Translations under genes and position numbers: made by a program | Assembly: GCF_013344685.1 (NCBI RefSeq) | Contig: NZ_CP050137.1 | Coordinates: forward strand, 3,031,001 to 3,095,000 | From: Sphingomonas sp. CL5.1 | GTDB taxonomy: Bacteria; Pseudomonadota; Alphaproteobacteria; Sphingomonadales; Sphingomonadaceae | Direction: 5' to 3' | DNA length: 64,000 nt | Notes under the pieces: model-generated | What the model was told of the DNA's origin: nothing | What the model saw: only the letters and a program-made list of their open reading frames with translations | The model's database searches: none | In this document: piece after piece, positions 1 through 64,000 of the stretch | Layout of the letters: each line of letters starts with the position of its first letter | How positions within the stretch are numbered: the stretch's first letter is position 1

Positions 1-368
1 TGATCCGGGACGCGCAGGACAGAAACGTCTGGCAGCTCGCGGCCGAGATTACGCGGCTGGCGGACGCCGCGCGCGCCTCCAGGCTGAAGCCGGAGGAGCT
101 GGGCGGCGGCACGATCACCGTCACCAGCCTCGGCCCGCTCGGCGGCATCGCGACCACCCCCGTCATCAACCGGCCGGAAGTGGCGATCATCGGCCCGAAC
201 AAGATCGTCGAGCGCCCGGTGTTCCGTGGCGATGACATCGTGCGGGCGAAGCTGATGAACCTGTCGATCAGCTGCGACCATCGCGTCGTCGACGGATGGG
301 ACGCGGCCAGCTACGTCCAGGCGCTCAGGAAGCTGCTCGAAACCCCGGTGCTGCTGTTCGCCGATTGA
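1..368 (+). CDS. 2-oxo acid dehydrogenase E2 (lipoamide acyltransferase), C-terminal fragment
   Basis: Only the last 121 codons lie in the window, with codons in phase from base 3 and a TGA stop at the end. They form the end of the catalytic acyltransferase domain of an E2 subunit of a 2-oxo acid dehydrogenase complex, which transfers the acyl group from lipoamide to CoA. The segment GGTITVTSLGPLGG and the active-site motif DHRVVDGWDA, with catalytic His and the following DG pair, are diagnostic. The tail LRKLLETPVLLF resembles the branched-chain (Bkd) type more than the pyruvate or 2-oxoglutarate type, but substrate choice is an inference because the lipoyl and E1/E3-binding domains are outside. 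E1 and E3 genes presumably lie upstream. The family assignment is firm; the substrate is not. Confidence 0.93.
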   Translation, partial: IRDAQDRNVWQLAAEITRLADAARASRLKPEELGGGTITVTSLGPLGGIATTPVINRPEVAIIGPNKIVERPVFRGDDIVRAKLMNLSISCDHRVVDGWDAASYVQALRKLLETPVLLFAD

Positions 369-414
369 TCGCGCGAGGCGCCGGCCGCGGGCGAGCCGCC
401 GGCGCTTTTCGATC

Positions 415-558
415 CTATACCCGGCGGCCGGTGAAAAGCTGGACCAGCCCGACCACCAGCGCGACGATCAGCAGGATGTGGATCAGCCCGCCCGCGATAT
501 GCAGGCTGAAGCCGAGCAGCCACAGGATCAGCAGGATTACGACAATGGTCCAGAGCAT
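415..558 (-). CDS. Small hydrophobic membrane protein, Lmo0937-like
   Basis: A 47-residue protein made almost entirely of two hydrophobic stretches (about residues 2-17 and 22-41) separated by a short Gly/His-containing turn, ending in TGRRV. It fits the Lmo0937 family of tiny two-helix membrane proteins, which has no defined biochemical role. The ATG at 556-558 is preceded by a good ribosome site (GGAGAGGAAG). A longer in-frame reading upstream exists but is low-complexity and lacks this site. A GGAAC-N18-GTT element about 32 bp upstream suggests general-stress control. It stands alone between the E2 gene and the inositol module. Likely a stress-induced inner-membrane peptide; function unknown. 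Confidence 0.75.
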   Translation of the reverse strand: MLWTIVVILLILWLLGFSLHIAGGLIHILLIVALVVGLVQLFTGRRV

Positions 559-589
559 CGTTCTTCCTCTCCATCTGGAATGGGACGAG

Positions 590-615
590 AACGTGCATCC
601 TGTCGAAACCGTTCC
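590..615 (-). promoter_or_regulatory. Candidate EcfG-type general stress promoter of the 47-aa membrane protein
   Basis: On the minus strand GGAAC (615 to 611) is followed after 18 nt by GTT (592 to 590), with a C just before it, i.e. GGAAC-N17-CGTT. This matches the alphaproteobacterial EcfG consensus. The predicted transcript start is about 25 nt before the ATG at 558. Two other sites in the window have the same spacing. Confidence 0.6.
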
Positions 616-700
616 GAAACGCAGCAGCGCGTCCCGCGCTTCACGCTGAAGCCGAGGAGCGGGCGAAGCGCGCGGCCGGCCTCGCCCGAGCCGTCGCGGG

Positions 701-1396
701 TCAGGCGGCCAGCGCCGCCTCGGCCTGCGCGAGCGCCCTGGGGTCGTCCACGTCCAGCCACCAGGCGTCGCCGATATCGGTGACGCGCGCGCCGCCAGTC
801 GTCGCCAGCGCCTCAACCCCGGCGGAGATCGACCCGCTGCCCCCCGCCGCGATGCTGGCGCGCAGCGCGTCGTGGAAGCGCCCGTCGACCGCGAACACGC
901 CGCAATCGAACGCATCGTAATCGGGGAGATGCTTGCCGATCGCGACGATCCGGTCGCCGTCGGTGCGCACGCGCGTCACGTCGTCGAGATCGACCAGCGG
1001 ATTGTCGAGCCGCCGGTCGATCGCCAGCGTCAGCGGCGCATTCGGGGCGGCGATGGCGCGCGCGACGATCGCCGGATCGAACAGATGGTCGGCCATCATC
1101 AGCAGATGCCGCTCCGGCCCGATCGCATCGGCGCCGGTCAGCACCGAATGGCCGTTGGCGAGCGACCAGTCCGCCGTGCGGACGCAGGCGATCGCAGGGT
1201 CGAGCGCGCGGAGAAAGCTCTCCAGCGCCTCCGCCTCATGCCCGGTGACGACGGTGAAGCCGCTCGCGCCGCCGGCCCGCGCCGCCGCGATGACGCGTGC
1301 GATCAGCGGCACGCCCGCGACGGGGGTCAGCGGCTTGGAGGGGGACACCGCGCGCAGCCGGCTACCATAGCCGGCCGCGACGATGAGCGCCTTCAC
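701..1396 (-). CDS. Nucleotidyltransferase, probable CTP:inositol-1-phosphate cytidylyltransferase
   Basis: A 231-aa sugar-nucleotidyltransferase-fold enzyme. The N-terminal AAGYGSRL loop (residues 7-14) and the KP pair (21-22) form the NTP-binding signature; NGHS (81-84) and MADH (101-104) mark the base- and metal-binding region. The segments DCGVF (164-168) and WWLDVDDP (212-219) resemble those I recall from archaeal and bacterial inositol-1-phosphate cytidylyltransferases, which make CDP-inositol from CTP and inositol-1-phosphate. It starts with GTG and overlaps the stop of the upstream inositol-1-phosphate synthase by 4 bp (GTGA), so the two are translationally coupled; this context is the strongest functional argument. 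A phosphocholine- or hexose-1-phosphate nucleotidyltransferase is the alternative. Family certain; substrate inferred. Confidence 0.82.
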   Translation of the reverse strand: MKALIVAAGYGSRLRAVSPSKPLTPVAGVPLIARVIAAARAGGASGFTVVTGHEAEALESFLRALDPAIACVRTADWSLANGHSVLTGADAIGPERHLLMMADHLFDPAIVARAIAAPNAPLTLAIDRRLDNPLVDLDDVTRVRTDGDRIVAIGKHLPDYDAFDCGVFAVDGRFHDALRASIAAGGSGSISAGVEALATTGGARVTDIGDAWWLDVDDPRALAQAEAALAA

Positions 1397-2499
1397 TCGG
1401 CGGCGAGCCGCGCGTCGGCGTGGATGAAATCGTCGGTCATCTGCGCGGCGATATCGTCGGTATATTGCTCCGGCGGGTGCTTGCAGAAGAAGGAGGACGG
1501 GCCGGTCAGCGCGCCGGCGAGGCCGCGATCGAGCCCGAGCTTGCAGCAGCGGATCGCATCCACCACCACGGCGGCGGAATTGGGGCTGTCCTCCACCGAA
1601 AGGCGCAGTTCGAGGTTCATCGGCACGTCGCCGAACAGATTGCCCTCAAGCCGCAGGAAGCACAATTTGTTGTCATGCAGCCACGGGATGTAATCGGACG
1701 GGCCGACGTGGATATTCTCGTCCGCCAGCCGCTCCGCGAGCACGGCCTGCACGGCCTCCGTCTTCGATTCCTTCTTGCTCGACAAGCGGTTGCGATCGAG
1801 CATGTTCATGAAATCGGTGTTACCGCCGGTGTTGAGCTGATAGGTGTGATCGATCGTCACGCCGCGGCTCTTGAACAGGTTCGACAGGACGCGGTGCACG
1901 ATCGTCGCGCCGACCTGCGCCTTCACGTCGTCGCCGATGATCGGCAGCCCGGCCTTGGTGAAGCGCGCTTCCCATTCCGGGTTGGACGCGATGAACACCG
2001 GCATGCAGTTCACCACCGCAAGGCCCGCCTCCAGCGCGCATTCCATGTAGAATTCGGTCGCCTGCTGGCTGCCGACCGGCAGGAAGTTGACGAGCACCTC
2101 GGCGCCGGAATCCTTCAGCGTCCTGATGATCGACGCGCGATCGGTGTCCGGCGTGCCGTCCACCTCGAAACCGCGATCGTTGGCGACGGTGAGCATATGG
2201 TCGGCCACGCCGTCCAGCTTCGCGCCCATCTGCACGACCGTGCCGGTCTTCGGCACGTCGGCGTGGAACACCTTGGTGCAGTTCGGCTTGGCGAAGATCG
2301 CCTCGCCCAGGTCCAGCCCGACCTTGCGCGAATCGACGTCGAACGCGGCGACGAACTCGATATCGCTGACCTTGTATCCACCGACATCTTCATGGATCAG
2401 CCCGTGGGCGGTGTTGCCGGCGGTGTAGTGATATTTGCCCTGCACCAGGCTGCTCGCGCAGTTGCCGACCCCGATGATGGCGACCTTGATCCTCGACAT
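1393..2499 (-). CDS. ino1: myo-Inositol-1-phosphate synthase
   Basis: A 368-aa NAD-dependent enzyme that converts glucose-6-phosphate to inositol-1-phosphate. The length matches the short actinobacterial-type synthase rather than the roughly 500-aa eukaryotic form. The Rossmann signature GVGNCASSL is at 10-18, the catalytic-region motif GDDVKAQVGATI at 189-200, QLNTGGNTDF at 221-230, SKKESKT at 241-247 and SVEDSPNSA at 301-309. It is first in a minus-strand pair with the cytidylyltransferase and diverges from the CDP-alcohol phosphotransferase at 2622. The 122-bp gap between them has a TTGACA-like element on the minus strand (2578 to 2573) that could be a -35 box. The enzyme is uncommon in Gram-negative bacteria. 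Confidence 0.95.
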   Translation of the reverse strand: MSRIKVAIIGVGNCASSLVQGKYHYTAGNTAHGLIHEDVGGYKVSDIEFVAAFDVDSRKVGLDLGEAIFAKPNCTKVFHADVPKTGTVVQMGAKLDGVADHMLTVANDRGFEVDGTPDTDRASIIRTLKDSGAEVLVNFLPVGSQQATEFYMECALEAGLAVVNCMPVFIASNPEWEARFTKAGLPIIGDDVKAQVGATIVHRVLSNLFKSRGVTIDHTYQLNTGGNTDFMNMLDRNRLSSKKESKTEAVQAVLAERLADENIHVGPSDYIPWLHDNKLCFLRLEGNLFGDVPMNLELRLSVEDSPNSAAVVVDAIRCCKLGLDRGLAGALTGPSSFFCKHPPEQYTDDIAAQMTDDFIHADARLAAE

Positions 2500-2621
2500 T
2501 AAACCCCCGCTTTGCCGGCTGCGGCCGGCGGATGACCGAATAGCTTCAGTGTCGTGACAGATGCGCGACGCCTGTCAAGCGATGGCGGCACCTGTTATTC
2601 GGCGGCAAAGGGGACTTCGCC

Positions 2622-3500
2622 TTGGAATCGAATGAATTGCCGGCGGCTGTTACGGGAAAGCCGCGTGAATTGCAGGGTTTCCTGAACCGGATCGCCTATC
2701 ATCCCGCGGCGCGGCGACTCGCGATCCTGCTCGCCCGGACGCCGGCGACTCCGAACATGGTTTCGGTTTTCGGCGCGATGATGGTGTGCGCGACGGGGGT
2801 GCTTTACGCGCTGGTCGGGACGCCGGTCGCGATCGGGATCGGCTTCGCGCTGCATCTGCTGTGGCATGTCGTCGACGGCGCGGACGGCGATCTCGCGCGG
2901 ATGACCGGGCGCGCCAGCCCGCGCGGCGAGGTGGTGGACGGCCTGTGCGACTATGGCGGCCATATCGTGCTCTACCTGCTGCTCGGCTACGCGCTCCAGC
3001 AGGTGTTCGGGCCGTTGATCTGGGTGGTCGTGGTGGGCGCGGGCGTATCGCGCATCGTTCAGTCGGTGTTCGCGGAAAGCTCGCGGCGGAGCTACCAATG
3101 GTGGGTCTATGGCGTGCCGTGGATCCAGAACAACCGCGCCGCCGGATCGACCGGGATGGGCGGGGCGCTGGCGCGCTTCTACCTCAAGGTCTCCCATGCC
3201 GTCACCGGGCCGACCGAGACGATCAACGCGCTGGTGGCGAGCGCCGAGCCGGACCCGGCCGAGCGACAGCGGATCGCGCGGCTGGCGAAGGAAACGGGAC
3301 GCCGGACATTGCTGCTTCCCGGCTTGCTCGGCGCCAATCCGCGCACGATCCTGCTGGGCCTCAGCATGATCGCGGGATCGTCGGTGTGGTTCTTCCTGAT
3401 CGAACTGACATTGCTCAACATCGTGCTGGCGGTTGCGATCGTGCAGCAACGGATCAATTGCACGCGCCTGATGGCGCTGATCGCGCGCGGAAGGGATTGA
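2622..3500 (+). CDS. CDP-alcohol phosphatidyltransferase family membrane enzyme, probably using CDP-inositol or inositol-1-phosphate
   Basis: A 292-aa integral membrane protein with the complete CDP-alcohol phosphotransferase motif: D85, D88-G89, A92-R93, G102, D106 and D110. These residues bind two divalent metals and the CDP-alcohol. About five or six hydrophobic helices follow residue 45; an extra cytoplasmic stretch (about 170-225) precedes two C-terminal helices. The start is a TTG at 2622 following GGGGAC. It lies back to back with inositol-1-phosphate synthase and its coupled cytidylyltransferase, so the likely reaction is transfer of phospho-inositol to an alcohol, giving di-inositol-phosphate-type solutes or an inositol lipid. 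A phosphatidylglycerophosphate or phosphatidylserine synthase is less likely given this context. The acceptor cannot be told from sequence. Confidence 0.85.
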   Translation: MESNELPAAVTGKPRELQGFLNRIAYHPAARRLAILLARTPATPNMVSVFGAMMVCATGVLYALVGTPVAIGIGFALHLLWHVVDGADGDLARMTGRASPRGEVVDGLCDYGGHIVLYLLLGYALQQVFGPLIWVVVVGAGVSRIVQSVFAESSRRSYQWWVYGVPWIQNNRAAGSTGMGGALARFYLKVSHAVTGPTETINALVASAEPDPAERQRIARLAKETGRRTLLLPGLLGANPRTILLGLSMIAGSSVWFFLIELTLLNIVLAVAIVQQRINCTRLMALIARGRD

Positions 3501-3505
3501 CGCGC

Positions 3506-3531
3506 GGAACTTCGCGGCGCCGGAAACGGTT
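3506..3531 (+). promoter_or_regulatory. Candidate EcfG-type promoter of sodC
   Basis: GGAAC (3506-3510), 18 nt, then GTT (3529-3531), in the 62-bp gap before the superoxide dismutase gene. Spacing equals that of the sites at 590-615 and 33459-33484. The base before GTT is G instead of the usual C. The ATG lies 31 bp beyond the site. Confidence 0.5.
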
Positions 3532-3562
3532 CGTTACCGGAACGGTATTCAAGGGAGACGGA

Positions 3563-4093
3563 ATGATGCGCATGATCGTGGTGATGGCCGGGGCGCTGGC
3601 GCTTGCGGCCTGTGGCGAGGGCGGCGTGGAGACGGGTGCGCCCGTGGCGGGCGGCGCGCATGCGGTGGCGCTACTCAAGCTGGCGAACGGCGCCGACGCC
3701 GGCCGCGCGACCGCGACCGAGGTGGCCGGCGGGCTGCGCGTGACGGTCGATGCGAAGGGCCTGCCGCCCGGCACGCACGGCGCGCATGTCCACACCACCG
3801 GCCGCTGCGATGCCCCTGATTTCGCCAGCGCCGGGGGCCATTGGAACCCCACGAGCATGAAGCACGGCTCGATGAACCCGCAGGGGCCGCACGAGGGCGA
3901 CCTGCCCAATCTGGTGATCGACACCGGCGGCCGCGGCACCGTCGCGGCGACCATTCCCGGTGCGACGATGGCCGGTCTGCTCGACGCCGACGGCGCCGCG
4001 CTGGTGATCCACGCCAATGCCGACGACCTGATGACCGACCCGGCAGGCAACAGCGGCGCGCGGATCGCCTGCGGGGTGTTTCAGGCCGGCTGA
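3563..4093 (+). CDS. sodC: Cu/Zn superoxide dismutase, lipoprotein form
   Basis: A 176-aa envelope enzyme that dismutates superoxide. A short signal peptide ends in the lipobox LAAC (Cys17), so the mature protein is probably lipid-anchored. The metal ligands are visible: GAHVH (H75, H77), GGHWNP (H93), PHEGDLPN (H110, D113) and VIHANADD (H150). Cys82 and Cys170 form the conserved disulfide, and the end reads GNSGARIACGVF with the active-site Arg. The start is set by AAGGGAGACGG just upstream of tandem ATGs at 3563 and 3566. A stress-type promoter precedes it. The last 13 bp overlap the convergent acetyltransferase gene. High confidence. Confidence 0.95.
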   Translation: MMRMIVVMAGALALAACGEGGVETGAPVAGGAHAVALLKLANGADAGRATATEVAGGLRVTVDAKGLPPGTHGAHVHTTGRCDAPDFASAGGHWNPTSMKHGSMNPQGPHEGDLPNLVIDTGGRGTVAATIPGATMAGLLDADGAALVIHANADDLMTDPAGNSGARIACGVFQAG

Positions 4094-4602
4094 GAACCCA
4101 GCTTCCGGCTCACCTTCACCAGCGTCGGGTCGCCTTCCAGCGGCTCGACGCTGAGGCCCATCTCGCGCTCCAGGTTGACGGCGGCGACATTGTCGCGCGA
4201 TTCGATCGCCTCGACCCATTGCGCGCCGCGCTCCCGCGCCTGATCCATCGCGAAGCGCATCAGCTCCCAGCCGATGCCGTGATCCTTGTGATCGCTGCGC
4301 ACCGCGACGGCAAGTTCCGCGCGCTCGCCACTCGCATCGAAGCACAGCATCGCCAGCGCGAGCAGCGCGCCGCCATCCGCGTCGGCGGCAAGCCAGGTGG
4401 CGTCGCGGCCATCGTTGCGGGTCATCGTCTCGATCAGCGAGCGGCCGACGCGATTGGCCGTGGCGAGGAAGCGGAAGCGCCGGTCCTCGGGCGATAGCTG
4501 GTCGAAGAACTGGTCGATCGGGAATTCGTCGCCCGGCGCGGCGAGGCGGATGTCGAGCCGAACGCCCGCGCGCGTGGTGAGTCGGGTGGTTGGCGTCTGC
4601 AT
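4081..4602 (-). CDS. GNAT-family N-acetyltransferase
   Basis: A 173-aa protein with the GNAT fold: a strand of the form AELAVAVRSDHKDHGIG contains a degenerate acetyl-CoA loop (R/Q-x-x-G-x-G/A is represented by DHKDHGIG), followed by the helix WELMRFAMDQARERG and a strand with EAIESRDNVAAVNLE. The N-terminal part DEFPIDQFFDQLSPEDRRFRF resembles GNAT domains found alone or fused to acyl-CoA synthetases such as Pat. The ATG at 4602 follows GAAAGG; a longer in-frame extension has no ribosome site and would cover the FNR-type box at 4671-4686. Substrate unknown. It diverges from the hemerythrin-like gene and converges on sodC. Confidence 0.82.
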   Translation of the reverse strand: MQTPTTRLTTRAGVRLDIRLAAPGDEFPIDQFFDQLSPEDRRFRFLATANRVGRSLIETMTRNDGRDATWLAADADGGALLALAMLCFDASGERAELAVAVRSDHKDHGIGWELMRFAMDQARERGAQWVEAIESRDNVAAVNLEREMGLSVEPLEGDPTLVKVSRKLGSQPA

Positions 4603-4670
4603 GTCGTGGCCTTTCGATGCCGGACCGCGTGGTTTGCCCGTTTCCCGATAGATTATGCCCGGTCGCCGGC

Positions 4671-4686
4671 TTTGACCATCGTCAAA
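4671..4686. promoter_or_regulatory. FNR/FixK-type binding site
   Basis: TTTGAC-CATC-GTCAAA is a perfect 16-bp inverted repeat containing TTGA-N6-TCAA, the core of FNR/FixK boxes. Its centre (4678.5) is 65 bp before the hemerythrin-like ATG and about 76 bp before the acetyltransferase ATG. If it acted at -41.5, transcription rightward would start near 4720, just after a TAAGCAT sequence at 4707-4713. An FNR-type regulator is encoded 0.5 kb away. Confidence 0.65.
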
Positions 4687-4743
4687 GCGCGCGTGGCGCG
4701 ATGCGCTAAGCATCGGTCGGACCTGCTTCTGGGATGTTTCGCG

Positions 4744-5217
4744 ATGCTTGCCGGTCCTTCACGCCTCGATGCCGCTGAGCCGACCCTCGACACGCTCGAG
4801 GAGGATCACGCCATCCAGCGCGCGCTGTGCCGCGATATCGAGGCGCTGGCGGACGGGTTGCCGAAGCTGCCGCCGCTGCCCGAGGTGCGCCGCCTGTGCG
4901 ATCGCGTGATGCGCGTGGCGGGCGCGCATCTCGTCCGCGCGGAGCTGGTGTTCGAGCGGCTGCCGGCCGGGCAAGGGCCGAGCGACGCTGAACTGGAGAC
5001 GCTGCGCGAGATGCACGCGCTCGACGCGACGCATGCCGACGATCTGGTGATGGCGCTATGGGATCATGTCGGCCGCGAGCCGGAGGCGCACGTCGGCCAG
5101 CTCGCTTATATGCTGCGCTGCTTCTTCGACGGATGCCGCCGCGCGATCGCGCTCAAGGAAAGCTGGATCGCCGCCGCGCGCAGGGCAGGGGCGGAGCCGG
5201 GCGTCAGGCCGGATTGA
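4744..5217 (+). CDS. Hemerythrin-like (HHE) domain protein
   Basis: A 157-aa soluble, helical protein. His residues spaced as in HHE cation-binding four-helix bundles are visible: H22 (EEDHAIQ), H62 with E67 (AHLVRAE), H91 and H97 (EMHALDATH) and H116. The last helix lacks a clean HxxxE, so full di-iron binding is uncertain. Such proteins bind oxygen, nitric oxide or iron. The start at 4744 is chosen because an upstream in-frame extension (from 4606) is Arg-rich, unlike the family, and overlaps the FNR-type box. A near-perfect FNR site upstream and a convergent FNR regulator gene (14-bp overlap) fit a role in oxygen or nitrosative stress. It could also be an unrelated four-helix protein. Confidence 0.6.
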   Translation: MLAGPSRLDAAEPTLDTLEEDHAIQRALCRDIEALADGLPKLPPLPEVRRLCDRVMRVAGAHLVRAELVFERLPAGQGPSDAELETLREMHALDATHADDLVMALWDHVGREPEAHVGQLAYMLRCFFDGCRRAIALKESWIAAARRAGAEPGVRPD

Positions 5218-5917
5218 CGATCGCCTTCAGCGCGGCGCGGTCGAGGATCGTGCAGTCGCGCTCGCCCTTCGCGAAATCGACCACCCCCGCGGTCTTGAGG
5301 CGGGTGAGATGGCGGCTGACCGTCTCGATCGTCAGCCCAAGGAAGCCGGCCATCTCGCCGCGGCTGATCGGGATGAGCACCTGGATGCGTCCGGCGGCGT
5401 CGGGCATGCCGGTGCGCTCGGCCAGTTCGAGCAGGAAGCCGGCCACCCGCTCGCGCGCGTCCTTGCGCCCCAGCGAGAGCATTCGTTCGCGCGCCTCATC
5501 GAGCGAGGCCATGGTGCGTTCGAGCAGCAGCCGTTCCATGTGCGGATAGGTTTCGAGCGCGCGCTCGAAACCGGTGCGCGGGAAGGTACACAAATTGGTG
5601 TCGGTGAGCGCGGTGACGGTCAGCGACGCCTCGGCGGTGAAGAGCTGGCCGACGAAATCGCCGGGGAACAGCAATCCGACGATCTGCTCGCGCCCGTCGG
5701 CGGTCGAGGCGGAAACCTTGAGCGCGCCGGACACGACGTTGGCGCAGCTGCTATTGGGATCGCCCGCCCAGGTGACGACCTGCCCGGCCGCGACATCGCG
5801 CCGGCGCCCCAGCGAGCTGAGCGCGGCAAGCTCGCAATCGCTCATGCTGGCGCACAGCGCCTTGTCGCGCACGAGACAATCGAGACAGCGTTGTGGAACC
5901 CCGGACACGGCCGCCAT
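5204..5917 (-). CDS. FNR/CRP-family oxygen-sensing transcriptional regulator
   Basis: A 237-aa regulator counted from the ATG at 5917, which follows GATGCGAGA; an in-frame TTG 69 bp upstream is less likely. Cysteines at 11, 14 and 22 (C-x2-C-x7-C) plus C110 (NLCTFPR) match the [4Fe-4S] ligand pattern of alphaproteobacterial FnrL/FnrN proteins. The cyclic-nucleotide-binding-like beta barrel runs to about 120, then a dimer helix, then a winged helix with the recognition helix TIETVSRHL. The E-x2-SR residues (198, 201, 202) specify TTGA-type half sites, and one perfect box lies at 4671. Expected to activate microaerobic or anaerobic genes. It is transcribed toward the hemerythrin-like gene. Confidence 0.9.
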   Translation of the reverse strand: MAAVSGVPQRCLDCLVRDKALCASMSDCELAALSSLGRRRDVAAGQVVTWAGDPNSSCANVVSGALKVSASTADGREQIVGLLFPGDFVGQLFTAEASLTVTALTDTNLCTFPRTGFERALETYPHMERLLLERTMASLDEARERMLSLGRKDARERVAGFLLELAERTGMPDAAGRIQVLIPISRGEMAGFLGLTIETVSRHLTRLKTAGVVDFAKGERDCTILDRAALKAIVNPA

Positions 5918-5991
5918 TCTCGCATCAACGCGCGGCTTTGTCAGCACCGGTTTGTTACGGAGTTGCTGGCGCGGCGTCGCAATCAAAAGAG

Positions 5992-6066
5992 TGGCTCCCC
6001 GAGTTGGATTCGAACCAACGGCCGCTCGATTAACAGTCGAGAGCTCTACCGCTGAGCTATCGGGGA
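5992..6066 (-). tRNA. tRNA-Asn (GTT)
   Basis: On the minus strand the sequence folds as a full cloverleaf: 7-bp acceptor stem TCCCCGA/TCGGGGA, D arm with AGCTCAGCGGTAGAGC, anticodon loop CTGTTAATC (anticodon GTT) and T arm GGTTCGAATCC. CCA is encoded at 5994-5992. Length is 75 nt including CCA. A promoter-like pair sits just upstream. Confidence 0.97.
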
Positions 6067-6085
6067 ATGCCGTGCGGGAGGCGCG

Positions 6086-6113
6086 TCTATAGCCGCCTGA
6101 TTCAGAGATGCAA
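6086..6113 (-). promoter_or_regulatory. Promoter of tRNA-Asn
   Basis: On the minus strand TTGCAT (6113 to 6108) and TATAGA (6091 to 6086) are separated by 16 bp, a housekeeping-sigma-like arrangement. The expected start is near 6079, about 13 nt before the mature tRNA. Confidence 0.5.
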
Positions 6114-6133
6114 CCCCTGTTTCGCCACGAATT

Positions 6134-6913
6134 TCAGGCGATGAACTGCTCCATCGTGATGCGGTCGTCCAGCGCGTGCTCGGGGTCGAACAGCAGCGTC
6201 AGTTCGCGGGCGCGGTCCATCGCGATATCGACCTGCGCGACGTCGCGGATCTCGCGCTGGTCGGCCACCGCCGACACCGGTCGCTTGCCCGGATCGAGGA
6301 TGCGCAGCGACACGCGCGCGCGATCGGGCAGGATCGCCCCACGCCAGCGTCGCGGGCGGAAGGCGCTGATCGGGGTGAGCGCGAGCAGGTTGGAGCCGAG
6401 CGGGAGGATCGGGCCATGCGCGGAGAGATTGTAAGCGGTCGAGCCGGCTGGCGTGGCGACGAGGATGCCGTCGCACGCCAGCTCCTCCAGCACGATGCGG
6501 TCGTTGACGGTCACCTCGATCTTCGCGGTCTGGCGCGTTTCGCGCAGCAGCGACACCTCGTTGATCGCGGGCAAGGTGTGGATGCGGCCGTCGATCCCCG
6601 TCGCCGTCATCATCAGCGGCGTTACCTTGAACGCGCGCGCGCGGTCCAGCCGGTCGTCCAGCCCCAGCCCGCGCCATTCGTTCATCAGGAAGCCGACCGT
6701 GCCGAGGTTCATCCCGAATACCGGGGGCGGCGGACGGCGGGCCTCCAGCATGGCGTGCAGCGTCTGGAGCAGGAAGCCGTCGCCGCCGAGCGCGATGACC
6801 AGATCGGCTTCCTCGACCGGGCACCAGTCCCAGGCGTCGAAAAGCTCGGCGCGGGCGGCCTGGGCCTGGGCGGTGGGCGAGGCGACCAGCGCCCGCCGGA
6901 GGTAGCTCGTCAT
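6134..6913 (-). CDS. nadK: NAD kinase
   Basis: A 259-aa cytoplasmic enzyme that phosphorylates NAD to NADP. The glycine-rich active-site motif GGDGFLLQ begins at 43, NLGTVGFLM at 69-77, and the second conserved block TPAGSTAYNLSAHGPILP is in the second half. Length is typical of the short Gram-negative form. Its ATG overlaps the moaA stop by 4 bp (ATGA), so it is probably translated from a moaA-nadK message. tRNA-Asn lies downstream on the same strand but has its own promoter. No unusual features. Confidence 0.96.
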   Translation of the reverse strand: MTSYLRRALVASPTAQAQAARAELFDAWDWCPVEEADLVIALGGDGFLLQTLHAMLEARRPPPPVFGMNLGTVGFLMNEWRGLGLDDRLDRARAFKVTPLMMTATGIDGRIHTLPAINEVSLLRETRQTAKIEVTVNDRIVLEELACDGILVATPAGSTAYNLSAHGPILPLGSNLLALTPISAFRPRRWRGAILPDRARVSLRILDPGKRPVSAVADQREIRDVAQVDIAMDRARELTLLFDPEHALDDRITMEQFIA

Positions 6914-7923
6914 CCGCCGGTCACGTTCATATGACGCGACACCGCCGGGGCGGCGCCGCGCGCGATGTGGAAATCGTGCGCGCGCGGCTTGGCGTCGATC
7001 GCGGCGTCGATCGCGGCGTCCAGCCCCGCGATCCCGCCGCCACGCAGCGCCTGTTTCAGATCGGCGTGATCGTCATGGCCGAGACAGGAATAGAGCCGCC
7101 CTTCGGTCGTCAGCCGCACGCGGTTGCAGCCCTCGCAGAAATTCCCGGTGAGCGGCGAGATCAAGCCGAGCCGCGTGTCGCTCCCCGCGACCCGCCAGTA
7201 GCGCGCCGGGCCACCGGTGCCGTGGAGATCGCGGGTCAGTGCATGGCTGGCGGAGAGCTGCTCGAACACGCGGGTGAGCGGGAGGAAGCGGTCGGTGCGG
7301 TCCTCGTCGATCGCGCCGAGCGGCATGGTCTCGATCAGCGTCAGGTCCAGCCCCTCCGCGATGCACCAGTCCAGCATCGCCGCGATCTCGTCATCGTTGA
7401 GACCCTTGAGCGCGACCATGTTGATCTTGACCCGCAAGCCCGCGCTGCGCGCCGCCGCGATCCCGCCGAGCACCTGCGCCACGTCGCCATGCCGGGTGAT
7501 GAAACGGAAGCGATCCGCATCGCGGCTGTCGAGGCTGACGTTGATGCGGCGGATGCCGGCGTCGTGCAGCGCCCCGGCATGGTCGGCGAGGCGCGTGCCG
7601 TTGGTGGTCATCGTCAGCTCGTCCAGCCCGCCGCCGACATGCCGGCCGAGTCGCCGCGCCAGATCGATCACGTCGCGGCGCACCAGTGGCTCGCCACCCG
7701 ACAGCCGGATCTTGCGCACGCCGCGCGCGATGAAGCGTTCCGCGATGACCGCGATCTCCTCCAGCGCGAGCAATTCGGCGCGGGGCAGGAAGGTCATCCG
7801 CTCGGCCATGCAATAGCGGCAGCGCAGGTCGCAGCGATCGGTGACCGAGACGCGCAGGTAGCGGATCGCCCGGCCGAAGCCGTCGACGAGCGCGCCGGGC
7901 GCATGCGGATCGGATATCGCCAT
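6910..7923 (-). CDS. moaA: GTP 3',8-cyclase (molybdenum cofactor biosynthesis protein A)
   Basis: A 337-aa radical-SAM enzyme catalysing the first step of molybdopterin synthesis from GTP. The N-terminal cluster motif CDLRCRYC gives C31, C35 and C38; the C-terminal cluster ligands are in FCEGCNRVRLTTEG and LYSC. The protein ends in GG, the conserved activating tail of MoaA. A 12-bp tandem repeat (2.5 copies, 6991-7020) encodes AID-A repeats in a variable segment near the C-terminus. It is divergent from the EAL gene and coupled to nadK. Other moa genes are not in the window. No strong ribosome site precedes the ATG. Confidence 0.96.
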   Translation of the reverse strand: MAISDPHAPGALVDGFGRAIRYLRVSVTDRCDLRCRYCMAERMTFLPRAELLALEEIAVIAERFIARGVRKIRLSGGEPLVRRDVIDLARRLGRHVGGGLDELTMTTNGTRLADHAGALHDAGIRRINVSLDSRDADRFRFITRHGDVAQVLGGIAAARSAGLRVKINMVALKGLNDDEIAAMLDWCIAEGLDLTLIETMPLGAIDEDRTDRFLPLTRVFEQLSASHALTRDLHGTGGPARYWRVAGSDTRLGLISPLTGNFCEGCNRVRLTTEGRLYSCLGHDDHADLKQALRGGGIAGLDAAIDAAIDAKPRAHDFHIARGAAPAVSRHMNVTGG

Positions 7924-7999
7924 CGCATGAGAGAGCTAGGCGTTGCAGCGGCTTGCGGCAACCCTGTGCCAATATTGACCCGTATCGGCTGGGAAACGA

Positions 8000-9682
8000 T
8001 TGGCGAACGCGCGTCGTGTCGCTAACAAATCGTTAATGCAGGGTCAGCCGCCGTTTCCGAAGCCGACAGCCACGATCGCGATCGCGCCCGATGCCGCGCG
8101 CGGCGCGCTGGAGCCGCTGCTGGCGGGGGCCGGGTGGATCGCCGCCGATGCTGCGCCGCTGGTGCGACTGGTCGATGCGCGCGCCGGCCTGGCGACTCTC
8201 GCCGCGCTGGCGCCGGTCGCCTTCGAGGAACAGGCCGCGCTGGTCGCGATCGTCGCGACGGAGACCGCGGTGAACGCCGCTTTCGACGCCGGCGCCACCC
8301 ATGCGGTGGTGGGCGACGAGCCGGCCGCTCTGCTGCGGATGCTGCGCTTTGCTGCGCGGCATGCGCGGCGCGTGCGGCGTCAGGCGTTCGCGCGGCGCGT
8401 CGATGAAGCCCCGCCCGGCGAGGTCGCGCGTTTCCTCGCGCTGCGCGAGGCGCAGGGGGACACGCTGTCGATGATCGCGATCGGCCTGACGCGCTTCGAT
8501 ATCGTCAATGCCGCCTTCGGCCGTTCGGTGGGAGACGCACTGCTCGCCGCCGCGTTCGCGCGGGTGGTCGATGCGCTGGTGGGGATTCCGCCCGAGGACC
8601 GGCAGGTGGTGCGCGGCGACGGCGCGGTGGTGGAGGTGGCGCTGGCGATCGACGCCGATACGCTCCGGGTGATCGTCGCGAGCGTGGAAAGCGCGCTGGC
8701 GCGGCCGTTCGATACCGGAGACGCGATGGTCAATCTCGGCGCGCGGATCGGCGTCGCGCGCGGCGGGGCCGCCGCCGACCTGCCGGCGCGGGTGCGCGAG
8801 GCGCTGGACGAGGCGCGCGGCGGCGACGGCACGAAGGTATATCAGGCGTCGCGCGTCTATGCCGCGCCGCTGGTGCGGCTTGCGGCGGACCTGCATCGCG
8901 CGATCGACCGCGACGAGATCGCGATCCTGTTCCAGCCGCAGGTGACGCTGGCCTCCGGCGCGGTCACCGGGGTGGAGGCGCTGGCGCGGTGGGACCATCC
9001 GACGCTCGGCACGCTCGGCGCGGAGACGCTGTTCGCCGCCGCCGACCGCGCCGATCTGGGCGCGGCGCTGTCGGAGCATATCCTGATCCGCTCGCTCGAC
9101 GCGGTGTCGCGCTGGCCGGCGGCGCTGTCGGCGCTGCGGGTGTCGGTCAACGTCACGGCGGCGGATGTGGCGCGGCCCGATTTCGTCCGGCGCTTCGTGG
9201 AGCATGTCGCGGAGAGCGGGGTCGTGCAGCGGCGCGTTACGGCGGAAATCACCGAAACAGGCCTGATCGGAGATCTCGACGTCGCGGCGGTGGCGCTGGG
9301 CGCGCTGCGCGAGCACGGGGTGCGGGTCGCGATCGACGATTTCGGCACCGGCTATTCCAGCCTCGCCTATCTGAAGGCGCTGCCGCTCGACTACCTCAAG
9401 ATCGACCGCAGCCTGACGCGCGATATCGCCGGCGCGGCGCGCGATCGGGTGATCGTGCGCGGGGTGATCGCGATGGCGCACGCGCTGGGCCTCGCGACGA
9501 TCGCCGAGGGGGTGGAAACGGCGGCCGAGCGCGACCTGCTCGCCGGCGAAGGCTGCGATCTCTACCAGGGCTATCTGTGCGCCGGCCCGCTCGACAGCGA
9601 GGCGCTGGCCGCGCTGGTGGCGGGCTGGACGCTCAACCCGCGGCCTTCGCCAATCCCTTCGACAATTGCAGCGCACCGTTGA
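8000..9682 (+). CDS. Cyclic-di-GMP phosphodiesterase with pseudo-receiver, degenerate GGDEF and intact EAL domain
   Basis: About 560 aa if the TTG at 8000 is used (548 from the ATG at 8036; neither has a strong ribosome site). Residues 25-135 resemble a response-regulator receiver fold without the phospho-acceptor pattern (for example AFDAGATHAVVGDEPAALLR). A GGDEF-like domain follows (about 145-290) but its active loop reads RGDGAVVE, so it should not make c-di-GMP. The EAL domain (about 300-545) is complete: GVEALARW, SVNVTAAD, EITETGL, AIDDFGTGYSSL, the DYLKIDRS lysine, AEGVET and LYQGYL. It should hydrolyse c-di-GMP in the cytoplasm. No membrane segment. Its last 50 bp overlap the convergent mfd gene. 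Confidence 0.9.
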   Translation: MANARRVANKSLMQGQPPFPKPTATIAIAPDAARGALEPLLAGAGWIAADAAPLVRLVDARAGLATLAALAPVAFEEQAALVAIVATETAVNAAFDAGATHAVVGDEPAALLRMLRFAARHARRVRRQAFARRVDEAPPGEVARFLALREAQGDTLSMIAIGLTRFDIVNAAFGRSVGDALLAAAFARVVDALVGIPPEDRQVVRGDGAVVEVALAIDADTLRVIVASVESALARPFDTGDAMVNLGARIGVARGGAAADLPARVREALDEARGGDGTKVYQASRVYAAPLVRLAADLHRAIDRDEIAILFQPQVTLASGAVTGVEALARWDHPTLGTLGAETLFAAADRADLGAALSEHILIRSLDAVSRWPAALSALRVSVNVTAADVARPDFVRRFVEHVAESGVVQRRVTAEITETGLIGDLDVAAVALGALREHGVRVAIDDFGTGYSSLAYLKALPLDYLKIDRSLTRDIAGAARDRVIVRGVIAMAHALGLATIAEGVETAAERDLLAGEGCDLYQGYLCAGPLDSEALAALVAGWTLNPRPSPIPSTIAAHR

Positions 9683-12600
9683 GCCGCGCATCCGCGTCCG
9701 GCCATGAGCGGGTGAGCGCGAATTTCGAATCCGGCCGGAGCTTCGCGATCGCGCCGAGCCGCTGGACATAGGCGAGCAGCCCCTCGACGTTCGGCGGATT
9801 GTCGTCGTGGAACGTCACCAACGCGCCCTTCGGCCCGATATCCATCTTCGCGACGCAGGCCTTCTTGGCGTTCATCTTGATCTCGATCACGCGGATCAGG
9901 TTCTCGGTGGCGTCGGGCAGCTTGCCGAAACGGTCGATCATCTCGGCGGCGAAGGCTTCCAGGGACTGTTTGTCGTCCAGTTCGTTGAGACGGCGATAGA
10001 GGCCCATGCGCAGGTCGAGGTCCGGCACATAATCCTCCGGGATGAGGATCGGCGCATCGACCGTGATCTGCGGCGAGAAATCGCGCGGGCGCTGCGCGAG
10101 GCCGCCGGCCTTGGCCTCGAGAATCGCCTCTTCCAGCATCGACTGATAGAGTTCGTAGCCGACTTCCTTGATATGCCCGGACTGCTCGTCGCCGAGCAGA
10201 TTGCCCGCGCCGCGGATATCGAGATCGTGGCTGGCGAGCTGGAAGCCCGCGCCGAGCGAATCGAGGTCGGACAGTACCTTCAGGCGCTTCTCCGCCGCAT
10301 CGGTCATCTGCCGCTCCGGCGGCGTCACCAGATAGGCGTAGGCGCGCGTCTTGGACCGCCCGACGCGGCCGCGAAGCTGGTAGAGCTGGGCAAGGCCGAA
10401 ACGATCCGCGCGGTTGACGATCATCGTGTTGGCGGAGGGGATGTCGATCCCGCTCTCGATGATCGAGGTGGAGACGAGCACCTCGAACTTCCGGTCGTAG
10501 AAGGCGCTCATCCGCTCCTCCACCTCGCCCGGCGCCATCTGCCCGTGCGCGACGACATAGCGGATTTCGGGCACCTCGTTGCGGAGATACTCCTCGATAT
10601 CCGGCAGGTCGGCGATGCGCGGGGTGACGAGGAAGCTCTGGCCGCCGCGATAATGTTCGCGCAGCAATGCCTCGCGCAGCACCACCGGGTCCCACGGCAT
10701 CACATAGGTGCGCACCGCGAGGCGATCGACCGGCGGCGTCTGGATCACCGAAAGCTCGCGCAGGCCGGACATCGCCATCTGCAGGGTGCGCGGGATCGGC
10801 GTGGCGGTGAGGGTGAGGACATGCACGTCGCTCTTCAGCGCCTTCAGCCGCTCCTTGTGGGTGACGCCGAAGCGCTGCTCCTCATCGACGATGACGAGGC
10901 CGAGCCGCTTGAACTCCACGGCTTTCGCGAGGATCGCGTGGGTGCCGATCACGATATCGATATCGCCCGACGCCACCCGCTCGCGCGTCGCCTTCGCCTC
11001 GGTCGCGGAGACCAAGCGGGAGAGGCGGCCGATGTTGACCGGGAAGCCTTCGAACCGCGCGACGAAATTCTGGTAATGCTGGCGCGCGAGCAGGGTCGTC
11101 GGGCAGACCACCGCCACCTGCATCCCCGCCATCGCCGCGACGAAGGCCGCGCGCAGCGCCACCTCCGTCTTGCCGAAGCCGACATCGCCGACGATCAGCC
11201 GGTCCATCGGCTTGCCGGCGGATAGGTCGCCCAGCACGTCCTCGATCGCGCGATCCTGATCGTCGGTTTCCTCATAGGGGAAGCGATCGACGAAGGTGGG
11301 ATAGCCGCTCGAATCCGGCTCTGCGACCTCGCCCGAGCGAAGCGCGCGTTCGGCGGCGACCGCGATCAGCTCGCCAGCGATCTCGCGGATGCGCTCCTTC
11401 ATTCGCGACTTGCGCCGCTGCCACGCCTCGCCGCCGAGCCTGTCGAGCGCCGCGCCCTCCTCGCTGGAGCCGTAGCGCGAGAGGACTTCGAGATTTTCGA
11501 CCGGAACGTAGAGCTTGTCGCCGCCCGCATAGGTGAGCGCGACGCAATCATGCGGCGCGTTGCCGACCGGGATCGAGGTCAGTCCCTCATAGCGCCCGAT
11601 GCCGTGATCGACATGCACCACCAGATCGCCCGGCGAGAGCGTCGCCAGCTCGGCGAGGAAGGCGTCGGCGGATTTGCGGCGTTTCTGGCGGCGGACGAGC
11701 CGGTCGCCGAGCATGTCCTGCTCGGTCAGCACCGCGACGCGCGGCGCGGTGAAGCCGTGATCGAGCGGCAGGACGACCAAAGCGACCTGCGTCTCGCCGA
11801 CGCCCAGCGCCTCATGCCACGTATCGACCGGCTTGGCACCGTTCAGGCCGTGGTCCTTGAGCAGGTTGCCGAGCCGGTCGCGCGCGCCGCCGGAATAGCT
11901 CGCCAGCACCGGCTTGCGGCCGTCCTTGCGCAGCTTCGCGACATGCGCGACCACCGCCTCATAGACGTTCGCGCCCGATGCGCGCTCGGGCGCGAAATCG
12001 CGCGCGCCGTCGACGCCGAAATCCACCACGCGCGCGGATTCCGGCTCGTGGAACGGCGTGGTGACGTGCGCCGTCGACGCTTCCAGCGCCGCGCGCCATT
12101 CGCCGTCGTCGAGGTAGAGCGTCTTCGCGGGCAGCGCGCGATAGCTGCCGGGCTGGGCGGCCTCGGCGCGCTTGCGGTTCTCGTAATAGTCCGCGATCGA
12201 TTCGAGGCGCGACTCAGCGGCGGCGGTGACGCCATTGTCGCGCACCACCAGCGCGTCCTCGCCGATATGGTCGAAGATGGTGGCGAGCTTCTCCTCGAAC
12301 AGCGGGAGCCAATGCTCCATCCCTGCCAGCCGCCGTCCGTCACTCACCGCCTGATAGAGCGGATCGCCCGTCGCGGTCGCGCCGAACGTCTCGCGATATC
12401 GGCTGCGGAAGCGCTTCACGCTGTCCTCGTCCAGCAGCGCTTCGGACGCGGGGAGCAGGGTGAAGCCGTCGATCCGCCCGGTGGTGCGCTGGTCGGCAGG
12501 GTCGAAGGTGCGGACGCTCTCGATCTCGTCGCCGAAGAAATCGAGCCGCAGCCCTTGAACCTCCCCGCTCGGGAACAGATCAACGATCCCGCCCCGGATG

Positions 12601-13100
12601 GCATATTCGCCCGCGTCATGCACCGTGTCGGTGCGGACGTAGCCGTTAGCCTGAAGCAGCGCGGCGAGCCGGTCGCGGCCGATCCGCTCGCCCGGCTTCA
12701 GGTTCGCGACGAGCTGGCGGATGCGGAACGGGGTGAGCGTGCGCTGCGTCGCGGCGTTGGTGGTGGTGAGGACGAGCTGCGGCCCACGCGGCTTCTGTTG
12801 CAGGCGATGGAGCGCGCCGATCCGCTCCGCCATCACGCGCAGGGTGGGGGAGGCGCGGTCGTAGGGCAGGCAGTCCCACGCCGGGAACTCGATCACTTCC
12901 AGTTCCGGCGCGAAAAAGGGCGCGGTGGCGGCGATCGCGCGCATCGCGGCCTCGTCCGGCGCGACGAACACCGCCCGGCGCGGCGCGGCGCGCGCGAGGT
13001 CCGCCAGCAGCGAGGGCAGGAAGCCCGCCGGCACGCCTGCGAGAGTCAGCACTTCGGTGGCGGAGAGGATCTGTTTGAGTTCGGGCATGATTTTCTTCAT
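9633..13100 (-). CDS. mfd: Transcription-repair coupling factor
   Basis: A 1155-aa DNA translocase that removes stalled RNA polymerase and recruits UvrA. Order of domains: UvrB-homology N-terminal region (about 1-340), RNA-polymerase-interaction domain (around LSPGDLVVHVDHGIGRYEG), helicase motor with Walker A GDVGFGKT, DEEQ box, RecG-like TRG region (QLRGRVGRSKTRAYAYL) and the C-terminal autoinhibitory domain. Full length for the family. The ATG at 13100 has no Shine-Dalgarno and lies 5 bp from a large palindromic element; an ATG four codons later is the alternative. It follows sdhE on the same strand, with recG divergent from that pair, a grouping of repair genes familiar from sphingomonads. 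Confidence 0.97.
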   Translation of the reverse strand: MKKIMPELKQILSATEVLTLAGVPAGFLPSLLADLARAAPRRAVFVAPDEAAMRAIAATAPFFAPELEVIEFPAWDCLPYDRASPTLRVMAERIGALHRLQQKPRGPQLVLTTTNAATQRTLTPFRIRQLVANLKPGERIGRDRLAALLQANGYVRTDTVHDAGEYAIRGGIVDLFPSGEVQGLRLDFFGDEIESVRTFDPADQRTTGRIDGFTLLPASEALLDEDSVKRFRSRYRETFGATATGDPLYQAVSDGRRLAGMEHWLPLFEEKLATIFDHIGEDALVVRDNGVTAAAESRLESIADYYENRKRAEAAQPGSYRALPAKTLYLDDGEWRAALEASTAHVTTPFHEPESARVVDFGVDGARDFAPERASGANVYEAVVAHVAKLRKDGRKPVLASYSGGARDRLGNLLKDHGLNGAKPVDTWHEALGVGETQVALVVLPLDHGFTAPRVAVLTEQDMLGDRLVRRQKRRKSADAFLAELATLSPGDLVVHVDHGIGRYEGLTSIPVGNAPHDCVALTYAGGDKLYVPVENLEVLSRYGSSEEGAALDRLGGEAWQRRKSRMKERIREIAGELIAVAAERALRSGEVAEPDSSGYPTFVDRFPYEETDDQDRAIEDVLGDLSAGKPMDRLIVGDVGFGKTEVALRAAFVAAMAGMQVAVVCPTTLLARQHYQNFVARFEGFPVNIGRLSRLVSATEAKATRERVASGDIDIVIGTHAILAKAVEFKRLGLVIVDEEQRFGVTHKERLKALKSDVHVLTLTATPIPRTLQMAMSGLRELSVIQTPPVDRLAVRTYVMPWDPVVLREALLREHYRGGQSFLVTPRIADLPDIEEYLRNEVPEIRYVVAHGQMAPGEVEERMSAFYDRKFEVLVSTSIIESGIDIPSANTMIVNRADRFGLAQLYQLRGRVGRSKTRAYAYLVTPPERQMTDAAEKRLKVLSDLDSLGAGFQLASHDLDIRGAGNLLGDEQSGHIKEVGYELYQSMLEEAILEAKAGGLAQRPRDFSPQITVDAPILIPEDYVPDLDLRMGLYRRLNELDDKQSLEAFAAEMIDRFGKLPDATENLIRVIEIKMNAKKACVAKMDIGPKGALVTFHDDNPPNVEGLLAYVQRLGAIAKLRPDSKFALTRSWPDADARLNGALQLSKGLAKAAG

Positions 13101-13105
13101 AATTC

Positions 13106-13184
13106 GTCACCCCGGCGGAAGCTGGGGTCGCGTGCCACAGGGGGCACGCCTGCCGCCTGAGACCCCAGCTTCCGCTGGGGTGAC
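13106..13184. repeat. REP-like compound palindrome between sdhE and mfd
   Basis: Arms of 24 bp at 13106-13129 and 13161-13184 are inverted copies with one mismatch. Between them an inner hairpin pairs GCGTGCC (13130-13136) with GGCACGC (13143-13149). The element fills nearly all of the gap between sdhE and mfd. The outer sequence (GTCACCCC ... GGGGTGAC) looks like a dispersed extragenic palindrome rather than a simple terminator; no T-run follows. Confidence 0.75.
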
Positions 13185-13195
13185 GGTAGCGCCTG

Positions 13196-13462
13196 TTACT
13201 CGGGCACCTGCACGTAGTTCAGCGCGCGCATCGCCTGCATCATCGGCCCGTCCCATTCGGGCGGGCAGGGGATGGAGCCGATCGCCCAGCCCATGATGTC
13301 CACGTCCTGCTCCTCCAGCAATGTCTCGAACCAGTCGAGCTGCTCTGCGCTCCAGTTCGCGTGGTGCGCATCGAAAAAACCGCCGATCATCAGGTCGGCT
13401 TCGCGCGTGCCACGGTGCCAGGCGCGGAAGCGCAGGCGTTTCAGGCGGATTTCGTGGTCCAT
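13196..13462 (-). CDS. sdhE: FAD assembly factor SdhE (succinate dehydrogenase flavinylation)
   Basis: An 88-aa protein of the SdhE/Sdh5 family, which promotes covalent attachment of FAD to succinate dehydrogenase subunit A. The N-terminal block RLKRLRFRAWHRGTREAD contains the conserved RGxxE motif, followed by DLMIGGFF and the helix WFETLLEEQDVDIMGW typical of this five-helix fold. Length is normal. It diverges from recG with 71 bp between and is followed on the same strand by the palindromic element and mfd. The sdh genes are not in the window. Confidence 0.9.
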   Translation of the reverse strand: MDHEIRLKRLRFRAWHRGTREADLMIGGFFDAHHANWSAEQLDWFETLLEEQDVDIMGWAIGSIPCPPEWDGPMMQAMRALNYVQVPE

Positions 13463-13533
13463 CGGTCCTCAACGTCAATTGCCCGGCGGGCGCTGGCGGC
13501 GCGCGTCGGGTGCGGGTAAGGCGCTATCTAGGC

Positions 13534-15585
13534 ATGAGACCCGATATCCTCAATCCGCTGTTCGCCGAAGTCACCGCGCTGAAGGGCGTGGGGCCGGCGC
13601 TGGCGAAGCCGCTGGAGCGGCTGGGGATCGCGCGGGTGGTGGATGTGTTGTTCCATTTGCCGACCGGCTGGATCGACCGATGGCCGCGCGACTCACTCGA
13701 TGCGAGCGACGCCGGGCGGACGATCGCGATCACGCTGACCCCACGCGATATCCGCAGCACCGGCTCCGCCCGCGCGCCGACGCGGGTGAGCGCTACCGAC
13801 GTTGCGGGCAATCACGTCAGCCTCGTCTATTTCGGCGGATCGTCGGGCTGGGTGAAGAAGCTCTATCCGCTGGGCGAGCCGGTGCGCGTCTCCGGCAAGC
13901 TGGAGACTTATGGGCAGGAGCTCCAGATCATCCACCCGGAGATCGAGGGCGAGGAGGGCTTCCGCGAGCGCGAGCCGATCTATCCTTTGTCCGAAGGCAT
14001 CACCTCGCGCCGCATCGCCGGGATGGTGGAGCAGGCGCTGGCCCGCGCGCCGGACTTGCCCGAATGGATCGAGCCGGGGCTGAAGACGAAGCGCGGCTGG
14101 CCCGACTGGCGCGACGCACTCGCTCGCATCCATGCCGATCCCGCCGATCAGGTGGCGCGGACGCGGCTCGGCTATGACGAGGTGTTCGCCAACCAGCTCG
14201 CGCTGATGCTGGTCCGCGCGGATTCGCGGCGACGGCGCGGGCGGTCGCTGGGCGGCGACGGGCGGCTGCGCGATATGCTCCAGCTCCCCTATGCGCTGAC
14301 GGGCGCGCAGGCGCGGACGGTGCGCGAGATCGAGGGCGATCTGGCGCAGGAGGCACCGATGCTCCGCCTGCTGCAAGGCGATGTGGGGTCGGGCAAGACG
14401 CTCGTGGCGGCAATGGCGCTGCTGGTCGCGGTGGAGGCGGGCGCGCAGGGGGCGATGCTCGCGCCGACCGAAATCCTCGCCCGCCAGCATTATGAGACGT
14501 TGCGCCGCACGCTCGCCGGCTTGCCGGTGGAGATCGCGGTGCTCACCGGCCGCGACAAGGGCCGCGCGCGCGAGGCGACGCTGATGGGGCTGGCGGACGG
14601 CTCGATCCATATCCTCGTCGGCACGCACGCGATCTTCCAGGAGGCGGTCGGCTATCGCGACCTCGGCCTCGTGGTGGTGGACGAGCAGCATCGCTTCGGC
14701 GTCGCGGAGCGGATGGCGCTCACCGCCAAGGGCCGCGTCACGCCGCACCTGCTGGCGATGACCGCGACGCCGATCCCGCGCACGCTCACCCTCGCGCAAT
14801 ATGGCGAGATGGACCAGAGCCGGCTCGACGAGATGCCGCCGGGCCGCGAGCCGGTCGAGACGCGCGTCATCAGCGAGGAGCGGCTGGACGAGGTGGTCAA
14901 CGCGCTCGGCCGGCACCTGTCGGAGGGGAAGCAGGCTTATTGGGTCTGTCCCTTGGTCGAGGAGAGCGAGAAGACCGACCTCGCCGCCGCCGAGGCGCGC
15001 GCCGCAGCGCTGGCGGGCCGCTTCGGGGATCGCGTCGGATTAGTCCACGGGCGGATGAAGGGGCCGGAGAAGGATGCGGTGATGGCTGCCTTCGCCGCCG
15101 GCCGCCACGGCGTATTGGTCGCGACCACGGTGATCGAGGTGGGGGTGGACGTGCCCAACGCCACGCTCATCGTGATCGAGCATGCCGACCGCTTCGGCCT
15201 TGCCCAGCTCCACCAGTTGCGCGGGCGCGTCGGGCGTGGCGGGGGGCATTCGGTATGCCTGCTGCTGCGCGGCAATGTGCTCTCCGAAACCTCGCGCGCG
15301 CGGCTCGCGCTGATGCGCGAGACGAACGACGGCTTCCGCATCGCGGAGGAGGATTTGCGGCTGCGCGGCGCGGGCGAATTGCTCGGCACGCGGCAATCGG
15401 GGGAGGCGGCGTTCAGGCTCGCGACGCCGGAGCAACTCGGCGAGCTGCTCCAGCCGGCTACCGACGATGCGCGGCTGCTGATCGATCGCGACGGCGGCCT
15501 CTCGGGCGAGCGCGGGCAGGCCGCGCGCACCGCGCTCTATCTGTTCGAACGCGACGCGGGGGTGGCGCTGCTGCGATCGGGGTGA
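13534..15585 (+). CDS. recG: ATP-dependent DNA helicase RecG
   Basis: A 683-aa branched-DNA helicase acting on stalled replication forks. The wedge/OB domain fills about 1-250; the motor has Walker A GDVGSGKT, the DEQH box (VVVDEQHRFGV), TATPIPRTL, and the C-terminal QLRGRVGRGGGHSVCLLL TRG region shared with Mfd. The ATG at 13534 is chosen because it begins the family N-terminus (MRPDILNPLFAEVTALKGVG); upstream in-frame sequence belongs to the sdhE promoter region. It ends shortly before a 12-bp-stem hairpin that can serve as terminator for both recG and the convergent symporter gene. Confidence 0.96.
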   Translation: MRPDILNPLFAEVTALKGVGPALAKPLERLGIARVVDVLFHLPTGWIDRWPRDSLDASDAGRTIAITLTPRDIRSTGSARAPTRVSATDVAGNHVSLVYFGGSSGWVKKLYPLGEPVRVSGKLETYGQELQIIHPEIEGEEGFREREPIYPLSEGITSRRIAGMVEQALARAPDLPEWIEPGLKTKRGWPDWRDALARIHADPADQVARTRLGYDEVFANQLALMLVRADSRRRRGRSLGGDGRLRDMLQLPYALTGAQARTVREIEGDLAQEAPMLRLLQGDVGSGKTLVAAMALLVAVEAGAQGAMLAPTEILARQHYETLRRTLAGLPVEIAVLTGRDKGRAREATLMGLADGSIHILVGTHAIFQEAVGYRDLGLVVVDEQHRFGVAERMALTAKGRVTPHLLAMTATPIPRTLTLAQYGEMDQSRLDEMPPGREPVETRVISEERLDEVVNALGRHLSEGKQAYWVCPLVEESEKTDLAAAEARAAALAGRFGDRVGLVHGRMKGPEKDAVMAAFAAGRHGVLVATTVIEVGVDVPNATLIVIEHADRFGLAQLHQLRGRVGRGGGHSVCLLLRGNVLSETSRARLALMRETNDGFRIAEEDLRLRGAGELLGTRQSGEAAFRLATPEQLGELLQPATDDARLLIDRDGGLSGERGQAARTALYLFERDAGVALLRSG

Positions 15586-15591
15586 GCCTGT

Positions 15592-15620
15592 CGTCATGCC
15601 GGACTTGATCCGGCATGACG
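15592..15620. terminator. Perfect 12-bp-stem hairpin between convergent recG and dctA-like gene
   Basis: CGTCATGCCGGA (15592-15603) pairs with TCCGGCATGACG (15609-15620) around a CTTGA loop. Lying between two converging genes, it probably ends transcripts from both sides. The sequence also resembles dispersed GTCAT-CCGG palindromes known in sphingomonads. No clear T-run follows on either strand. Confidence 0.6.
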
Positions 15621-15627
15621 GTGAGAA

Positions 15628-16950
15628 TCAAATATCCCGGAAGCTGTCCACGTCCCGCGCCGGGCCGTTGCCGCGCGGCGCATGGGGTGGCTCGCTGTCG
15701 ACCGGCTCGGGCGGATCGAAGCCGCCCTCCCATTTCGCGACCACCGCGCTCGCCACCGCATTGCCGACCACGTTGGTCGCGCTGCGCCCCATGTCGAGGA
15801 AATGGTCCACCGCGAGGATCAGCAGCAGCCCGGCCTCGGGGATATTGAACATCGGCATGGTCGCCGCGATCACCACGAGGCTGGCGCGCGGCACGCCGGC
15901 GATGCCCTTCGAGGTCACCATTAGCACCAGCAGCATCGTGATCTGCGTCGCGATCGGCAGATGGATGCCATATGCCTGCGCCACGAACAGGCTGGCGAAG
16001 CCCATGTAGATCATCGATCCGTCGAGGTTGAACGAATAGCCCAGCGGCAGCACGAAGCTGGCCACGCGCGGCGGCACGCCGAACCGGTCCAGCGCCTCCA
16101 GCATCCGGGGATAGGCGGCCTCCGACGAGGCGGTGGAGAAGGCGACCAGCAAAGGCTCGCGCACGTAGCGCACCAGTTCCCTGATCCGCCCGCCGATGAA
16201 CAGGAAGCCGATGCCGAGCAGCACCAGCCACAGGATGAACATCGAGAGGTAGAAGGTGCCCATGAAATAGGCGAGCTGCCCGATCACCTTCGGCCCGCGC
16301 TCGGTGAGCGTACCCGCCACGGCGGCGAACACCGCGAACGGGGCGAAGCGCATCACATAGTCGGTGATCTGGAGCATCACATGCACCAGCGCGTCGATCG
16401 CGCCGACCAGCGGCTTCGCCTTCTCGCCGACCGCGGTGATCGCGACGCCGACGAACAGCGAGAAGATCACGATCTGGAGGATCTCGTTCTTCGCCATCGC
16501 GTCGACCATCGAGGTCGGGAAGATATGCGAGATGAAGTCCTTGAGGTTGAAGGCCGATGTCTCCAGCCCCGTGCCAGCCGTCGTAGGCGGCAGCGGCAGG
16601 TTCACGCCCACGCCCGGCTGGAAGATGTTGACCAGCACCAGCCCCAGGGTGAGCGACAGCAGGCTGGCGCAGACGAACCAGCCGATGCTCCGCGCGCCGA
16701 TCCGCCCCAGCGCCGCCGTATCCCCCATCTGCGCAATGCCGGAGACGAGCGTCGCGAAGACGAGCGGCGCGATGATCATCTTGATCAGCCGCAGGAAAAC
16801 GGTGGTGACGATCGAGAAATAGCCCGCCAGCGTCTCAAGGCGTGCCTGCGAGGCGGCCCCGCCGTCGCCGATCGTGGTGTTGAGCACCAGACCGCAGACG
16901 AGGCCGAGCACCAGCGCGATCATGATATAGGTGGTGAGCCGCTTGCCCAT
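15628..16950 (-). CDS. Dicarboxylate/amino acid:cation symporter (DctA/GltP family)
   Basis: A 440-aa inner-membrane transporter for C4-dicarboxylates or acidic amino acids, driven by protons or sodium. About eight helices and two re-entrant loops; family motifs are the Ser-rich hairpin STASSEAAYPRML, the NLDGSMIYM segment in place of NMDGT, SKGIAGVPRAS, and the end DHFLDMGRSATNVVGNAVAS. Variants here fit DctA-like dicarboxylate carriers, but substrate is not certain. The start at 16950 (MGKRLTTYIM) is preceded by GGGAG; a longer reading adds 19 unlikely residues. A Pro/Asp-rich hydrophilic tail of about 35 residues is unusual. Divergent from the M24 peptidase gene. Confidence 0.9.
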   Translation of the reverse strand: MGKRLTTYIMIALVLGLVCGLVLNTTIGDGGAASQARLETLAGYFSIVTTVFLRLIKMIIAPLVFATLVSGIAQMGDTAALGRIGARSIGWFVCASLLSLTLGLVLVNIFQPGVGVNLPLPPTTAGTGLETSAFNLKDFISHIFPTSMVDAMAKNEILQIVIFSLFVGVAITAVGEKAKPLVGAIDALVHVMLQITDYVMRFAPFAVFAAVAGTLTERGPKVIGQLAYFMGTFYLSMFILWLVLLGIGFLFIGGRIRELVRYVREPLLVAFSTASSEAAYPRMLEALDRFGVPPRVASFVLPLGYSFNLDGSMIYMGFASLFVAQAYGIHLPIATQITMLLVLMVTSKGIAGVPRASLVVIAATMPMFNIPEAGLLLILAVDHFLDMGRSATNVVGNAVASAVVAKWEGGFDPPEPVDSEPPHAPRGNGPARDVDSFRDI

Positions 16951-17027
16951 CGATACTCCCGGAGAAAATTGGTTCGCCCGCAAAGGGGATTGCGGCCGCT
17001 CGGTCAAGCACCCTATCGTCTTCGCTT

Positions 17028-18293
17028 ATGCTGATCGACCGCTTTATGCCGACGCGCCGGGGCCTGCTGGGCGCCGCCGCCCTGCTGCCGCTCGCCAATC
17101 TCGCGGGGGTGGTGCGCGCCGCCGAACCCGATCTTGCCGGGCTGAAGGACATCACCACCGGCGTGAAGCCGATCGACGCGGCGGAGCGCGCGGGCCGGCT
17201 GCAACGCGCGCAGGCGCTGATGCGGCGGCACGGCATCGGCGCGGTGGTGATCGAGCCGGGATCGAGCCTGATTTATTTCACCGGCGTCGCCTGGTGGCGC
17301 AGCGAGCGGCTGACGGCGGCGATCATCCCGGCGGAGGGGGAGCCGTGCATCGTCACGCCCTTCTTCGAGGAGCCGTCGATCCGCGAGACGCTCGCCGTTC
17401 CGGCCGAGGTGCGCGTGTGGCAGGAGGATCAGGACCCGCTCGCGGTGGTCGCCGGCTTCCTGCGCGATCGCAAGCTGGCCGGGCGGCCGGTGGGGATCGA
17501 GGAGACGGCGCGATTCTTCGCCTTCGACGGGCTGGCGCTGCAATTGCCCGAGGCGAAGCTGGTCTCCGCCAATCCGGTCGTGCGCGGTTGTCGTATGCTG
17601 AAGACGCCGGCGGAACTCGCGCTGATGCAGGCCGCGACCGACGTGACGATCGCCGCCTATCGCTGGATCCATCCGCGCGTCGAAAAAGGGATGACCGGGC
17701 CGGAGGTGAGCGCGCTGATGGTCGCCGCGACGCGCCGGCTCGGCGGCACGGCCGACGACGCGATGGTGCTGATCGGCGAGGCTTCGGCCTATCCGCACGG
17801 CAGCCGCGAGGTGCATCGCGTCGCGGACGGGCAGGTGGTGCTGATGGACTGCGGCTGCACTGTGCAGGGCTATCATTCCGATATCTCGCGTACCTGGGTG
17901 CATGGCAGCGCCAGCGCCGCGCAGCGCAAGGTGTGGGACCAGGTGGCCGAAGGTCAGCGCATCGCGCTGGCGGCGGCGAAGATCGGCGCGCCGGCCGGGA
18001 CGGTCGATGACGCGGTGCGCGGGGCTTATGCCAAATGGGGCTATGGCCCCGGCTACAAGCTGCCCGGCTTGTCGCACCGTACCGGGCACGGCATCGGCAT
18101 GGACGGGCACGAGCCGGTCAATCTCGTCCACGGCGAGGCGATGCCGCTGGCGGCGGGCATGTGCTTCTCGAACGAGCCGGGCATCTACATCCCCGGCCAG
18201 TTTGGCGTGCGGCTGGAGGATTGCTTCCACATGACGGCGGAGGGACCGCGCTGGTTCAGCACGCCGCCCGCCTCCATCGACGCGCCGGTATAG
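17028..18293 (+). CDS. Tat-exported M24-family Xaa-Pro peptidase
   Basis: A 421-aa metallopeptidase of the creatinase/aminopeptidase P fold. The N-terminus has the twin-arginine pattern TRRGLLGAAALLPLANLAG followed by a likely cleavage after VVRAA, so it is probably exported folded to the periplasm. The creatinase-type N-domain spans about 50-180, then the catalytic domain with the five metal ligands: Asp in LMDCGC, Asp in SDISRTW, His in TGHGIGMDGHE, Glu in NEPGIY and Glu in VRLEDCF. It likely removes N-terminal residues before proline. The ATG at 17028 has no ribosome site; TATCGT at 17014-17019 suggests a leaderless or very short leader. An internal start at 17046 would keep the signal. 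Confidence 0.9.
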   Translation: MLIDRFMPTRRGLLGAAALLPLANLAGVVRAAEPDLAGLKDITTGVKPIDAAERAGRLQRAQALMRRHGIGAVVIEPGSSLIYFTGVAWWRSERLTAAIIPAEGEPCIVTPFFEEPSIRETLAVPAEVRVWQEDQDPLAVVAGFLRDRKLAGRPVGIEETARFFAFDGLALQLPEAKLVSANPVVRGCRMLKTPAELALMQAATDVTIAAYRWIHPRVEKGMTGPEVSALMVAATRRLGGTADDAMVLIGEASAYPHGSREVHRVADGQVVLMDCGCTVQGYHSDISRTWVHGSASAAQRKVWDQVAEGQRIALAAAKIGAPAGTVDDAVRGAYAKWGYGPGYKLPGLSHRTGHGIGMDGHEPVNLVHGEAMPLAAGMCFSNEPGIYIPGQFGVRLEDCFHMTAEGPRWFSTPPASIDAPV

Positions 18294-18326
18294 ACATAGC
18301 GTCGTCGTTCCGATTATGTTCCGGCG

Positions 18327-19706
18327 ATGATCGAGACGGCCGCCATCGCCCTTGTCGCCCTCCTCGCCGGCCTCGCGCTCGGCTGGTTCGTCGCGCGGCG
18401 CGATATGGCCGGCCTCCGCGCGGAGCGCGACCAGCGGGCGGAGGAGTTCAGGAAGGCGATCGTCGATCTCGCCGCCGCGACCGAGCGGGCAAAGGCTGCC
18501 GATCTGCTGCGCGGCGAACTGGAGGCGATCCGCGGCGAGCGCGACATGGCGCGCACCGAGCTTGCCCGGCGCGAGACGGAGGCGGCGGCGTTCGAGGCGC
18601 GGATCGCCGAGTTCAAGGCCGCGAAGGACGACATGGCGGGCCGTTTCCGCGAGGTCGCCGGCACGCTGCTGGGCGAGGCACAGAAGGCGTTCCTCGAGCG
18701 CGCCGACGAGCGTTTCCGCCAGTCCGAGGAAAGCGCGGGGCAGGGGCTTAAGGCGTTGCTCCAGCCGGTGACGGAACGGCTTCAGCGCTACGAGGAAGGC
18801 GTCGCCAAGGTCGAAGCGGAGCGGCGCGATGCGTTCGGCTCGCTCTACGGCCAGATCGAGGCGATGCGCGTCGGGCAGGAATCGGTGCGGGCGGAGGCGC
18901 AGAAGCTGGTCAACGCGCTGCGCGCCGCGCCCAAGGCGCGGGGCCGCTGGGGCGAGCAGCAGCTCCGCAACGTGCTGGAGACGTGCGGCCTCGCCGAACA
19001 TGCCGATTTCGCGATGGAGGTCAGCATCACCGGCGACGACGGCGAGCGGCTGCGCCCCGACGCGGTGGTGCGCGTGCCTGGCGGCAAGTCGCTGGTGATC
19101 GACGCCAAGGTGTCGCTCAACGCCTATCAGGACGCCTTCGCGGCGGTGGACGAGAAGGAGCGGCAGATCGGCCTCACCGCCCATGCCAATGCGATGCGCG
19201 CGCACGTCAACACATTGGGCGCTAAGGCCTATTGGAGTCAGTTCCCCGATGCGCCCGATTACGTCATCATGTTCGTGCCGGGCGAGCATTTCCTCTCCGC
19301 CGCGCTGGAGCACGACCCTACCTTGTGGGACGCCGCGTTCGAGAAGCGCGTGCTGCTCGCGACGCCGACCAACCTGATCGCGATCGCGCGAACCGTTTCG
19401 GCGGTATGGCGGCAGGAGAAGCTGGCGAGCGAGGCGCGGCAGATCGGCGCGCTCGGCAAGGAGCTGTATGACCGGCTGGCCAAGGCGGTCGGTGACCTGC
19501 GCGTGGTGGGCAGCGGCCTCAATACCGCCGTCAAGAATTACAACACCTTCGTCAGCAGCTTCGAGACGCGCGCGCTGGTCAGCGCCCGCAAGCTGCGCGA
19601 CCTCAATATCGAGCCGGGCGCGCGCGATATCGAGACGATCGCTCCGGTGGAACTGCTCGCCGGCCATGCCGGGGAGGATGAGCCGGACCGGCTGGCGGCC
19701 GAATAG
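18327..19706 (+). CDS. rmuC: DNA recombination protein RmuC family
   Basis: A 459-aa protein. A single N-terminal membrane helix (about 3-22, ending GWFVARRD) leads into a long coiled coil (25-200) rich in Ala, Glu and Arg, then the RmuC domain with the PD-(D/E)xK nuclease-like signature: RGRWGEQQLRNVLE, RPDAVVRVPGGKSLVIDAKVS and the block PDYVIMFVPGEHFL. RmuC limits recombination-driven inversions; its biochemistry is poorly defined. It follows the M24 gene by 33 bp on the same strand but has no clear ribosome site. Length is ordinary. Confidence 0.93.
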   Translation: MIETAAIALVALLAGLALGWFVARRDMAGLRAERDQRAEEFRKAIVDLAAATERAKAADLLRGELEAIRGERDMARTELARRETEAAAFEARIAEFKAAKDDMAGRFREVAGTLLGEAQKAFLERADERFRQSEESAGQGLKALLQPVTERLQRYEEGVAKVEAERRDAFGSLYGQIEAMRVGQESVRAEAQKLVNALRAAPKARGRWGEQQLRNVLETCGLAEHADFAMEVSITGDDGERLRPDAVVRVPGGKSLVIDAKVSLNAYQDAFAAVDEKERQIGLTAHANAMRAHVNTLGAKAYWSQFPDAPDYVIMFVPGEHFLSAALEHDPTLWDAAFEKRVLLATPTNLIAIARTVSAVWRQEKLASEARQIGALGKELYDRLAKAVGDLRVVGSGLNTAVKNYNTFVSSFETRALVSARKLRDLNIEPGARDIETIAPVELLAGHAGEDEPDRLAAE

Positions 19707-19742
19707 GGCGGGCAGGCCGGGACTTCCGCTCGGGGAGTCGCC

Positions 19743-20405
19743 TCAATGTCCGCGTCGCGCGGAGGCGCGGGCGTCGAGCAATTGCCACAGGCCGCGATGC
19801 TGGGCGAGCAGTTGCTGCGCACCGAAAGTGACGGCGCGGCGCACCGTCACGCCACCATCCAGTCCGTCGAGCATCGCGATCGTTTCACGATCGGTCGGCA
19901 GGAGACTGCGCTCGGGAACGACGCCGACGCGCTCGCCGGCGATCGCCAGGATACGGCGGATCGCGGTCCAGTCGAGCAGGAAAGCCGCCGCCGCGCCGAT
20001 CGCGCAGCCGGCGCGATGCGATTCCGCCAGCATCGTCAGCGCATGGCGCTGCGCCACGATGGTCGCCTCCGATTCGGCCTGGCCCGGCGTCGAGGGAAGT
20101 GGGCCGACGGCCGCCGTCAGCGTCGCGAGCATGGCCCGTTCGTCGTCGAAGGCGGTCGCGATATCGATCAGCCACTGCCGCGTCGCGCCGGCCGTGCCGG
20201 GCGCGGCGCTCGCCTGCTCGATCATGCTGGGCGCCATGCCATGAAGCGCGCACAGCGCATGGACCGCATCGGCGAGATCGCGCAGCGGCGTTGCCGGATA
20301 GGCGAGTGCGACCGGCCAGCTCGCATTACCCGTCCCGTCCGCGTCGACCAGCGCGGCGATGGACTCGCCCAGAAGGGCAGGGGTGGAAGTCGATACTGTC
20401 TGCAC
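19743..20405 (-). CDS. Uncharacterised helical protein
   Basis: A 220-aa protein starting at a GTG (20405) with a strong ribosome site AGAGGGACGATT; an upstream in-frame extension is ignored for that reason. It is Ala-rich, soluble, has no signal peptide or membrane helix, and is predicted to be nearly all alpha-helical. Recognisable segments are HALCALHGMAPSMIEQAS, AESEATIVAQRHALTMLAE and LLPTDRETIAMLDGLDGG. I do not recognise a family with confidence. It follows the Phd-like/PAS-like gene on the same strand by 91 bp and may form a unit with it. The region has normal composition for the window, so recent transfer is not indicated. Confidence 0.65.
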   Translation of the reverse strand: MQTVSTSTPALLGESIAALVDADGTGNASWPVALAYPATPLRDLADAVHALCALHGMAPSMIEQASAAPGTAGATRQWLIDIATAFDDERAMLATLTAAVGPLPSTPGQAESEATIVAQRHALTMLAESHRAGCAIGAAAAFLLDWTAIRRILAIAGERVGVVPERSLLPTDRETIAMLDGLDGGVTVRRAVTFGAQQLLAQHRGLWQLLDARASARRGH

Positions 20406-20496
20406 AATCGTCCCTCTTGCGGCACGTTTCGTCGCGGCATTCCCGCGATCAACGCTGAATTGGGGGCCTTCTAGCAGGATGATGTAAAGACAGGGT

Positions 20497-21381
20497 TTAT
20501 GTCGCGTCGCGAACGATGGTAGCGGCCAGCTCCTCAATCCGCCCCGCGACCATCACCGGGGCCAGCCCGATCACCACCGGCGTCGGCGCGGCATCGCGGG
20601 CGAGGCACTCCGCCGCGATCCGGCACGAGCCGCCGCCGCTCGCCACCGCGTCCACCGCCTCGCCCGCCGCGACCCGGCTGCCGACCGTCAGCAGCGAGGT
20701 GAAGCGCGCGCTCGCCAGCGCGTCGGCGGCGATCCCGGTAAGCGCCGCCAGTTCCGGCGACGGCGCGATGACATAGCCGCGCAGGCTGAGCCTGACAGCG
20801 ATCGCCCCCGCTGCGGCGCTCGCCATGCCCGTCGCGATCAGAAGCGCGCGCGCCGCCGCGAGTTCCTGTTCCGTCGTCAGGTCGATCGCGCGGAGCAGGC
20901 AGCCGTCCGGAAAGGGCGAAAGATCGCAGCGCAGCCGCCGCGTGGGGAAAGCCTCGGGGATGATCTCGATCGATTCGGCAATGCCGCTGCCGATGACGCG
21001 GCGGATCGCGTCGTCCAGCAATTCCCCGCCGGCCAGCGCCAGCCCGGCCGGCTTGCTTCCGGTGCGAACCGCCGCGCCGAACCGGGGCAGCGCCGCCCTG
21101 CTCGCCAGCGTCACGCGGCCCTCGCGGTCCAGGATCAGCGTGATCGTATCGCCGGCATCGAGCAAGGTTTCCAGCGCGCCGTCGTTTGCTCGCGCGGCGA
21201 GCGGCGTGCATAGCGCTTCCATCACCTCGACCGAGGTGAGGACGAAGCGCGGGCGGCCGCGATGCAGGATATAGACCGGGGCACGCGCCGCGCGTTCCTG
21301 CCATAACCCGAAGTGGCGGACGAGTTGCGAGGCGGTCACGCATTGCCCCTCGCTACGGCGGATCGGTTCGGCGTCGCTCAT
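20497..21381 (-). CDS. Protein with N-terminal Phd/YefM-like segment and PAS-like sensor region
   Basis: A 294-aa protein from the ATG at 21381 (the in-frame codon 12 positions upstream is TTG and overlaps a palindrome). Residues about 15-58 (VTASQLVRHFGLWQERA ... YILHRGRPRFVLTSVEVMEAL) follow the Phd/YefM antitoxin DNA-binding pattern, including the hallmark strand-G-x-P-x-x-V/F-L. The rest looks like two PAS-like modules: ITLILDREGRVTLASRAALP (about 75-190) and YVIAPSPELAALTGI (about 215-290). No toxin gene is adjacent. A 16-bp palindrome lies just upstream, consistent with an autoregulated DNA-binding sensor. The domain reading is by eye; function is inferred. Confidence 0.65.
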   Translation of the reverse strand: MSDAEPIRRSEGQCVTASQLVRHFGLWQERAARAPVYILHRGRPRFVLTSVEVMEALCTPLAARANDGALETLLDAGDTITLILDREGRVTLASRAALPRFGAAVRTGSKPAGLALAGGELLDDAIRRVIGSGIAESIEIIPEAFPTRRLRCDLSPFPDGCLLRAIDLTTEQELAAARALLIATGMASAAAGAIAVRLSLRGYVIAPSPELAALTGIAADALASARFTSLLTVGSRVAAGEAVDAVASGGGSCRIAAECLARDAAPTPVVIGLAPVMVAGRIEELAATIVRDAT

Positions 21382-21416
21382 GCGGCGAATCTGACCCCGC
21401 GAGCGGCGATGCGGCA

Positions 21417-21432
21417 ATCGGACAGGTCCGAT
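21417..21432. promoter_or_regulatory. 16-bp palindromic operator candidate upstream of the Phd-like/PAS-like gene
   Basis: ATCGGAC-AG-GTCCGAT is a perfect inverted repeat with 7-bp arms, starting 36 bp upstream of the ATG at 21381. Position and symmetry fit an operator for the gene's own Phd-like domain, but no binding evidence exists. Confidence 0.45.
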
Positions 21433-21603
21433 CCGGATTTAATGATCGGCAAATTTCGCCATCAGCCGCCGGAATGGAGGCGGCTTCGGGCAATCCAGCG
21501 CGGTTTTGCGCCGCTGTGGTCGCGCGCGACCTTCGTGTTTCACGCAGCGATCATGGCAAATGCAGGAGACGATGCCGCAAGCGGTGCGCGGCTAGAAAGG
21601 TCG

Positions 21604-21639
21604 GGCCGGCGGCGCAACCGTCCACCTTCGCCGCCGGCC
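21604..21639. repeat. 11-bp-stem hairpin
   Basis: GGCCGGCGGCG (21604-21614) pairs perfectly with CGCCGCCGGCC (21629-21639) around a 14-nt loop. It lies in the gene-free region downstream of rpoD. Confidence 0.6.
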
Positions 21640-21704
21640 GGAAAGCGTTCGCGGCACGGTCCCTCGCCCGGCGCTTTCCGCCCGGTCGCACTCTGGTGCG
21701 TTTC

Positions 21705-21737
21705 TCCCGGCGGCGAACTCGTCCCTCGCCGCCGGGA
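21705..21737. repeat. 12-bp-stem hairpin
   Basis: TCCCGGCGGCGA (21705-21716) pairs perfectly with TCGCCGCCGGGA (21726-21737), loop 9 nt. It shares the CGGCGGCG core with the hairpin at 21604-21639. Confidence 0.6.
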
Positions 21738-21753
21738 CCTTCCGGAGATAAGG

Positions 21754-21779
21754 GAAGGGCGGCTGATCGGCCGCCCTTC
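21754..21779 (-). terminator. Probable rpoD terminator hairpin
   Basis: GAAGGGCGGC (21754-21763) and GCCGCCCTTC (21770-21779) form a 10-bp stem with a 6-nt loop, 7 bp past the rpoD stop on the minus strand. The following minus-strand bases (CCTTATC) are only weakly T-rich, so termination may be partly Rho-assisted. Confidence 0.6.
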
Positions 21780-21785
21780 ACATTC

Positions 21786-23810
21786 TCACTGATCGAGGAA
21801 CGAGCGCATCTTGCGGCTGCGGCTCGGGTGCTTGAGCTTGCGCAGCGCCTTGGCCTCGATCTGCCGGATGCGTTCGCGCGTCACGCTGAACTGCTGGCCG
21901 ACCTCCTCCAGCGTGTGATCGGTGTTCATGCCGATGCCGAAGCGCATGCGCAGCACGCGTTCCTCGCGCGGGGTGAGGCTGGCGAGCACGCGCGTCACCG
22001 TTTCCTTGAGGTTCGCCTGGATCGCGGCATCCACCGGAATCACCGCGTTCTTGTCCTCGATGAAGTCGCCGAGATGCGAATCCTCCTCGTCGCCGATCGG
22101 CGTTTCGAGGCTGATCGGCTCCTTGGCGATCTTCATGACCTTGCGCACCTTCTCCAGCGGCATGGAGAGGCGCTCGGCCATTTCCTCCGGCGTCGGCTCG
22201 CGGCCCTGCTCGTGGAGGAACTGGCGGCTGGTGCGGACCAGCTTGTTGATCGTCTCGATCATATGGACCGGGATGCGGATCGTGCGCGCCTGATCGGCGA
22301 TCGAGCGGGTGATCGCCTGCCTGATCCACCATGTCGCATAGGTCGAGAACTTGTAGCCGCGGCGATACTCGAACTTGTCCACCGCCTTCATCAGGCCGAT
22401 GTTGCCTTCCTGAATGAGATCAAGGAATTGCAGGCCACGGTTCGTATATTTTTTAGCGATCGAGATGACGAGGCGCAGGTTCGCCTCGACCATTTCCTTC
22501 TTGGCGATCCGCGCCTCGCGCTCGCCCTTCTGCACCATGTTGACGATGCGGCGGAACTCGCTGAGCGCCATGCCGGTCTGCTGCGCGATTTCCGAGATTT
22601 CGGCGCGGATGCGCTCGACCGCGGGCGCCTCGTTGGTGGCGAAGGCAGTCCATTTCTTGTCGAGGCCGTTCACGGTCTGGAGGAAGGTATCGTCCAGTTC
22701 GTGCCCCATATAGCGGTCGAGGAAATCCTTGCGGTTGACCTTGTGCCGCTCGGCGAGGCGCAGCATCTGCCCGCCAAGCGCGGTGAGGCGGCGGTTGAAG
22801 CTGTAGAGCTGGTCGACGAGATATTCGATCTTGGCGTTGTGGAACTGGACGCTCTCCACCTCGGCGGTGAGTTCCTCACGCAGCTTCTGGTACTTGCGCT
22901 CGTCCGCCGCCGACAGCTCGCCGCCGGCACCCATCGCCTCCAGCCGCTGCTGCTGCATCCTGCCGAATTTCTTGTAGATCGTCGTGATATTGGCGAACTT
23001 CTCTAGCGCCTGCGGCTTGAGCGTCTCCTCCATCTGCGCGAGCGACAGGGTATTGTCCTCGTCGTCGTCGTCGGACGGGCGGCGCGCGCGGCGCTCGGTC
23101 AGCTCGTCGTCCTCATCGGCCGGGGCTTCCTCCTCCGGTTCCTCCTCTTCCTTGAAGCTGGTGCCTGCGGTCTTCTCGCTGATCTCGCCGTTGTCGTCCT
23201 CCTCGGCGCCCTCGACCTGCTCGGCCGACGGACCCTTGGACAGCATCGCGTCGAGATCGAGGATCTCGCGAAGCTGCATCGTGCCCTCGTTGAGTGCGGT
23301 CGACCAGTCGATGATCGCGTTGAAGGTGATCGGCGATTCGCACAGGCCGAGGATCATCGTGTCGCGGCCGGCCTCGATGCGCTTGGCGATGGCGATCTCG
23401 CCCTCGCGCGAGAGAAGCTCCACCGCCCCCATCTCGCGCAGGTACATGCGGACGGGATCGTCGGTGCGATCGACCGTCTCCTTCTTCTTCTCGATGACGG
23501 GGGCGTTTTCCTGGTCGGAATCGACGGCATCGACCTCGTCGTCCGCCTCCTGCTCCTCGCCGTCCTCGCCCTGCTCCTCGTTCTCGACGATGTTGACGCC
23601 CATCTCGTTGAGCGCGGACATGATGTCCTCGAGCTGGTCGGAGGACATCTGGTCCTGCGGCAGCGCCTCGTTGAGCTGGTCATAGGTGATGTAGCCGCGC
23701 TTCTTCGCGCGGGCGATCAGCTTCTTGACGTTCGCATCGTTCAAGTCGATCAGCGGGGCATCGGCCACATCCGTCGTGTCTTCACCACCGCTACCGTTCA
23801 CCTTCGCCAT
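21786..23810 (-). CDS. rpoD: RNA polymerase primary sigma factor RpoD
   Basis: A 674-aa housekeeping sigma factor. Region 1.1 (about 15-80), region 1.2, a long acidic non-conserved region rich in Asp/Glu (about 80-250), then regions 2 to 4: [18 protein letters not shown] and [16 protein letters not shown] for -10 recognition and melting, [15 protein letters not shown] for region 3, and [25 protein letters not shown] for -35 recognition. The ATG at 23810 ([11 protein letters not shown]) begins 2 nt after the dnaG stop, making a dnaG-rpoD operon, the remnant of the classical macromolecular synthesis operon (rpsU absent). A GGAG lies within dnaG. A hairpin terminator follows. Confidence 0.97.
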
Positions 23811-23812
23811 AC

Positions 23813-25624
23813 TCAGTTCAATCTCCAATCGCTCTCGCCGCCGCCAAGCTCAAACCCGCGCTCATATAGCGCGGCTTTCTGCGCGTAGAGGGCCGTTCTT
23901 CGTTGGTCTAGGGCCAGATATTCGGCATTAGACATGTCCGACTTCACAATTCGCCGGACATCATCAATCTCTGCGAGCAACTCCTGTTCCTCATGGAGGA
24001 ACTCAATTATTCCTCCCAAGGTCCGGATGGACGCTGCCGGATCGCCATCCCACGGAAAACGTAGGTCTGTCTGAAGGTCACGGCGGGTTTCGGGTTTCAG
24101 TTTGCTGGCTGCCAATATGGATTGCAGCGCGTCTGCATCAAGGTCCGGACGCTTAATCACCGCCTCGATCATTGTTTCCCGCCAGGGCAGCATGTGTTGC
24201 TCAGCGATCTGAAGGGCCGCGACGTGGTCAAGCGTGACGGACAATACCGCCGGATATCGAGCCAAACCATACAGCGCGGACCGTATGTATGAATTGTGGA
24301 GATTGATTTTCGATCGCATGCCAGTCGCCACAACTGCCGTTCCAATGGCTCGCCGCTCGGAGCGCTTCCATCCAAAATCTTCAAAAAAAAGGTCATTAAA
24401 GGATCGACGATATTCAGATTGGACCAAGTCGCTTTCGACTTTTTCTGCTAATTGCAGGACCGTCTGGCGTAGGCCAGCGCGCCCTTCCGGCGTTTCCGTT
24501 GCGGCAGAAGCGCGTTCGCTTTCATAGAGAACGGAAATAAGTGGGCGAGCCTCGCGCACCAGCGCCTCGAACGCGCCCGCGCCCTTTGCCTTGACCAGAT
24601 CGTCCGGGTCCTGCCCGTCCGGCAGCGTCACGAAGGCGAGGCTGCGCCCCGGCGCGAGCATCGGCAGTGCGCGGTGCGCGGCGCGGATCGCGGCCTTCTG
24701 CCCGGCGCCGTCGCCGTCGAAGCAGAGCGTCGGCACGTCCACCATCCGCCACAGCCGCTCTAGCTGATGCTCGGTCAGCGCGGTGCCGAGCGGCGCGACC
24801 GCCTCCGCGATCCCCGCCTGCGCCAGCGCGATCACGTCCATATAGCCTTCGACCACGAACACGCGGTTCGCCTTGCGCGCGGCGGGCGCGGCGCGGTCGA
24901 TATTGTAGAGCGTGCGCCCCTTGTCGAACAGCGGCGTGTCGGGGGAGTTTAGGTATTTCGGCTCGCCATCCCCGATCACGCGGCCGCCGAAAGCGATCAC
25001 CCGCCCGCGCTGGTCGCGGATCGGGATCATCAGGCGGCCACGGAAGCGATCGTAAGGCTCCTTGCCCTCGACGCTGATGAGCAGACCGGCCTCGATCAGC
25101 GCCGGATCGCCATATTCCTTGAGCGCCGCGCGCAGCTTGCCGCGCGCATCGGGCGCGAAGCCGATGCCGAAATCGCGCACCGTCCGCGCCGAGAGGCCAC
25201 GCCGCTCGGCCAGTGCGCGCGCCTCGCCGCCGGAGATGCCGGAAAGCTGCGCGACAAACCACGCCTGCGCCTCGGCCATTGCGTCATGCAGGCCCTTCTG
25301 CCGCTCCGCCTTCTGCGCGGCGCGCGGATCGGGGGCGGGCATCTCCATGCCCGCGGCGGCGGCGAGTTCCTTCACCGCGTCGATGAAGGGCAGGCCGCGC
25401 TGGTCGGTCATCCAGCGAATCGCGTCGCCGTGTGCCGAGCAGCCGAAGCAGTGATAGAAGCCCTTCTCGTCGTTGACGTAGAAGCTCGGCGTCTTTTCAT
25501 TGTGGAAGGGGCAGCAACCCTTGTGCTCGCGCCCCGCCTTGGTGAGCTTCACCGTCTTGCCGACCAAGGCGGACAACGAGGTGCGGGCGCGCAGCTCGTC
25601 GAGAAAGGCGGGCGAAAGACTCAC
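23813..25624 (-). CDS. dnaG: DNA primase
   Basis: A 603-aa primase making RNA primers at replication forks. The N-terminal zinc motif is C38-x2-H41-x17-C59-x2-C62; the Toprim core contains [15 protein letters not shown] and [11 protein letters not shown] (metal-binding acidic residues); the C-terminal third binds the DnaB helicase. The start is GTG at 25624 without Shine-Dalgarno, and a perfect TATAAT ends 6 nt before it, so the message may be leaderless. From about 24540 to the stop (residues 361-603) base composition falls sharply: 24361-24420 has 21 G+C of 60, including a run of eight A, while the rest is GC-rich. The reading frame is intact and the C-domain still looks like primase. Confidence 0.96.
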
Positions 25625-25630
25625 ACGCGC

Positions 25631-25636
25631 ATTATA
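25631..25636 (-). promoter_or_regulatory. TATAAT -10 element directly before dnaG
   Basis: On the minus strand TATAAT (25636 to 25631) is followed by six bases and then the GTG start codon. Transcription would begin at or next to the start codon. No matching -35 hexamer is obvious at 16-18 bp. Confidence 0.45.
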
Positions 25637-25714
25637 CCCTATGCGCCGGACGCGGTGTGTTTCGCAACCCCTTCCGCCCGCGACCGGGCTTTATGACGGG
25701 TGACAGGCGAGGGA

Positions 25715-26167
25715 TCAGCCCAGCGCCGCCTTCACCAGCCCGCTCGCTTTCGACATGTCGAGCACGCTGGCATGGCGCGCCTTCAACTCGGCCATCACCC
25801 GGCCCATGTCCTTCATGCCGGACGCGCCAAGCTCCGCCTTGATCGCCTCGATCGCGGCGCGGGTCTCGTCCTCGCTCATCTGTTGCGGCAGGAAGCGCTC
25901 GATCACCGCGACTTCACGCTCCTCCGCCTGCGCCAGTTCCTCGCGGCCGCCCTTGCGGTACATCTCGATCGATTCGCGGCGCTGCTTCACCATCTTCTGC
26001 AGCACCTCCACCACCAGCGCGTCGTCGTCGGTGACGGCGGGGCCGGTGCGTGTCTCGATATCGCGATTCTTGATCGCGGCCTGGATCAGGCCGACCGCGG
26101 CGCGGGTATCCTTGTCGCCGGCTTTCATGGCGGCGATCTGGGCTTGCTTGATGTCGTCTCGAATCAT
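25715..26167 (-). CDS. GatB/YqeY domain protein
   Basis: A 150-aa protein of the YqeY family, related to the tRNA-binding tail of GatB amidotransferase subunits. The block MIRDDIKQAQIAAMKAGDK and the helix KDTRAAVGLIQAAIKNRDIE are typical, as are FLPQQMSEDE and MGRVMAELKA toward the C-terminus. Precise role unknown; it often sits near dnaG-rpoD in alphaproteobacteria. The ATG at 26167 has no ribosome site; a TATCCA 7 nt upstream suggests a leaderless message. A longer reading from 26212 is possible but adds an unlikely Pro/Ser-rich segment. Divergent from carA. Confidence 0.9.
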   Translation of the reverse strand: MIRDDIKQAQIAAMKAGDKDTRAAVGLIQAAIKNRDIETRTGPAVTDDDALVVEVLQKMVKQRRESIEMYRKGGREELAQAEEREVAVIERFLPQQMSEDETRAAIEAIKAELGASGMKDMGRVMAELKARHASVLDMSKASGLVKAALG

Positions 26168-26174
26168 GGAAGGG

Positions 26175-26180
26175 TGGATA
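26175..26180 (-). promoter_or_regulatory. Possible -10 element of the GatB/YqeY gene
   Basis: TATCCA on the minus strand (26180 to 26175) lies 7 nt before the ATG at 26167. It may define a leaderless start. The element is short and the -35 is unclear, so this is tentative. Confidence 0.3.
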
Positions 26181-26273
26181 GCGCCAGCAAGCGGTTGACG
26201 CGAGGGGGGCAAGGGCCTAGCGGGCGGGGCTTAGCGACATCGCGAACCCAAACCTACGGAGTGCCCGCCGATC

Positions 26274-27446
26274 ATGGCCGACGCCAAGCCTTTTGCCGTG
26301 CCCGAAGGAGCCACCGGAGTCCTCGTCCTCGCATCCGGCGAGGTGGCGTGGGGCCGAGGCTTTGGCGCGGAGGGCGAAGTGGTGGGGGAAGTATGTTTCC
26401 ACACCGCGATGACCGGCTATCAGGAGATCATGACCGACCCGAGCTTCGCCGGGCAGATCATCACCTTCACCTTCCCGCACATCGGGAACGTCGGCGCGAA
26501 TCCCGACGACGTGGAGGCGGACGAGCCGCACGCGCTGGGCATGATCGTGCGCGAGGACGTAACCGCGCCCTCGAACTTCCGCAGCGTCGAGCGGCTGGAT
26601 GCGTGGATGAAGCGCCACGCCCGCGTCGGTCTCGCCGGGATCGACACGCGCGCGCTCACCCGTCGCATCCGCAGCGGCGGCGCGCCGAACGGCGTGATCG
26701 CGCACTCCGCCTCGGGCAAGTTCGACATCCCGCTGCTGCTGGAGATGGCGCGCGGCTGGCCGGGGCTGGAGGGCATGGACCTCGCCATCGCCGTGACCAC
26801 CGAGACGCATTACGGCTGGGGCGAGACGCGGGAGGGCGGCGTGTGGCGGCTGGGCTTCGGCTATGCCGGGATCGGCGGCGGCGCGCGGCCGCATGTCGTG
26901 GCGGTGGATTACGGCAGCAAGCACAATATCTTCCGCAACCTTGTTAAAGCGGGTGCGAAGGTTTCCGTGGTGCCCGCGACGGCGAGCTACGAGAAGATCA
27001 TGGCGCTCGGCCCGGACGGCATCTTCCTGTCGAACGGCCCCGGTGATCCGGCCGCGACCGGCGAATATGCCGTGCCGGTGATCCGGAAGCTGCTCGATAC
27101 GGGCAAGCCTTTGTTCGGCATCTGCCTCGGCCACCAGCTCCTCGGGATCGCGGTGGGGGCCGAGACCACCAAGATGTTCCAGGGCCATCGCGGCGCGAAC
27201 CATCCGGTGAAGCGCCTCTCGGACGGCGCGGTCGAGATCACCAGCATGAACCACGGCTTCGCGGTGGACCGCGACACGCTCCCCGAGGGCGTGCGCGAGA
27301 CGCATGTGTCGCTGTTCGACGGCAGCAATTGCGGCATCGAGCTGACCGACCGGCCGGCGTTCAGCGTGCAATACCACCCGGAAGCCTCGCCGGGGCCGCA
27401 GGATAGCTTCTATCTGTTCGAGCGGTTTGTGGAGATGCTGCGGTGA
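26274..27446 (+). CDS. carA: Carbamoyl-phosphate synthase small (glutaminase) subunit
   Basis: A 390-aa subunit that hydrolyses glutamine and passes ammonia to CarB, feeding arginine and pyrimidine synthesis. The N-terminal CPSase domain includes VCFHTAMTGYQEIMTDPSF and QIITFTFPHIGNVG; the class-I amidotransferase domain has the catalytic cysteine in GICLGHQLLGIA and the His/Glu pair in YHPEASPGPQD. Length and motifs are standard. carB follows 57 bp downstream on the same strand. Divergent from the GatB/YqeY gene with a 106-bp shared upstream region containing TTGACG at 26195-26200. Confidence 0.97.
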   Translation: MADAKPFAVPEGATGVLVLASGEVAWGRGFGAEGEVVGEVCFHTAMTGYQEIMTDPSFAGQIITFTFPHIGNVGANPDDVEADEPHALGMIVREDVTAPSNFRSVERLDAWMKRHARVGLAGIDTRALTRRIRSGGAPNGVIAHSASGKFDIPLLLEMARGWPGLEGMDLAIAVTTETHYGWGETREGGVWRLGFGYAGIGGGARPHVVAVDYGSKHNIFRNLVKAGAKVSVVPATASYEKIMALGPDGIFLSNGPGDPAATGEYAVPVIRKLLDTGKPLFGICLGHQLLGIAVGAETTKMFQGHRGANHPVKRLSDGAVEITSMNHGFAVDRDTLPEGVRETHVSLFDGSNCGIELTDRPAFSVQYHPEASPGPQDSFYLFERFVEMLR

Positions 27447-27503
27447 CACGAGAAACAGCCGCCCGCCCGCAACGCCTGACCTTCCGCCGGATCGACTGAC
27501 ATC

Positions 27504-30500
27504 ATGCCCAAACGCACCGACATCTCCTCCATCCTCGTCATCGGCGCGGGGCCGATCGTCATCGGTCAGGCGTGCGAGTTCGATTATTCGGGCACGCAGG
27601 CGATCAAGGCGCTGAAGGAAGAGGGCTATCGCATCGTCCTGGTCAATTCGAACCCGGCTACGATCATGACCGATCCCGAACTGGCCGACGCCACCTATGT
27701 CGAACCGATCACGCCGGAAGTGGTCGCGCGGATCATCGAGAAGGAGCGGCCCGACGCCGTGCTCCCGACGATGGGTGGGCAGACCGCGCTCAACACCGCG
27801 CTGGCGCTGTTCCGGGACGGCACGCTGGAGAAATTCGGCGTTACGATGATCGGCGCCGACGCCGAGGCGATCGACAAGGCCGAGGATCGCCTCAAGTTCC
27901 GCGACGCGATGGACAAGATCGGCCTCGAATCCGCGCGCTCGGCGATCGCGCATACCGAGGCCGAGGCGCTGGCGGGGCTGGACAAGGTCGGCCTGCCCGC
28001 GATCATCCGTCCCAGCTTCACGCTCGGCGGCACGGGCGGCGGCGTCGCCTATAACCGCGAGGAGTTCATCGAGATCGTCCGCAAGGGCCTCGACGCCTCG
28101 CCGACCACCGAGGTGCTGATCGAGGAATCGCTGCTCGGCTGGAAGGAATATGAGATGGAGGTGGTCCGCGACCGCGCGGACAATTGCATCATCATCTGCT
28201 CGATCGAGAATGTCGATCCGATGGGCGTCCATACCGGCGACTCGATCACCGTCGCGCCGGCGCTGACGCTGACGGATAAAGAATATCAGATCATGCGCAA
28301 CGCGAGCATCGCGGTGCTGCGTGAAATCGGCGTGGAAACAGGCGGTTCGAACGTGCAGTTCGCGGTCAATCCGAAGGATGGCCGGCTCGTCGTGATCGAG
28401 ATGAACCCGCGCGTCAGCCGCTCGTCGGCGCTGGCATCGAAGGCCACCGGCTTCCCGATCGCCAAGGTCGCGGCGAAGCTGGCGGTGGGCTATACGCTCG
28501 ACGAGATCGAAAACGACATCACCGGCGCGACGCCTGCCAGCTTCGAGCCGACGATCGATTATGTCGTCACCAAGATCCCGCGCTTCGCCTTCGAGAAGTT
28601 CAAGGGCGCGGAGCCGGTGCTCTCCACCGCGATGAAGTCGGTGGGCGAGGTGATGGCGATCGGGCGCAACATCCACGAATCGATGCAGAAGGCGCTGCGC
28701 GGGCTGGAGACGGGGCTTTCCGGCTTCAACCAGGTCGATCGCCTCGTCGGCGCGCCGCGCGCGGAGATCGAGGCGGCGCTGGCGGTCGCGACGCCGGACC
28801 GGCTGCTGGTCGCGGCGCAGGCGCTACGCGAGGGCTTCACCGTGGCGGAGGTCCATGCGATCGCGAAATACGATCCGTGGTTCCTTGAGCGGATCGCGGA
28901 AATCGTCGCGGCCGAGGAGGAGGTGTGCCGGCAGGGCCTGCCGATCGACGCGGCCGGGATGCGGCGGCTGAAGGCGATGGGCTTCTCCGACAAGCGGCTC
29001 GCATGGCTGGCGCTGCAATCGGCGAACCTGCGCGGGATGGAGCGCGGCATCGCGCGCGGCTCGGGCCTCGTCCACGACGCGGTGGTGGCGATGACCGGCG
29101 GCGTCACCGAGGACGAAGTGCGCGCGCTGCGCCACCGTCTCGGCGTGCGCCCGGTGTTCAAGCGGATCGACACCTGCGCGGCGGAGTTCGACGCGCGCAC
29201 GCCCTATATGTATTCCACCTACGAAGCCCCCAGCTTCGGCGAGCCGGAGAATGAAGCGCAGCCGTCCGACCGGCGCAAGATCGTCATCCTCGGCGGCGGG
29301 CCTAACCGGATCGGGCAGGGGATCGAGTTCGATTACTGCTGCTGCCACGCCTGCTTTGCCTTGGCCGACGCCGGTTTCGAGACGATCATGGTCAATTGCA
29401 ACCCTGAGACGGTGAGCACCGATTACGACACCTCCGACCGCCTCTATTTCGAGCCGCTGACGGCGGAGGACGTGCTGGAGATCCTGTACGTCGAGCAGTC
29501 GAAGGGCGAACTGGTCGGCGTGATCGTGCAGTTCGGCGGGCAGACCCCGCTCAACCTCGCGCGCGCGCTGGAGAAGGCGGGCATTCCGATCCTCGGCACC
29601 TCGCCGGACGCGATCGACCTCGCCGAGGATCGCGAGCGGTTCGCGGCGCTGGTCGGCCGGCTCAACCTGCTCCAGCCCGCCAATGGCATCGCGCGCAGCC
29701 GCGAGGAGGCGTTGATCGTTGCCGAGCGGGTTGGCTATCCGGTGCTGATGCGGCCCAGCTATGTGCTCGGCGGTCGCGCGATGGAGATCGTCGACGGGCC
29801 GGCACAGCTTGAGGATTATATCCAGACTGCCGTGCAAGTGTCTGGCGACGCGCCGGTTTTGATCGACCAGTATCTCCGCGACGCGATCGAGGTAGACGTG
29901 GACGCGATCTGCGACGGCGACGACGTGGTGGTCGCCGGCGTGCTCCAGCATATCGAGGAAGCCGGGGTCCATTCGGGCGACAGCGCCTGCTCGATCCCGC
30001 CGTATTCGCTGCCGCCGGAAGTGATCGCCGAGATCGAGCGGCAGACCGAGGCGCTCGCGCGGGGGCCGGAGGTGCGCGGGCTGATGAACATCCAGTTCGC
30101 GGTGAAGGACGGCAAGGTCTATCTGATCGAGGTGAACCCGCGCGCGTCGCGCACCGTGCCGTTCGTCGCCAAGGCGATCGGTGCGCCCATCGCCAAGATC
30201 GCCAGCCGCGTGATGGCGGGCGAGAAGCTCCGCGACCTGCCGAAGATCGACCGTGCGATCGACTATTTCGCGGTGAAGGAGGCGGTGTTCCCGTTCAACC
30301 GCTTCCCCGGCATCGATCCGGTGCTGTCGCCGGAAATGAAGTCAACCGGGGAAGTGATGGGGATCGCTAAGGATTTCACCACCGCCTTCGCCAAGTCGCA
30401 GCTTGGCTCGGGCACCATCCTGCCTTCGACGGGGGCGGCGTTCGTCAGCGTCAAGGACGGCGACAAGGCGCATATCGTGCCGGCGGTGCGCGATCTGGTC

Positions 30501-30836
30501 GCGGCGGGCTTCACCATCGTCGCGACTGGGGGGACGGCCGATCACCTTGCCGCCGCCGGGCTGCCAGTGGAGCGGGTGAACAAGGTGGCGCAGGGGCGGC
30601 CGCATATCGTCGACCGGATCAAGGACGGCGGGATCGACCTGATCTTCAACACCACCGAAGGCTGGCAGAGCCTGAAGGATTCGCAGCCGATCCGCGCCGC
30701 GGCGCTGGGGCAGAAGATCCCGTACTTCACCACTGCACCGGCTTCGGTGGAGGCCGCCCGGGCAATCGCGCGTTCCGCCTTGCGTGATCTTGAAGTCAGG
30801 CCGTTGCAGTCTTATTATTCGCAGTCGCACAATTGA
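27504..30836 (+). CDS. carB: Carbamoyl-phosphate synthase large subunit
   Basis: A 1110-aa ATP-grasp enzyme with two homologous halves. The first half (from [18 protein letters not shown]) phosphorylates bicarbonate; the second (from [18 protein letters not shown]) phosphorylates carbamate. Each half holds glycine-rich ATP loops (for example [14 protein letters not shown] and [13 protein letters not shown]) and the ATP-grasp E-x-N-P-R motifs ([11 protein letters not shown] and [10 protein letters not shown]). The last 140 residues form the allosteric MGS-like domain ([20 protein letters not shown]). It is slightly longer than the E. coli protein. It forms the carAB operon and is followed 79 bp later by greA. 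Confidence 0.97.
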
Positions 30837-30915
30837 TCCCACACATTGCAGGACGGTGCGAGGCGGTTGGCAAGAAAGCCGCCGGCGAAGGGGTTTTGAC
30901 GGAAGGGATTGCGTG

Positions 30916-31392
30916 ATGGCGACGGTCGAAAAGATGCCGATGCTCCAGGAAGGCTATGAGAAGCTGACGGCTGATCTCAAGCGCCTGAAGGCGGAGCGTC
31001 CGTTGATCGTCGACGCGATCGAGGAGGCGCGCGCGCACGGCGACCTTTCCGAGAACGCCGAATATCACGCGGCGAAGGAGCGGCAGGGCCAGATCGAGGC
31101 GTCGATCGCCGATATCGAGGACAAGCTGAGCCGCGCGCAGATTATCGACCCGAAGGACCTGTCCGGCGACAAGGTGGTGTTCGGCGCCACCGTCACGCTG
31201 CTCGACGAGGACGAGAAGCCGATCCGCTACCAGATCGTCGGCCAGACCGAGGCGGACGCCAAGACCGGGCGGATCAGCTACAACTCGCCGCTCGGGCGCG
31301 CGCTGATCGGGCGCAGCGTGGATGACGAGGTGGAGGTTTCGGTGCCGGCGGGTGACCGTTACTATGTCGTCTCGAAGATCGAGTTCATCTGA
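30916..31392 (+). CDS. greA: Transcription elongation factor GreA
   Basis: A 158-aa factor that stimulates RNA cleavage in backtracked RNA polymerase. The N-terminal coiled coil carries the acidic tip motif with D and E in [19 protein letters not shown]; the C-terminal FKBP-like domain ends with [20 protein letters not shown]. The ATG at 30916 follows GGAAGGGATT; an in-frame extension into the carB 3' end is rejected. It has the same direction and could be cotranscribed with carAB. A compound hairpin lies at 31398-31487. Confidence 0.96.
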
Positions 31393-31397
31393 AGGCC

Positions 31398-31487
31398 GAG
31401 CCGTTCTCCCGTGATGGCGGGAGTTCGGCGGCGCGCACCGTCATCTGTCTGCGCTGCGTCCGCCCCGCTTTCGCGGGGGAACGGCTC
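31398..31487. repeat. Compound three-stem palindrome after greA
   Basis: An outer stem GAGCCGTTC (31398-31406) with GAACGGCTC (31479-31487) encloses two hairpins: CTCCCG/CGGGAG (31406-31411 with 31418-31423) and CCCCGC/GCGGGG (31463-31468 with 31473-31478). It sits between convergent greA and the DUF4170 gene and slightly overlaps that gene's stop. It may be a bidirectional terminator or a dispersed extragenic element. Confidence 0.6.
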
Positions 31488-31719
31488 AGTCCTTCGCGCC
31501 GGGCTTGAGCAAATCCGGCTCCAGCAGGCGGTGGAGGTGGACCACCACATATTTCATCTCGGCGTCGTCCACCGTGCGCTGCGCGGCGGCGCGCCACGCC
31601 TTTTCCGCGCTGGCATAATCGGGAAAGACGCCGACGATCTCGATCGACGACAGGTCTTCGAAGTCAAGGGTGCGCGGATCGCTGACGCGACCGCCGAAAA
31701 CGAGATGCAGCTTGCTCAT
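31486..31719 (-). CDS. DUF4170 family protein
   Basis: A 77-aa soluble protein: MSKLHLVFGGRVSDPRTLDF, then a helix with YASAEKAWRAAAQRTVDDA and a C-terminal YVVVHLHRLLEP. This matches a short alphaproteobacterial family (DUF4170) without known function. No signal peptide or membrane helix. It is convergent with greA and lies 40 bp downstream of the stop of the YqjD-like membrane operon on the same strand. It probably has its own transcript. Confidence 0.8.
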   Translation of the reverse strand: MSKLHLVFGGRVSDPRTLDFEDLSSIEIVGVFPDYASAEKAWRAAAQRTVDDAEMKYVVVHLHRLLEPDLLKPGAKD

Positions 31720-31759
31720 GCGCGCGCCCTAGCGCCGGTGGGCGGGGCAAGGGAAGGGG

Positions 31760-32239
31760 TCAATTCGACCCCGAACCCTCTTTGCCCGCCTTGGCCGCGG
31801 CATTGCCGGCGGAGGTCACGGCCTTGACCAGCCCGTCGAGCAGCGACTTCGCCTGATCGCGCGCGGCGTCGCGATTGATGCCGAGCGAATCCAGTTCCGA
31901 CTTGCCCGCGCTCTTGGCGGCGGCGAGCGCGGCGGCGGCGGTGCTGCCGACGCGCTTGCCGACCGGCGCGAGCAGTTTCTTCTCGCGCTGGCTGCGCGGC
32001 AGGACGGCGGCGGCGAGCGCGCCCAGCGCCAGCCCGCCGACGATCACGCCGAGCGGATTCGTCTCGATCGTCTCGGCGGTGCGCTGCGCGGCGCTACGCA
32101 CGCGCTCGCGCGAGGTCTCCACGGCCTCGCCGGCGCGGGTGCGGGCATCGTCGAGCGCGGAGGATGCTTTCTCGCGGGCGTTGTCGATCCCGTCGCGCAG
32201 CTTGCCGTGGGAGGTTTCGGTGGAAACGTCGTCGGTCAT
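31760..32239 (-). CDS. YqjD/ElaB-like small membrane protein
   Basis: A 159-aa protein, last gene of a four-gene operon. Residues 10-58 form a charged amphipathic coil rich in Ala/Arg/Glu, then a Gly-rich membrane segment NPLGVIVGGLALGALAAAVLP (about 61-81), then another Ala/Lys-rich coil. This matches DUF883-type proteins (YqjD, ElaB), which in E. coli anchor to the inner membrane and associate with ribosomes in stationary phase. Its ATG overlaps the preceding gene's stop by 4 bp. Predicted stress-linked function. Confidence 0.75.
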   Translation of the reverse strand: MTDDVSTETSHGKLRDGIDNAREKASSALDDARTRAGEAVETSRERVRSAAQRTAETIETNPLGVIVGGLALGALAAAVLPRSQREKKLLAPVGKRVGSTAAAALAAAKSAGKSELDSLGINRDAARDQAKSLLDGLVKAVTSAGNAAAKAGKEGSGSN

Positions 32240-32610
32240 TTCTCTTTCCTTTCCGCGCGCGGCGGGGTTCTGCCCGATGGAACGCGGACGGCGCGCGCTG
32301 GTTTCCTGCGGCCCGCGCGCGCCGTCCGCCTTTTCTCGCCAAGGCTGCCTAGCAATTTGCCGATGTGGCGACGTCCGAGGAAGGCGGCAAGGAGCGCCAC
32401 CCCGCCGGCGATCTTCCCCGGATGGCGCTTCGCCGCGTTCACGCCCGCGTCGAGCGCGCGCGCGCTGGTGTCGCTGATCCGCTCCATCGCCTCGTGCGCG
32501 ACATTGTGCGGGGCGAGCCGCGTCTGGAGCGCGCCGAGCGTCGTGGTCATCCGCTCGCGGGCGGCGGCGGCGCGCGCCTCGGCGCGGGCAAGCTCGTCCG
32601 GCTCGGTCAT
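32236..32610 (-). CDS. DUF3618 domain protein
   Basis: A 124-aa protein. The N-terminal coil ARAAAARERMTTTLGALQTR is the DUF3618 signature, followed by a Gly-rich membrane segment (about residues 62-80) and a strongly basic, Pro/Arg-rich tail that could bind nucleic acid or acidic lipids. It overlaps both neighbours by 4 bp, showing tight coupling in the operon. Function unknown; probably an inner-membrane stress protein. Confidence 0.75.
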   Translation of the reverse strand: MTEPDELARAEARAAAARERMTTTLGALQTRLAPHNVAHEAMERISDTSARALDAGVNAAKRHPGKIAGGVALLAAFLGRRHIGKLLGSLGEKRRTARAGRRKPARAVRVPSGRTPPRAERKEK

Positions 32611-32939
32611 CGCCGTTCCAGCCTGTTCTTGCCGAAAAGGGCGAGGATCGCCGCGATCAGCAGCACCACGCCGCAGACGATCGCGGTGGCGACGCCCGGC
32701 CCGGTATGCGGCGCAAGCGCCTCGATCAGCCCGACGAGCAACGCGACCAGCGCGGCGAGTGCCAGCACGATCGCCGCCGCGAACAGGATCGCGGCGTCGC
32801 GGAAGCGCGTGATGCTGGTGGTGACGCGCGCCTTGACCAGCCCGATCTCGGCGCTTGCCACCTCGCGCGCGTCGTCGGCAAGCTGCCCTACGAGCGCGGC
32901 GATACCTTCATCGACTGTCGGGCGATCCCCCTCCGCCAC
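32607..32939 (-). CDS. Holin-X/YqjE-like membrane protein
   Basis: A 110-aa protein with a conserved N-terminal amphipathic part (EGIAALVGQLADDAREVASAE, residues 11-31) and two membrane helices (about 48-72 and 80-101). It belongs to the putative holin superfamily/YqjE group, which despite the name is not a phage lysis gene. It starts 3 bp after the stop of the gene upstream and overlaps the next by 4 bp. The conserved order YqjD-like, holin-X-like, DUF3618 points to a shared membrane function under stress. Confidence 0.75.
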   Translation of the reverse strand: MAEGDRPTVDEGIAALVGQLADDAREVASAEIGLVKARVTTSITRFRDAAILFAAAIVLALAALVALLVGLIEALAPHTGPGVATAIVCGVVLLIAAILALFGKNRLERR

Positions 32940-32942
32940 GCC

Positions 32943-33428
32943 TCAGGTCCGGTCGCGCTGGTCCAGCCCGGCGGTGAGCAGGCGGGCGACGACGAAGCCG
33001 ACCGCCGCCGCCGCGCCGATCGCGACGCCGGGGCTCTTGCGCACCAGATCGCGCGCGCTGTCGATCAGATCGTCGACGCTTTTTTCGTCGAGCTGCGAGG
33101 AGAAGCCCTGCACCTTCTCGGCGGCGTTGCGGGCATATTGGCCGTATTGCTCGCCGAGCTTCTCGTCGACCTGCCCGGCGGCGTCGCTGAGAAGCTGCGA
33201 AAGCTGGCCGAGCGCGCTGGAGGCGCGGGCCTTGCCGTCCTCGGCCAGCCCGCGCGCCTTGTCGCCGGCCTGCTCGCGCAGCTTGACGGTGTTGTCCGTC
33301 AACGCCTGCTTCGCTTCCGAGAAGCGAGTGCCTTCGCCGTTCTTCAACGGATCGGCCACCTGCGCCGCATCGCCGGCCGTGGGCGCCGCGTCCTGATCGG
33401 TCATGGGCTGGAGCGGGGTGTCGGACAT
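32943..33428 (-). CDS. DUF883-type membrane-anchored coil protein
   Basis: A 161-aa protein and first gene of the operon. A long charged coil (residues about 30-125; repeated Ala/Lys/Glu/Gln, for example KLREQAGDKARGLAEDGKA) ends in a Gly/Ala-rich hydrophobic C-terminus SPGVAIGAAAAVGFVVARLL, as in DUF883/YqjD proteins. The ATG at 33428 has a good site (GGAAGGA). A GGAAC-N18-GTT element upstream suggests EcfG control of the whole operon. Function presumed to be envelope or ribosome association during stress. Confidence 0.75.
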   Translation of the reverse strand: MSDTPLQPMTDQDAAPTAGDAAQVADPLKNGEGTRFSEAKQALTDNTVKLREQAGDKARGLAEDGKARASSALGQLSQLLSDAAGQVDEKLGEQYGQYARNAAEKVQGFSSQLDEKSVDDLIDSARDLVRKSPGVAIGAAAAVGFVVARLLTAGLDQRDRT

Positions 33429-33458
33429 GGTTCGAAATCCTTCCTTGGTCGCGATGAA

Positions 33459-33484
33459 AACCCCGCCCGGCACAGGGAGGTTCC
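33459..33484 (-). promoter_or_regulatory. Candidate EcfG-type promoter of the YqjD-like operon
   Basis: On the minus strand GGAAC (33484 to 33480), 18 nt, GTT (33461 to 33459). Spacing is identical to that at 590-615 and 3506-3531. The operon's ATG lies about 31 bp downstream. Confidence 0.55.
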
Positions 33485-33551
33485 ATCGCGAATTGCAGCC
33501 TTGCGACCACATGGGTACAGGCAGCGCGAACTGCCACCCTCCCCATCGTAG

Positions 33552-34844
<1,293 letters not shown>

Positions 34845-34886
34845 AATCGCTTGATAAGCGGCCGGCTTCGCGCGAGATAGTTCGTG

Positions 34887-35201
34887 ATGCGTCGCCGGCC
34901 GTCCACCTTTCTCGTCACGCTGAAGCGCGCGGCCCTGCCGGCCGCCGCGCTGACGGTGATGGCGTTCTTCGGCATCTATGCCGTGGCGGGGCCGAACGGC
35001 GTGCTCGCGCTGGGCGATTACAAGCGCCAATTGGTGAAGCGCGAGCGCGACTATGCCCTGCTCGATCAGCGGCGCACGATGCTGCGCAATCGCGTCGCAT
35101 TGCTCGATCCGCGCCACGCCAACCCCGATATGGTCGATGAACTGGTGCGCAAGGAACTCAACGTCGCGCATCCCGACGAAGTGATCGTCCCGCTGCGCTG
35201 A
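34887..35201 (+). CDS. ftsB: Septum formation initiator family protein (FtsB/DivIC)
   Basis: A 104-aa bitopic cell-division protein. A short basic N-terminus, one membrane helix (about residues 14-36) and a periplasmic coiled coil (LALGDYKRQLVKRERDYALLDQRRTMLRNRVALL) are the family plan; the end ELVRKELNVAHPDEVIV matches FtsB, where R-x-x-L-N-x-x-x-x-D/E-E-I/V is conserved. In the divisome it pairs with FtsL and FtsQ. ATG at 34887 is preferred to the GTG one codon earlier. It follows eno as in many bacteria. Confidence 0.88.
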   Translation: MRRRPSTFLVTLKRAALPAAALTVMAFFGIYAVAGPNGVLALGDYKRQLVKRERDYALLDQRRTMLRNRVALLDPRHANPDMVDELVRKELNVAHPDEVIVPLR

Positions 35202-35217
35202 GCCTTCAATTGATCCT

Positions 35218-36615
35218 TCAATAGCGTGTCTGGCGCAGCGTCGGGATTTCGGCGCGGGTTTCTGTCAGCGAAGGGTTGCGGATCGACGGCCGCAGCCGCG
35301 CGACGCTGCACAATCCGGCGATCAGCGCGAGGGTGGCGGAGATCAGCGGCGGCACGCGCCCGGCGCCGATCTCCATCGCCAGCAGCGCCGCCACCAGCGT
35401 CGCGCCGGTGGTCTGCCCGCTGAGGCGCACCGTCGAGACGAGGCTGCCCGCCGCCGCCGACCGCTCGCGCGGGGCCGAGCCGATGATGAGGCGCGCGTTG
35501 GGCGGGAGATATAGCCCGAAGCCCGATCCGCACAGCGCCATGCGCCATGCGATGTCGAAATAGGTGGGATGCGCCGGCATGAAGGCGATCAGCGTCAGCG
35601 CGACGATCGAAACCGCCATGCCGATCCCGCCGAGGATGCCCGCCGGGACGCGATCGGAGAGATAGCCCGCGAGCGGCGCGACGATCATGTTGGTCATCGG
35701 CCATGGCGCGATCGCCGCGCCGATCGTCGCGGCGGAGAAGCCCAGCGCCTGCAAGCGGAACGGCGTGGAGATCAGCAACGCCATCGACGCGGTGAAGGCG
35801 ACGAACCCGCCGATCGCGCTCAGCCCGATCACCGGACGCGCGAGCAGGTCGATCGGCAGGATCGGGTGGCTTTCATGCTGCTCGCGCCGGATGAAATAAT
35901 AGCCCACGACCAGCCCGGCGAGCGTGATCGCGGCGGAGACGACCGGGCTGTCGCCGTGGACGCCGCTCTCCAGCCCGCCGATGACGAGGCCGAACATCGC
36001 CGCGCACATCATCGCGCCCGCCACGTCGAACGTGGTGTGGCGCGGCTTCGGGTCGGGGATCGAGCGGCCCAGCGCCAGGCTGACGATCGCGAAGGGGATG
36101 GCGCTGGCGAACACCCACGGCCAGGGCGCGACCGCCAGCACCAGCCCGCCGATGGTCGGTGCGGCGGCGGCTGAACTGGTCACCACCACTGAATTGATCG
36201 CCAGTCCGCGCCCGAGATGGCTCGACGGATAGATCTGCCGGATCAGCGCCGAGGCGACGCTCAGCACCGCCGCCGCGCCCATCGCCTGCACCGCGCGTAC
36301 GATCAGCAGGAAAGGCAGGCTTTTCGCGAAAAAGCACAATAACGTGGCGATGGTGAAGATAAGCTGCCCGCCCTGATAAGTGCGCTTCAGCCCGATCCGC
36401 TCGCCCAGCCCGGCGATCGGCAGCATCAGCATCACCAGCGTCACCTGATAGATGGTGACGATCGACACGACCGAGCTTTGCTCGACGTTCAGATCGTGGG
36501 CGATCGTCGGCAGCGCGACATTGGCGACGCCGCCGTCGATGACGACAAGCGCAGATCCGAAGGACATCGCGGCGATTGCGGCGTAACGCCGGGGAAGGGG
36601 AAGGCCGTCACTCAT
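35218..36615 (-). CDS. DHA2-type major facilitator drug/toxin exporter
   Basis: A 465-aa inner-membrane protein with about 14 predicted helices, the DHA2 layout. The first helix has the family motif LVVIDGGVANVALPTIAHDL (motif D1), the loop 2-3 motif A reads GLGERIGLKRTYQGG, and motif C-like Gly/Pro residues occur in AAAPTIGGLVLA. Probably a proton-driven efflux pump; substrate unknown. ATG at 36615. It diverges from a prolyl oligopeptidase gene, with a 19-bp palindrome in the shared gap. No associated regulator gene is next to it. Confidence 0.88.
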   Translation of the reverse strand: MSDGLPLPRRYAAIAAMSFGSALVVIDGGVANVALPTIAHDLNVEQSSVVSIVTIYQVTLVMLMLPIAGLGERIGLKRTYQGGQLIFTIATLLCFFAKSLPFLLIVRAVQAMGAAAVLSVASALIRQIYPSSHLGRGLAINSVVVTSSAAAAPTIGGLVLAVAPWPWVFASAIPFAIVSLALGRSIPDPKPRHTTFDVAGAMMCAAMFGLVIGGLESGVHGDSPVVSAAITLAGLVVGYYFIRREQHESHPILPIDLLARPVIGLSAIGGFVAFTASMALLISTPFRLQALGFSAATIGAAIAPWPMTNMIVAPLAGYLSDRVPAGILGGIGMAVSIVALTLIAFMPAHPTYFDIAWRMALCGSGFGLYLPPNARLIIGSAPRERSAAAGSLVSTVRLSGQTTGATLVAALLAMEIGAGRVPPLISATLALIAGLCSVARLRPSIRNPSLTETRAEIPTLRQTRY

Positions 36616-36634
36616 CGCGATCCTCGATAGCGCC

Positions 36635-36653
36635 GATTGCGGTCATCGCAATC
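36635..36653. promoter_or_regulatory. 19-bp palindromic operator candidate between divergent exporter and peptidase genes
   Basis: GATTGCG-GTCAT-CGCAATC has perfect 7-bp arms. It lies 19 bp from the exporter ATG and 38 bp from the peptidase ATG. It could bind a TetR- or MarR-type regulator encoded elsewhere. Confidence 0.4.
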
Positions 36654-36691
36654 GCTTGGCATGACGCTTTTTTTGAGAGGATCGTTCCGGG

Positions 36692-38794
36692 ATGCTTCGT
36701 CCAGCGACAGCTTTCTGCCTTGCCGCTCTTGCCGCGGGGCCGGCGCTCGCCCAGACGACGGCGATGACCGACAATGATCCGTATATCTGGCTGGAAGACA
36801 AGGACGGCGCGAAGCCGCTGGCGTGGGTGGAGCGGGAAAATGCCCGCACGCTCGACCGGCTGGAGCGCGATCCGCGCTACCGGACCTATTATGACGAGGC
36901 GTTCGCCATCGCCTCGGCCAAGGACCGCATCCCGATGCCGGAGCAGGTCGATGACCGCACCCTGAACTTCTGGCGCGACGCCGATCATCCGCTGGGCATC
37001 TGGCGCTGGACGAGCGAGGCCGATTACGCCGTCGCCGCGCCGCGCTGGACCACCTTGCTCGACCTCGACGCCTTGTCGAAGGCGGAGGGGAAGAAATGGG
37101 TGTGGAAGGGCGCGACCTGCCTCCAGCCGGAGGAGCGGCTGTGCCTCGTCCAGCTCTCCGAGGGCGGGGAGGATGCGGTCGAGCTGCGCGAGTTCGATCT
37201 TTCCACCGGGCGTTTCGTAGAGGGCGGCTTCCGCCTGCCCACGTCGAAACAGGGCGCGACCTGGGTGGACAAGGACACCTTGCTCGTCTCGCGCGACTGG
37301 GGGCAGGGGACGATGACCGCCTCCAGCTATCCCTTCGTGGTGAAGCTGGTGAAGCGCGGCGAGCCGCTCGACCGGGCGACCGAGGTGTTCCGCGGCGAGC
37401 CGGGCGACCAGCTCGGCACCTATGCCGGCACGATGACCGATGCCGCCGGCAACCGCGTCGTCGTGATCGAGCGGCGCGACACCTTCTTCGGCGGCGAGAA
37501 ATATGTCTGGACGCCGGCGGGGACGCGCAAGCTCGACGTGCCGGCGCGGACCTTCCCGAGCGGGATGGTCGATGGTCGCGTGATCTTCGAGACGAGCGAC
37601 CCGTGGGGCGACGTGCCGGCGGGCGCGATCGCCTGGGTGCCGCTGGCCGAGCTGGAGACGGGCAAGCTCACGCCGCGCGTGCTGTTCGCGCCGGACGCGC
37701 GGCAATCGGTGCAGGGCGTGGCGACGACGAAGGATCGCGTGCTCGTCACCTATATCGACAACGTGCGCGGCCGGCTGGCGAGCTTCGCCGCCGATGGCGA
37801 CGGGTGGAGGCGGACCGCGCTGCCGGTGCCGGAGAATATGAGCGTCGGCATCGTCAGCACGACCGAGCGGAGCGACAACGCCTTCATCGCGATCAATGGC
37901 TTCGCGACGCCGACCATGCTCGCCACGGTGGACGCGGCCTCGCCGGCGGCGCCGGTGACGGTGCGGACGCTGCCCGCGCGGTTCGACGCGACCGGCGTGA
38001 AGGTCGAGCAGTTCGAGGCGGTATCGAGCGACGGGACGAAAGTGCCCTATTTCGTCGTGCTGCCGAAGGGCGCGCGGCTAGACGGGACGATGCCGACGCT
38101 GATGACCGCTTATGGCGGGTTCGAGCTGGCGCGGCTGCCGACCTATCTCGGCGCGACCGGCAAGATCTGGACGGAGCGGGGCGGAGCCTATGTCCTCGCC
38201 AATATTCGCGGCGGCGGCGAGTTCGGGCCGAAATGGCACGACGCCGGGCGCAAGACGAAACGGCAGGTGATCTACGACGATTTCGCGGCGGTGGCGCGCG
38301 ACCTGTTCGCGCGCAGGATCACCAGCGCGAAGAAGCTCGGCATCTATGGCGGGTCGAACGGCGGGCTGCTGATGGGGGTGGAACTCACCCAGCATCCCGA
38401 ATTGTGGCAGGCGGTGACGATCCAGGTGCCGCTGCTAGACATGATGCGGTACGAGAAGATCGCGGCGGGCGCGTCTTGGGTCGACGAATATGGCTCGGTC
38501 AGCGTGCCGGAGGAGCGGGCGTTCCTCGCCAAGATATCACCCTATCGCAACCTGAAGCGCGGCGTCGCTTATCCCGAGCCGTATATCTGGACGACGACCA
38601 AGGACGATCGCGTCGGGCCGCAGCACGCACGCAAGTTCGCCGCGCGGATGAAGGAATATGGGCTGCCTTATCTGTTCTACGAGGACACCGCCGGCGGCCA
38701 TTCGGGTGACGCGGATATCGCGCAAGGGGCGCGGCTCCAGGCGTTGCAGATGGTCTATTTCGCCCAGCGGCTGATCGGACCGGCGACAAAATAA
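36692..38794 (+). CDS. Prolyl oligopeptidase family serine peptidase (S9A), secreted
   Basis: A 700-aa exported peptidase that cleaves short peptides after proline. A Sec signal peptide (MLRPATAFCLAALAAGPALAQ) is followed by the seven-bladed propeller (about 85-430) and the alpha/beta-hydrolase domain: nucleophile serine in YGGSNGGLLMG, Asp in TKDDRVGP, His in TAGGHSGDAD. RYFLD-like and ANIRGGGEFGPKWHDAG segments are typical S9A. Length normal. A GAGAGG site precedes the ATG. Divergent from the exporter; a CTGC-N3-GCAG palindrome follows its stop. Confidence 0.94.
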   Translation: MLRPATAFCLAALAAGPALAQTTAMTDNDPYIWLEDKDGAKPLAWVERENARTLDRLERDPRYRTYYDEAFAIASAKDRIPMPEQVDDRTLNFWRDADHPLGIWRWTSEADYAVAAPRWTTLLDLDALSKAEGKKWVWKGATCLQPEERLCLVQLSEGGEDAVELREFDLSTGRFVEGGFRLPTSKQGATWVDKDTLLVSRDWGQGTMTASSYPFVVKLVKRGEPLDRATEVFRGEPGDQLGTYAGTMTDAAGNRVVVIERRDTFFGGEKYVWTPAGTRKLDVPARTFPSGMVDGRVIFETSDPWGDVPAGAIAWVPLAELETGKLTPRVLFAPDARQSVQGVATTKDRVLVTYIDNVRGRLASFAADGDGWRRTALPVPENMSVGIVSTTERSDNAFIAINGFATPTMLATVDAASPAAPVTVRTLPARFDATGVKVEQFEAVSSDGTKVPYFVVLPKGARLDGTMPTLMTAYGGFELARLPTYLGATGKIWTERGGAYVLANIRGGGEFGPKWHDAGRKTKRQVIYDDFAAVARDLFARRITSAKKLGIYGGSNGGLLMGVELTQHPELWQAVTIQVPLLDMMRYEKIAAGASWVDEYGSVSVPEERAFLAKISPYRNLKRGVAYPEPYIWTTTKDDRVGPQHARKFAARMKEYGLPYLFYEDTAGGHSGDADIAQGARLQALQMVYFAQRLIGPATK

Positions 38795-38809
38795 CGTCAC
38801 AAAGGTTAT

Positions 38810-38824
38810 TGCTGCATTGCAGCA
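38810..38824. promoter_or_regulatory. PhaR-like palindrome (CTGC-N3-GCAG)
   Basis: TGCTGC-ATT-GCAGCA is a perfect 15-bp inverted repeat containing CTGC-N3-GCAG, the core recognised by alphaproteobacterial PhaR (polyhydroxyalkanoate regulator). It lies 12 bp before an uncharacterised gene and 16 bp after the peptidase stop. It may alternatively be a weak terminator. Confidence 0.45.
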
Positions 38825-38835
38825 GAGCAATTATC

Positions 38836-39189
38836 ATGAGCGACATGAAGCTGAATAGCGAGGAGGATCGCGTGGCCTCCGTTCCCCCGGCGGGTATGCC
38901 GATCGTGTTCGAGGCGATCGTCAAGCGGCAGGCGCTTGCCGCCACCTATAATCGCGGCTCGGTCACCCTCGCGCCGCACATCGTCTATACCAAGCATGGC
39001 GAGCTTTACCTCGACGCCGTCACGCTCGATCGCGACGGCAAGCCGCCGCGCGAGGAAAAGGTCGGCGCGTTCAAGATCGCGGGGCTGGGCGGCCTCAGGA
39101 TAACGCCGCGCCGCTTCGATGCGTCGGAACTGTTCGATCCGTCCGAAGCGCGCTACGCTGGCGTGACATTGCTCTCGATCGAACGCTGA
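38836..39189 (+). CDS. Small WYL-like domain protein, function unknown
   Basis: A 117-aa protein (ATG at 38836; a second ATG at 38845 is possible). The core ATYNRGSVTLAPHIVYTKHG, followed by ELYLDAVTLDRDGKPP and a strand with FKIAGLGGLRITPRRFD, looks like the small beta-barrel of WYL sensor domains, which normally follow a helix-turn-helix; here the DNA-binding part is missing. No signal peptide. It stands alone between the peptidase gene and a convergent envelope protein gene, behind a PhaR-like palindrome. The domain reading is tentative. Confidence 0.6.
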   Translation: MSDMKLNSEEDRVASVPPAGMPIVFEAIVKRQALAATYNRGSVTLAPHIVYTKHGELYLDAVTLDRDGKPPREEKVGAFKIAGLGGLRITPRRFDASELFDPSEARYAGVTLLSIER

Positions 39190-39209
39190 GGTTCCGGCTA
39201 CCGCTGCCC

Positions 39210-39749
39210 TTACTGGCAGCGCAGCGAGGAATTCTTCTGGTCGATCGACTTGCCGGCCAGCGCGCCCGCCGCGCCGCCGAGCAGCGTGCCGACGATCCGG
39301 CTGCGTCCGCCGTCGATGACGTTGCCGAGGATGCCGCCGACCGCGCCGCCGACCACCAGCCCGGTCGTGCCGTCGCTCCGCTTGCAATAATAGCGGCCGT
39401 CGTTGCCGGCATAGACGCGCTCGTCCGCGCTCATCGCGCGCTCGCGATACTGGTTTCCGCTGCGATAGTCGCGCGCGGGGTCATAGCCATGCTCATCGCG
39501 CCAGCCGTCATTGGCGGTATAGCCGTTGTCATAACCGCGCGCGGGCGGCGGGGGCGGATAGCCACCCGGATTGCGGCGCGAGACCTGCATGTAGCGGTCA
39601 TATTCCTGCCGGAACACGTCCAGCTCCCGACTGAACCGATCCTGCGCCGCGCGGAAGCGCGCCTCGTCGGCGGAAGTCTGCGCGAGCGCGGGCATCGCGC
39701 CGGCCATGCTCGCGGCGACAAAGGTGACGGCGAGAATGCGATTGAACAT
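39210..39749 (-). CDS. Glycine-zipper envelope protein
   Basis: A 179-aa exported protein. Signal peptide to about residue 24 (MFNRILAVTFVAASMAGAMPALAQ), then a coil, a Pro/Tyr/Asp-rich linker (GGYPPPPPARGYDNGY) and a C-terminal glycine-zipper (TTGLVVGGAVGGILGNVIDGG ends about residue 147; a second GGAAGALAG follows), as in the Rickettsia 17-kDa antigen group. A Cys pair (YYCKR and LRCQ) may form a disulfide. Such proteins insert in or near the outer membrane. ATG at 39749 follows AGAGAGGTC. Function unknown. Confidence 0.8.
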   Translation of the reverse strand: MFNRILAVTFVAASMAGAMPALAQTSADEARFRAAQDRFSRELDVFRQEYDRYMQVSRRNPGGYPPPPPARGYDNGYTANDGWRDEHGYDPARDYRSGNQYRERAMSADERVYAGNDGRYYCKRSDGTTGLVVGGAVGGILGNVIDGGRSRIVGTLLGGAAGALAGKSIDQKNSSLRCQ

Positions 39750-39849
39750 TCGATAGACCTCTCTGCCGCGCGCGGCGCGGGCGTGAACACCTCGCGACTC
39801 TATCGCGGCGCGATGATGAGCGACAGATGAAAACGGTCGCGCCGAAGGG

Positions 39850-40806
39850 TCAGAACCGCTCGCCGACCATCTCCTCGCTCTTTGCCCAGAGCGCCTTCGC
39901 GCGCGCGGGATCGAGCGCATAGCTGCGCACGCCGTGCCGGGTGCTGGCGTCGTCGTTCACCGACGCGACATGGCAATCCTCGCAATAGCGCCCGCCGATC
40001 TCGTCGCCGCCCGCGACCGCCGCCGCCCACACGCTGGTCGCCGCCCCTTGCGGGATCGACTTGTAAGTGATCGCGCGCCCGGTGGCGGCGCGGAACCTTT
40101 GTTGCAGCGCTTCCATCACCTCGGGCGTCATGTGGCGGCCAAGCTCGGTCTGGATCACGCCGGGCATCAGCGCGCAGGCGCGCACCCCGCGATCGCGGTG
40201 ACGGCGATCGAATTCCACCGCGAACAGCACGTTGGCGGTCTTGGAACGGCCATAGGCGATCCACGGATCATATGCCGTCCGCTCGAAGCCCGGATCGTCG
40301 AGATCGACATCGGACAGGCGATGGCCGGAGGAGGAGAGGTTCACCAGCCGCCCGCCGTCGCGGATCAGCCCGGCGATGCGGTTGACGAACAGGAAATGGC
40401 CGAGATGGTTGGTGCCGAGCTGCGTCTCGAAGCCGTCCGCCGTATGGCCCAGCGGCGTCGCCATCACGCCGGCATTGGCGATCACGACATCGAACGGCCG
40501 TCCATCCGCCACCAGCCGGTCCGCCGCCGCCCGCACGCTGGCGAGCGAGGCGAGGTCCAGCTCCATCAGCGCGAAGCTGCCGCCGCTCTCCTTCGCCGCC
40601 GCGCGGACGCTTTCGGTTGCGCGCTCGGCCTTGGCGAGATCGCGCGCCGCGCCGACCACATCGGCGCCCCGCGCCACCAGCGACCGCGCCGTCTCCACGC
40701 CAAGCCCGGCCGACACACCGGTGACGAGGATGCGCCTGCCGTGCAGGTCCATGCCCGCCAGCACGTCGTCCGTGGTCGATTCGGCGCCGAATTGCGTTGC
40801 CATCAT
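39850..40806 (-). CDS. Short-chain dehydrogenase/reductase
   Basis: A 318-aa NAD(P)-dependent oxidoreductase. From the chosen ATG (40806, preceded by AGGAGAGC) the Rossmann motif TGVSAGLG, the NAG motif (VIANAGVMATPLG), Ser of the catalytic set (LVNLSSSGHR) and Y-x3-K (YGRSK) are all present. The longer-than-usual C-terminus (after about 230, with CEDCHVASVND) resembles retinol-dehydrogenase/WW-oxidoreductase-like SDRs. Substrate unknown. A start seven codons earlier is possible. Located between the glycine-zipper gene and pcrA. Confidence 0.9.
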   Translation of the reverse strand: MMATQFGAESTTDDVLAGMDLHGRRILVTGVSAGLGVETARSLVARGADVVGAARDLAKAERATESVRAAAKESGGSFALMELDLASLASVRAAADRLVADGRPFDVVIANAGVMATPLGHTADGFETQLGTNHLGHFLFVNRIAGLIRDGGRLVNLSSSGHRLSDVDLDDPGFERTAYDPWIAYGRSKTANVLFAVEFDRRHRDRGVRACALMPGVIQTELGRHMTPEVMEALQQRFRAATGRAITYKSIPQGAATSVWAAAVAGGDEIGGRYCEDCHVASVNDDASTRHGVRSYALDPARAKALWAKSEEMVGERF

Positions 40807-40864
40807 GCTCTCCTGCCCTGCGTTCATGCGAATATGGCGCGCCCACGGCGTTTCACCAGCCGCT

Positions 40865-43249
40865 TTACGCCTCCAGCGAGACGAAGCTGTCCATCACCCG
40901 CTTCAGGCCGGCGTGATCGAAGTCGATCTCCAGCTTGTTGCCCTCGATCCCGACGATATCGCCGTGGCCGAACTTCTGGTGGAACACGCGCATCCCCACC
41001 TTGAGGTCGCCGCGCCCCTTGTTGCCGAGGCTGACCGAGGGGCTGCGGCTCTCCACCACGCGGGTCGGTTCGCGGGTAAAGGTGCGGCTGGTCCATTCGC
41101 CGCCGGGCTTGGCGCCGAGCGCGCCTGCCGCGCGCTGCCAGCCGGGGCCGCGCCCCGTGCCGCGCCCGACATCGGCGAAGGGATCGGCGCGCTCGGACCA
41201 ATTGGCCCGCCACAGGCTCGCGCCGCCGGACATGGTGGTCTCCGCCTCGACATGATCCGCCGGCAGCTCGCCGACGAAGCGCGAGGGGATGGATGAGGTC
41301 CATTGCCCGTAGATGCGGCGGTTGGCGGCATGGAGGATCACCGCCCGCCGCCGCGCCCGCGTGATCGCGACATAGGCGAGGCGGCGCTCCTCCTCCAGGC
41401 TGCGCGCGCCGCCCTCGTCCAGCGCGCGCTGCGAGGGGAAGATGCCTTCCTCCCAACCGGCGAGGAACACGGTGCCGAACTCCAGCCCCTTCGCCGCATG
41501 GATCGTCATGATCGTGACCTTGGCGTCCTCGCGCGCGCCCTCATTGTCCATGACGAGGCTGACATGCTCGAGGAACGCGCCGAGGCTCTCATATTCCTCC
41601 ATCGCCCGGACGAGTTCGCCCAGGTTCTCCAACCGCCCCGCCGCTTCGGCGGACTTCTCCGCCTGCCACATCGCGGTGTAGCCGCTCTCGTCGAGGATCT
41701 GCCGCGCGAGATCGGGATGGGACAGGTCGCGCGCCATATCCCGCCAGCGCGCGATGTCGCCGACGAAATTGCCGAGCGCGCGCCGCGCCTGCGGCGTCAG
41801 CTCGTCGGTATCGAGGATGCGCGCGGCGGCGACGCTCAGCGGCAAACCCTCCGCGCGCGCGAGCTGGTGCAGTCGCGCCACCGCCTTGTCGCCCAGCCCG
41901 CGCTTGGGCACGTTGACGATCCGCTCGAAGGCGAGATCATCCGCCGGCTGGTTGACGATGCGCAAATAGGCGAGCGCGTCGCGGATTTCCGCCCGCTCGT
42001 AGAAGCGGAAGCCGCCGACGATGCGATAGGGCAGGCCGATCGCGATGAAACGATCCTCGAACTCGCGCGTCTGGTGCTGCGCGCGGACGAGGATGGCGAT
42101 GTCGTCTAGGCTCGCGCCGTCGCGCTGCGCCGCCTCGATCTCCTCGCCGATGCGCCGCGCTTCCTCCGGCCCATCCCACACGCCGATCACGCGGACCTTC
42201 TCGCCGGCGTCGATCTCGGTCCACAGCGTCTTGCCGAGCCGCCCGCTGTTGTTGGCGATCACGCCCCCCGCCGCGCCGAGGATATGCGGGGTGGAGCGGT
42301 AGTTCTGCTCCAGCCGGATCACCTTGGCGCCGGGGAAGTCGCGCTCGAAGCGCAGGATATTCTCCACCTGCGCGCCGCGCCACGAGTAGATCGACTGGTC
42401 GTCGTCGCCGACGCAGCAAATGTTCCGCCGCTCCTGCGCGAGCAGTCGCAGCCAGAGATACTGGACGCTGTTGGTGTCCTGATACTCATCGACCATGATG
42501 TAGCGGAAGCGCTGCTGGTAATGCGCCAGCACGTCGCGGTTGGTCTTGAGAATCGTCAGAACGTGGAGCAGCAGATCGCCGAAGTCGCAGGCGTTCACCG
42601 CCTTCAGCCGCTCCTGATATTGCTGGTAAAGCTCGCCGCCGCGCCCGTTGCCGTAGCGTTCGCTTTCGCCCGCGTCGATATCGCCGGGGGTGAGGCCCTT
42701 GTTCTTCCACTCGTCGATCAGCCCGGCGAGGCTGCGCGCGGGAAAGCGCTTCTCGTCGATGTTCGCGGCGACGATCAACTGCTTGAGCAACCGGAGTTGA
42801 TCGTCGGTGTCGAGGATCGTGAAGTTCGATTGCAGCCCGACCAGTTCGGCATGGCGGCGCAGCATCTTCGCGCCGATCGCGTGGAAGGTGCCGAGCCACG
42901 GCATCCCCTCCACCGCATCGCCGACCAGCCTGCCCACGCGCTCCTTCATCTCGCGCGCGGCCTTGTTGGTGAAGGTGACGGCGAGAATCTCGGAAGGGTA
43001 AGCGCGGCGCGTCCATAGCAGATGCGCGAGTCGCGCGGTGAGTGCGGCGGTCTTGCCCGTGCCCGCGCCGGCGAGGACGAGCACCGGCCCGTCGATGGTC
43101 AGCACCGCTTCGCGCTGCGGCGCGTTGAGGCCGGCGAGATAGGGTGGATCGTCGGGAGAAGGCACGGGAACGCTCACCGCCGAACAGGTAGGGAACAAGC
43201 GCGGCCGGGGCAAGGCTCGGAAAATATCTTGCGTGTCCGGTCGCTTCAT
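40865..43249 (-). CDS. uvrD: DNA helicase II / PcrA-UvrD type
   Basis: A 794-aa superfamily 1A 3'-to-5' helicase for excision and mismatch repair. Motifs: Q-motif LNAPQREAV, Walker A AGAGTGKT, motif Ia LAVTFTNKAAREMKERV, DEYQDTN (Walker B), QSIYSWRGA, QNYRS, TIHAAKGLEF, and VAITRARRR (motif VI). The C-terminal region ends in a small Tudor-like domain (VGMRVFHQKFGHGDIVGIEG) typical of PcrA/UvrD and used to bind RNA polymerase. The ATG at 43249 gives a 30-residue Pro/Arg-rich leader; an internal GTG is a possible true start. Full length. Confidence 0.95.
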   Translation of the reverse strand: MKRPDTQDIFRALPRPRLFPTCSAVSVPVPSPDDPPYLAGLNAPQREAVLTIDGPVLVLAGAGTGKTAALTARLAHLLWTRRAYPSEILAVTFTNKAAREMKERVGRLVGDAVEGMPWLGTFHAIGAKMLRRHAELVGLQSNFTILDTDDQLRLLKQLIVAANIDEKRFPARSLAGLIDEWKNKGLTPGDIDAGESERYGNGRGGELYQQYQERLKAVNACDFGDLLLHVLTILKTNRDVLAHYQQRFRYIMVDEYQDTNSVQYLWLRLLAQERRNICCVGDDDQSIYSWRGAQVENILRFERDFPGAKVIRLEQNYRSTPHILGAAGGVIANNSGRLGKTLWTEIDAGEKVRVIGVWDGPEEARRIGEEIEAAQRDGASLDDIAILVRAQHQTREFEDRFIAIGLPYRIVGGFRFYERAEIRDALAYLRIVNQPADDLAFERIVNVPKRGLGDKAVARLHQLARAEGLPLSVAAARILDTDELTPQARRALGNFVGDIARWRDMARDLSHPDLARQILDESGYTAMWQAEKSAEAAGRLENLGELVRAMEEYESLGAFLEHVSLVMDNEGAREDAKVTIMTIHAAKGLEFGTVFLAGWEEGIFPSQRALDEGGARSLEEERRLAYVAITRARRRAVILHAANRRIYGQWTSSIPSRFVGELPADHVEAETTMSGGASLWRANWSERADPFADVGRGTGRGPGWQRAAGALGAKPGGEWTSRTFTREPTRVVESRSPSVSLGNKGRGDLKVGMRVFHQKFGHGDIVGIEGNKLEIDFDHAGLKRVMDSFVSLEA

Positions 43250-43283
43250 GAGAACAAATTGGAAACATTAGTGGAGAGAGTCG

Positions 43284-43685
43284 ATGACGACGAGCGGACG
43301 ATGCCATTGCGGCGCGGTGACATGGCGCGCGACGGGCGAGCCGAAGCATCATGCGATATGTCATTGCGATGATTGCCGGCGCTGGTCCGGTGCGCCGCTG
43401 GTCGGCTGGATCGCCTTTGACGAGGGCGAGGTGGAGATCGCGGGCGAGACGCGCGCCTATCATTCCTCCGAAGCCGCGACGCGGGAGTTTTGCGCGGCCT
43501 GCGGCACCGGGCTGTTCTATCGCAATCCCAGCGCGTTGCCGGGGATCGTCGATATCCAGTCCGGCACGATGGATGATCCGGAGGCCGTTCCGCCCGGCGC
43601 GCATATCATGACGAAGCACCGGCTTGGCTGGACGCGGGAGATGGATAAGCTGCCCGAGTTCGAAAGCTATCCGGGGATGGGTTGA
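43284..43685 (+). CDS. GFA family (glutathione-dependent formaldehyde-activating-like) protein
   Basis: A 133-aa zinc-binding protein with the beta-tent fold: CHCGAV, CHCDDCRRWSG and FCAACGTGLF supply the conserved cysteines. Some relatives catalyse formation of S-hydroxymethylglutathione, but many family members have unknown roles. ATG at 43284 has GGAGAG upstream. Its stop overlaps the next gene's ATG by 1 nt (TGATG), so the two are coupled. Confidence 0.9.
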   Translation: MTTSGRCHCGAVTWRATGEPKHHAICHCDDCRRWSGAPLVGWIAFDEGEVEIAGETRAYHSSEAATREFCAACGTGLFYRNPSALPGIVDIQSGTMDDPEAVPPGAHIMTKHRLGWTREMDKLPEFESYPGMG

Positions 43686-44071
43686 TGACGTCTGGAGATC
43701 CGGTCGCGCGCTGGCACGATTACATGCACGCGCCGACCCCCGAGCGGCTGGCCGCGCTGCTGCACGACGATTGCGTGTTCCAAAGCCCGGCGGTCCACAC
43801 GCCGCAGAAGGGCAAGGCGCTGACGATGAAATACCTCCTCGCGGCAGCGCAGGTGCTGGGCGGGGAGAGTTTTCGCTACACCGGCGAATGGCGCGCGGAG
43901 CGGTCGGCGGTGCTGGAGTTCGAGTGCGAGGTGGATGGGAAATACGTCAACGGCGTCGATATCATCTCCTGGGACGGAGACGGGTTGATTATCGGCTTCA
44001 AGGTGATGATCCGGCCGATCAAGGCGTTCGACGCGGTGGTGCCGAAGATGGCGGCGGCGTTGATGGGGTGA
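43685..44071 (+). CDS. SnoaL/NTF2-like protein
   Basis: A 128-aa cone-shaped alpha+beta-barrel protein (NTF2/SnoaL superfamily). The N-terminal helix VARWHDYMHAPTPERLAALL, the strand CVFQSPAVHTPQKG, and the repeated strands FEFECEVDGKYVNGVDII and GLIIGFKVMIRPIKA fit the fold. No obvious catalytic set, so enzyme or binding role is open. Coupled to the GFA gene by TGATG overlap and followed closely by a methyltransferase gene. Confidence 0.8.
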   Translation: MTSGDPVARWHDYMHAPTPERLAALLHDDCVFQSPAVHTPQKGKALTMKYLLAAAQVLGGESFRYTGEWRAERSAVLEFECEVDGKYVNGVDIISWDGDGLIIGFKVMIRPIKAFDAVVPKMAAALMG

Positions 44072-44079
44072 GGCGGGGC

Positions 44080-44811
44080 GTGGCCCAGAATATCTACGAC
44101 GATCCGGATTTCTTCGCGGGCTACAGCCGGTTGCCACGGCAGATGCGTGGACTGGACGGCGCGCCCGAATGGCCGGCGATCCGGAATATGCTGCCCGATG
44201 TGACGGGCAGGCGGGTGGCTGATCTCGGCTGCGGCTTCGGCTGGGCTTCGCGCTGGTTGCGGGAACAGGGGGCTGCCTCGGTCCTCGGCGTCGATCTGTC
44301 GCAAAACATGATCGACCGTGCGCGCGCGAGTACGAACGATCGGGGAATCGACTATCGTATCGCCGATCTTGAAGGCCTGACGTTGCCCGAAGCTGCGTTC
44401 GAGTTGATCTACAGCGCCCTTGCCTTCCATTATGTGCGGAATTTCGCGCGGTTGATCCGGATGATCCACGCAGCGCTGACGCCGGGAAGCGACCTTGTGT
44501 TCACCATCGAGCATCCGATCTACATGGCGGCGGCTGATCCGCATTGGATGCGGGACGCGGACGGTCGCAAGACCTGGCCGGTCAACGGCTATGCGATGGA
44601 AGGGGAACGGCGGACGAACTGGTTCGTCAAAGACGTGCTGAAATATCACCGCACATTGGCTACCACACTCAATACGCTGATCGATGCCGGGTTTGCGTTG
44701 CGCCGGATCGAAGAATTTGCGCCGACAGCCGGGCAGATCGCGCAAACGCCTGGGCTGGCCGAGGAGATGGAGCGGCCGATGTTGTTGCTGATCTCCGCCC
44801 ATCGGGCATGA
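44080..44811 (+). CDS. Class I SAM-dependent methyltransferase
   Basis: A 243-aa methyltransferase. Motif I VADLGCGFGWASRWL binds SAM, motif II VLGVDLSQNMIDRAR supplies the acidic residue, and motif IV-like LIYSALAFHYVRN follows. The N-terminus MAQNIYDDPDFFAGYSRLPR is a known family start, favouring the GTG at 44080; a GTG at 44068 would overlap the previous stop (GTGA). The C-terminal lid has a Trp/His-rich segment (YMAAADPHWMRD). Substrate, small molecule or protein, is unknown. Same direction as GFA and SnoaL genes, perhaps one unit. Confidence 0.88.
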   Translation: MAQNIYDDPDFFAGYSRLPRQMRGLDGAPEWPAIRNMLPDVTGRRVADLGCGFGWASRWLREQGAASVLGVDLSQNMIDRARASTNDRGIDYRIADLEGLTLPEAAFELIYSALAFHYVRNFARLIRMIHAALTPGSDLVFTIEHPIYMAAADPHWMRDADGRKTWPVNGYAMEGERRTNWFVKDVLKYHRTLATTLNTLIDAGFALRRIEEFAPTAGQIAQTPGLAEEMERPMLLLISAHRA

Positions 44812-44830
44812 TCTCATTGCGGGAACGGCG

Positions 44831-45415
44831 TTATTTCTTCCCCTGCCGCCCCCAGGCCGTCTCCAGCGCCGCCGGCGAACCATTGCGCGAAGCCAGCGTC
44901 AGCCCCGTCAGCACCATCTTCTTCCCGCGCAGGAAGCGCGATTCCGTGCGCCACAAGACATCGTAGCGCGCGGTTTCGCTGTGGCTCTTGTCGCCGTCCC
45001 ACCAGCTTGTCGCGATCAGCACGGGAAGGCGGCCGTGGCGGGCGTCGCCGTCGCCGTTCGCCTTGAGCAACGCATCGGCGAACCAGTCGGCGGCAATGCG
45101 CGGGCCGGGCAGGGCGTCCTGCGGCGAGACGCCCAAAGCCTTGGGGAAAGTGACGGTCGCGGCGCTGAAATTGCGATCGCCATCGCTAAGCGCGATCGTA
45201 TTGCCGCCATCCACCACCTTGCCGACCAGCGTGACCACGCCGCGCGCATGTTCCGCGCTGGCCGCTTGAGATGCGCGCGCCGCCTCGTCCGCGCGACGGC
45301 CGGACCAGTTGAGGTAGAGCGACGCGGCCGCGATCAGCATCCCCACCACCGCGACCAGCTCGGCGAGCGTGATCCAGCGGCGGCGCGTCGCGGCCTGATC
45401 GGCGGTTTCGCTCAT
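44831..45415 (-). CDS. Membrane-anchored protein of unknown function
   Basis: A 194-aa protein with one N-terminal membrane helix (about residues 17-38, TLAELVAVVGMLIAAASLYL) and a likely periplasmic beta-rich domain (RGVVTLVGKVVDGGNTIAL and ARYDVLWRTESRFLRGKKMV). I do not recognise a family. It overlaps the stop of the MmcQ/YjbR gene by 4 bp (45412-45415) and ends a purM-purN-mmcQ-like minus-strand series, suggesting coexpression but no clear functional tie. Confidence 0.7.
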   Translation of the reverse strand: MSETADQAATRRRWITLAELVAVVGMLIAAASLYLNWSGRRADEAARASQAASAEHARGVVTLVGKVVDGGNTIALSDGDRNFSAATVTFPKALGVSPQDALPGPRIAADWFADALLKANGDGDARHGRLPVLIATSWWDGDKSHSETARYDVLWRTESRFLRGKKMVLTGLTLASRNGSPAALETAWGRQGKK

Positions 45416-45801
45416 CGGCCGCCCATCTCCAGCAGGCGGCGCGGGGCGACCAGTTCCCAGCTCCGCGCGATACGGTCCGCCACCCGGTCCCAGTCGGTGT
45501 CTTCGCGATCCAGCCGCATCGCCACCCAGCCATAGGGGCCGAGATAGGCGGGGCGGAAATAGAAATCCGGGTCCATCTCGATCAGCGTCGCCTGCTCCTC
45601 GCCGTCGTCGGTCTTGACGATCGCCACCGTCTCTCCGTCGCCGTGATGATTGTGCCAGAAATAGGCGAAGAACTTGCCCTTTTCGATATGGAATCCGGGC
45701 GCGCCGTGGCTCAGCCGCTCGGCGGCGGCGGGCAGCGCCAGCGCGATCTCGCGCACGCGGGCGAGCGCAATATCCGAATCTGGACTCACCGCGTCAGCCA
45801 T
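45412..45801 (-). CDS. MmcQ/YjbR family protein
   Basis: A 129-aa protein of the MmcQ/YjbR family (CyaY-like fold), often labelled DNA-binding without firm evidence. The typical order is an N-terminal helix ALARVREIALALPAA, SHGAPGFHIEKGKFFAYFW, and the C-terminal WVAMRLDREDTDWDRVADRIARSWELVAPRRLL. It overlaps the purN 3' end by 16 bp and the membrane protein gene by 4 bp. Role in purine metabolism is not implied by sequence. Confidence 0.88.
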   Translation of the reverse strand: MADAVSPDSDIALARVREIALALPAAAERLSHGAPGFHIEKGKFFAYFWHNHHGDGETVAIVKTDDGEEQATLIEMDPDFYFRPAYLGPYGWVAMRLDREDTDWDRVADRIARSWELVAPRRLLEMGGR

Positions 45802-46349
45802 TCCGCAAGGACGCGCGGATAGAGGCGATGTTCCTCCGCCAGCACGCGCGCCGCCAGCGTTTCCGCGTCGTCGCCCGGCAGGATCGGCACGCGCGCCTGC
45901 CCGAGCACCTCGCCGCCGTCCAGTTCCTCGGTGACGAGGTGGATCGAGCAGCCGGCCTCCGCATCGCCGGCCTCGATCGCGCGGGCGTGGGTGTCGAGGC
46001 CCTTGTATTTCGGCAGCAGCGAGGGATGGATGTTGACGATCCGCCCGCGCCAGTCCGCGACGAACTTGTCGGACAGCAGCCGCATATAGCCGGCGAGCGC
46101 GATATATTCGGCGCCCGCCGCGCGCAGCGCGCCGTCCAGCGCGGCCTCATAGGCGATCTTGCCGATGCCCTTGGGCGACAGCGCGAAGGTGGGGATACCC
46201 CGTTCGCGCGCCCAGGCCAGGCCGGCGGCCTCCGGTTTGTCGGAGGCGACCACCACCACCTGATAGACGTCGCCTGCCGCCTTCACCAGCGATTGCATGT
46301 TCGATCCGCGCCCGGAAACGAGGATCGCGATCTTCGCCGGCCCGCTCAT
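45786..46349 (-). CDS. purN: Phosphoribosylglycinamide formyltransferase
   Basis: A 187-aa enzyme for step 3 of purine synthesis (GAR to formyl-GAR with 10-formyl-THF). The N-terminal [13 protein letters not shown] binds the phosphoribosyl group; the catalytic Asn-His-Asp set is in [26 protein letters not shown] and [18 protein letters not shown]. Length typical. It overlaps purM by 4 bp (46346-46349) and is transcribed after it, the standard purMN order. Downstream genes overlap, indicating a longer operon. Confidence 0.96.
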
Positions 46350-47449
46350 GCGTTATGCGTCGCGGTCCAGTCGCCGCGCGCGCTCCACGTCTCGGCCGAG
46401 CCACGCACGGTACAGCCGCGCTCGCCCGCGGCGATCGCGCCGATGCGGAACACGGTTTCGCCGGCTTCCTCCAGCGCAATGGTCACCGCTCCGGCCGCAT
46501 CGGCCGCGACGATCACCGCCATGCCGATGCCGCAGTTGAAGGTGCGCGCCATCTCCTCCGGCTCGATCGTGCCCTGCGCCTGGAGGAAAGCCATCAGGCG
46601 CGGTTGCGGCCAGGCATCCGCATCGATCGTCGCATGGCAGCCGGCGGGCAGCACGCGCGGGATATTCTCCAGCAGGCCGCCGCCGGTGATATGCGCCAGC
46701 CCCTTGACGCGGCGCTCGCGGACGAGTGGCAGCAGGCTTTTCACATAGATGCGGGTCGGCGCCATCAGCGTGTCGATCAGCAGCCGGTCCCGGTCGAACA
46801 GCGCGGGGCGATCGAGCTTCCAGCCCTTGTCGGCCGCCAGCCGCCGGACCAGCGAGAAGCCGTTGGAATGAACGCCGGACGAAGCGAGGCCGAGGATGAC
46901 GTCGCCGGGCGCGATATCCGCCCCGGTCAGCACCGCCGACCGCTCCACCGCGCCGACGCAGAAGCCGGCGAGGTCGTAATCGCCCTCGGCATACATGCCG
47001 GGCATCTCCGCCGTCTCGCCGCCGATTAGCGCGCAGCCGGCGATCCTGCACCCTTCCGCGATCGAGGCGACGACCTGCTCGGCGACGCCATTGTCGAGCC
47101 GGCCGGTCGCGTAATAATCGAGGAAGAACAGCGGCTCCGCGCCCTGCACGATCAGGTCGTTGGCGCACATCGCGACCAGATCCACGCCGACGCCCTCATG
47201 CCGCTCATGCTCGATCGCGAGCTTCAGCTTGGTGCCGACACCGTCGTTCGCCGCGACCAGCAGCGGATCGGTGAACCCCGCCGCGCGCAGATCGAAGAAG
47301 CCGCCGAATCCGCCGAGGTCCGCGTCCGCGCCCGGCCGCCGCGTCGCGCGGGCGAGGGGGGCGATGGCGCGGACCAGCGCGTTGCCGCTGGCGATCGAAA
47401 CGCCCGCATCGGCGTAGGTATAGGGCGTGTTGCCACGATCTTCGGTCAT
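46346..47449 (-). CDS. purM: Phosphoribosylformylglycinamidine cyclo-ligase (AIR synthetase)
   Basis: A 367-aa enzyme for step 5 of purine synthesis. N-terminal [17 protein letters not shown], the ATP-binding glycine/Asp segments [14 protein letters not shown] and [31 protein letters not shown], and the C-terminal [16 protein letters not shown] are diagnostic. The ATG at 47449 (MTEDRG) is preferred over an upstream in-frame reading with basic, unlikely sequence. It diverges from the DUF2066-type gene and is coupled to purN. Confidence 0.96.
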
Positions 47450-47513
47450 ATGGCGTGCGACTAACCACATCTCGCTTGGATTTCCACGCCTGCTTCGCCA
47501 AAAGGCAGGCAAG

Positions 47514-48746
47514 ATGCGTCTTCGTCTGTTTTTCCTCACGACCGCCGCTGTCGCGCTGCTGCTCGGCACCGGCATCGGCATCGCGCAGATCGAGGGCGGC
47601 GATCGCGGCGTCGCGCCGGTCGACAGCTCCTCGGACTATGAGGTGAGCGGCATCTCCGTCGACGTGGCGGCGAAGGATGCGGACAGCGCGCGCTACGGCG
47701 GCTGGCGGCTGGCGCAGCGCAAGGCGTGGGTGCAATTGTCGCAACGGCTCGGCGCGGGCGGCGGGCTGGTTTCGGACGGGACGCTTGATTCGCTCGTCTC
47801 CGGCATCGTCATCGGGAACGAGCAGATCGGGCCGAACCGCTATATCGCGACGCTCGGCGTGCTGTTCGATCGCGCCAAGGCCAGCGCGGCGCTCGGCGTC
47901 AGCGACTATGTCAGCCGGTCGGCGCCGATGGTGGTGATCCCGGTGATGTGGTCCGGCGGCACGGCCACCGTGTTCGAGCAGCGGACGCCGTGGCAGGAGG
48001 CGTGGGCGCGCTATCGCACCGGCAACAGCACGGTCGATTATATCCGCCCGGTCGGCAGCGGGCCGGACCCGCTGTTGCTCAATTACGGCCAGACCCAGCG
48101 TCCGGGGCGCGGCTGGTGGCGATCGGTGCTCAATCAATATGGCGGCAGCGACGTGCTGATGCCGACCGTCAGACTCTATCGCCAATGGCCGGGTGGGCCG
48201 GTGGTCGGCGTGTTCCAGGCGCGGGGCGGGCCGGACAACCGGCTGTTCGGCCAGGTCGCGCTGCGCGTCGGCTCGGCGGCGGGCGTGCCGCAATTGCTCG
48301 ATGCGGGCGTGAAGCGGCTGGACGATCTGTATCAGGCGGCGCTGCGCGGCGGTCTGCTGCGCGGCGATCCGGGCCTGTCCTATGTCCCGCCGGTCGAGGC
48401 GGCGAGCGATGTGGTGACGCCCGACGATTCGCCCCCGGTGGAGAGCGCGACGATCGGCGGCACGACCATCTCGGTGCAGTTCGATTCGCCCGGCGCGCCG
48501 GCGGTGAACAGCACGGAAGCGGCGATGCGCGCGGTGCCCGGCGTCGCGTCGGCGGCGACCTCCAGCCTCGCGCTCGGCGGCATATCGGTGATGACGGTGA
48601 CCTATGGCGGCACCCCCGACGCCTTCCGCGCCGCGTTGCAGTCGCGCGGTTGGCAGGTGTTCGGCACCGGCGCGACGATCCGCATCCGCCGCGCCCCCCA
48701 ATTGCTCCCGCCCGACGTGGCGGCGGACAACGCGACCGCCGAATGA
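47514..48746 (+). CDS. DUF2066-type exported protein with HMA-like C-terminal fold
   Basis: A 410-aa protein. A signal peptide or anchor ([20 protein letters not shown]) precedes a region (about 25-300) resembling DUF2066 proteins found before hdaA in several alphaproteobacteria. The last 80 residues ([20 protein letters not shown] ... [15 protein letters not shown]) have the beta-alpha-beta-beta-alpha-beta order of heavy-metal-associated domains but lack the CxxC metal site. ATG at 47514 has AAAGGCAGG upstream. Its stop overlaps the hdaA start (ATGA), so it is coupled to a replication-control gene. Function unknown. Confidence 0.72.
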
Positions 48747-49366
48747 GCCAGATCGCGCTGCCGCTGGAGTGGCCCGCCGATCCGCGCGACGAGGAGTTCC
48801 TGGTGACGCCCTCGAACGCGCGGGCGGCGCATCTGGTCGAGCATTGGGGGGCGTGGCCGGTGATGACCGCGCTGCTCACCGGCCCGCGCAAGTCCGGCCG
48901 CAGCCTGCTGGCGCGCATCTTCGCCTCCAAGAGCGGCGGGACGATCATCGACGATGCGGAGAAGCGCCCCGAGGCGGAGCTGTTCCACGCCTGGAATCAG
49001 GCGCAGGCGGAGCGCAAGCCGCTGCTGATCGTCGCCGACGCCGCGCCGCCCGAATGGCGGATCAGGCTGCCCGACCTGCGCTCGCGGCTCGGCGCGTCGC
49101 CGGTGGCGGAGATCGGCGCGCCCGACGACGAACTGATGCGCGCGCTGCTGGAGCGGCAGTTCCACCGGCGCGGGCTGGATGCGCGGCCCGATCTGATCGA
49201 CTGGCTCGTCGCACGGATCGAGCGTAGTCATATTACTGTCATGCGAACGGTCGATGCGCTGGATCAGGAAGTGCTGGAACGTCGCAAGCGGCTCTCGATC
49301 CCGCTGGCGCGGACCACGCTTGCCGACGCCGCGCTGATCCCGCCACCGCCGATGGACCCCGAATGA
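48743..49366 (+). CDS. hdaA: DnaA regulatory inactivator HdaA
   Basis: A 207-aa DnaA-like AAA+ protein without the DnaA DNA-binding domain. The N-terminal QIALPL is the sliding-clamp binding motif (QxxLxL type). The AAA+ core has a Walker-A-like [14 protein letters not shown], a weak Walker B ([10 protein letters not shown]) and the sensor region [19 protein letters not shown]. With the clamp it stimulates DnaA-ATP hydrolysis after initiation. It overlaps the preceding gene and ppk1 by 4 bp each, so all three are coupled. Confidence 0.92.
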
Positions 49367-51540
49367 CCCGCCCAGCCCATATCGCCGCCAGCATCAGGGA
49401 AGACGACGACCCGTTCGAGCCGAGTACGGCCGGGCGTTATTTCAACCGCGAGCTTTCGTGGCTGGCGTTCAACCGGCGGGTGCTGGAGGAAGCGTGCAAT
49501 CCGGCGCATCCGCTATTGGAGCGGCTGCGCTTCCTGTCGATCTCCGGCTCGAACCTCGACGAATTCTTCATGGTCCGCGTCGCGGGGCTGAAGGGCCAGC
49601 AATTGCTGGAGGTGGAGGCGCGCTCCGCCGACGGGCTGACCCCCTCGCAGCAGCTTGTCGCGATCACGGAGGCGGCGGACAAGCTGCTGATGGATCAGGA
49701 GAATGTGTGGCGCGATATCCGCCACGCGCTCGCCGATGCGGGCATCCAGGTGCTTGGCTCGAGCAAGGTCGATGCGGTGCTGTCGCTGGAGGAGATCGGC
49801 TGGCTCGAAACGCATTTCCGCGAGCAATTGCTGCCGGTCCTGACGCCGCAGGCGCTCGATCCCGCGCATCCCTTCCCGTTCCTGCCCAACAAGGGGCTGG
49901 CGGTCATGTTCGACCTGATGCGCCTGTCCGACGACGAGCCGATCCGCGAGCTGGTGATGCTGCCCGCGTCGATGCGTCGCTTCGTCCGCCTGCCGGGGGA
50001 GAGGGCGCGCTACGTCGCGATCGAATCGATCGTGAAGCGTTTCTCGCCGGTGCTGTTCCCCGGCTATCGCGTGCTCGGCGCGGCCGAGTTCCGCGTGCTG
50101 CGCGACAGCGATATCGAGATCGAGGAGGAGGCGGAGGACCTCGTCCGCTATTTTGCCAACGCCATCAAGCGCCGCCGGCGCGGGCGGGTGATCCGGCTGG
50201 AGCTGGAGACCGGAATGCCGGAGGCGCTGGAGACGGTGCTGCGCGACGAGCTTGGCGAGGTCGGCGCGCTCGTCACCGAGAGCGGCACCTTCCTCGGCAT
50301 CGGCGAACTGGACCAGCTTTACGAGGAGGACCGGCCGGACCTGAAGTTCCCACCCTTCACGCCGCGCTTCCCGGAACGCATCCGCGAGTTCGGCGGTGAT
50401 TGCTTCGCGGCGATCCGCTCCAAGGACATCATCGTCCACCACCCCTACGAGACGTTCGACGTGGTGCTGGCCTTCCTGAAGCAGGCGGCGGCGGACCCGG
50501 ACGTGGTGGCGATCAAGCAGACGCTCTATCGCGCCGGCAAGCAATCAGCCGTCATCAACGCGCTGATCGCGGCGGCTGAGGCGGGCAAGTCGGTGACGGC
50601 GGTGGTCGAGCTGAAGGCGCGGTTCGACGAGGAGCAGAACATGCTCTGGGCCAGCGCGCTGGAGCGGGCCGGCGTGCAGGTGGTCTATGGCTTCATCGAC
50701 TGGAAGACCCACGCCAAGATCTCGATGGTGGTGCGGCGTGAGGGCGGGCAGTTCCGCACCTACTGCCATTTCGGCACGGGCAATTATCATCCGATCACCG
50801 CGCGCATCTACACCGATCTCAGCTTCTTCACCGCCGATCCGCGCATCGGGCGCGACGCGGCGCAGGTGTTCAACTACATCACCGGCTATGTCGAGCCGCA
50901 TGGGATGGAGCTGCTGGTCATCTCGCCGCGTGGGTTGCGCGACCGGCTGATCGAGCTGATCGACGCGGAGATCGCCTTCGCGCGGGCGGGCAGGCCGGCG
51001 TCGATCTGGGCGAAGATGAATAGCCTCGTCGATCCGGCGATCATCGAGAAGCTCTATGAGGCGAGCGGCGCGGGGGTGGAGATCGATCTCGTCATTCGCG
51101 GCATCTGCTGCCTCAGGCCCAAGGTGCCGGGCATGTCGGACAATATCCGCGTGAAATCGGTGGTCGGGCGGTTCCTGGAGCATAGCCGCATCGCCTGTTT
51201 CGGCAATGGCGCTGCGCTGCCCAACGACGGCGCGCATGTGCTGATCTCCTCGGCGGACTGGATGCCGCGCAACTTCGATCGCCGCGTCGAATATATGCTG
51301 CCGCTCACCAACGAGACGGTGCATGATCAGGTGCTCGATCAGGTGATGGTCGCCAACCTGATCGACGACGAGCAGAGCTGGGAACTGGAGCCGGACGGCA
51401 GCTACATACGCCTGAAGCCGGGCGACAAACCTTTCAACCTGCACCGCTATTTCATGACCAACCCTTCGCTTTCCGGCCGCGGCGCGGCGCTGGAGGAGGG
51501 CGGGCAGGTGCCGACCCTCTCGTTGCGCCGGCAAGGCTGA
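49363..51540 (+). CDS. ppk1: Polyphosphate kinase 1
   Basis: A 725-aa membrane-associated enzyme that makes polyphosphate from ATP. N-terminal [18 protein letters not shown] and [14 protein letters not shown] are typical; the phospholipase-D-like catalytic half has [13 protein letters not shown], the phospho-accepting histidine region [10 protein letters not shown], and [20 protein letters not shown] with the second catalytic His. Length is standard. Its ATG overlaps the hdaA stop by 4 bp, and ppx follows 10 bp later, making an hdaA-ppk1-ppx unit. No truncation. Confidence 0.97.
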
Positions 51541-51550
51541 AGGGCGCGGG

Positions 51551-53002
51551 ATGGCGGCGCCGCGCACGGCGATCATCGACATCGGCTCGAACTCGATCCG
51601 TCTGGTCGTCTATCAGGGGCCGGCGCGTCTGCCGGCGATCCTGTTCAACGAGAAGGTGCTGGCAGGGCTGGGGCGCAGCCTCGCGCAGACCGGCGCGATC
51701 GACGCGGAGGCGATGGCCGCCGCCGCGACCGCGCTCGTCCGTTTCGCCGCGCTGGCGCGCGAGATGCGCTGCGACACGGTACGCACCGTCGCCACCGCCG
51801 CCGCGCGCGACGCCGCCAACGGGGCCGAACTGCTCGCGGTGGCGGAAGCGGCGGGGCTGACCGTGGAGCTTCTTTCCGGCGCGGCGGAGGCGCGCGGCGC
51901 GGGCTATGGCGTGCTTTCCGCGATACCGCAGGCGGACGGCATCGTCGGCGACCTTGGCGGCGGCAGCCTCGAACTGGTGCGGGTGAAGAACGGCAAGGTC
52001 GGCAAGCATGTCTCCTTTCCGCTCGGCGTGCTGCGGGTTGCGGCGCTGCGCGAGAAGGGCGGGCTGGACCGCCGCGTCGGGTGGCTGCTGCGCGAGGCCG
52101 GCTGGGGCGGCGCCGGCAAGGGGTTGCCGCTCTATCTGGTCGGCGGATCGTGGCGCGCGCTGGCGCGGCTGGACATGGACCGCACCCATTATCCGCTGCC
52201 GATCATCCACCAATATGCCATGACGGCCGAGACGGTCGCGCGGCTGGGGCGGACGATCTCCCACGTAGCGAAGGGGCGGCTGAAGGCGGTGCCAGGCTTG
52301 TCGTCCGGCCGCATCCCGACGCTGGGCGATGCGGCGGCGGTGCTGGCCTCGCTGCTCAAGCATCTGAAGAGCAAGGGCACGATCGTCTCCGCTTACGGAC
52401 TGCGCGAGGGATTGCTCTATGACGCGCTCGACGAGCGGACGCGCGCGCAGGACCCTTTGGTGGTCGCGACACGCGATGAAGGACGACGCGCTGGCCGCTT
52501 TCCCGAGCATGGCGACTTGCTCCACGAGTGGATCGCGCCACTGTTCGCCGGGGAGGTGCCGGCCGATGCGCGGCTGCGCCATGCCGCCTGCCAACTCGCC
52601 GACGTCGGCTGGCGCGCCAACCCGGAGTTCCGCGCGGAACGGGGGCTGGAGATCGCGCTCCACGGCAATTGGGTTGGCGTCGATGCGCGCGGCCGGGCGA
52701 TGATGGGGCAGGCGCTATGGACCGGCCTGGGCGGCGACACCGCCAGCCCGCCGCCGCTGCCGGCGCTGGCGAGCGATTCGGACCTGCGCCGCGCGACCGG
52801 CTGGGGATTGGCGATGCGGCTGGGGCAGCGGCTGTCAGGCGGCCTCGCCGGTCCGTTGCAGCGCTCCCGCCTGACGGTCGACGCGCGCGCGCTGACGCTC
52901 GGCCTCGATGCCGGTGACCACGGCCTCTACGGCGAGGCAGTGGAGAAGCGGCACAATGCGCTGGCGGCGGCGCTGGGCCGCGCGCCGATCCTCATCGCCT
53001 GA
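51551..53002 (+). CDS. ppx: Exopolyphosphatase / guanosine pentaphosphate phosphatase family
   Basis: A 483-aa actin-like-fold phosphatase of the Ppx/GppA family. The two phosphate loops are AIIDIGSNSIRLVVY (residues 7-21) and GIVGDLGGGSLELV; the DRTHYPLPIIHQY segment and a C-terminal HD-like helical domain (HEWIAPLFAGEVPADARLRH) follow. It degrades polyphosphate, and possibly pppGpp. It lies 10 bp after ppk1, giving opposing synthesis and breakdown in one operon. Starts at ATG 51551 behind a GGGCGCGGG stretch. Confidence 0.93.
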   Translation: MAAPRTAIIDIGSNSIRLVVYQGPARLPAILFNEKVLAGLGRSLAQTGAIDAEAMAAAATALVRFAALAREMRCDTVRTVATAAARDAANGAELLAVAEAAGLTVELLSGAAEARGAGYGVLSAIPQADGIVGDLGGGSLELVRVKNGKVGKHVSFPLGVLRVAALREKGGLDRRVGWLLREAGWGGAGKGLPLYLVGGSWRALARLDMDRTHYPLPIIHQYAMTAETVARLGRTISHVAKGRLKAVPGLSSGRIPTLGDAAAVLASLLKHLKSKGTIVSAYGLREGLLYDALDERTRAQDPLVVATRDEGRRAGRFPEHGDLLHEWIAPLFAGEVPADARLRHAACQLADVGWRANPEFRAERGLEIALHGNWVGVDARGRAMMGQALWTGLGGDTASPPPLPALASDSDLRRATGWGLAMRLGQRLSGGLAGPLQRSRLTVDARALTLGLDAGDHGLYGEAVEKRHNALAAALGRAPILIA

Positions 53003-53008
53003 GCGCGA

Positions 53009-53302
53009 TCAGCCGCAACTGATGCTGCGCACGATATTCCGCTCACCGATCATGATGTTGAGGCGCTCGACACGGTAATCCATTGTCGCCGCCTGGCCGG
53101 GGTAGAGCACGCGCACGATGCGCGAGCCGCTGACTCGCTGCGCCCGGCGCTGGAGCTGCGGCGTGAACGGCATCCCGACGAAGCGCTGCGCCGGCTCCGC
53201 ACGGCATTGGCGATGCGGCGGCGGGCCGGGCATCCCGGGGCGATCATCGACACATCCGGCGAGCGCGATCAGCGGCAGCGCGGCGATCAGGGCCTTGTTC
53301 AT
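53009..53302 (-). CDS. Peptidase inhibitor I78 family lipoprotein
   Basis: A 97-aa lipoprotein. Signal peptide with lipobox LAGC (Cys16-17 region). The C-terminal half RIVRVLYPGQAATMDYRVER and ends with INxMIGERNIVRSISCG-like sequence fits the I78 inhibitor fold (R-V/L-Y/R-PG, then T/A-M-D-Y-R and R-L-N, ending in CG). Such proteins inhibit serine peptidases such as elastase or subtilisin; target here unknown. Its ATG overlaps the rnd stop by 4 bp, so it is cotranscribed with RNase D. Convergent with ppx. Confidence 0.82.
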   Translation of the reverse strand: MNKALIAALPLIALAGCVDDRPGMPGPPPHRQCRAEPAQRFVGMPFTPQLQRRAQRVSGSRIVRVLYPGQAATMDYRVERLNIMIGERNIVRSISCG

Positions 53303-54477
53303 GCGGCAGTCCCCTCCGTTCGGGTCATCTTGAGCCTGCCGCCCTGAACCGCGAAGCCGAGTCGGCCCTCGACCAGATCTAGCGCGTCATGCCCGAACTG
53401 ATCGTAGCGCCAACCGTCGAGAATCGCGAGACCCTCGCGCTGCCCGGCGGCCAGCGCCTCCAGCTCGTCGCTGCGCGCGAGCAGGCGCGGCGCCACGTCG
53501 ATATCGCGCGCGCGAATCTTGAGCAGCAGCTTGAGCAGGTCCGCGACCAGCGAGCCTTCCTTGCCCAGCCCCGGCTTGCGATCGTCGCGCGGCGGCATCT
53601 CGGCGGCGGAGAGCGGCTGCGCCTCCGCGATGGCGGTCATCAGGCGCTTGCCGATGTCGTTCGACGCCCATGTCGCGGAAAGCCCGCGCACCTTCGACAG
53701 GTCGACCTGCTTCTTCGGCGGGTGGCCGGCAAGGTCCGCCAGCGTCTCGTCCTTGACGATGCGGCCGCGCGGCAAATCCTTGCTCCGCGCCTCCAGTTCG
53801 CGCCAGCGGGCGATCGCCTTCAGCCGCCCCAGCACCTCGGGCTTGCGGCCGGAGACGCGGACGCGTTTCCATGCGAGGTCCGGATCGTTGGCATAATTCG
53901 CCGGATCGGCCAGCCGTTCCATCTCCTGATCGAGCCACGCGCCGCGCCCGGTTTTCTTGAGGCGCTCCAGCATCCGCGGGAATATCTTCGACAGATGCGT
54001 GACGTCGCCGATGGCGTAATCCACCTGCCGCTGATCGAGCGGCCGCCGCGACCAGTCCGTGAAGCGCGCGCCCTTGTCGATCTGGATGCCGAGCCAGCTG
54101 TCGACGAGGTTGGAATAGCCGATCTGTTCGCCTTGCCCCAGCGCCATCGCGGCGACCTGCGTGTCGAACAGCGGATGCGGGGTCTTGCCGGTGAGGTTGT
54201 AGATGATCTCGATATCCTGCCCGCCGGCATGGAATACCTTCAGCACCTCCTCGTTATCGACCAGCAGGTCGAGCAGCGGCGTCATGTCCAGCCCCGGCGC
54301 CTTGGGGTCGATCGCGGCCGCCTCCTCGGTATCGGCGATCTGGATCAGGCACAGCTCCGGCCAATAGGTGCTCTCGCGCATGAATTCGGTATCGACGCAG
54401 ATGAAGGGGGCGTCGGCGAGGCGGGCGCAGAGATTGGCGAGCGTCGCGCTGTCGGTGATCAATGGGTGAACGTGCAT
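53299..54477 (-). CDS. rnd: Ribonuclease D
   Basis: A 392-aa 3'-to-5' exoribonuclease for tRNA and stable RNA processing. DEDDy exonuclease residues: Asp/Glu in CVDTEFMRE, Asp in FHAGGQDIEIIYN, and Tyr/Asp in QVDYAIGDVTHL. The HRDC-like region spans about 205-290 (RLKAIARWRELEARSKDLPRG is the boundary helix). ATG at 54477 (MHVHPLITD) is preferred to a GTG seven codons earlier. It is divergent from aspS. The C-terminal half is longer than average but intact. Confidence 0.94.
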   Translation of the reverse strand: MHVHPLITDSATLANLCARLADAPFICVDTEFMRESTYWPELCLIQIADTEEAAAIDPKAPGLDMTPLLDLLVDNEEVLKVFHAGGQDIEIIYNLTGKTPHPLFDTQVAAMALGQGEQIGYSNLVDSWLGIQIDKGARFTDWSRRPLDQRQVDYAIGDVTHLSKIFPRMLERLKKTGRGAWLDQEMERLADPANYANDPDLAWKRVRVSGRKPEVLGRLKAIARWRELEARSKDLPRGRIVKDETLADLAGHPPKKQVDLSKVRGLSATWASNDIGKRLMTAIAEAQPLSAAEMPPRDDRKPGLGKEGSLVADLLKLLLKIRARDIDVAPRLLARSDELEALAAGQREGLAILDGWRYDQFGHDALDLVEGRLGFAVQGGRLKMTRTEGTAA

Positions 54478-54544
54478 ATGTCGCGCCCATAGCTCCACGC
54501 GCGCGCCTTGACAAAGAGGGGATGGAAGGGGAGGGCGCCGCGCT

Positions 54545-56374
54545 ATGACACAGATGCACGCTTATCGTTCCCACACCTGCGCCCAGCTTGCCGCCGCGAA
54601 CGTCGGGGAGGCCGTCCGCCTTTCCGGCTGGGTCCACCGCAAGCGCGATCATGGCGGCGTGCTGTTCGTCGATCTGCGCGATCATTACGGCATCACGCAG
54701 ATCGTCGCGGACAGCGATTCGCCCGCGCTGCCGGTGCTGGAATCGCTGCGCGCCGAATCGGTGGTGACGATCGACGGCAATGTGAAGAAGCGTTCCGACG
54801 CCACGATCAACCCGAACCTCGCGACCGGCGAGATCGAGGTGTTCGCGACCGGCGTGACCGTCCAGTCGATGGCGCAGGAGCTGCCGATGCCGGTGGCGGG
54901 CGAGGCGGAATATCCCGAGGAGATCCGCCTGCGCTATCGCTTCCTCGACCTGCGTCGCGAGACGCTGCACGCGAACATCATGCTGCGCTCGTCGGTGATC
55001 GCCTCGATCCGGCGGCGGATGATCGACCAGGGCTTCACCGAGTTCCAGACGCCGATCCTCACCGCCTCCAGCCCGGAAGGCGCGCGCGACTATCTGGTGC
55101 CGAGCCGCGTCCACCCCGGCAAGTTCTACGCGCTGCCGCAGGCGCCGCAGATGTTCAAGCAGCTGCTGATGGTCGCCGGCTTCGACCGTTATTTCCAGAT
55201 CGCGCCGTGCTTTCGCGACGAGGATGCGCGCGCGGATCGTAGCCCAGGCGAATTCTACCAGCTCGATTTCGAGATGAGCTACGTCACGCAAGAGGACGTG
55301 TTCGCCGCGATCGAGCCGGTGCTGCATGGCGTGTTCGAGGAGTTCGCCGACTGGCAGGGCAAGGGCCGCAGCGTGTCGCCGCTGCCGTTCCGCCGCATCC
55401 CGTACCGCGAATCGATGCTGAAATACGGCAACGACAAGCCGGACCTGCGCAACCCGATCCTGATTTCGGACGTATCGGCGCATTTCGCCGGCTCCGGCTT
55501 CGGCCGCTTCGCCTCGATCGTGGAGGCGGGCGACGTGGTGCGCGCGATCCCCGCGCCGAAAACCGCCGAGAAGTCGCGCAAATTCTTCGACGACATGAAC
55601 GCCTGGGCACAGTCGGAGGGCTTCGCGGGCCTCGGCTATGCCACACGCAAGCAGGGCGAATGGGGCGGCCCGATCGCCAAGAACCACGGCGAGGACAAGA
55701 TGAACGCGCTGGCCGACGCGCTCGGCCTCGGCCCGGAGGACGGCATCTTCTTCGCCGCCGGCAAGGAAGCGCAGGCGGCCAAGCTCGCCGGCCTCGCCCG
55801 CACGCGCGTCGGCGAGCAGCTCGACCTGGTCGACCAGAACCGCTTCGAATTCTGCTGGATCGTCGATTTTCCGATGTTCGAATATGATGAGGACGCGAAG
55901 AAGATCGACTTCAGCCACAATCCGTTCAGCATGCCGCAGGGCGAGCTGGAGGCGCTGGAGACGAAGGACCCGCTCGATATCCTCGCCTATCAGTACGATA
56001 TCGTCTGCAACGGCGTCGAATTGTCGTCCGGCGCGATCCGGAACCACCGCCCGGAGATCATGTACAAGGCGTTCGAGATCGCGGGCTATACGCGCGCGGA
56101 CGTCGATACGAATTTCGCCGGCATGATAAATGCGTTCAAGTACGGCGCGCCGCCGCACGGCGGGTCCGCGCCGGGGATCGACCGCATCGTCATGCTGCTC
56201 GCCGACCAGCCGAACATCCGCGAGGTGATCGTCTTCCCGATGACGCAGAAGGCGGAGGACCTCATGATGGGCGCGCCGAGCTTCGTCTCCGCGAAGCAGC
56301 TTCGCGAGCTGAACCTGCGCTCCACGGCGGAGGTGGCGAACGTCGACAAGGCGGTCGCGCCCGACGCGGGCTGA
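54545..56374 (+). CDS. aspS: Aspartyl-tRNA synthetase (probably non-discriminating Asp/Asn)
   Basis: A 609-aa class IIb synthetase. The N-terminal OB-fold contains [16 protein letters not shown]; the His after RD is the residue associated with non-discriminating AspRS, where discriminating enzymes have Leu, so it may also charge tRNA-Asn for GatCAB conversion. Class II motifs: [19 protein letters not shown] (motif 2) and [15 protein letters not shown] (motif 3). The bacterial insertion domain spans about 290-430. ATG at 54545. The window carries tRNA-Asn but no AsnRS gene. Amidotransferase genes are outside. Confidence 0.95.
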
Positions 56375-56428
56375 GCCGCGAATCGAACATGGCTGGCGTC
56401 CGGCCCGCTTTCGCGGCAGGTTGGCGCC

Positions 56429-57199
56429 ATGATTGATCTCGCCGATTACGAAAAGGGCAAGCGCTACAAGGGGCATTACCGCCGCGATCTGGCAGCGCTT
56501 CAGAAGAGGCTGAACCATATCCTCGTCGCGCATATTGTGCATGAGCGGCCGGCGGTGGTGATGCTGGAGGGCTGGGATGCCGCCGGGAAGGGCGGGATCA
56601 TCCAACGCCTTGTGGATACATGGGACCCGCGGCATTTCGAGGTCTACCCGATCTCCGCGCCCACGCCGGAGGAAAAGGCCCATCCGTTCCTCTGGCGCTT
56701 CCGCAAGCACCTTCCGGAGCCGGGCGACATCACGGTGTTCGACCGCAGCTGGTACGGCCGCGTGCTGGTCGAGCGCGTCGAGGGTTTCGCGACTCGCGCG
56801 GAGTGGAAGCGCGCTTACGGCCAGATCAACGATTTCGAGACGCGGCTGATCGATTCGGGCACGACGCTGGTGAAGCTGTTCATCCACGTCGGCCAGAAGG
56901 AGCAGGACAAGCGCCTGCGCGAGCGCCTCGACGATCCGTGGAAGCGCTGGAAGACGGGGCTGGAGGATTATCGCAACCGGGCGAAGCGCGCCGCCTATCT
57001 GGAGGCGATGCACGAGATGTTCGAGCGCACCGATACCGGGGTCGCGCCGTGGCACGTTATCGACGGCAACGACAAGAAAGCGGCGCGAATCGCGGCGCTG
57101 ACCGTGGTGGCGGACGTGCTTTCCGCCAATGTGCCGATGGACCCGCCGGTGCTCGATCCCGAACTGGCGCGGGTGGCGCACGAGGCGCTGGACGGATAG
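56429..57199 (+). CDS. ppk2: Polyphosphate kinase 2 family protein
   Basis: A 256-aa P-loop kinase that moves phosphate between polyphosphate and nucleotides. Walker [10 protein letters not shown] (about 48-56) and Walker [16 protein letters not shown] with the conserved lid module are complete; [14 protein letters not shown] and DDPWKRWK follow the family. A single-domain PPK2 usually uses polyphosphate to phosphorylate ADP or GDP. It follows aspS by 54 bp on the same strand and lies 3.4 kb from ppk1-ppx. Substrate preference is inferred. Confidence 0.93.
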
Positions 57200-57221
57200 G
57201 TCGCCCTTCGACGGGCGCGTA

Positions 57222-57854
57222 TCACGCCGCCGGCGCGAACTCTCCGTCCTCGCCCATCACCCACAGCACGCCGCCACGGATCGAGAACCACGCGCCGCGC
57301 AGGGTGAGCCGGCCCTCAGCCTCCGCCTCGCGCACGCAGGGGAAGGTGCGCAAGTTGCTGAGGCTGACGCGCACTGTTTCCAGTTCGAGCTGGTGCGCGG
57401 CTTCCTCGCCCTCGCCATATTCGGCGACGATGCGGTCGCGCGCCTCGTCGAGCATGTCGATCCAGCGCGCGATGAACCCGCCTTCGCCCGGCCGCGCATG
57501 GTGGAAACGGCGGGTGAGCGAGGCATTGACGCCGCCGCACATGCCGTGACCCATCACGACGATGTCCTGGACCTTGAGCTGCGTCACGGCGAATTCCAGC
57601 GCGGCGGAAACGCCGTGGCGCGCCTCGTCGATCTCCAGCGGCGGCACGAGGTTCGAGACGTTGCGCACGACGAATATCTCGCCCGGCGACACATCGAACA
57701 CGGTGGCGGGATCGGTGCGGCTGTCGGAACAGGCGATCACCATCACCTTGGGGCTTTGCCCCTCGGACAGCTCCGCCCATCGATCATGCTGCTCGACCCA
57801 ACCATGTTCACGAAAACGCCGGTAGCCGGCGACGAGATCGGTGAAGTCGGTCAT
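57222..57854 (-). CDS. Beta-class carbonic anhydrase
   Basis: A 210-aa cytoplasmic zinc enzyme interconverting CO2 and bicarbonate. Zinc ligands and catalytic pair: C42, D44 and R46 in ACSDSRTDP, and H103/C106 in [21 protein letters not shown] and the C-terminal [12 protein letters not shown] are typical. ATG at 57854. It is convergent with ppk2 and divergent from lipA, with 54 bp between the two ATGs. Bicarbonate supply could serve CarAB, but no direct link is visible. Confidence 0.95.
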
Positions 57855-57872
57855 GGCGCGGCTCTTAGCGCG

Positions 57873-57901
57873 TTGTTTCGCGCGAGGGCAGTCGCTATTT
57901 G
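57873..57901 (+). promoter_or_regulatory. Candidate leaderless promoter of lipA
   Basis: TTGTTT (57873-57878), 17-bp spacer, TATTTG (57896-57901), then 7 nt to the ATG at 57909. The spacing would start transcription at or next to the start codon. No ribosome site precedes lipA. Confidence 0.4.
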
Positions 57902-57908
57902 CCCCCAC

Positions 57909-58826
57909 ATGAACGAAATGTCCCCCGTCGCCGCGCCGCGCCAGCGCAAGCCTGACTGGATTCGCGTCAAGGCGCCGACCTCGACCGGCTTCGCCGAGAC
58001 GAAGCAGCTGATGCGCCGGCTGAACCTCGCCACCGTGTGCGAGGAGGCGGCCTGCCCGAACATCGGCGAGTGCTGGACGAAGAAGCACGCGACGGTGATG
58101 ATCCTGGGCGACACCTGCACCCGCGCCTGCGCCTTCTGCAACGTCAAGACGGGGATGCCGCGCGCGATCGACCCACTGGAGCCGGAGCATGTCGCGGTGG
58201 CGGCGGCCGAGCTGGGGCTGGAGCATATCGTCATCACCTCGGTCGATCGCGACGACTTGCCGGACGGCGGCGCGTCGCAGTTCGTGAAGGTGATCGAGGC
58301 GCTGCGCCGCAACACGCCGAACACGACGATCGAGATCCTCACCCCCGATTTCCGCAACAAGGCGCAAGGAGCGGTCGAGTCGATCGTCGCCGCGCGGCCG
58401 GACGTCTATAACCACAACCTCGAGACCGTCCCACGGCTCTATCCGACGATCCGCCCCGGCGCGCGTTACTACGCGTCGCTGCGCCTGCTGGAGAGCGTGA
58501 AGCGGCACGATCCGTCGATCTTCACCAAGTCCGGCGTGATGCTCGGGCTGGGCGAGGAGCGGCTGGAGGTGCATCAGGTGATGGACGACATGCGCTCCGC
58601 CGACATCGATTTCCTGACGATGGGGCAATATCTCCAGCCGACGCCGCGCCATGCCAAGGTCGCCGATTTCGTCACGCCCAAGGCGTTCGACGCTTATGCC
58701 GCGATCGCGCGGGCCAAGGGCTTCCTGCTGGTCGCCAGCTCGCCGCTGACCCGGTCGAGCTATCACGCGGGCGACGATTTCGCGAAGATGAGGGCGGCGC
58801 GCGAGGCGCAACTTGCCAAGGCATAA
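57909..58826 (+). CDS. lipA: Lipoyl synthase
   Basis: A 305-aa radical-SAM enzyme that inserts two sulfurs into octanoyl groups on lipoyl domains. The auxiliary cluster ligands are C44, C49 and C55 ([12 protein letters not shown]), the radical-SAM cluster C70, C74 and C77 (CTRACAFC), and the conserved C-terminal RSSYHAG serine completes the auxiliary cluster. ATG at 57909 (a second at 57918). Its product would lipoylate E2 proteins such as that at the window start. The next gene starts inside its last 14 bp. Confidence 0.97.
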
Positions 58827-59304
58827 GGAAACCCGCCGCCTGCCCTATACGCGGGAGCAGATGTTCGATCTGGTCGCGGACGTGGGGCGTTATGCCGAGT
58901 TCCTGCCGTGGGTGGTGGCGATGCGCGTGCGCAGCGACACGCCGACGGAGACGATCGCGGACATGATCGTCGGCTTCAAGGGGCTGCGCGAGACCTTCAC
59001 CTCGCGCGTGGTGAAGGAACGGCCGGCGGCGGTGCATGTCGATTATGTCGACGGGCCGCTGAAGTTCCTGCACAACGACTGGGGCTTCCGCGCCGATGGC
59101 GATGGCTGTTTCGTCGATTTCTCGGTCGATTTCGCCTTCCGCAACCGCGTGTTCGAGGCGATGGCGGGACAGGTGTTCGCCGCCGCGCTGCGCAGGATGA
59201 TCGGCGCGTTCGAGGATCGGGCGGCTGCGCTCTACGGCGTCGGGGGCGCTTCCGGGGAAGGCGACGGCGGCATCAGCAGGTCGAGCGCGCACAGCGCCGC
59301 CTGA
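58813..59304 (+). CDS. Coq10/RatA-type START-like lipid-binding protein
   Basis: A 163-aa protein of the polyketide cyclase/START superfamily. [20 protein letters not shown] and LPWVVAMRV are the hallmark of the Coq10/RatA group; [19 protein letters not shown] and [16 protein letters not shown] complete the helix-grip fold. In alphaproteobacteria the family usually assists ubiquinone function; the RatA toxin role is a less likely alternative. Start is TTG at 58813, overlapping lipA by 14 bp, after GAGGCGCAAC. Its last 73 bp overlap the convergent pncC gene, an unusually long overlap. Confidence 0.85.
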
Positions 59305-59768
59305 AGGCGGATGCGGCCACGGCCGAGATCGCCGAACTGGTGCTTGTCGGCCACCACGTCCGAAGGATCGCCGCCGCGTTCGGCGCGGGCGAAGACGACG
59401 GTGCCGACCGGCTTCTTCTCCGATCCGCCGCCCGGCCCGGCGACGCCGGTGATCGCCACCGCGACATCGGCATGGGTCGCCTCCAGCGCCCCCTGCGCCA
59501 TGCTCCATGCGACCGCGATCGAAACCGCGCCGAACGTCTCGATCACGTCGTTGCTGACGTTGAGCAGCCCGAGCTTGGCGTCGTTGGAATACGTGACGAG
59601 GCTCGCCTCCAGCACGTCCGACGAGCCGGGGATCTCGGTGAGCGCGGCCGCGACCAGCCCGCCGGTGCAGCTTTCCGCGATGGCGATGCGGCGCCCGGCG
59701 GCGCGATTCGCTTCCACCACGCGCGCGGCGGCGGCGATGAGTTCGGGGGGGAGGACACTATCGGTCAT
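59232..59768 (-). CDS. pncC: CinA C-terminal-like nicotinamide-nucleotide amidase (PncC)
   Basis: A 178-aa enzyme that deamidates NMN in NAD recycling. IAIAESCTGGLVAA holds the catalytic Ser/Cys region, followed by SYSNDAKLGLLNV-like sequence, GAVSIAVAWSMAQGA and AITGVAGPGGGSEKKPVGTV, the signature of the family. The N-terminal MoaB-like half of full CinA is absent, as in many proteobacteria. Its ATG overlaps the upstream unknown gene by 4 bp (ATGA). The C-terminal Pro/Ser-rich tail lies in the 73-bp overlap with the Coq10-like gene. Confidence 0.93.
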   Translation of the reverse strand: MTDSVLPPELIAAAARVVEANRAAGRRIAIAESCTGGLVAAALTEIPGSSDVLEASLVTYSNDAKLGLLNVSNDVIETFGAVSIAVAWSMAQGALEATHADVAVAITGVAGPGGGSEKKPVGTVVFARAERGGDPSDVVADKHQFGDLGRGRIRLQAALCALDLLMPPSPSPEAPPTP

Positions 59769-60289
59769 TGGGACACCGTGGGACATACCGGAAGATCGGG
59801 AACGGCGGCAACCTGCTTCCCGCGTACCTTCCTGGCTTTCAGATATTGCAGCGTGGCGACGATGATCCCCGCCGTGTTGCGCGCGGGCAGCGGCTCCAGC
59901 AGCGTCACCAGCCGGTCGATCGTCGGGCAGTCGCCGGGCTGGACATGGCCGACGATCTGCGGCGCGAAGATCGAGGTGAGCAGGGGCCGCGCGTAATCGG
60001 ACTGGAGCAGCATATCGACCGCCGGATCGCTCAGCTTGACGATCGCGGCGCGGGCGGCGGGCCATGCCGAGTCGGCGGCGGCCTCGTAGCGGGCGAGGAA
60101 GGCGCTGTTCGGCCGCCGCACGAGGCTGGCGGGCGGCAGGGCGGTGCAGACGCGCCCCGTCTCGCGGATGATGTCCGGCATGGCGACCAGGGCGATCGCC
60201 TCGGCGTCGGAGGCGGTGAGGCACGGGGCCTGCGCGCTGGCGGCGGCGGGCATGGCGACGAGCGCCAGCAGCGCGGCGAGGCGTCTCAC
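59765..60289 (-). CDS. Secreted protein of unknown function in the ispDF operon
   Basis: A 174-aa protein with a clear signal peptide (MRRLAALLALVAMPAAASAQA) and a helical, Ala/Leu-rich mature part containing four Cys (PCLT, RVCTAL, GDCPTI, PVCPT), which may form two disulfides. Start is GTG at 60289, overlapping the ispDF stop by 4 bp (GTGA), and its stop overlaps the pncC ATG by 4 bp. This triple coupling is striking because its neighbours are cytoplasmic. I do not recognise a family. Confidence 0.75.
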   Translation of the reverse strand: MRRLAALLALVAMPAAASAQAPCLTASDAEAIALVAMPDIIRETGRVCTALPPASLVRRPNSAFLARYEAAADSAWPAARAAIVKLSDPAVDMLLQSDYARPLLTSIFAPQIVGHVQPGDCPTIDRLVTLLEPLPARNTAGIIVATLQYLKARKVRGKQVAAVPDLPVCPTVSQ

Positions 60290-61410
60290 AGCGCGCTTCC
60301 CGGCAGCATCGCGGTGACGACGGCCTGCGCGGCGATGCCCTCGCCGCGGCCGGTGAAGCCGAGGCGCTCGGTGGTGGTGGCCTTCACGCTGATCCGATCG
60401 GCTGAAACCTCCAGAAGTTCCGCGATCCGCGCGCGGATCGCCTCGCGATGCGGGCCGATCTTCGGCGCCTCGCAGATCAGGGTGAGGTCGACGAAGGTGA
60501 CGCGGCCGCCGCGCGCCCGGAGCAGCGAGAGGGCGTGGCGCAGGAATTGCCCCGATTCGGCCCCGCGCCATTGCGGGTCGCTCGGCGGAAAGTGCATCCC
60601 GATATCGCCCGCCGCGATCGTGCCGAGCAGCGCATCGGTGATGGCGTGGAGCGCCACGTCCGCGTCGCTGTGCCCCGACAGGCCCTGATGGTGCGGGATG
60701 AGCACGCCGCCCAGCCACAATCGCTCCCCGTCGGCGAGGCGGTGGACGTCGGAGCCCAGCGCCGAGCGGGTTTCCATGCCCAGCCGCGCCTCGGCGGCGG
60801 CGATGTCGCCCGGCCAGGTGATCTTTTCCAGCATCGCATCGCCCTGCACCAGCGCGACCGATCCGCCAAGCGCGCGGACCATCTGCGCGTCGTCTGTGGC
60901 GTCGCCGCCGGTCCAGCGGCGATGCGCCTCGGCCAGCGATGCGTAGCGGAAAGCCTGCGGCGTCTGCACGCGATGGAGCGATTCGCGCGGCACCGTCTCG
61001 CCATCGTCGCGCACCAGCGTGTCGGCCACCGGCAGCACCGGCACCGCGCCTTCGTGCGAATCGAGCGCGGCGAGCAGCCGGTCGATCACGGCGGCGGGGA
61101 GGAACGGGCGCGCGGCGTCGTGCACCAGGATGCGGTCGGCGCCCGCCAGCGCGGCCAGCCCCGCCGCGACCGACTCGCGGCGTGTCGCCCCGCCGGTGAT
61201 GTATGCCGCGTCGGGCAGCGCCTCGGCGATCAGCGCTTCCTGCCCCGCGCCGATCGCGACCAGCACCGTGTCGATCATCGGATGGCGGCTGAGCGCCGCG
61301 TGGCTCCACGCCAGCATCGCGCGGCCGCCGATCGCGGCATATTGCTTGGGCAGGGCCGCGCCGGTGCGCTCTCCCTTGCCGGCGGCGACGATCAGGGCGA
61401 CGGTCTTCAT
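60286..61410 (-). CDS. ispDF: Bifunctional MEP cytidylyltransferase / MECDP synthase IspDF
   Basis: A 374-aa fusion for two steps of non-mevalonate isoprenoid synthesis. The IspD half (1-215) has VAAGKGERTG, LPKQYA and HDAARPF; the IspF half (about 218-374) has GSDVHRLADG, GHSDADVALHAITDALLG and DIGMHFPPSDP with zinc-binding residues, then KATTTERLGFTGRGEGIAAQA. Fusion is usual in alphaproteobacteria. ATG at 61410. First gene of a coupled operon with a secreted protein and pncC. Confidence 0.97.
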   Translation of the reverse strand: MKTVALIVAAGKGERTGAALPKQYAAIGGRAMLAWSHAALSRHPMIDTVLVAIGAGQEALIAEALPDAAYITGGATRRESVAAGLAALAGADRILVHDAARPFLPAAVIDRLLAALDSHEGAVPVLPVADTLVRDDGETVPRESLHRVQTPQAFRYASLAEAHRRWTGGDATDDAQMVRALGGSVALVQGDAMLEKITWPGDIAAAEARLGMETRSALGSDVHRLADGERLWLGGVLIPHHQGLSGHSDADVALHAITDALLGTIAAGDIGMHFPPSDPQWRGAESGQFLRHALSLLRARGGRVTFVDLTLICEAPKIGPHREAIRARIAELLEVSADRISVKATTTERLGFTGRGEGIAAQAVVTAMLPGSAL

Positions 61411-61462
61411 GGCGCGGCGCCTTAGTCCGGGAGCGGGCGGCGGGCAATGGAAGGGAAAATCC

Positions 61463-61559
61463 GGGGCGGCCAGACAGGGGGAGGGCCGCCCCGTAGTTCA
61501 GGGAACGACCGGGAAAAGGGAGACCCGGCCATCGTCGGCGCGAGGGGACGTCACCGACG
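61463..61559. other. Three hairpins in the divergent gap between ispDF and the MHS transporter gene
   Basis: The 255-bp gap (61411-61665) has stems GGGGCGGCC/GGCCGCCCC (61463-61471 with 61484-61492), CCGGG/CCCGG (61509-61513 with 61524-61528) and CGTCGG/CCGACG (61533-61538 with 61554-61559). Both flanking genes point away, so terminators are not expected; a structured leader or small RNA is possible. Confidence 0.4.
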
Positions 61560-61665
61560 CATTACGGGCTAGGCCCGCGATGTTGCGGGAATGTGTCCGC
61601 GGAGAACGATCGTGTTTCCGCCACGAAATGTTGACGCATCGGCGATCTGCGGGGATGGAAGGCGC

Positions 61666-62955
61666 ATGACATCGGCCGCCTCGACCCGCCGCATCCTGAT
61701 CGCCAGCCTCGTCGGCACGACGGTCGAATTCTATGATTTCTATATCTATGCGACCGCCGCCGCGCTGGTGTTCGGCCCGCTGTTCTTCCCCGCGGAGAGC
61801 GCCTCGGTGCAATTGCTCTCCTCCTATGCCAGCCTCGCGGTGGCGTTCATCGCGCGGCCGGTGGGGGCGTGGGTGTTCGGCCATTATGGCGACCGGATCG
61901 GGCGGAAATCGACGCTGGTCGCCTCGCTGATGCTGATGGGCGGATCGACGCTCGCGATCGCCTTCCTGCCCGTTTACGCGACGATCGGCTGGTGGGCGCC
62001 GCTGCTGCTGTGCGTGCTGCGCTTCGGCCAGGGCTTCGGCCTTGGCGGCGAATGGGGCGGGGCGGCGCTGCTCGCGGTGGAGAACGCCCCGCCGGGATGG
62101 CGCGGCCGCTACGGCATGGTGCCGCAGCTCGGCGCGCCGATCGGCTTCATCGCCGCGAACGGGCTGTTCCTCGTGCTCGGCCTGATGATGACGCCGGCCG
62201 AGTTCATGGCGTGGGGCTGGCGGGTGCCGTTCCTGCTCTCCGTCGTGCTGGTCGGGCTGGGGCTGTGGGTGCGGCTGCGCATCGCCGAGACGCCGGCCTT
62301 CGCGAGGATGCTGGAGGAAGGGCCGCCGCCCGCCGTGCCGATGGGCGAGCTGCTGCGCGATCACTGGCGCGCCGCGCTGGGCGGCACGTTCGGCGCGATC
62401 GCCTGTTTCGCGGTCTATTATATCGCGACCGCCTTCGCGCTCGGCTATGCCACCACGACGCTGGGAATCGACCGGCAGACCTTCCTCGCGCTCCAGCTCG
62501 GCGCGATCCTGTTCATGGCGGTGGGCATCGTGCTTTCGGGCATCTGGGCGGATCGCAGCTCGCCGGCGAACGTGCTGACCTGGGGGTGCATCGGCGCGAT
62601 CCTCGCCGGCTTCCTGCTGGTGCCGGGGCTTGGCTCCGGCTCGCTGGCGACGATCTTCGCCGCGCTGGCCTTCGCGCTGCTGGTAATGGGGTTCGTCTAT
62701 GGCCCGCTCGGGGCGTGGCTGCCGGGGTTGTTTCCGGCGCGCGTGCGCTACACGGGCGTGAGCCTCGCTTTCAACATGGCCGGGATCATCGGCGGCGGGC
62801 TGACCCCGGTGGCCGCGCAATGGCTGTCGCAGCGCGGCGGCGGGGTCGCGGCGGTCGGCCTATATCTGGCGGTGGCGGCGCTGCTGAGCCTGATCGCGCT
62901 GGTCGCGCTGCGCCCGCGACGCGGCGTCGCGCCGATGGTGGTCGAGGGGCCTTAG
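61666..62955 (+). CDS. MHS-family major facilitator (metabolite:proton symporter)
   Basis: A 429-aa inner-membrane carrier with about 12 helices. VGTTVEFYDFYIYATAAALV at the first helix, the motif A loop GHYGDRIGRKSTLVASL, and RFGQGFGLGGEWGGAALLAVE are the signature of metabolite:H+ symporters (ShiA/ProP/KgtP type), which import organic acids, shikimate or betaine-type solutes. Substrate unknown. ATG at 61666 follows GATGGAAGG. It ends 4 bp into the convergent rsmD gene. Confidence 0.92.
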   Translation: MTSAASTRRILIASLVGTTVEFYDFYIYATAAALVFGPLFFPAESASVQLLSSYASLAVAFIARPVGAWVFGHYGDRIGRKSTLVASLMLMGGSTLAIAFLPVYATIGWWAPLLLCVLRFGQGFGLGGEWGGAALLAVENAPPGWRGRYGMVPQLGAPIGFIAANGLFLVLGLMMTPAEFMAWGWRVPFLLSVVLVGLGLWVRLRIAETPAFARMLEEGPPPAVPMGELLRDHWRAALGGTFGAIACFAVYYIATAFALGYATTTLGIDRQTFLALQLGAILFMAVGIVLSGIWADRSSPANVLTWGCIGAILAGFLLVPGLGSGSLATIFAALAFALLVMGFVYGPLGAWLPGLFPARVRYTGVSLAFNMAGIIGGGLTPVAAQWLSQRGGGVAAVGLYLAVAALLSLIALVALRPRRGVAPMVVEGP

Positions 62956-63491
62956 CTGGGCCGCAGCAGCGTGAGCCGAGCGCGGCCGTGCTTGCGGTCC
63001 GCCTCGATGGTGAATCCGGCGACGTCGACCGGTTCGTTATGCGCGGTCTCGATGCTGATCCACGTCCCCGCGCCGACCCAGCCGAGCCGTGCCAGCCGAT
63101 CGAGCGCGACATTGCCCGCGCCGGTGCCATAGGGCGGATCCATCAGGATCAGGTCAAACGGTTGCTGCGTCTGCGCCAGCGACAGGACGGAGGTGGCGCG
63201 GACCTCCGCGCCGGTTGCGCCGAGTTTGGCGATATTCGCGCGCAGCGCGTCGAGCGCGGCCTTGTCCTGCTCGACGAACAGGCAATGCCCGGCGCCGCGC
63301 GACAGCGCCTCCAGCCCGAGCGCGCCGGAGCCGGCGAACAGATCCGCCACGGCCAGCCCCTCGAAGCTGCCGACGCGGCTGGCGAGCATCGAGAACAAGG
63401 CCTCGCGCGTGCGGTCGGCGGTGGGACGGGTGGTATCCCCCTTGGGCGCGACGAGCGGGCGGCCGCGCCATTGGCCGGCGATGATCCTCAT
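62952..63491 (-). CDS. rsmD: 16S rRNA (guanine966-N2)-methyltransferase RsmD
   Basis: A 179-aa methyltransferase modifying G966 of 16S rRNA. N-terminal MRIIAGQWRGRPLVAPKG, the tRNA/rRNA contact RPTADRTREALFSML, SAM motif I VADLFAGSGALGLEAL, and the catalytic DPPYG in LILMDPPYGTG are all visible. Length normal. Its ATG overlaps the rluB-like stop by 4 bp (ATGA), and its stop overlaps the MHS gene by 4 bp. The rluB-rsmD order is common. Confidence 0.95.
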   Translation of the reverse strand: MRIIAGQWRGRPLVAPKGDTTRPTADRTREALFSMLASRVGSFEGLAVADLFAGSGALGLEALSRGAGHCLFVEQDKAALDALRANIAKLGATGAEVRATSVLSLAQTQQPFDLILMDPPYGTGAGNVALDRLARLGWVGAGTWISIETAHNEPVDVAGFTIEADRKHGRARLTLLRPS

Positions 63492-64000
63492 TTGCGCGGC
63501 CTCGCCGGGCCGGAGCGCGGCTTGGGTTTCGCCCAGCCGGCCTTGCGGCGCGGCGGACGCGCCGGGCGGGCGGTGCGCTCCGCCGCCGGTGGCGGCGATG
63601 TCTCGGCGCGCGTTTCGGCCGGCTTGCGTGGCGCGGTCTGCGCGCGGCGCGGCGCGCGTCGTGCCGGCGGCGCGTCGCTGGAGACCGCGATCGGCTCCGG
63701 CGTCGGCCCCTTGCGGTCGAGCGACTGGCGGAAGGCGACCAGATCGTGCTGCCGCACCTCGCCGATTCCACCGGGCGGCAGGTCGCCGAGCACGAACGGG
63801 CCGTAGCGGATGCGGATCAGCCGGTTCACCTCCAGCCCGAGATGTTCGAGCACGCGGCGCACCTCGCGGTTCTTGCCCTCGGTCAGGATCATCTCGATCC
63901 ACAGGTTCGCGCCGGTGCGCCGCTCGATATTCGCGTCGATCGAACCGTAGCGGACGCCGTCGATCTCCACGCCCTCGATCAACGATTCGAGCTGCGACTG
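63488..64000 (-). CDS. rluB: Pseudouridine synthase RluB/RsuA family, C-terminal fragment
   Basis: The last 170 codons of a gene that continues past the window edge. The part present is the end of the catalytic domain: GANLWIEMILTEGKNREVRR and LEHLGLEVNRLIRIRYGPF, the typical RsuA/RluB C-terminal block, with GDLPPG. A 75-residue tail rich in Pro, Ala, Arg and Lys follows, common in sphingomonad RluB proteins and probably flexible and RNA-binding. It is coupled to rsmD by 4-bp overlap. The N-terminal S4 domain and the catalytic Asp lie outside. Target position, probably U2605 of 23S rRNA, is inferred. Confidence 0.88.
   Translation of the reverse strand, partial: QSQLESLIEGVEIDGVRYGSIDANIERRTGANLWIEMILTEGKNREVRRVLEHLGLEVNRLIRIRYGPFVLGDLPPGGIGEVRQHDLVAFRQSLDRKGPTPEPIAVSSDAPPARRAPRRAQTAPRKPAETRAETSPPPAAERTARPARPPRRKAGWAKPKPRSGPARPRK

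Follow-up and report, generated by a model that had tools for sequence, protein, structure and literature searches.

We suggest that three genes in the window, the whole stretch of 64,000 nucleotides analysed here, direct a Kennedy-type synthesis of an inositol-phosphate lipid. The first step would be the conversion of glucose-6-phosphate to L-myo-inositol-1-phosphate by a myo-inositol-1(3)-phosphate synthase (MIPS), the reaction known for this family. The coupled nucleotidyltransferase (IPCT) would then combine L-myo-inositol-1-phosphate with CTP to give CDP-inositol and pyrophosphate, as its relatives, the coupling of the two genes and several gene fusions suggest, and a membrane CDP-alcohol phosphotransferase (CDP-AP) is predicted to use CDP-inositol as the donor of phosphoinositol and a membrane lipid with a free hydroxyl as its acceptor. 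The most likely acceptor would be (dihydro)ceramide. Its product, inositol-phosphoceramide, would then form directly, with no need for phosphatidylinositol as donor, for an AUR1-like transferase or for a HAD protein. Taken as a whole, this CDP-inositol route to inositol-phosphoceramide is a finely balanced proposal, toward which the sequence evidence leads us to lean slightly.

A sequence-only reading of this DNA had described a synthase, a coupled nucleotidyltransferase and a divergent CDP-AP, and the three open reading frames at window positions 701-3500, together with their Pfam domains, bear this out (Table 1). The MIPS stop and the IPCT start do overlap by 4 bp, as that reading had noted, at positions 1393-1396, where the sequence reads ...GAGTGAAGG.... 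When the genes are compared with those of a near relative (L101), differences at codon positions 1, 2 and 3 number 16, 13 and 79 for IPCT, 15, 10 and 95 for MIPS, and 40, 27 and 107 for CDP-AP. Thus, all three appear to be protein-coding genes under purifying selection.

Table 1. Features of the three-gene module, in window coordinates
Feature	Position	Strand	Description
IPCT-like CTP:L-myo-inositol-1-phosphate cytidylyltransferase	701..1396	(-)	231 aa, GTG start; predicted function
myo-inositol-1(3)-phosphate synthase (MIPS/Ino1)	1393..2499	(-)	368 aa, ATG start
Intergenic region between two divergent transcripts	2500..2621	.	promoters presumed
CDP-AP, proposed CDP-inositol:lipid inositolphosphotransferase	2622..3500	(+)	292 aa, TTG start; complete metal-binding motif

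The synthase is readily recognized. It carries the Pfam domain Inos-1-P_synth (120.6 bits, cut-off 27), is the sole PF01658 match in the genome, and matches the inositol-3-phosphate synthase 1gr0, which we take to be from M. tuberculosis, with an E-value of 1.7e-117; the next PDB match is the five-membered-cyclitol-phosphate synthase 6k96 (E 3e-55). The score against the mycothiol INO1 model TIGR03450, 430 bits, is below the cut-off of 638, and phmmer gives E 1e-9 against 7nwr, taken to be BT_1526. MIPS by itself was rejected as a marker of the module. On plasmids of Roseomonas mucosa and Paracoccus yeei, the neighbours of MIPS include glycosyltransferases and a histidine phosphatase, and the (incomplete) gene table for these stretches lists neither a nucleotidyltransferase nor a CDP-AP; a plasmid of Sphingomonas sp. 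LK11 carries MIPS and lacks both partners.

The 231-aa protein contains an NTP_transf_3 domain (52.3 bits, cut-off 27), and its top three PDB matches by phmmer are the IPCT entries 2xme, 4mnd and 4jd0 (E 9e-17 to 6e-16, 62-65 bits), followed by GlmU at E 4e-8. An IGK-x8-D-x-G-x-F segment is common to the window protein, 2xme and 4jd0. Three residues, R13, K21 and D103, are invariant in a 29-row alignment; R13 and D103 lie opposite Arg and Asp in both solved proteins, and K21 lies opposite Lys of 2xme, the Lys in the 4jd0 alignment being two places off. We read these as the likely counterparts of the catalytic Arg, the catalytic Lys and the metal Asp, given as R16, K26 and D112 in the available text of PMC12275187. 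In our tree, constructed without Caulobacter CpgD, 2xme and 4jd0 lie outside the window protein's group. They cluster with other nucleotidyltransferases from the order (91/89), by long branches marked as uncertain, so the case for IPCT is built on pairwise similarity together with gene context.

That context is extensive. Strong IPCT matches are present in 110 of 396 Sphingomonadales genomes, and in 92 of 151 genomes of the window's genus and 118 of 195 of Novosphingobium. Within the order, the three genes are an accessory module that has been conserved. MIPS adjoins the IPCT gene in 127 of the 133 loci compared, lying on the same strand within less than 400 bp in 80/80, 19/20, 12/13 and 16/20 loci of the four sets. 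CDP-AP falls within the examined stretch at 61 of the 80 Novosphingobium-type loci (the best 80 of 146); at ten further loci, with 8 kb of MIPS-side sequence, a whole-genome search located it abutting or overlapping the edge of the stretch, and the last nine are cut by a contig end on that side. Among 20 loci from other families, five had no CDP-AP in the stretch examined. Two genomes (G040 and G072) encode CDP-AP apart from IPCT, and one locus (L036), on a 9.8-kb contig, has IPCT and CDP-AP but gave no match for MIPS there. The three genes are tightly packed into an operon in Sphingomonas parapaucimobilis. Outside the order, MIPS and IPCT are fused in four genomes (G1001, G904, G765 and G822), and IPCT and CDP-AP in four others (G1126, G773, G985 and G984). 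The MIPS-IPCT fusion of G1001 falls in the window protein's own set of 19 (97/91) and the three others in a second clade (100/99), a split that suggests two origins for this fusion. Since the same arrangement recurs in many genera, it is not due to chance, and clustering and fusions together uphold the earlier view that the three genes belong together. Adjacency to MIPS and the fusions outside the order also make inositol-1-phosphate the likely IPCT substrate. Given the IPCT relatives, the clustering, the gene coupling and the fusions, the protein very probably makes CDP-inositol, as first proposed.

The third protein has a CDP-OH_P_transf domain (40.7 bits, cut-off 22). All of the metal-binding residues claimed for it are in place: the motif D-x2-D-G-x2-A-R-x8-G-x3-D-x3-D is complete (D85, D88, G89, A92, R93, G102, D106 and D110) and invariant in a 25-row alignment. 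Its best PDB match is AF2299 (E 3e-10), and the solved choline/ethanolaminephosphotransferase 8gyw is a distant relative (E 0.005). In the CDP-AP tree, AF2299, represented by a partial chain covering 45% of columns, forms a separate branch (97/88) with the IPCT-fused CDP-APs, without the window type. The window genome encodes only three CDP-APs; the other two, presumably PgsA and PssA, are on long branches. Several sphingomonads, which encode serine palmitoyltransferase (SPT), have a second CDP-AP (F5/F6) next to the module. Five of these loci were tried and only one (L035) gave a tree row, a long-branched sequence that grouped with the AF2299 branch. The tree leaves out a truncated sequence (L107) and the CDP-APs of G1001, G822, G1108 and G937.

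Gene neighbourhoods outside the order bear on the acceptor. In G1001, a same-strand run encodes SPT, FA_hydroxylase, GNAT, the MIPS-IPCT fusion and Gly_transf_sug, and in G1109 SPT, ACP, CDP-AP, IPCT, MIPS, Gly_transf_sug, GNAT and FA_hydroxylase all lie within 14 kb, though the position of the G1109 CDP-AP with respect to the window type depends on branches that are open or weak. AF2299-like CDP-APs partner IPCT in seven genomes of the class, and six of these lack a convincing SPT; the seventh (G1126) has SPT and GNAT, and yet its fused CDP-AP is AF2299-like. From the two gene runs and these six genomes, we favour ceramide. Close SPT linkage was seen in two of 12 genomes of the class, one of these SPTs being cut by a contig end, and the N-terminal part of an SPT lies 7.8 kb away in two of the best 80 of 146 Novosphingobium loci. 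An oxoamine-synthase gene 5.5 kb from IPCT in G816 was rejected as SPT, since its 163 bits with the SPT model are fewer than the 191 bits of the window genome's 5-aminolevulinate synthase. The window genome itself has an SPT (826 bits, cut-off 670) 0.9 Mb from the module, with a bCerS-like GNAT gene 5.6 kb from it. We take the GNAT protein to be a putative bacterial ceramide synthase, in part from its nearness to SPT; of three GNAT copies scanned against Pfam, one had Acetyltransf_1 and two had no family. SPT presence was discarded as a predictor of the acceptor because almost every genome of the order has the gene (389 of 396).

The same chemistry could serve a diacylglycerol or ether glycerolipid acceptor, yielding phosphatidylinositol or an ether analogue as in Rhodothermus marinus, a reading we regard as possible rather than probable. 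The similarity to 8gyw is in its favour, as are related IPCT modules in genomes without a convincing SPT. There is also precedent in Jorge et al. 2015, described in one line by Heaver et al. (PMC9246714), who propose, in the portions available, that PI-DAG is made from CDP-inositol by a CDP-AP. However, the SPT-less genomes whose CDP-AP could be placed have the AF2299-like enzyme, and runs with SPT, hydroxylase and bCerS-like genes point to a sphingolipid. If the product is a lipid, ceramide thus seems moderately more probable than diacylglycerol as the acceptor, on the basis of a few genomes.

With either acceptor, the inositol lipid might be a first step, to be glycosylated, flipped and used as the anchor of a surface glycolipid or capsule. 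Loci in other genera adjoin genes for group 1 glycosyltransferases, Wzi, capsule ABC export-like proteins (read by eye), a Wzx-like flippase and Gly_transf_sug, and accessible parts of Heaver et al. (PMC9246714) link inositol and capsule in B. thetaiotaomicron. We consider this unlikely, as none of the nine window-genome neighbours scanned is a glycosylation or export gene of such a kind, and the one capsule-export-like protein tested (F11) had no Pfam family.

A soluble product is much harder to reconcile with the data. For the CDP-AP to join CDP-inositol to a second inositol phosphate, producing the osmolyte di-myo-inositol phosphate, would fit the archaeal pairing of IPCT with DIPPS, the match to AF2299 and the fact that NF041135, which describes a two-domain Thermococcales protein, touches both window proteins. 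Its scores, 103 bits for the 231-aa protein and 23.6 bits for CDP-AP, are far under the cut-off of 580, the window CDP-AP is on a different branch from AF2299 and the IPCT-fused CDP-APs, and related modules adjoin sphingolipid, glycosyltransferase, Wzi and flippase-like genes. Sphingomonads are, moreover, mesophiles. An osmolyte is very unlikely, and of the two products first envisaged, a solute or an inositol lipid, the lipid is strongly favoured, with the SPT-linked runs and the CDP-AP tree pointing to ceramide. Least probable of all is a nucleotidyltransferase with a different phosphate ester as its substrate, such as the phosphoglycerate used by Caulobacter CpgD, and with MIPS as no more than a neighbour: IPCT-fold enzymes can take other esters, the best structural match of CpgD being T. 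maritima IPCT at 24% identity with R16, K26 and D112 conserved (PMC12275187, as far as available), and the window protein did not cluster with the solved IPCTs in the tree, but the MIPS adjacency and the four fusions argue against it.

The inositol-phosphoceramide route may have a wider reach. We propose, tentatively, that Alphaproteobacteria could possess a dedicated CDP-AP that forms inositol-phosphoceramide directly out of ceramide and CDP-inositol, and that in some lineages a single gene run may provide base synthesis, hydroxylation, acylation, headgroup activation by one MIPS-IPCT protein, and a glycosyltransferase. If so, an SPT-linked run with a glycosyltransferase would be a bacterial counterpart of the glycosylated inositol-phosphoceramides of fungi and plants. 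The direct route could also account for the PI-dihydroceramide of Novosphingobium acidiphilum, reported without a known pathway. According to the available text of Heaver et al. (PMC9246714), this species has an inositol-phosphate-like dihydroceramide without homologues of either Bacteroidetes cluster, and the headgroup in Sphingomonas paucimobilis stayed tentative. The frequency of IPCT in Novosphingobium and the S. parapaucimobilis operon make the module a source of candidate genes for both. N. acidiphilum was not among the best 80 of 146 IPCT loci in a scan by name, and the BLASTP of Heaver et al. might have flagged a MIPS of the window kind there had one existed, judging by the match to 7nwr.

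The CDP-inositol logic, which the sequence-only reading had implied to be new outside solute synthesis in thermophiles, is already known for inositol lipids, and the window module is a variant. Jorge, Borges and Santos reportedly described, in 2015, CDP-inositol-dependent ether phosphoinositide synthesis in Rhodothermus marinus with dialkylglycerol as the acceptor, and their abstract is said to note alphaproteobacterial homologues. As there, CTP would activate the MIPS product and a CDP-AP would transfer the headgroup to a lipid; unlike there, ceramide is favoured. Phosphatidyl- and archaetidylinositol-phosphate synthases (NF045883, NF040950; 6h53, 6wm5) share the CDP-AP fold and metal motif with the window protein, which scores 27.1 bits (cut-off 170) and 40.2 bits (cut-off 180) against the two models, below both; their donor is CDP-diacylglycerol or CDP-archaeol, unlike that proposed here. 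The Archaeoglobus and Thermotoga IPCT and IPCT/DIPPS proteins (2xme, 4mnd, 4jd0) share the IPCT domain, whereas the window genes are separate and the CDP-AP belongs to another branch. Caulobacter CpgD, a phosphoglycerate cytidylyltransferase (PMC12275187, PMC13228409), is probably similar in fold, CTP use and a role in ceramide headgroups; it differs in substrate, and the accessible parts of these papers mention no MIPS link. Similar in gene content is an alternative inositol-lipid cluster put forward for Bacteroidetes (Heaver et al., 2022, PMC9246714), which, in the text available, also groups MIPS, a nucleotidyltransferase and a CDP-AP, with PI-dihydroceramide as the lipid of interest. That cluster includes a HAD protein proposed to convert PI-DAG to PI-DHC, and the nine neighbouring proteins scanned with Pfam in the window genome showed none with a HAD domain. 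No mention of MIPS-IPCT fusions or of linkage with sphingolipid genes was found in the available portions of the literature on CDP-inositol lipids. If ceramide is indeed the acceptor, there is at least one further chemical route to inositol-phosphoceramide, in addition to eukaryotic transfer from phosphatidylinositol and the Bacteroides pathway.

The IPCT-like cytidylyltransferase, inositol-phosphate synthase (MIPS) and CDP-alcohol phosphotransferase (CDP-AP) genes span 2.8 kb. The 4-bp overlap of the first two genes and the divergent orientation of the third, described in the sequence-only reading, were confirmed by the open reading frames, by the GTGA in which the MIPS stop codon and the IPCT start codon overlap, and by Pfam, whose curated cut-offs are exceeded by all three proteins. 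Every narrower NCBIfam model touched by these proteins scores under its cut-off. The closest solved structures are the IPCTs 2xme, 4mnd and 4jd0 for the 231-aa cytidylyltransferase, 1gr0 for MIPS, and archaeal AF2299 for CDP-AP. A genome-wide domain search found one MIPS and three CDP-APs, the remaining two presumably being PgsA and PssA. Genes for 2-oxoacid dehydrogenase E1 alpha, E1 beta and E2 lie on one flank; a Cu/Zn superoxide dismutase (downstream of CDP-AP, on the same strand), a GNAT, a hemerythrin-like protein, a Crp-type regulator, NAD kinase and a MoaA-like protein lie on the other. A scan of the neighbour proteins indicated no inositol-related function for any flanking gene.

Locations of the module genes and of features noted near them or in other genomes
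Feature	Location	Strand	Basis
IPCT-like cytidylyltransferase	701-1396	-	open frame, Pfam
MIPS	1393-2499	-	open frame, Pfam
CDP-AP	2622-3500	+	open frame, Pfam
Cu/Zn superoxide dismutase	window:3566-4093	+	
IPCT in two overlapping matches	G688:C2:639691-640382		
Sphingolipid and inositol genes in one stretch	L259:2402-8206; L265:2546-15844		
Second CDP-AP	L035:4203-5396 and similar (F5/F6)		
Second nucleotidyltransferase, contig with SPT and GNAT	G1126:C106:6517-20490		IPCT profile
Presumed capsule export genes near module	L032-L034, L099, L100		read by eye
Wzi near module	L039; relatives in L038, L040, L043, L046, L048		Pfam (L039)
Flippase-like gene near module	L113		read by eye

The three-gene set, which the sequence-only reading proposed to seek across Sphingomonadales, was found there: counting the window genome, strong IPCT matches (E <= 1e-35, IPCT query) occur in 110 of the 396 genomes of the order and 92 of the 151 of the genus, with MIPS and CDP-AP usually linked. 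A Novosphingobium IPCT profile matched 118/195 genomes of that genus (E <= 1e-30), and 97/385 genomes of the class have matches at E <= 1e-15. Outside the order, only 12 class genomes reach at least 200 bits, the next match being 120 bits. The IPCT of one Novosphingobium genome falls into two overlapping matches, reflecting either decay of the gene or an error in sequencing.

MIPS was linked to IPCT (<=400 bp, same strand) in 127 of 133 loci over four sets, which were picked for holding IPCT or CDP-AP and so bear on linkage, not prevalence: 80/80 Novosphingobium-type loci (the best 80 of 146), 19/20 genus and order loci, 12/13 family loci, and 16/20 loci of families f2, f5, f7 and f8. CDP-AP (a match of at least 50 bits within the extracted stretch) was present in 61/80 of these best Novosphingobium-type loci, 20/20, 13/13 and 15/20, respectively. 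Among the 19 Novosphingobium-type loci without it, nine end at a contig edge <=1.3 kb from IPCT. For the other ten (L138, L139, L142, L162, L170, L173, L174, L176, L182, L187), a whole-genome search placed CDP-AP 63 to 145 bp past the stretch edge or overlapping it, about 8-9 kb from IPCT; this near-constant spacing would fit inheritance of a single insertion. Two genomes, G040 and G072, are counterexamples with CDP-AP far from IPCT. On a Sphingomonas parapaucimobilis megaplasmid, CDP-AP, MIPS and an 'NTP transferase' overlap by 1 and 4 bp.

Gene fusions are the strongest sign that the MIPS product is the IPCT substrate. Among the 12 class genomes, four (G1001, G904, G765, G822) carry MIPS and IPCT as a single stop-to-stop frame of 633-702 aa, and four (G1126, G773, G985, G984) carry IPCT and CDP-AP as one of 457-489 aa. 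The four natural MIPS-IPCT fusion proteins lie at L221, L222, L227 and L231, in four alphaproteobacterial genomes and two separate clades. In a tree of 51 IPCT sequences, the G1001 fusion and the IPCT of G1109, another class genome, fall within the window's starred set of 19 (97/91), and the G904, G765 and G822 fusions form part of a second clade (100/99); MIPS and IPCT were therefore probably fused on two occasions. The placement of the two solved IPCTs counts against this substrate, since they fell outside both fusion clades; they sit instead with further nucleotidyltransferases from the order (91/89), and their long branches are flagged as unsure. Gene context, by clustering and fusions, lends good support to the CDP-inositol route proposed earlier, whose substrates and product we infer. 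In searches not aimed at fusions, the literature within reach, which included few subscription papers, did not mention a fused MIPS-IPCT protein.

Linkage to sphingolipid genes suggests ceramide as the probable acceptor of the window-type module. The serine palmitoyltransferase (SPT) of the window genome scores 826 bits against a cut-off of 670 and is also SPT by NCBIfam name; by reading, an ACP adjoins it, and a GNAT resembling a putative bacterial ceramide synthase (bCerS-like) lies 5.6 kb away. Since SPT occurs in 389/396 genomes of the order, its presence cannot discriminate acceptors, and linkage is more telling. G1001 carries, on a single strand, SPT (cut by the contig end), FA_hydroxylase, GNAT, the MIPS-IPCT fusion and Gly_transf_sug. 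G1109 holds SPT, ACP, CDP-AP, IPCT, MIPS (overlapping IPCT by 4 bp), Gly_transf_sug, GNAT and FA_hydroxylase within 14 kb, and its SPT is genuine by NF047599 (667 bits, cut-off 500). Linkage is looser elsewhere: two of the best 80 Novosphingobium-type loci (L152, L186) contain the N-terminal part of an SPT at a distance of 7.8 kb from IPCT, and a single genome of the window's genus (L102) has the GNAT at 6.3 kb. Stretches such as L259 and L265, in which SPT, FA_hydroxylase and GNAT are joined by genes for inositol activation and by a Gly_transf_sug glycosyltransferase, have a gene content resembling fungal and plant synthesis of glycosylated inositol-phosphoceramide.

Genomes with a different CDP-AP offer a contrast. 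The CDP-APs accompanying IPCT in G904, G765, G816, G773, G985, G984 and G1126 form a branch with AF2299 (97/88) that includes neither the window-type CDP-AP nor the SPT-linked CDP-AP of G1109. A convincing SPT is missing in six of these seven, G1126 being the exception. For G904, G765, G822, G773 and G985, the SPT model gives at best 212-247 bits, close to what the 5-aminolevulinate synthase of the window genome receives (191 bits), and in a search of 17 genomes the bCerS-like GNAT was not found in these five; it was found in the other 12, including G1109, G1001 and G1126. Judging from few independent genomes, most AF2299-like CDP-APs may act on an acceptor other than ceramide, and the window type on ceramide. 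That small number weakens the reading. So do two tree placements: the G1109 CDP-AP is tied only loosely to the 14 members of the window's group, and a second CDP-AP, found beside the module in several sphingomonads and represented by a single sequence on a long branch, fell with AF2299. This second CDP-AP, which accompanies the module in several genera and was not seen in the window genome, has an extra N-terminal ~190 aa that looks like a decayed nucleotidyltransferase domain. G1126 also has a weaker second nucleotidyltransferase (96 bits), which may be a headgroup gene of the CpgD kind.

Outside the window's genus, the neighbours of the module include group 1 glycosyltransferases, genes presumed to serve capsule ABC export, Wzi or a Wzx-like flippase. 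A small secreted-looking protein, DUF2141 by Pfam in the one copy scanned, recurs nearby, mostly in Novosphingobium (L091, L093-L097, L108). Plasmids of Roseomonas mucosa (L293) and Paracoccus yeei (L292) carry the same type of MIPS with glycosyltransferases, a TIGR04290 methyltransferase and a histidine phosphatase, which suggests a different inositol product.

The pathway logic is not new in itself, and the novelty implied by the sequence-only reading falls away: a CDP-inositol route to inositol lipids is already published (Jorge et al., 2015, as cited by Heaver et al., 2022, PMC9246714), the products being dialkylether glycerophosphoinositol lipids. For Bacteroidetes, Heaver et al. describe a putative alternative cluster in which a nucleotidyltransferase, a CDP-AP and a HAD protein accompany MIPS. 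They also report that Novosphingobium acidiphilum has a PI-DHC-like lipid 'despite lacking homology' to either Bacteroidetes cluster, and that S. paucimobilis has what they tentatively identify as a phosphohexose-DHC. According to two further papers (PMC12275187, PMC13228409), CpgD is an IPCT-fold enzyme that acts on a different substrate and serves a pathway for a ceramide headgroup. To these known systems, our analysis adds the breadth of the module in Sphingomonadales, the two types of gene fusion, and genome-based evidence for ceramide as the probable acceptor.
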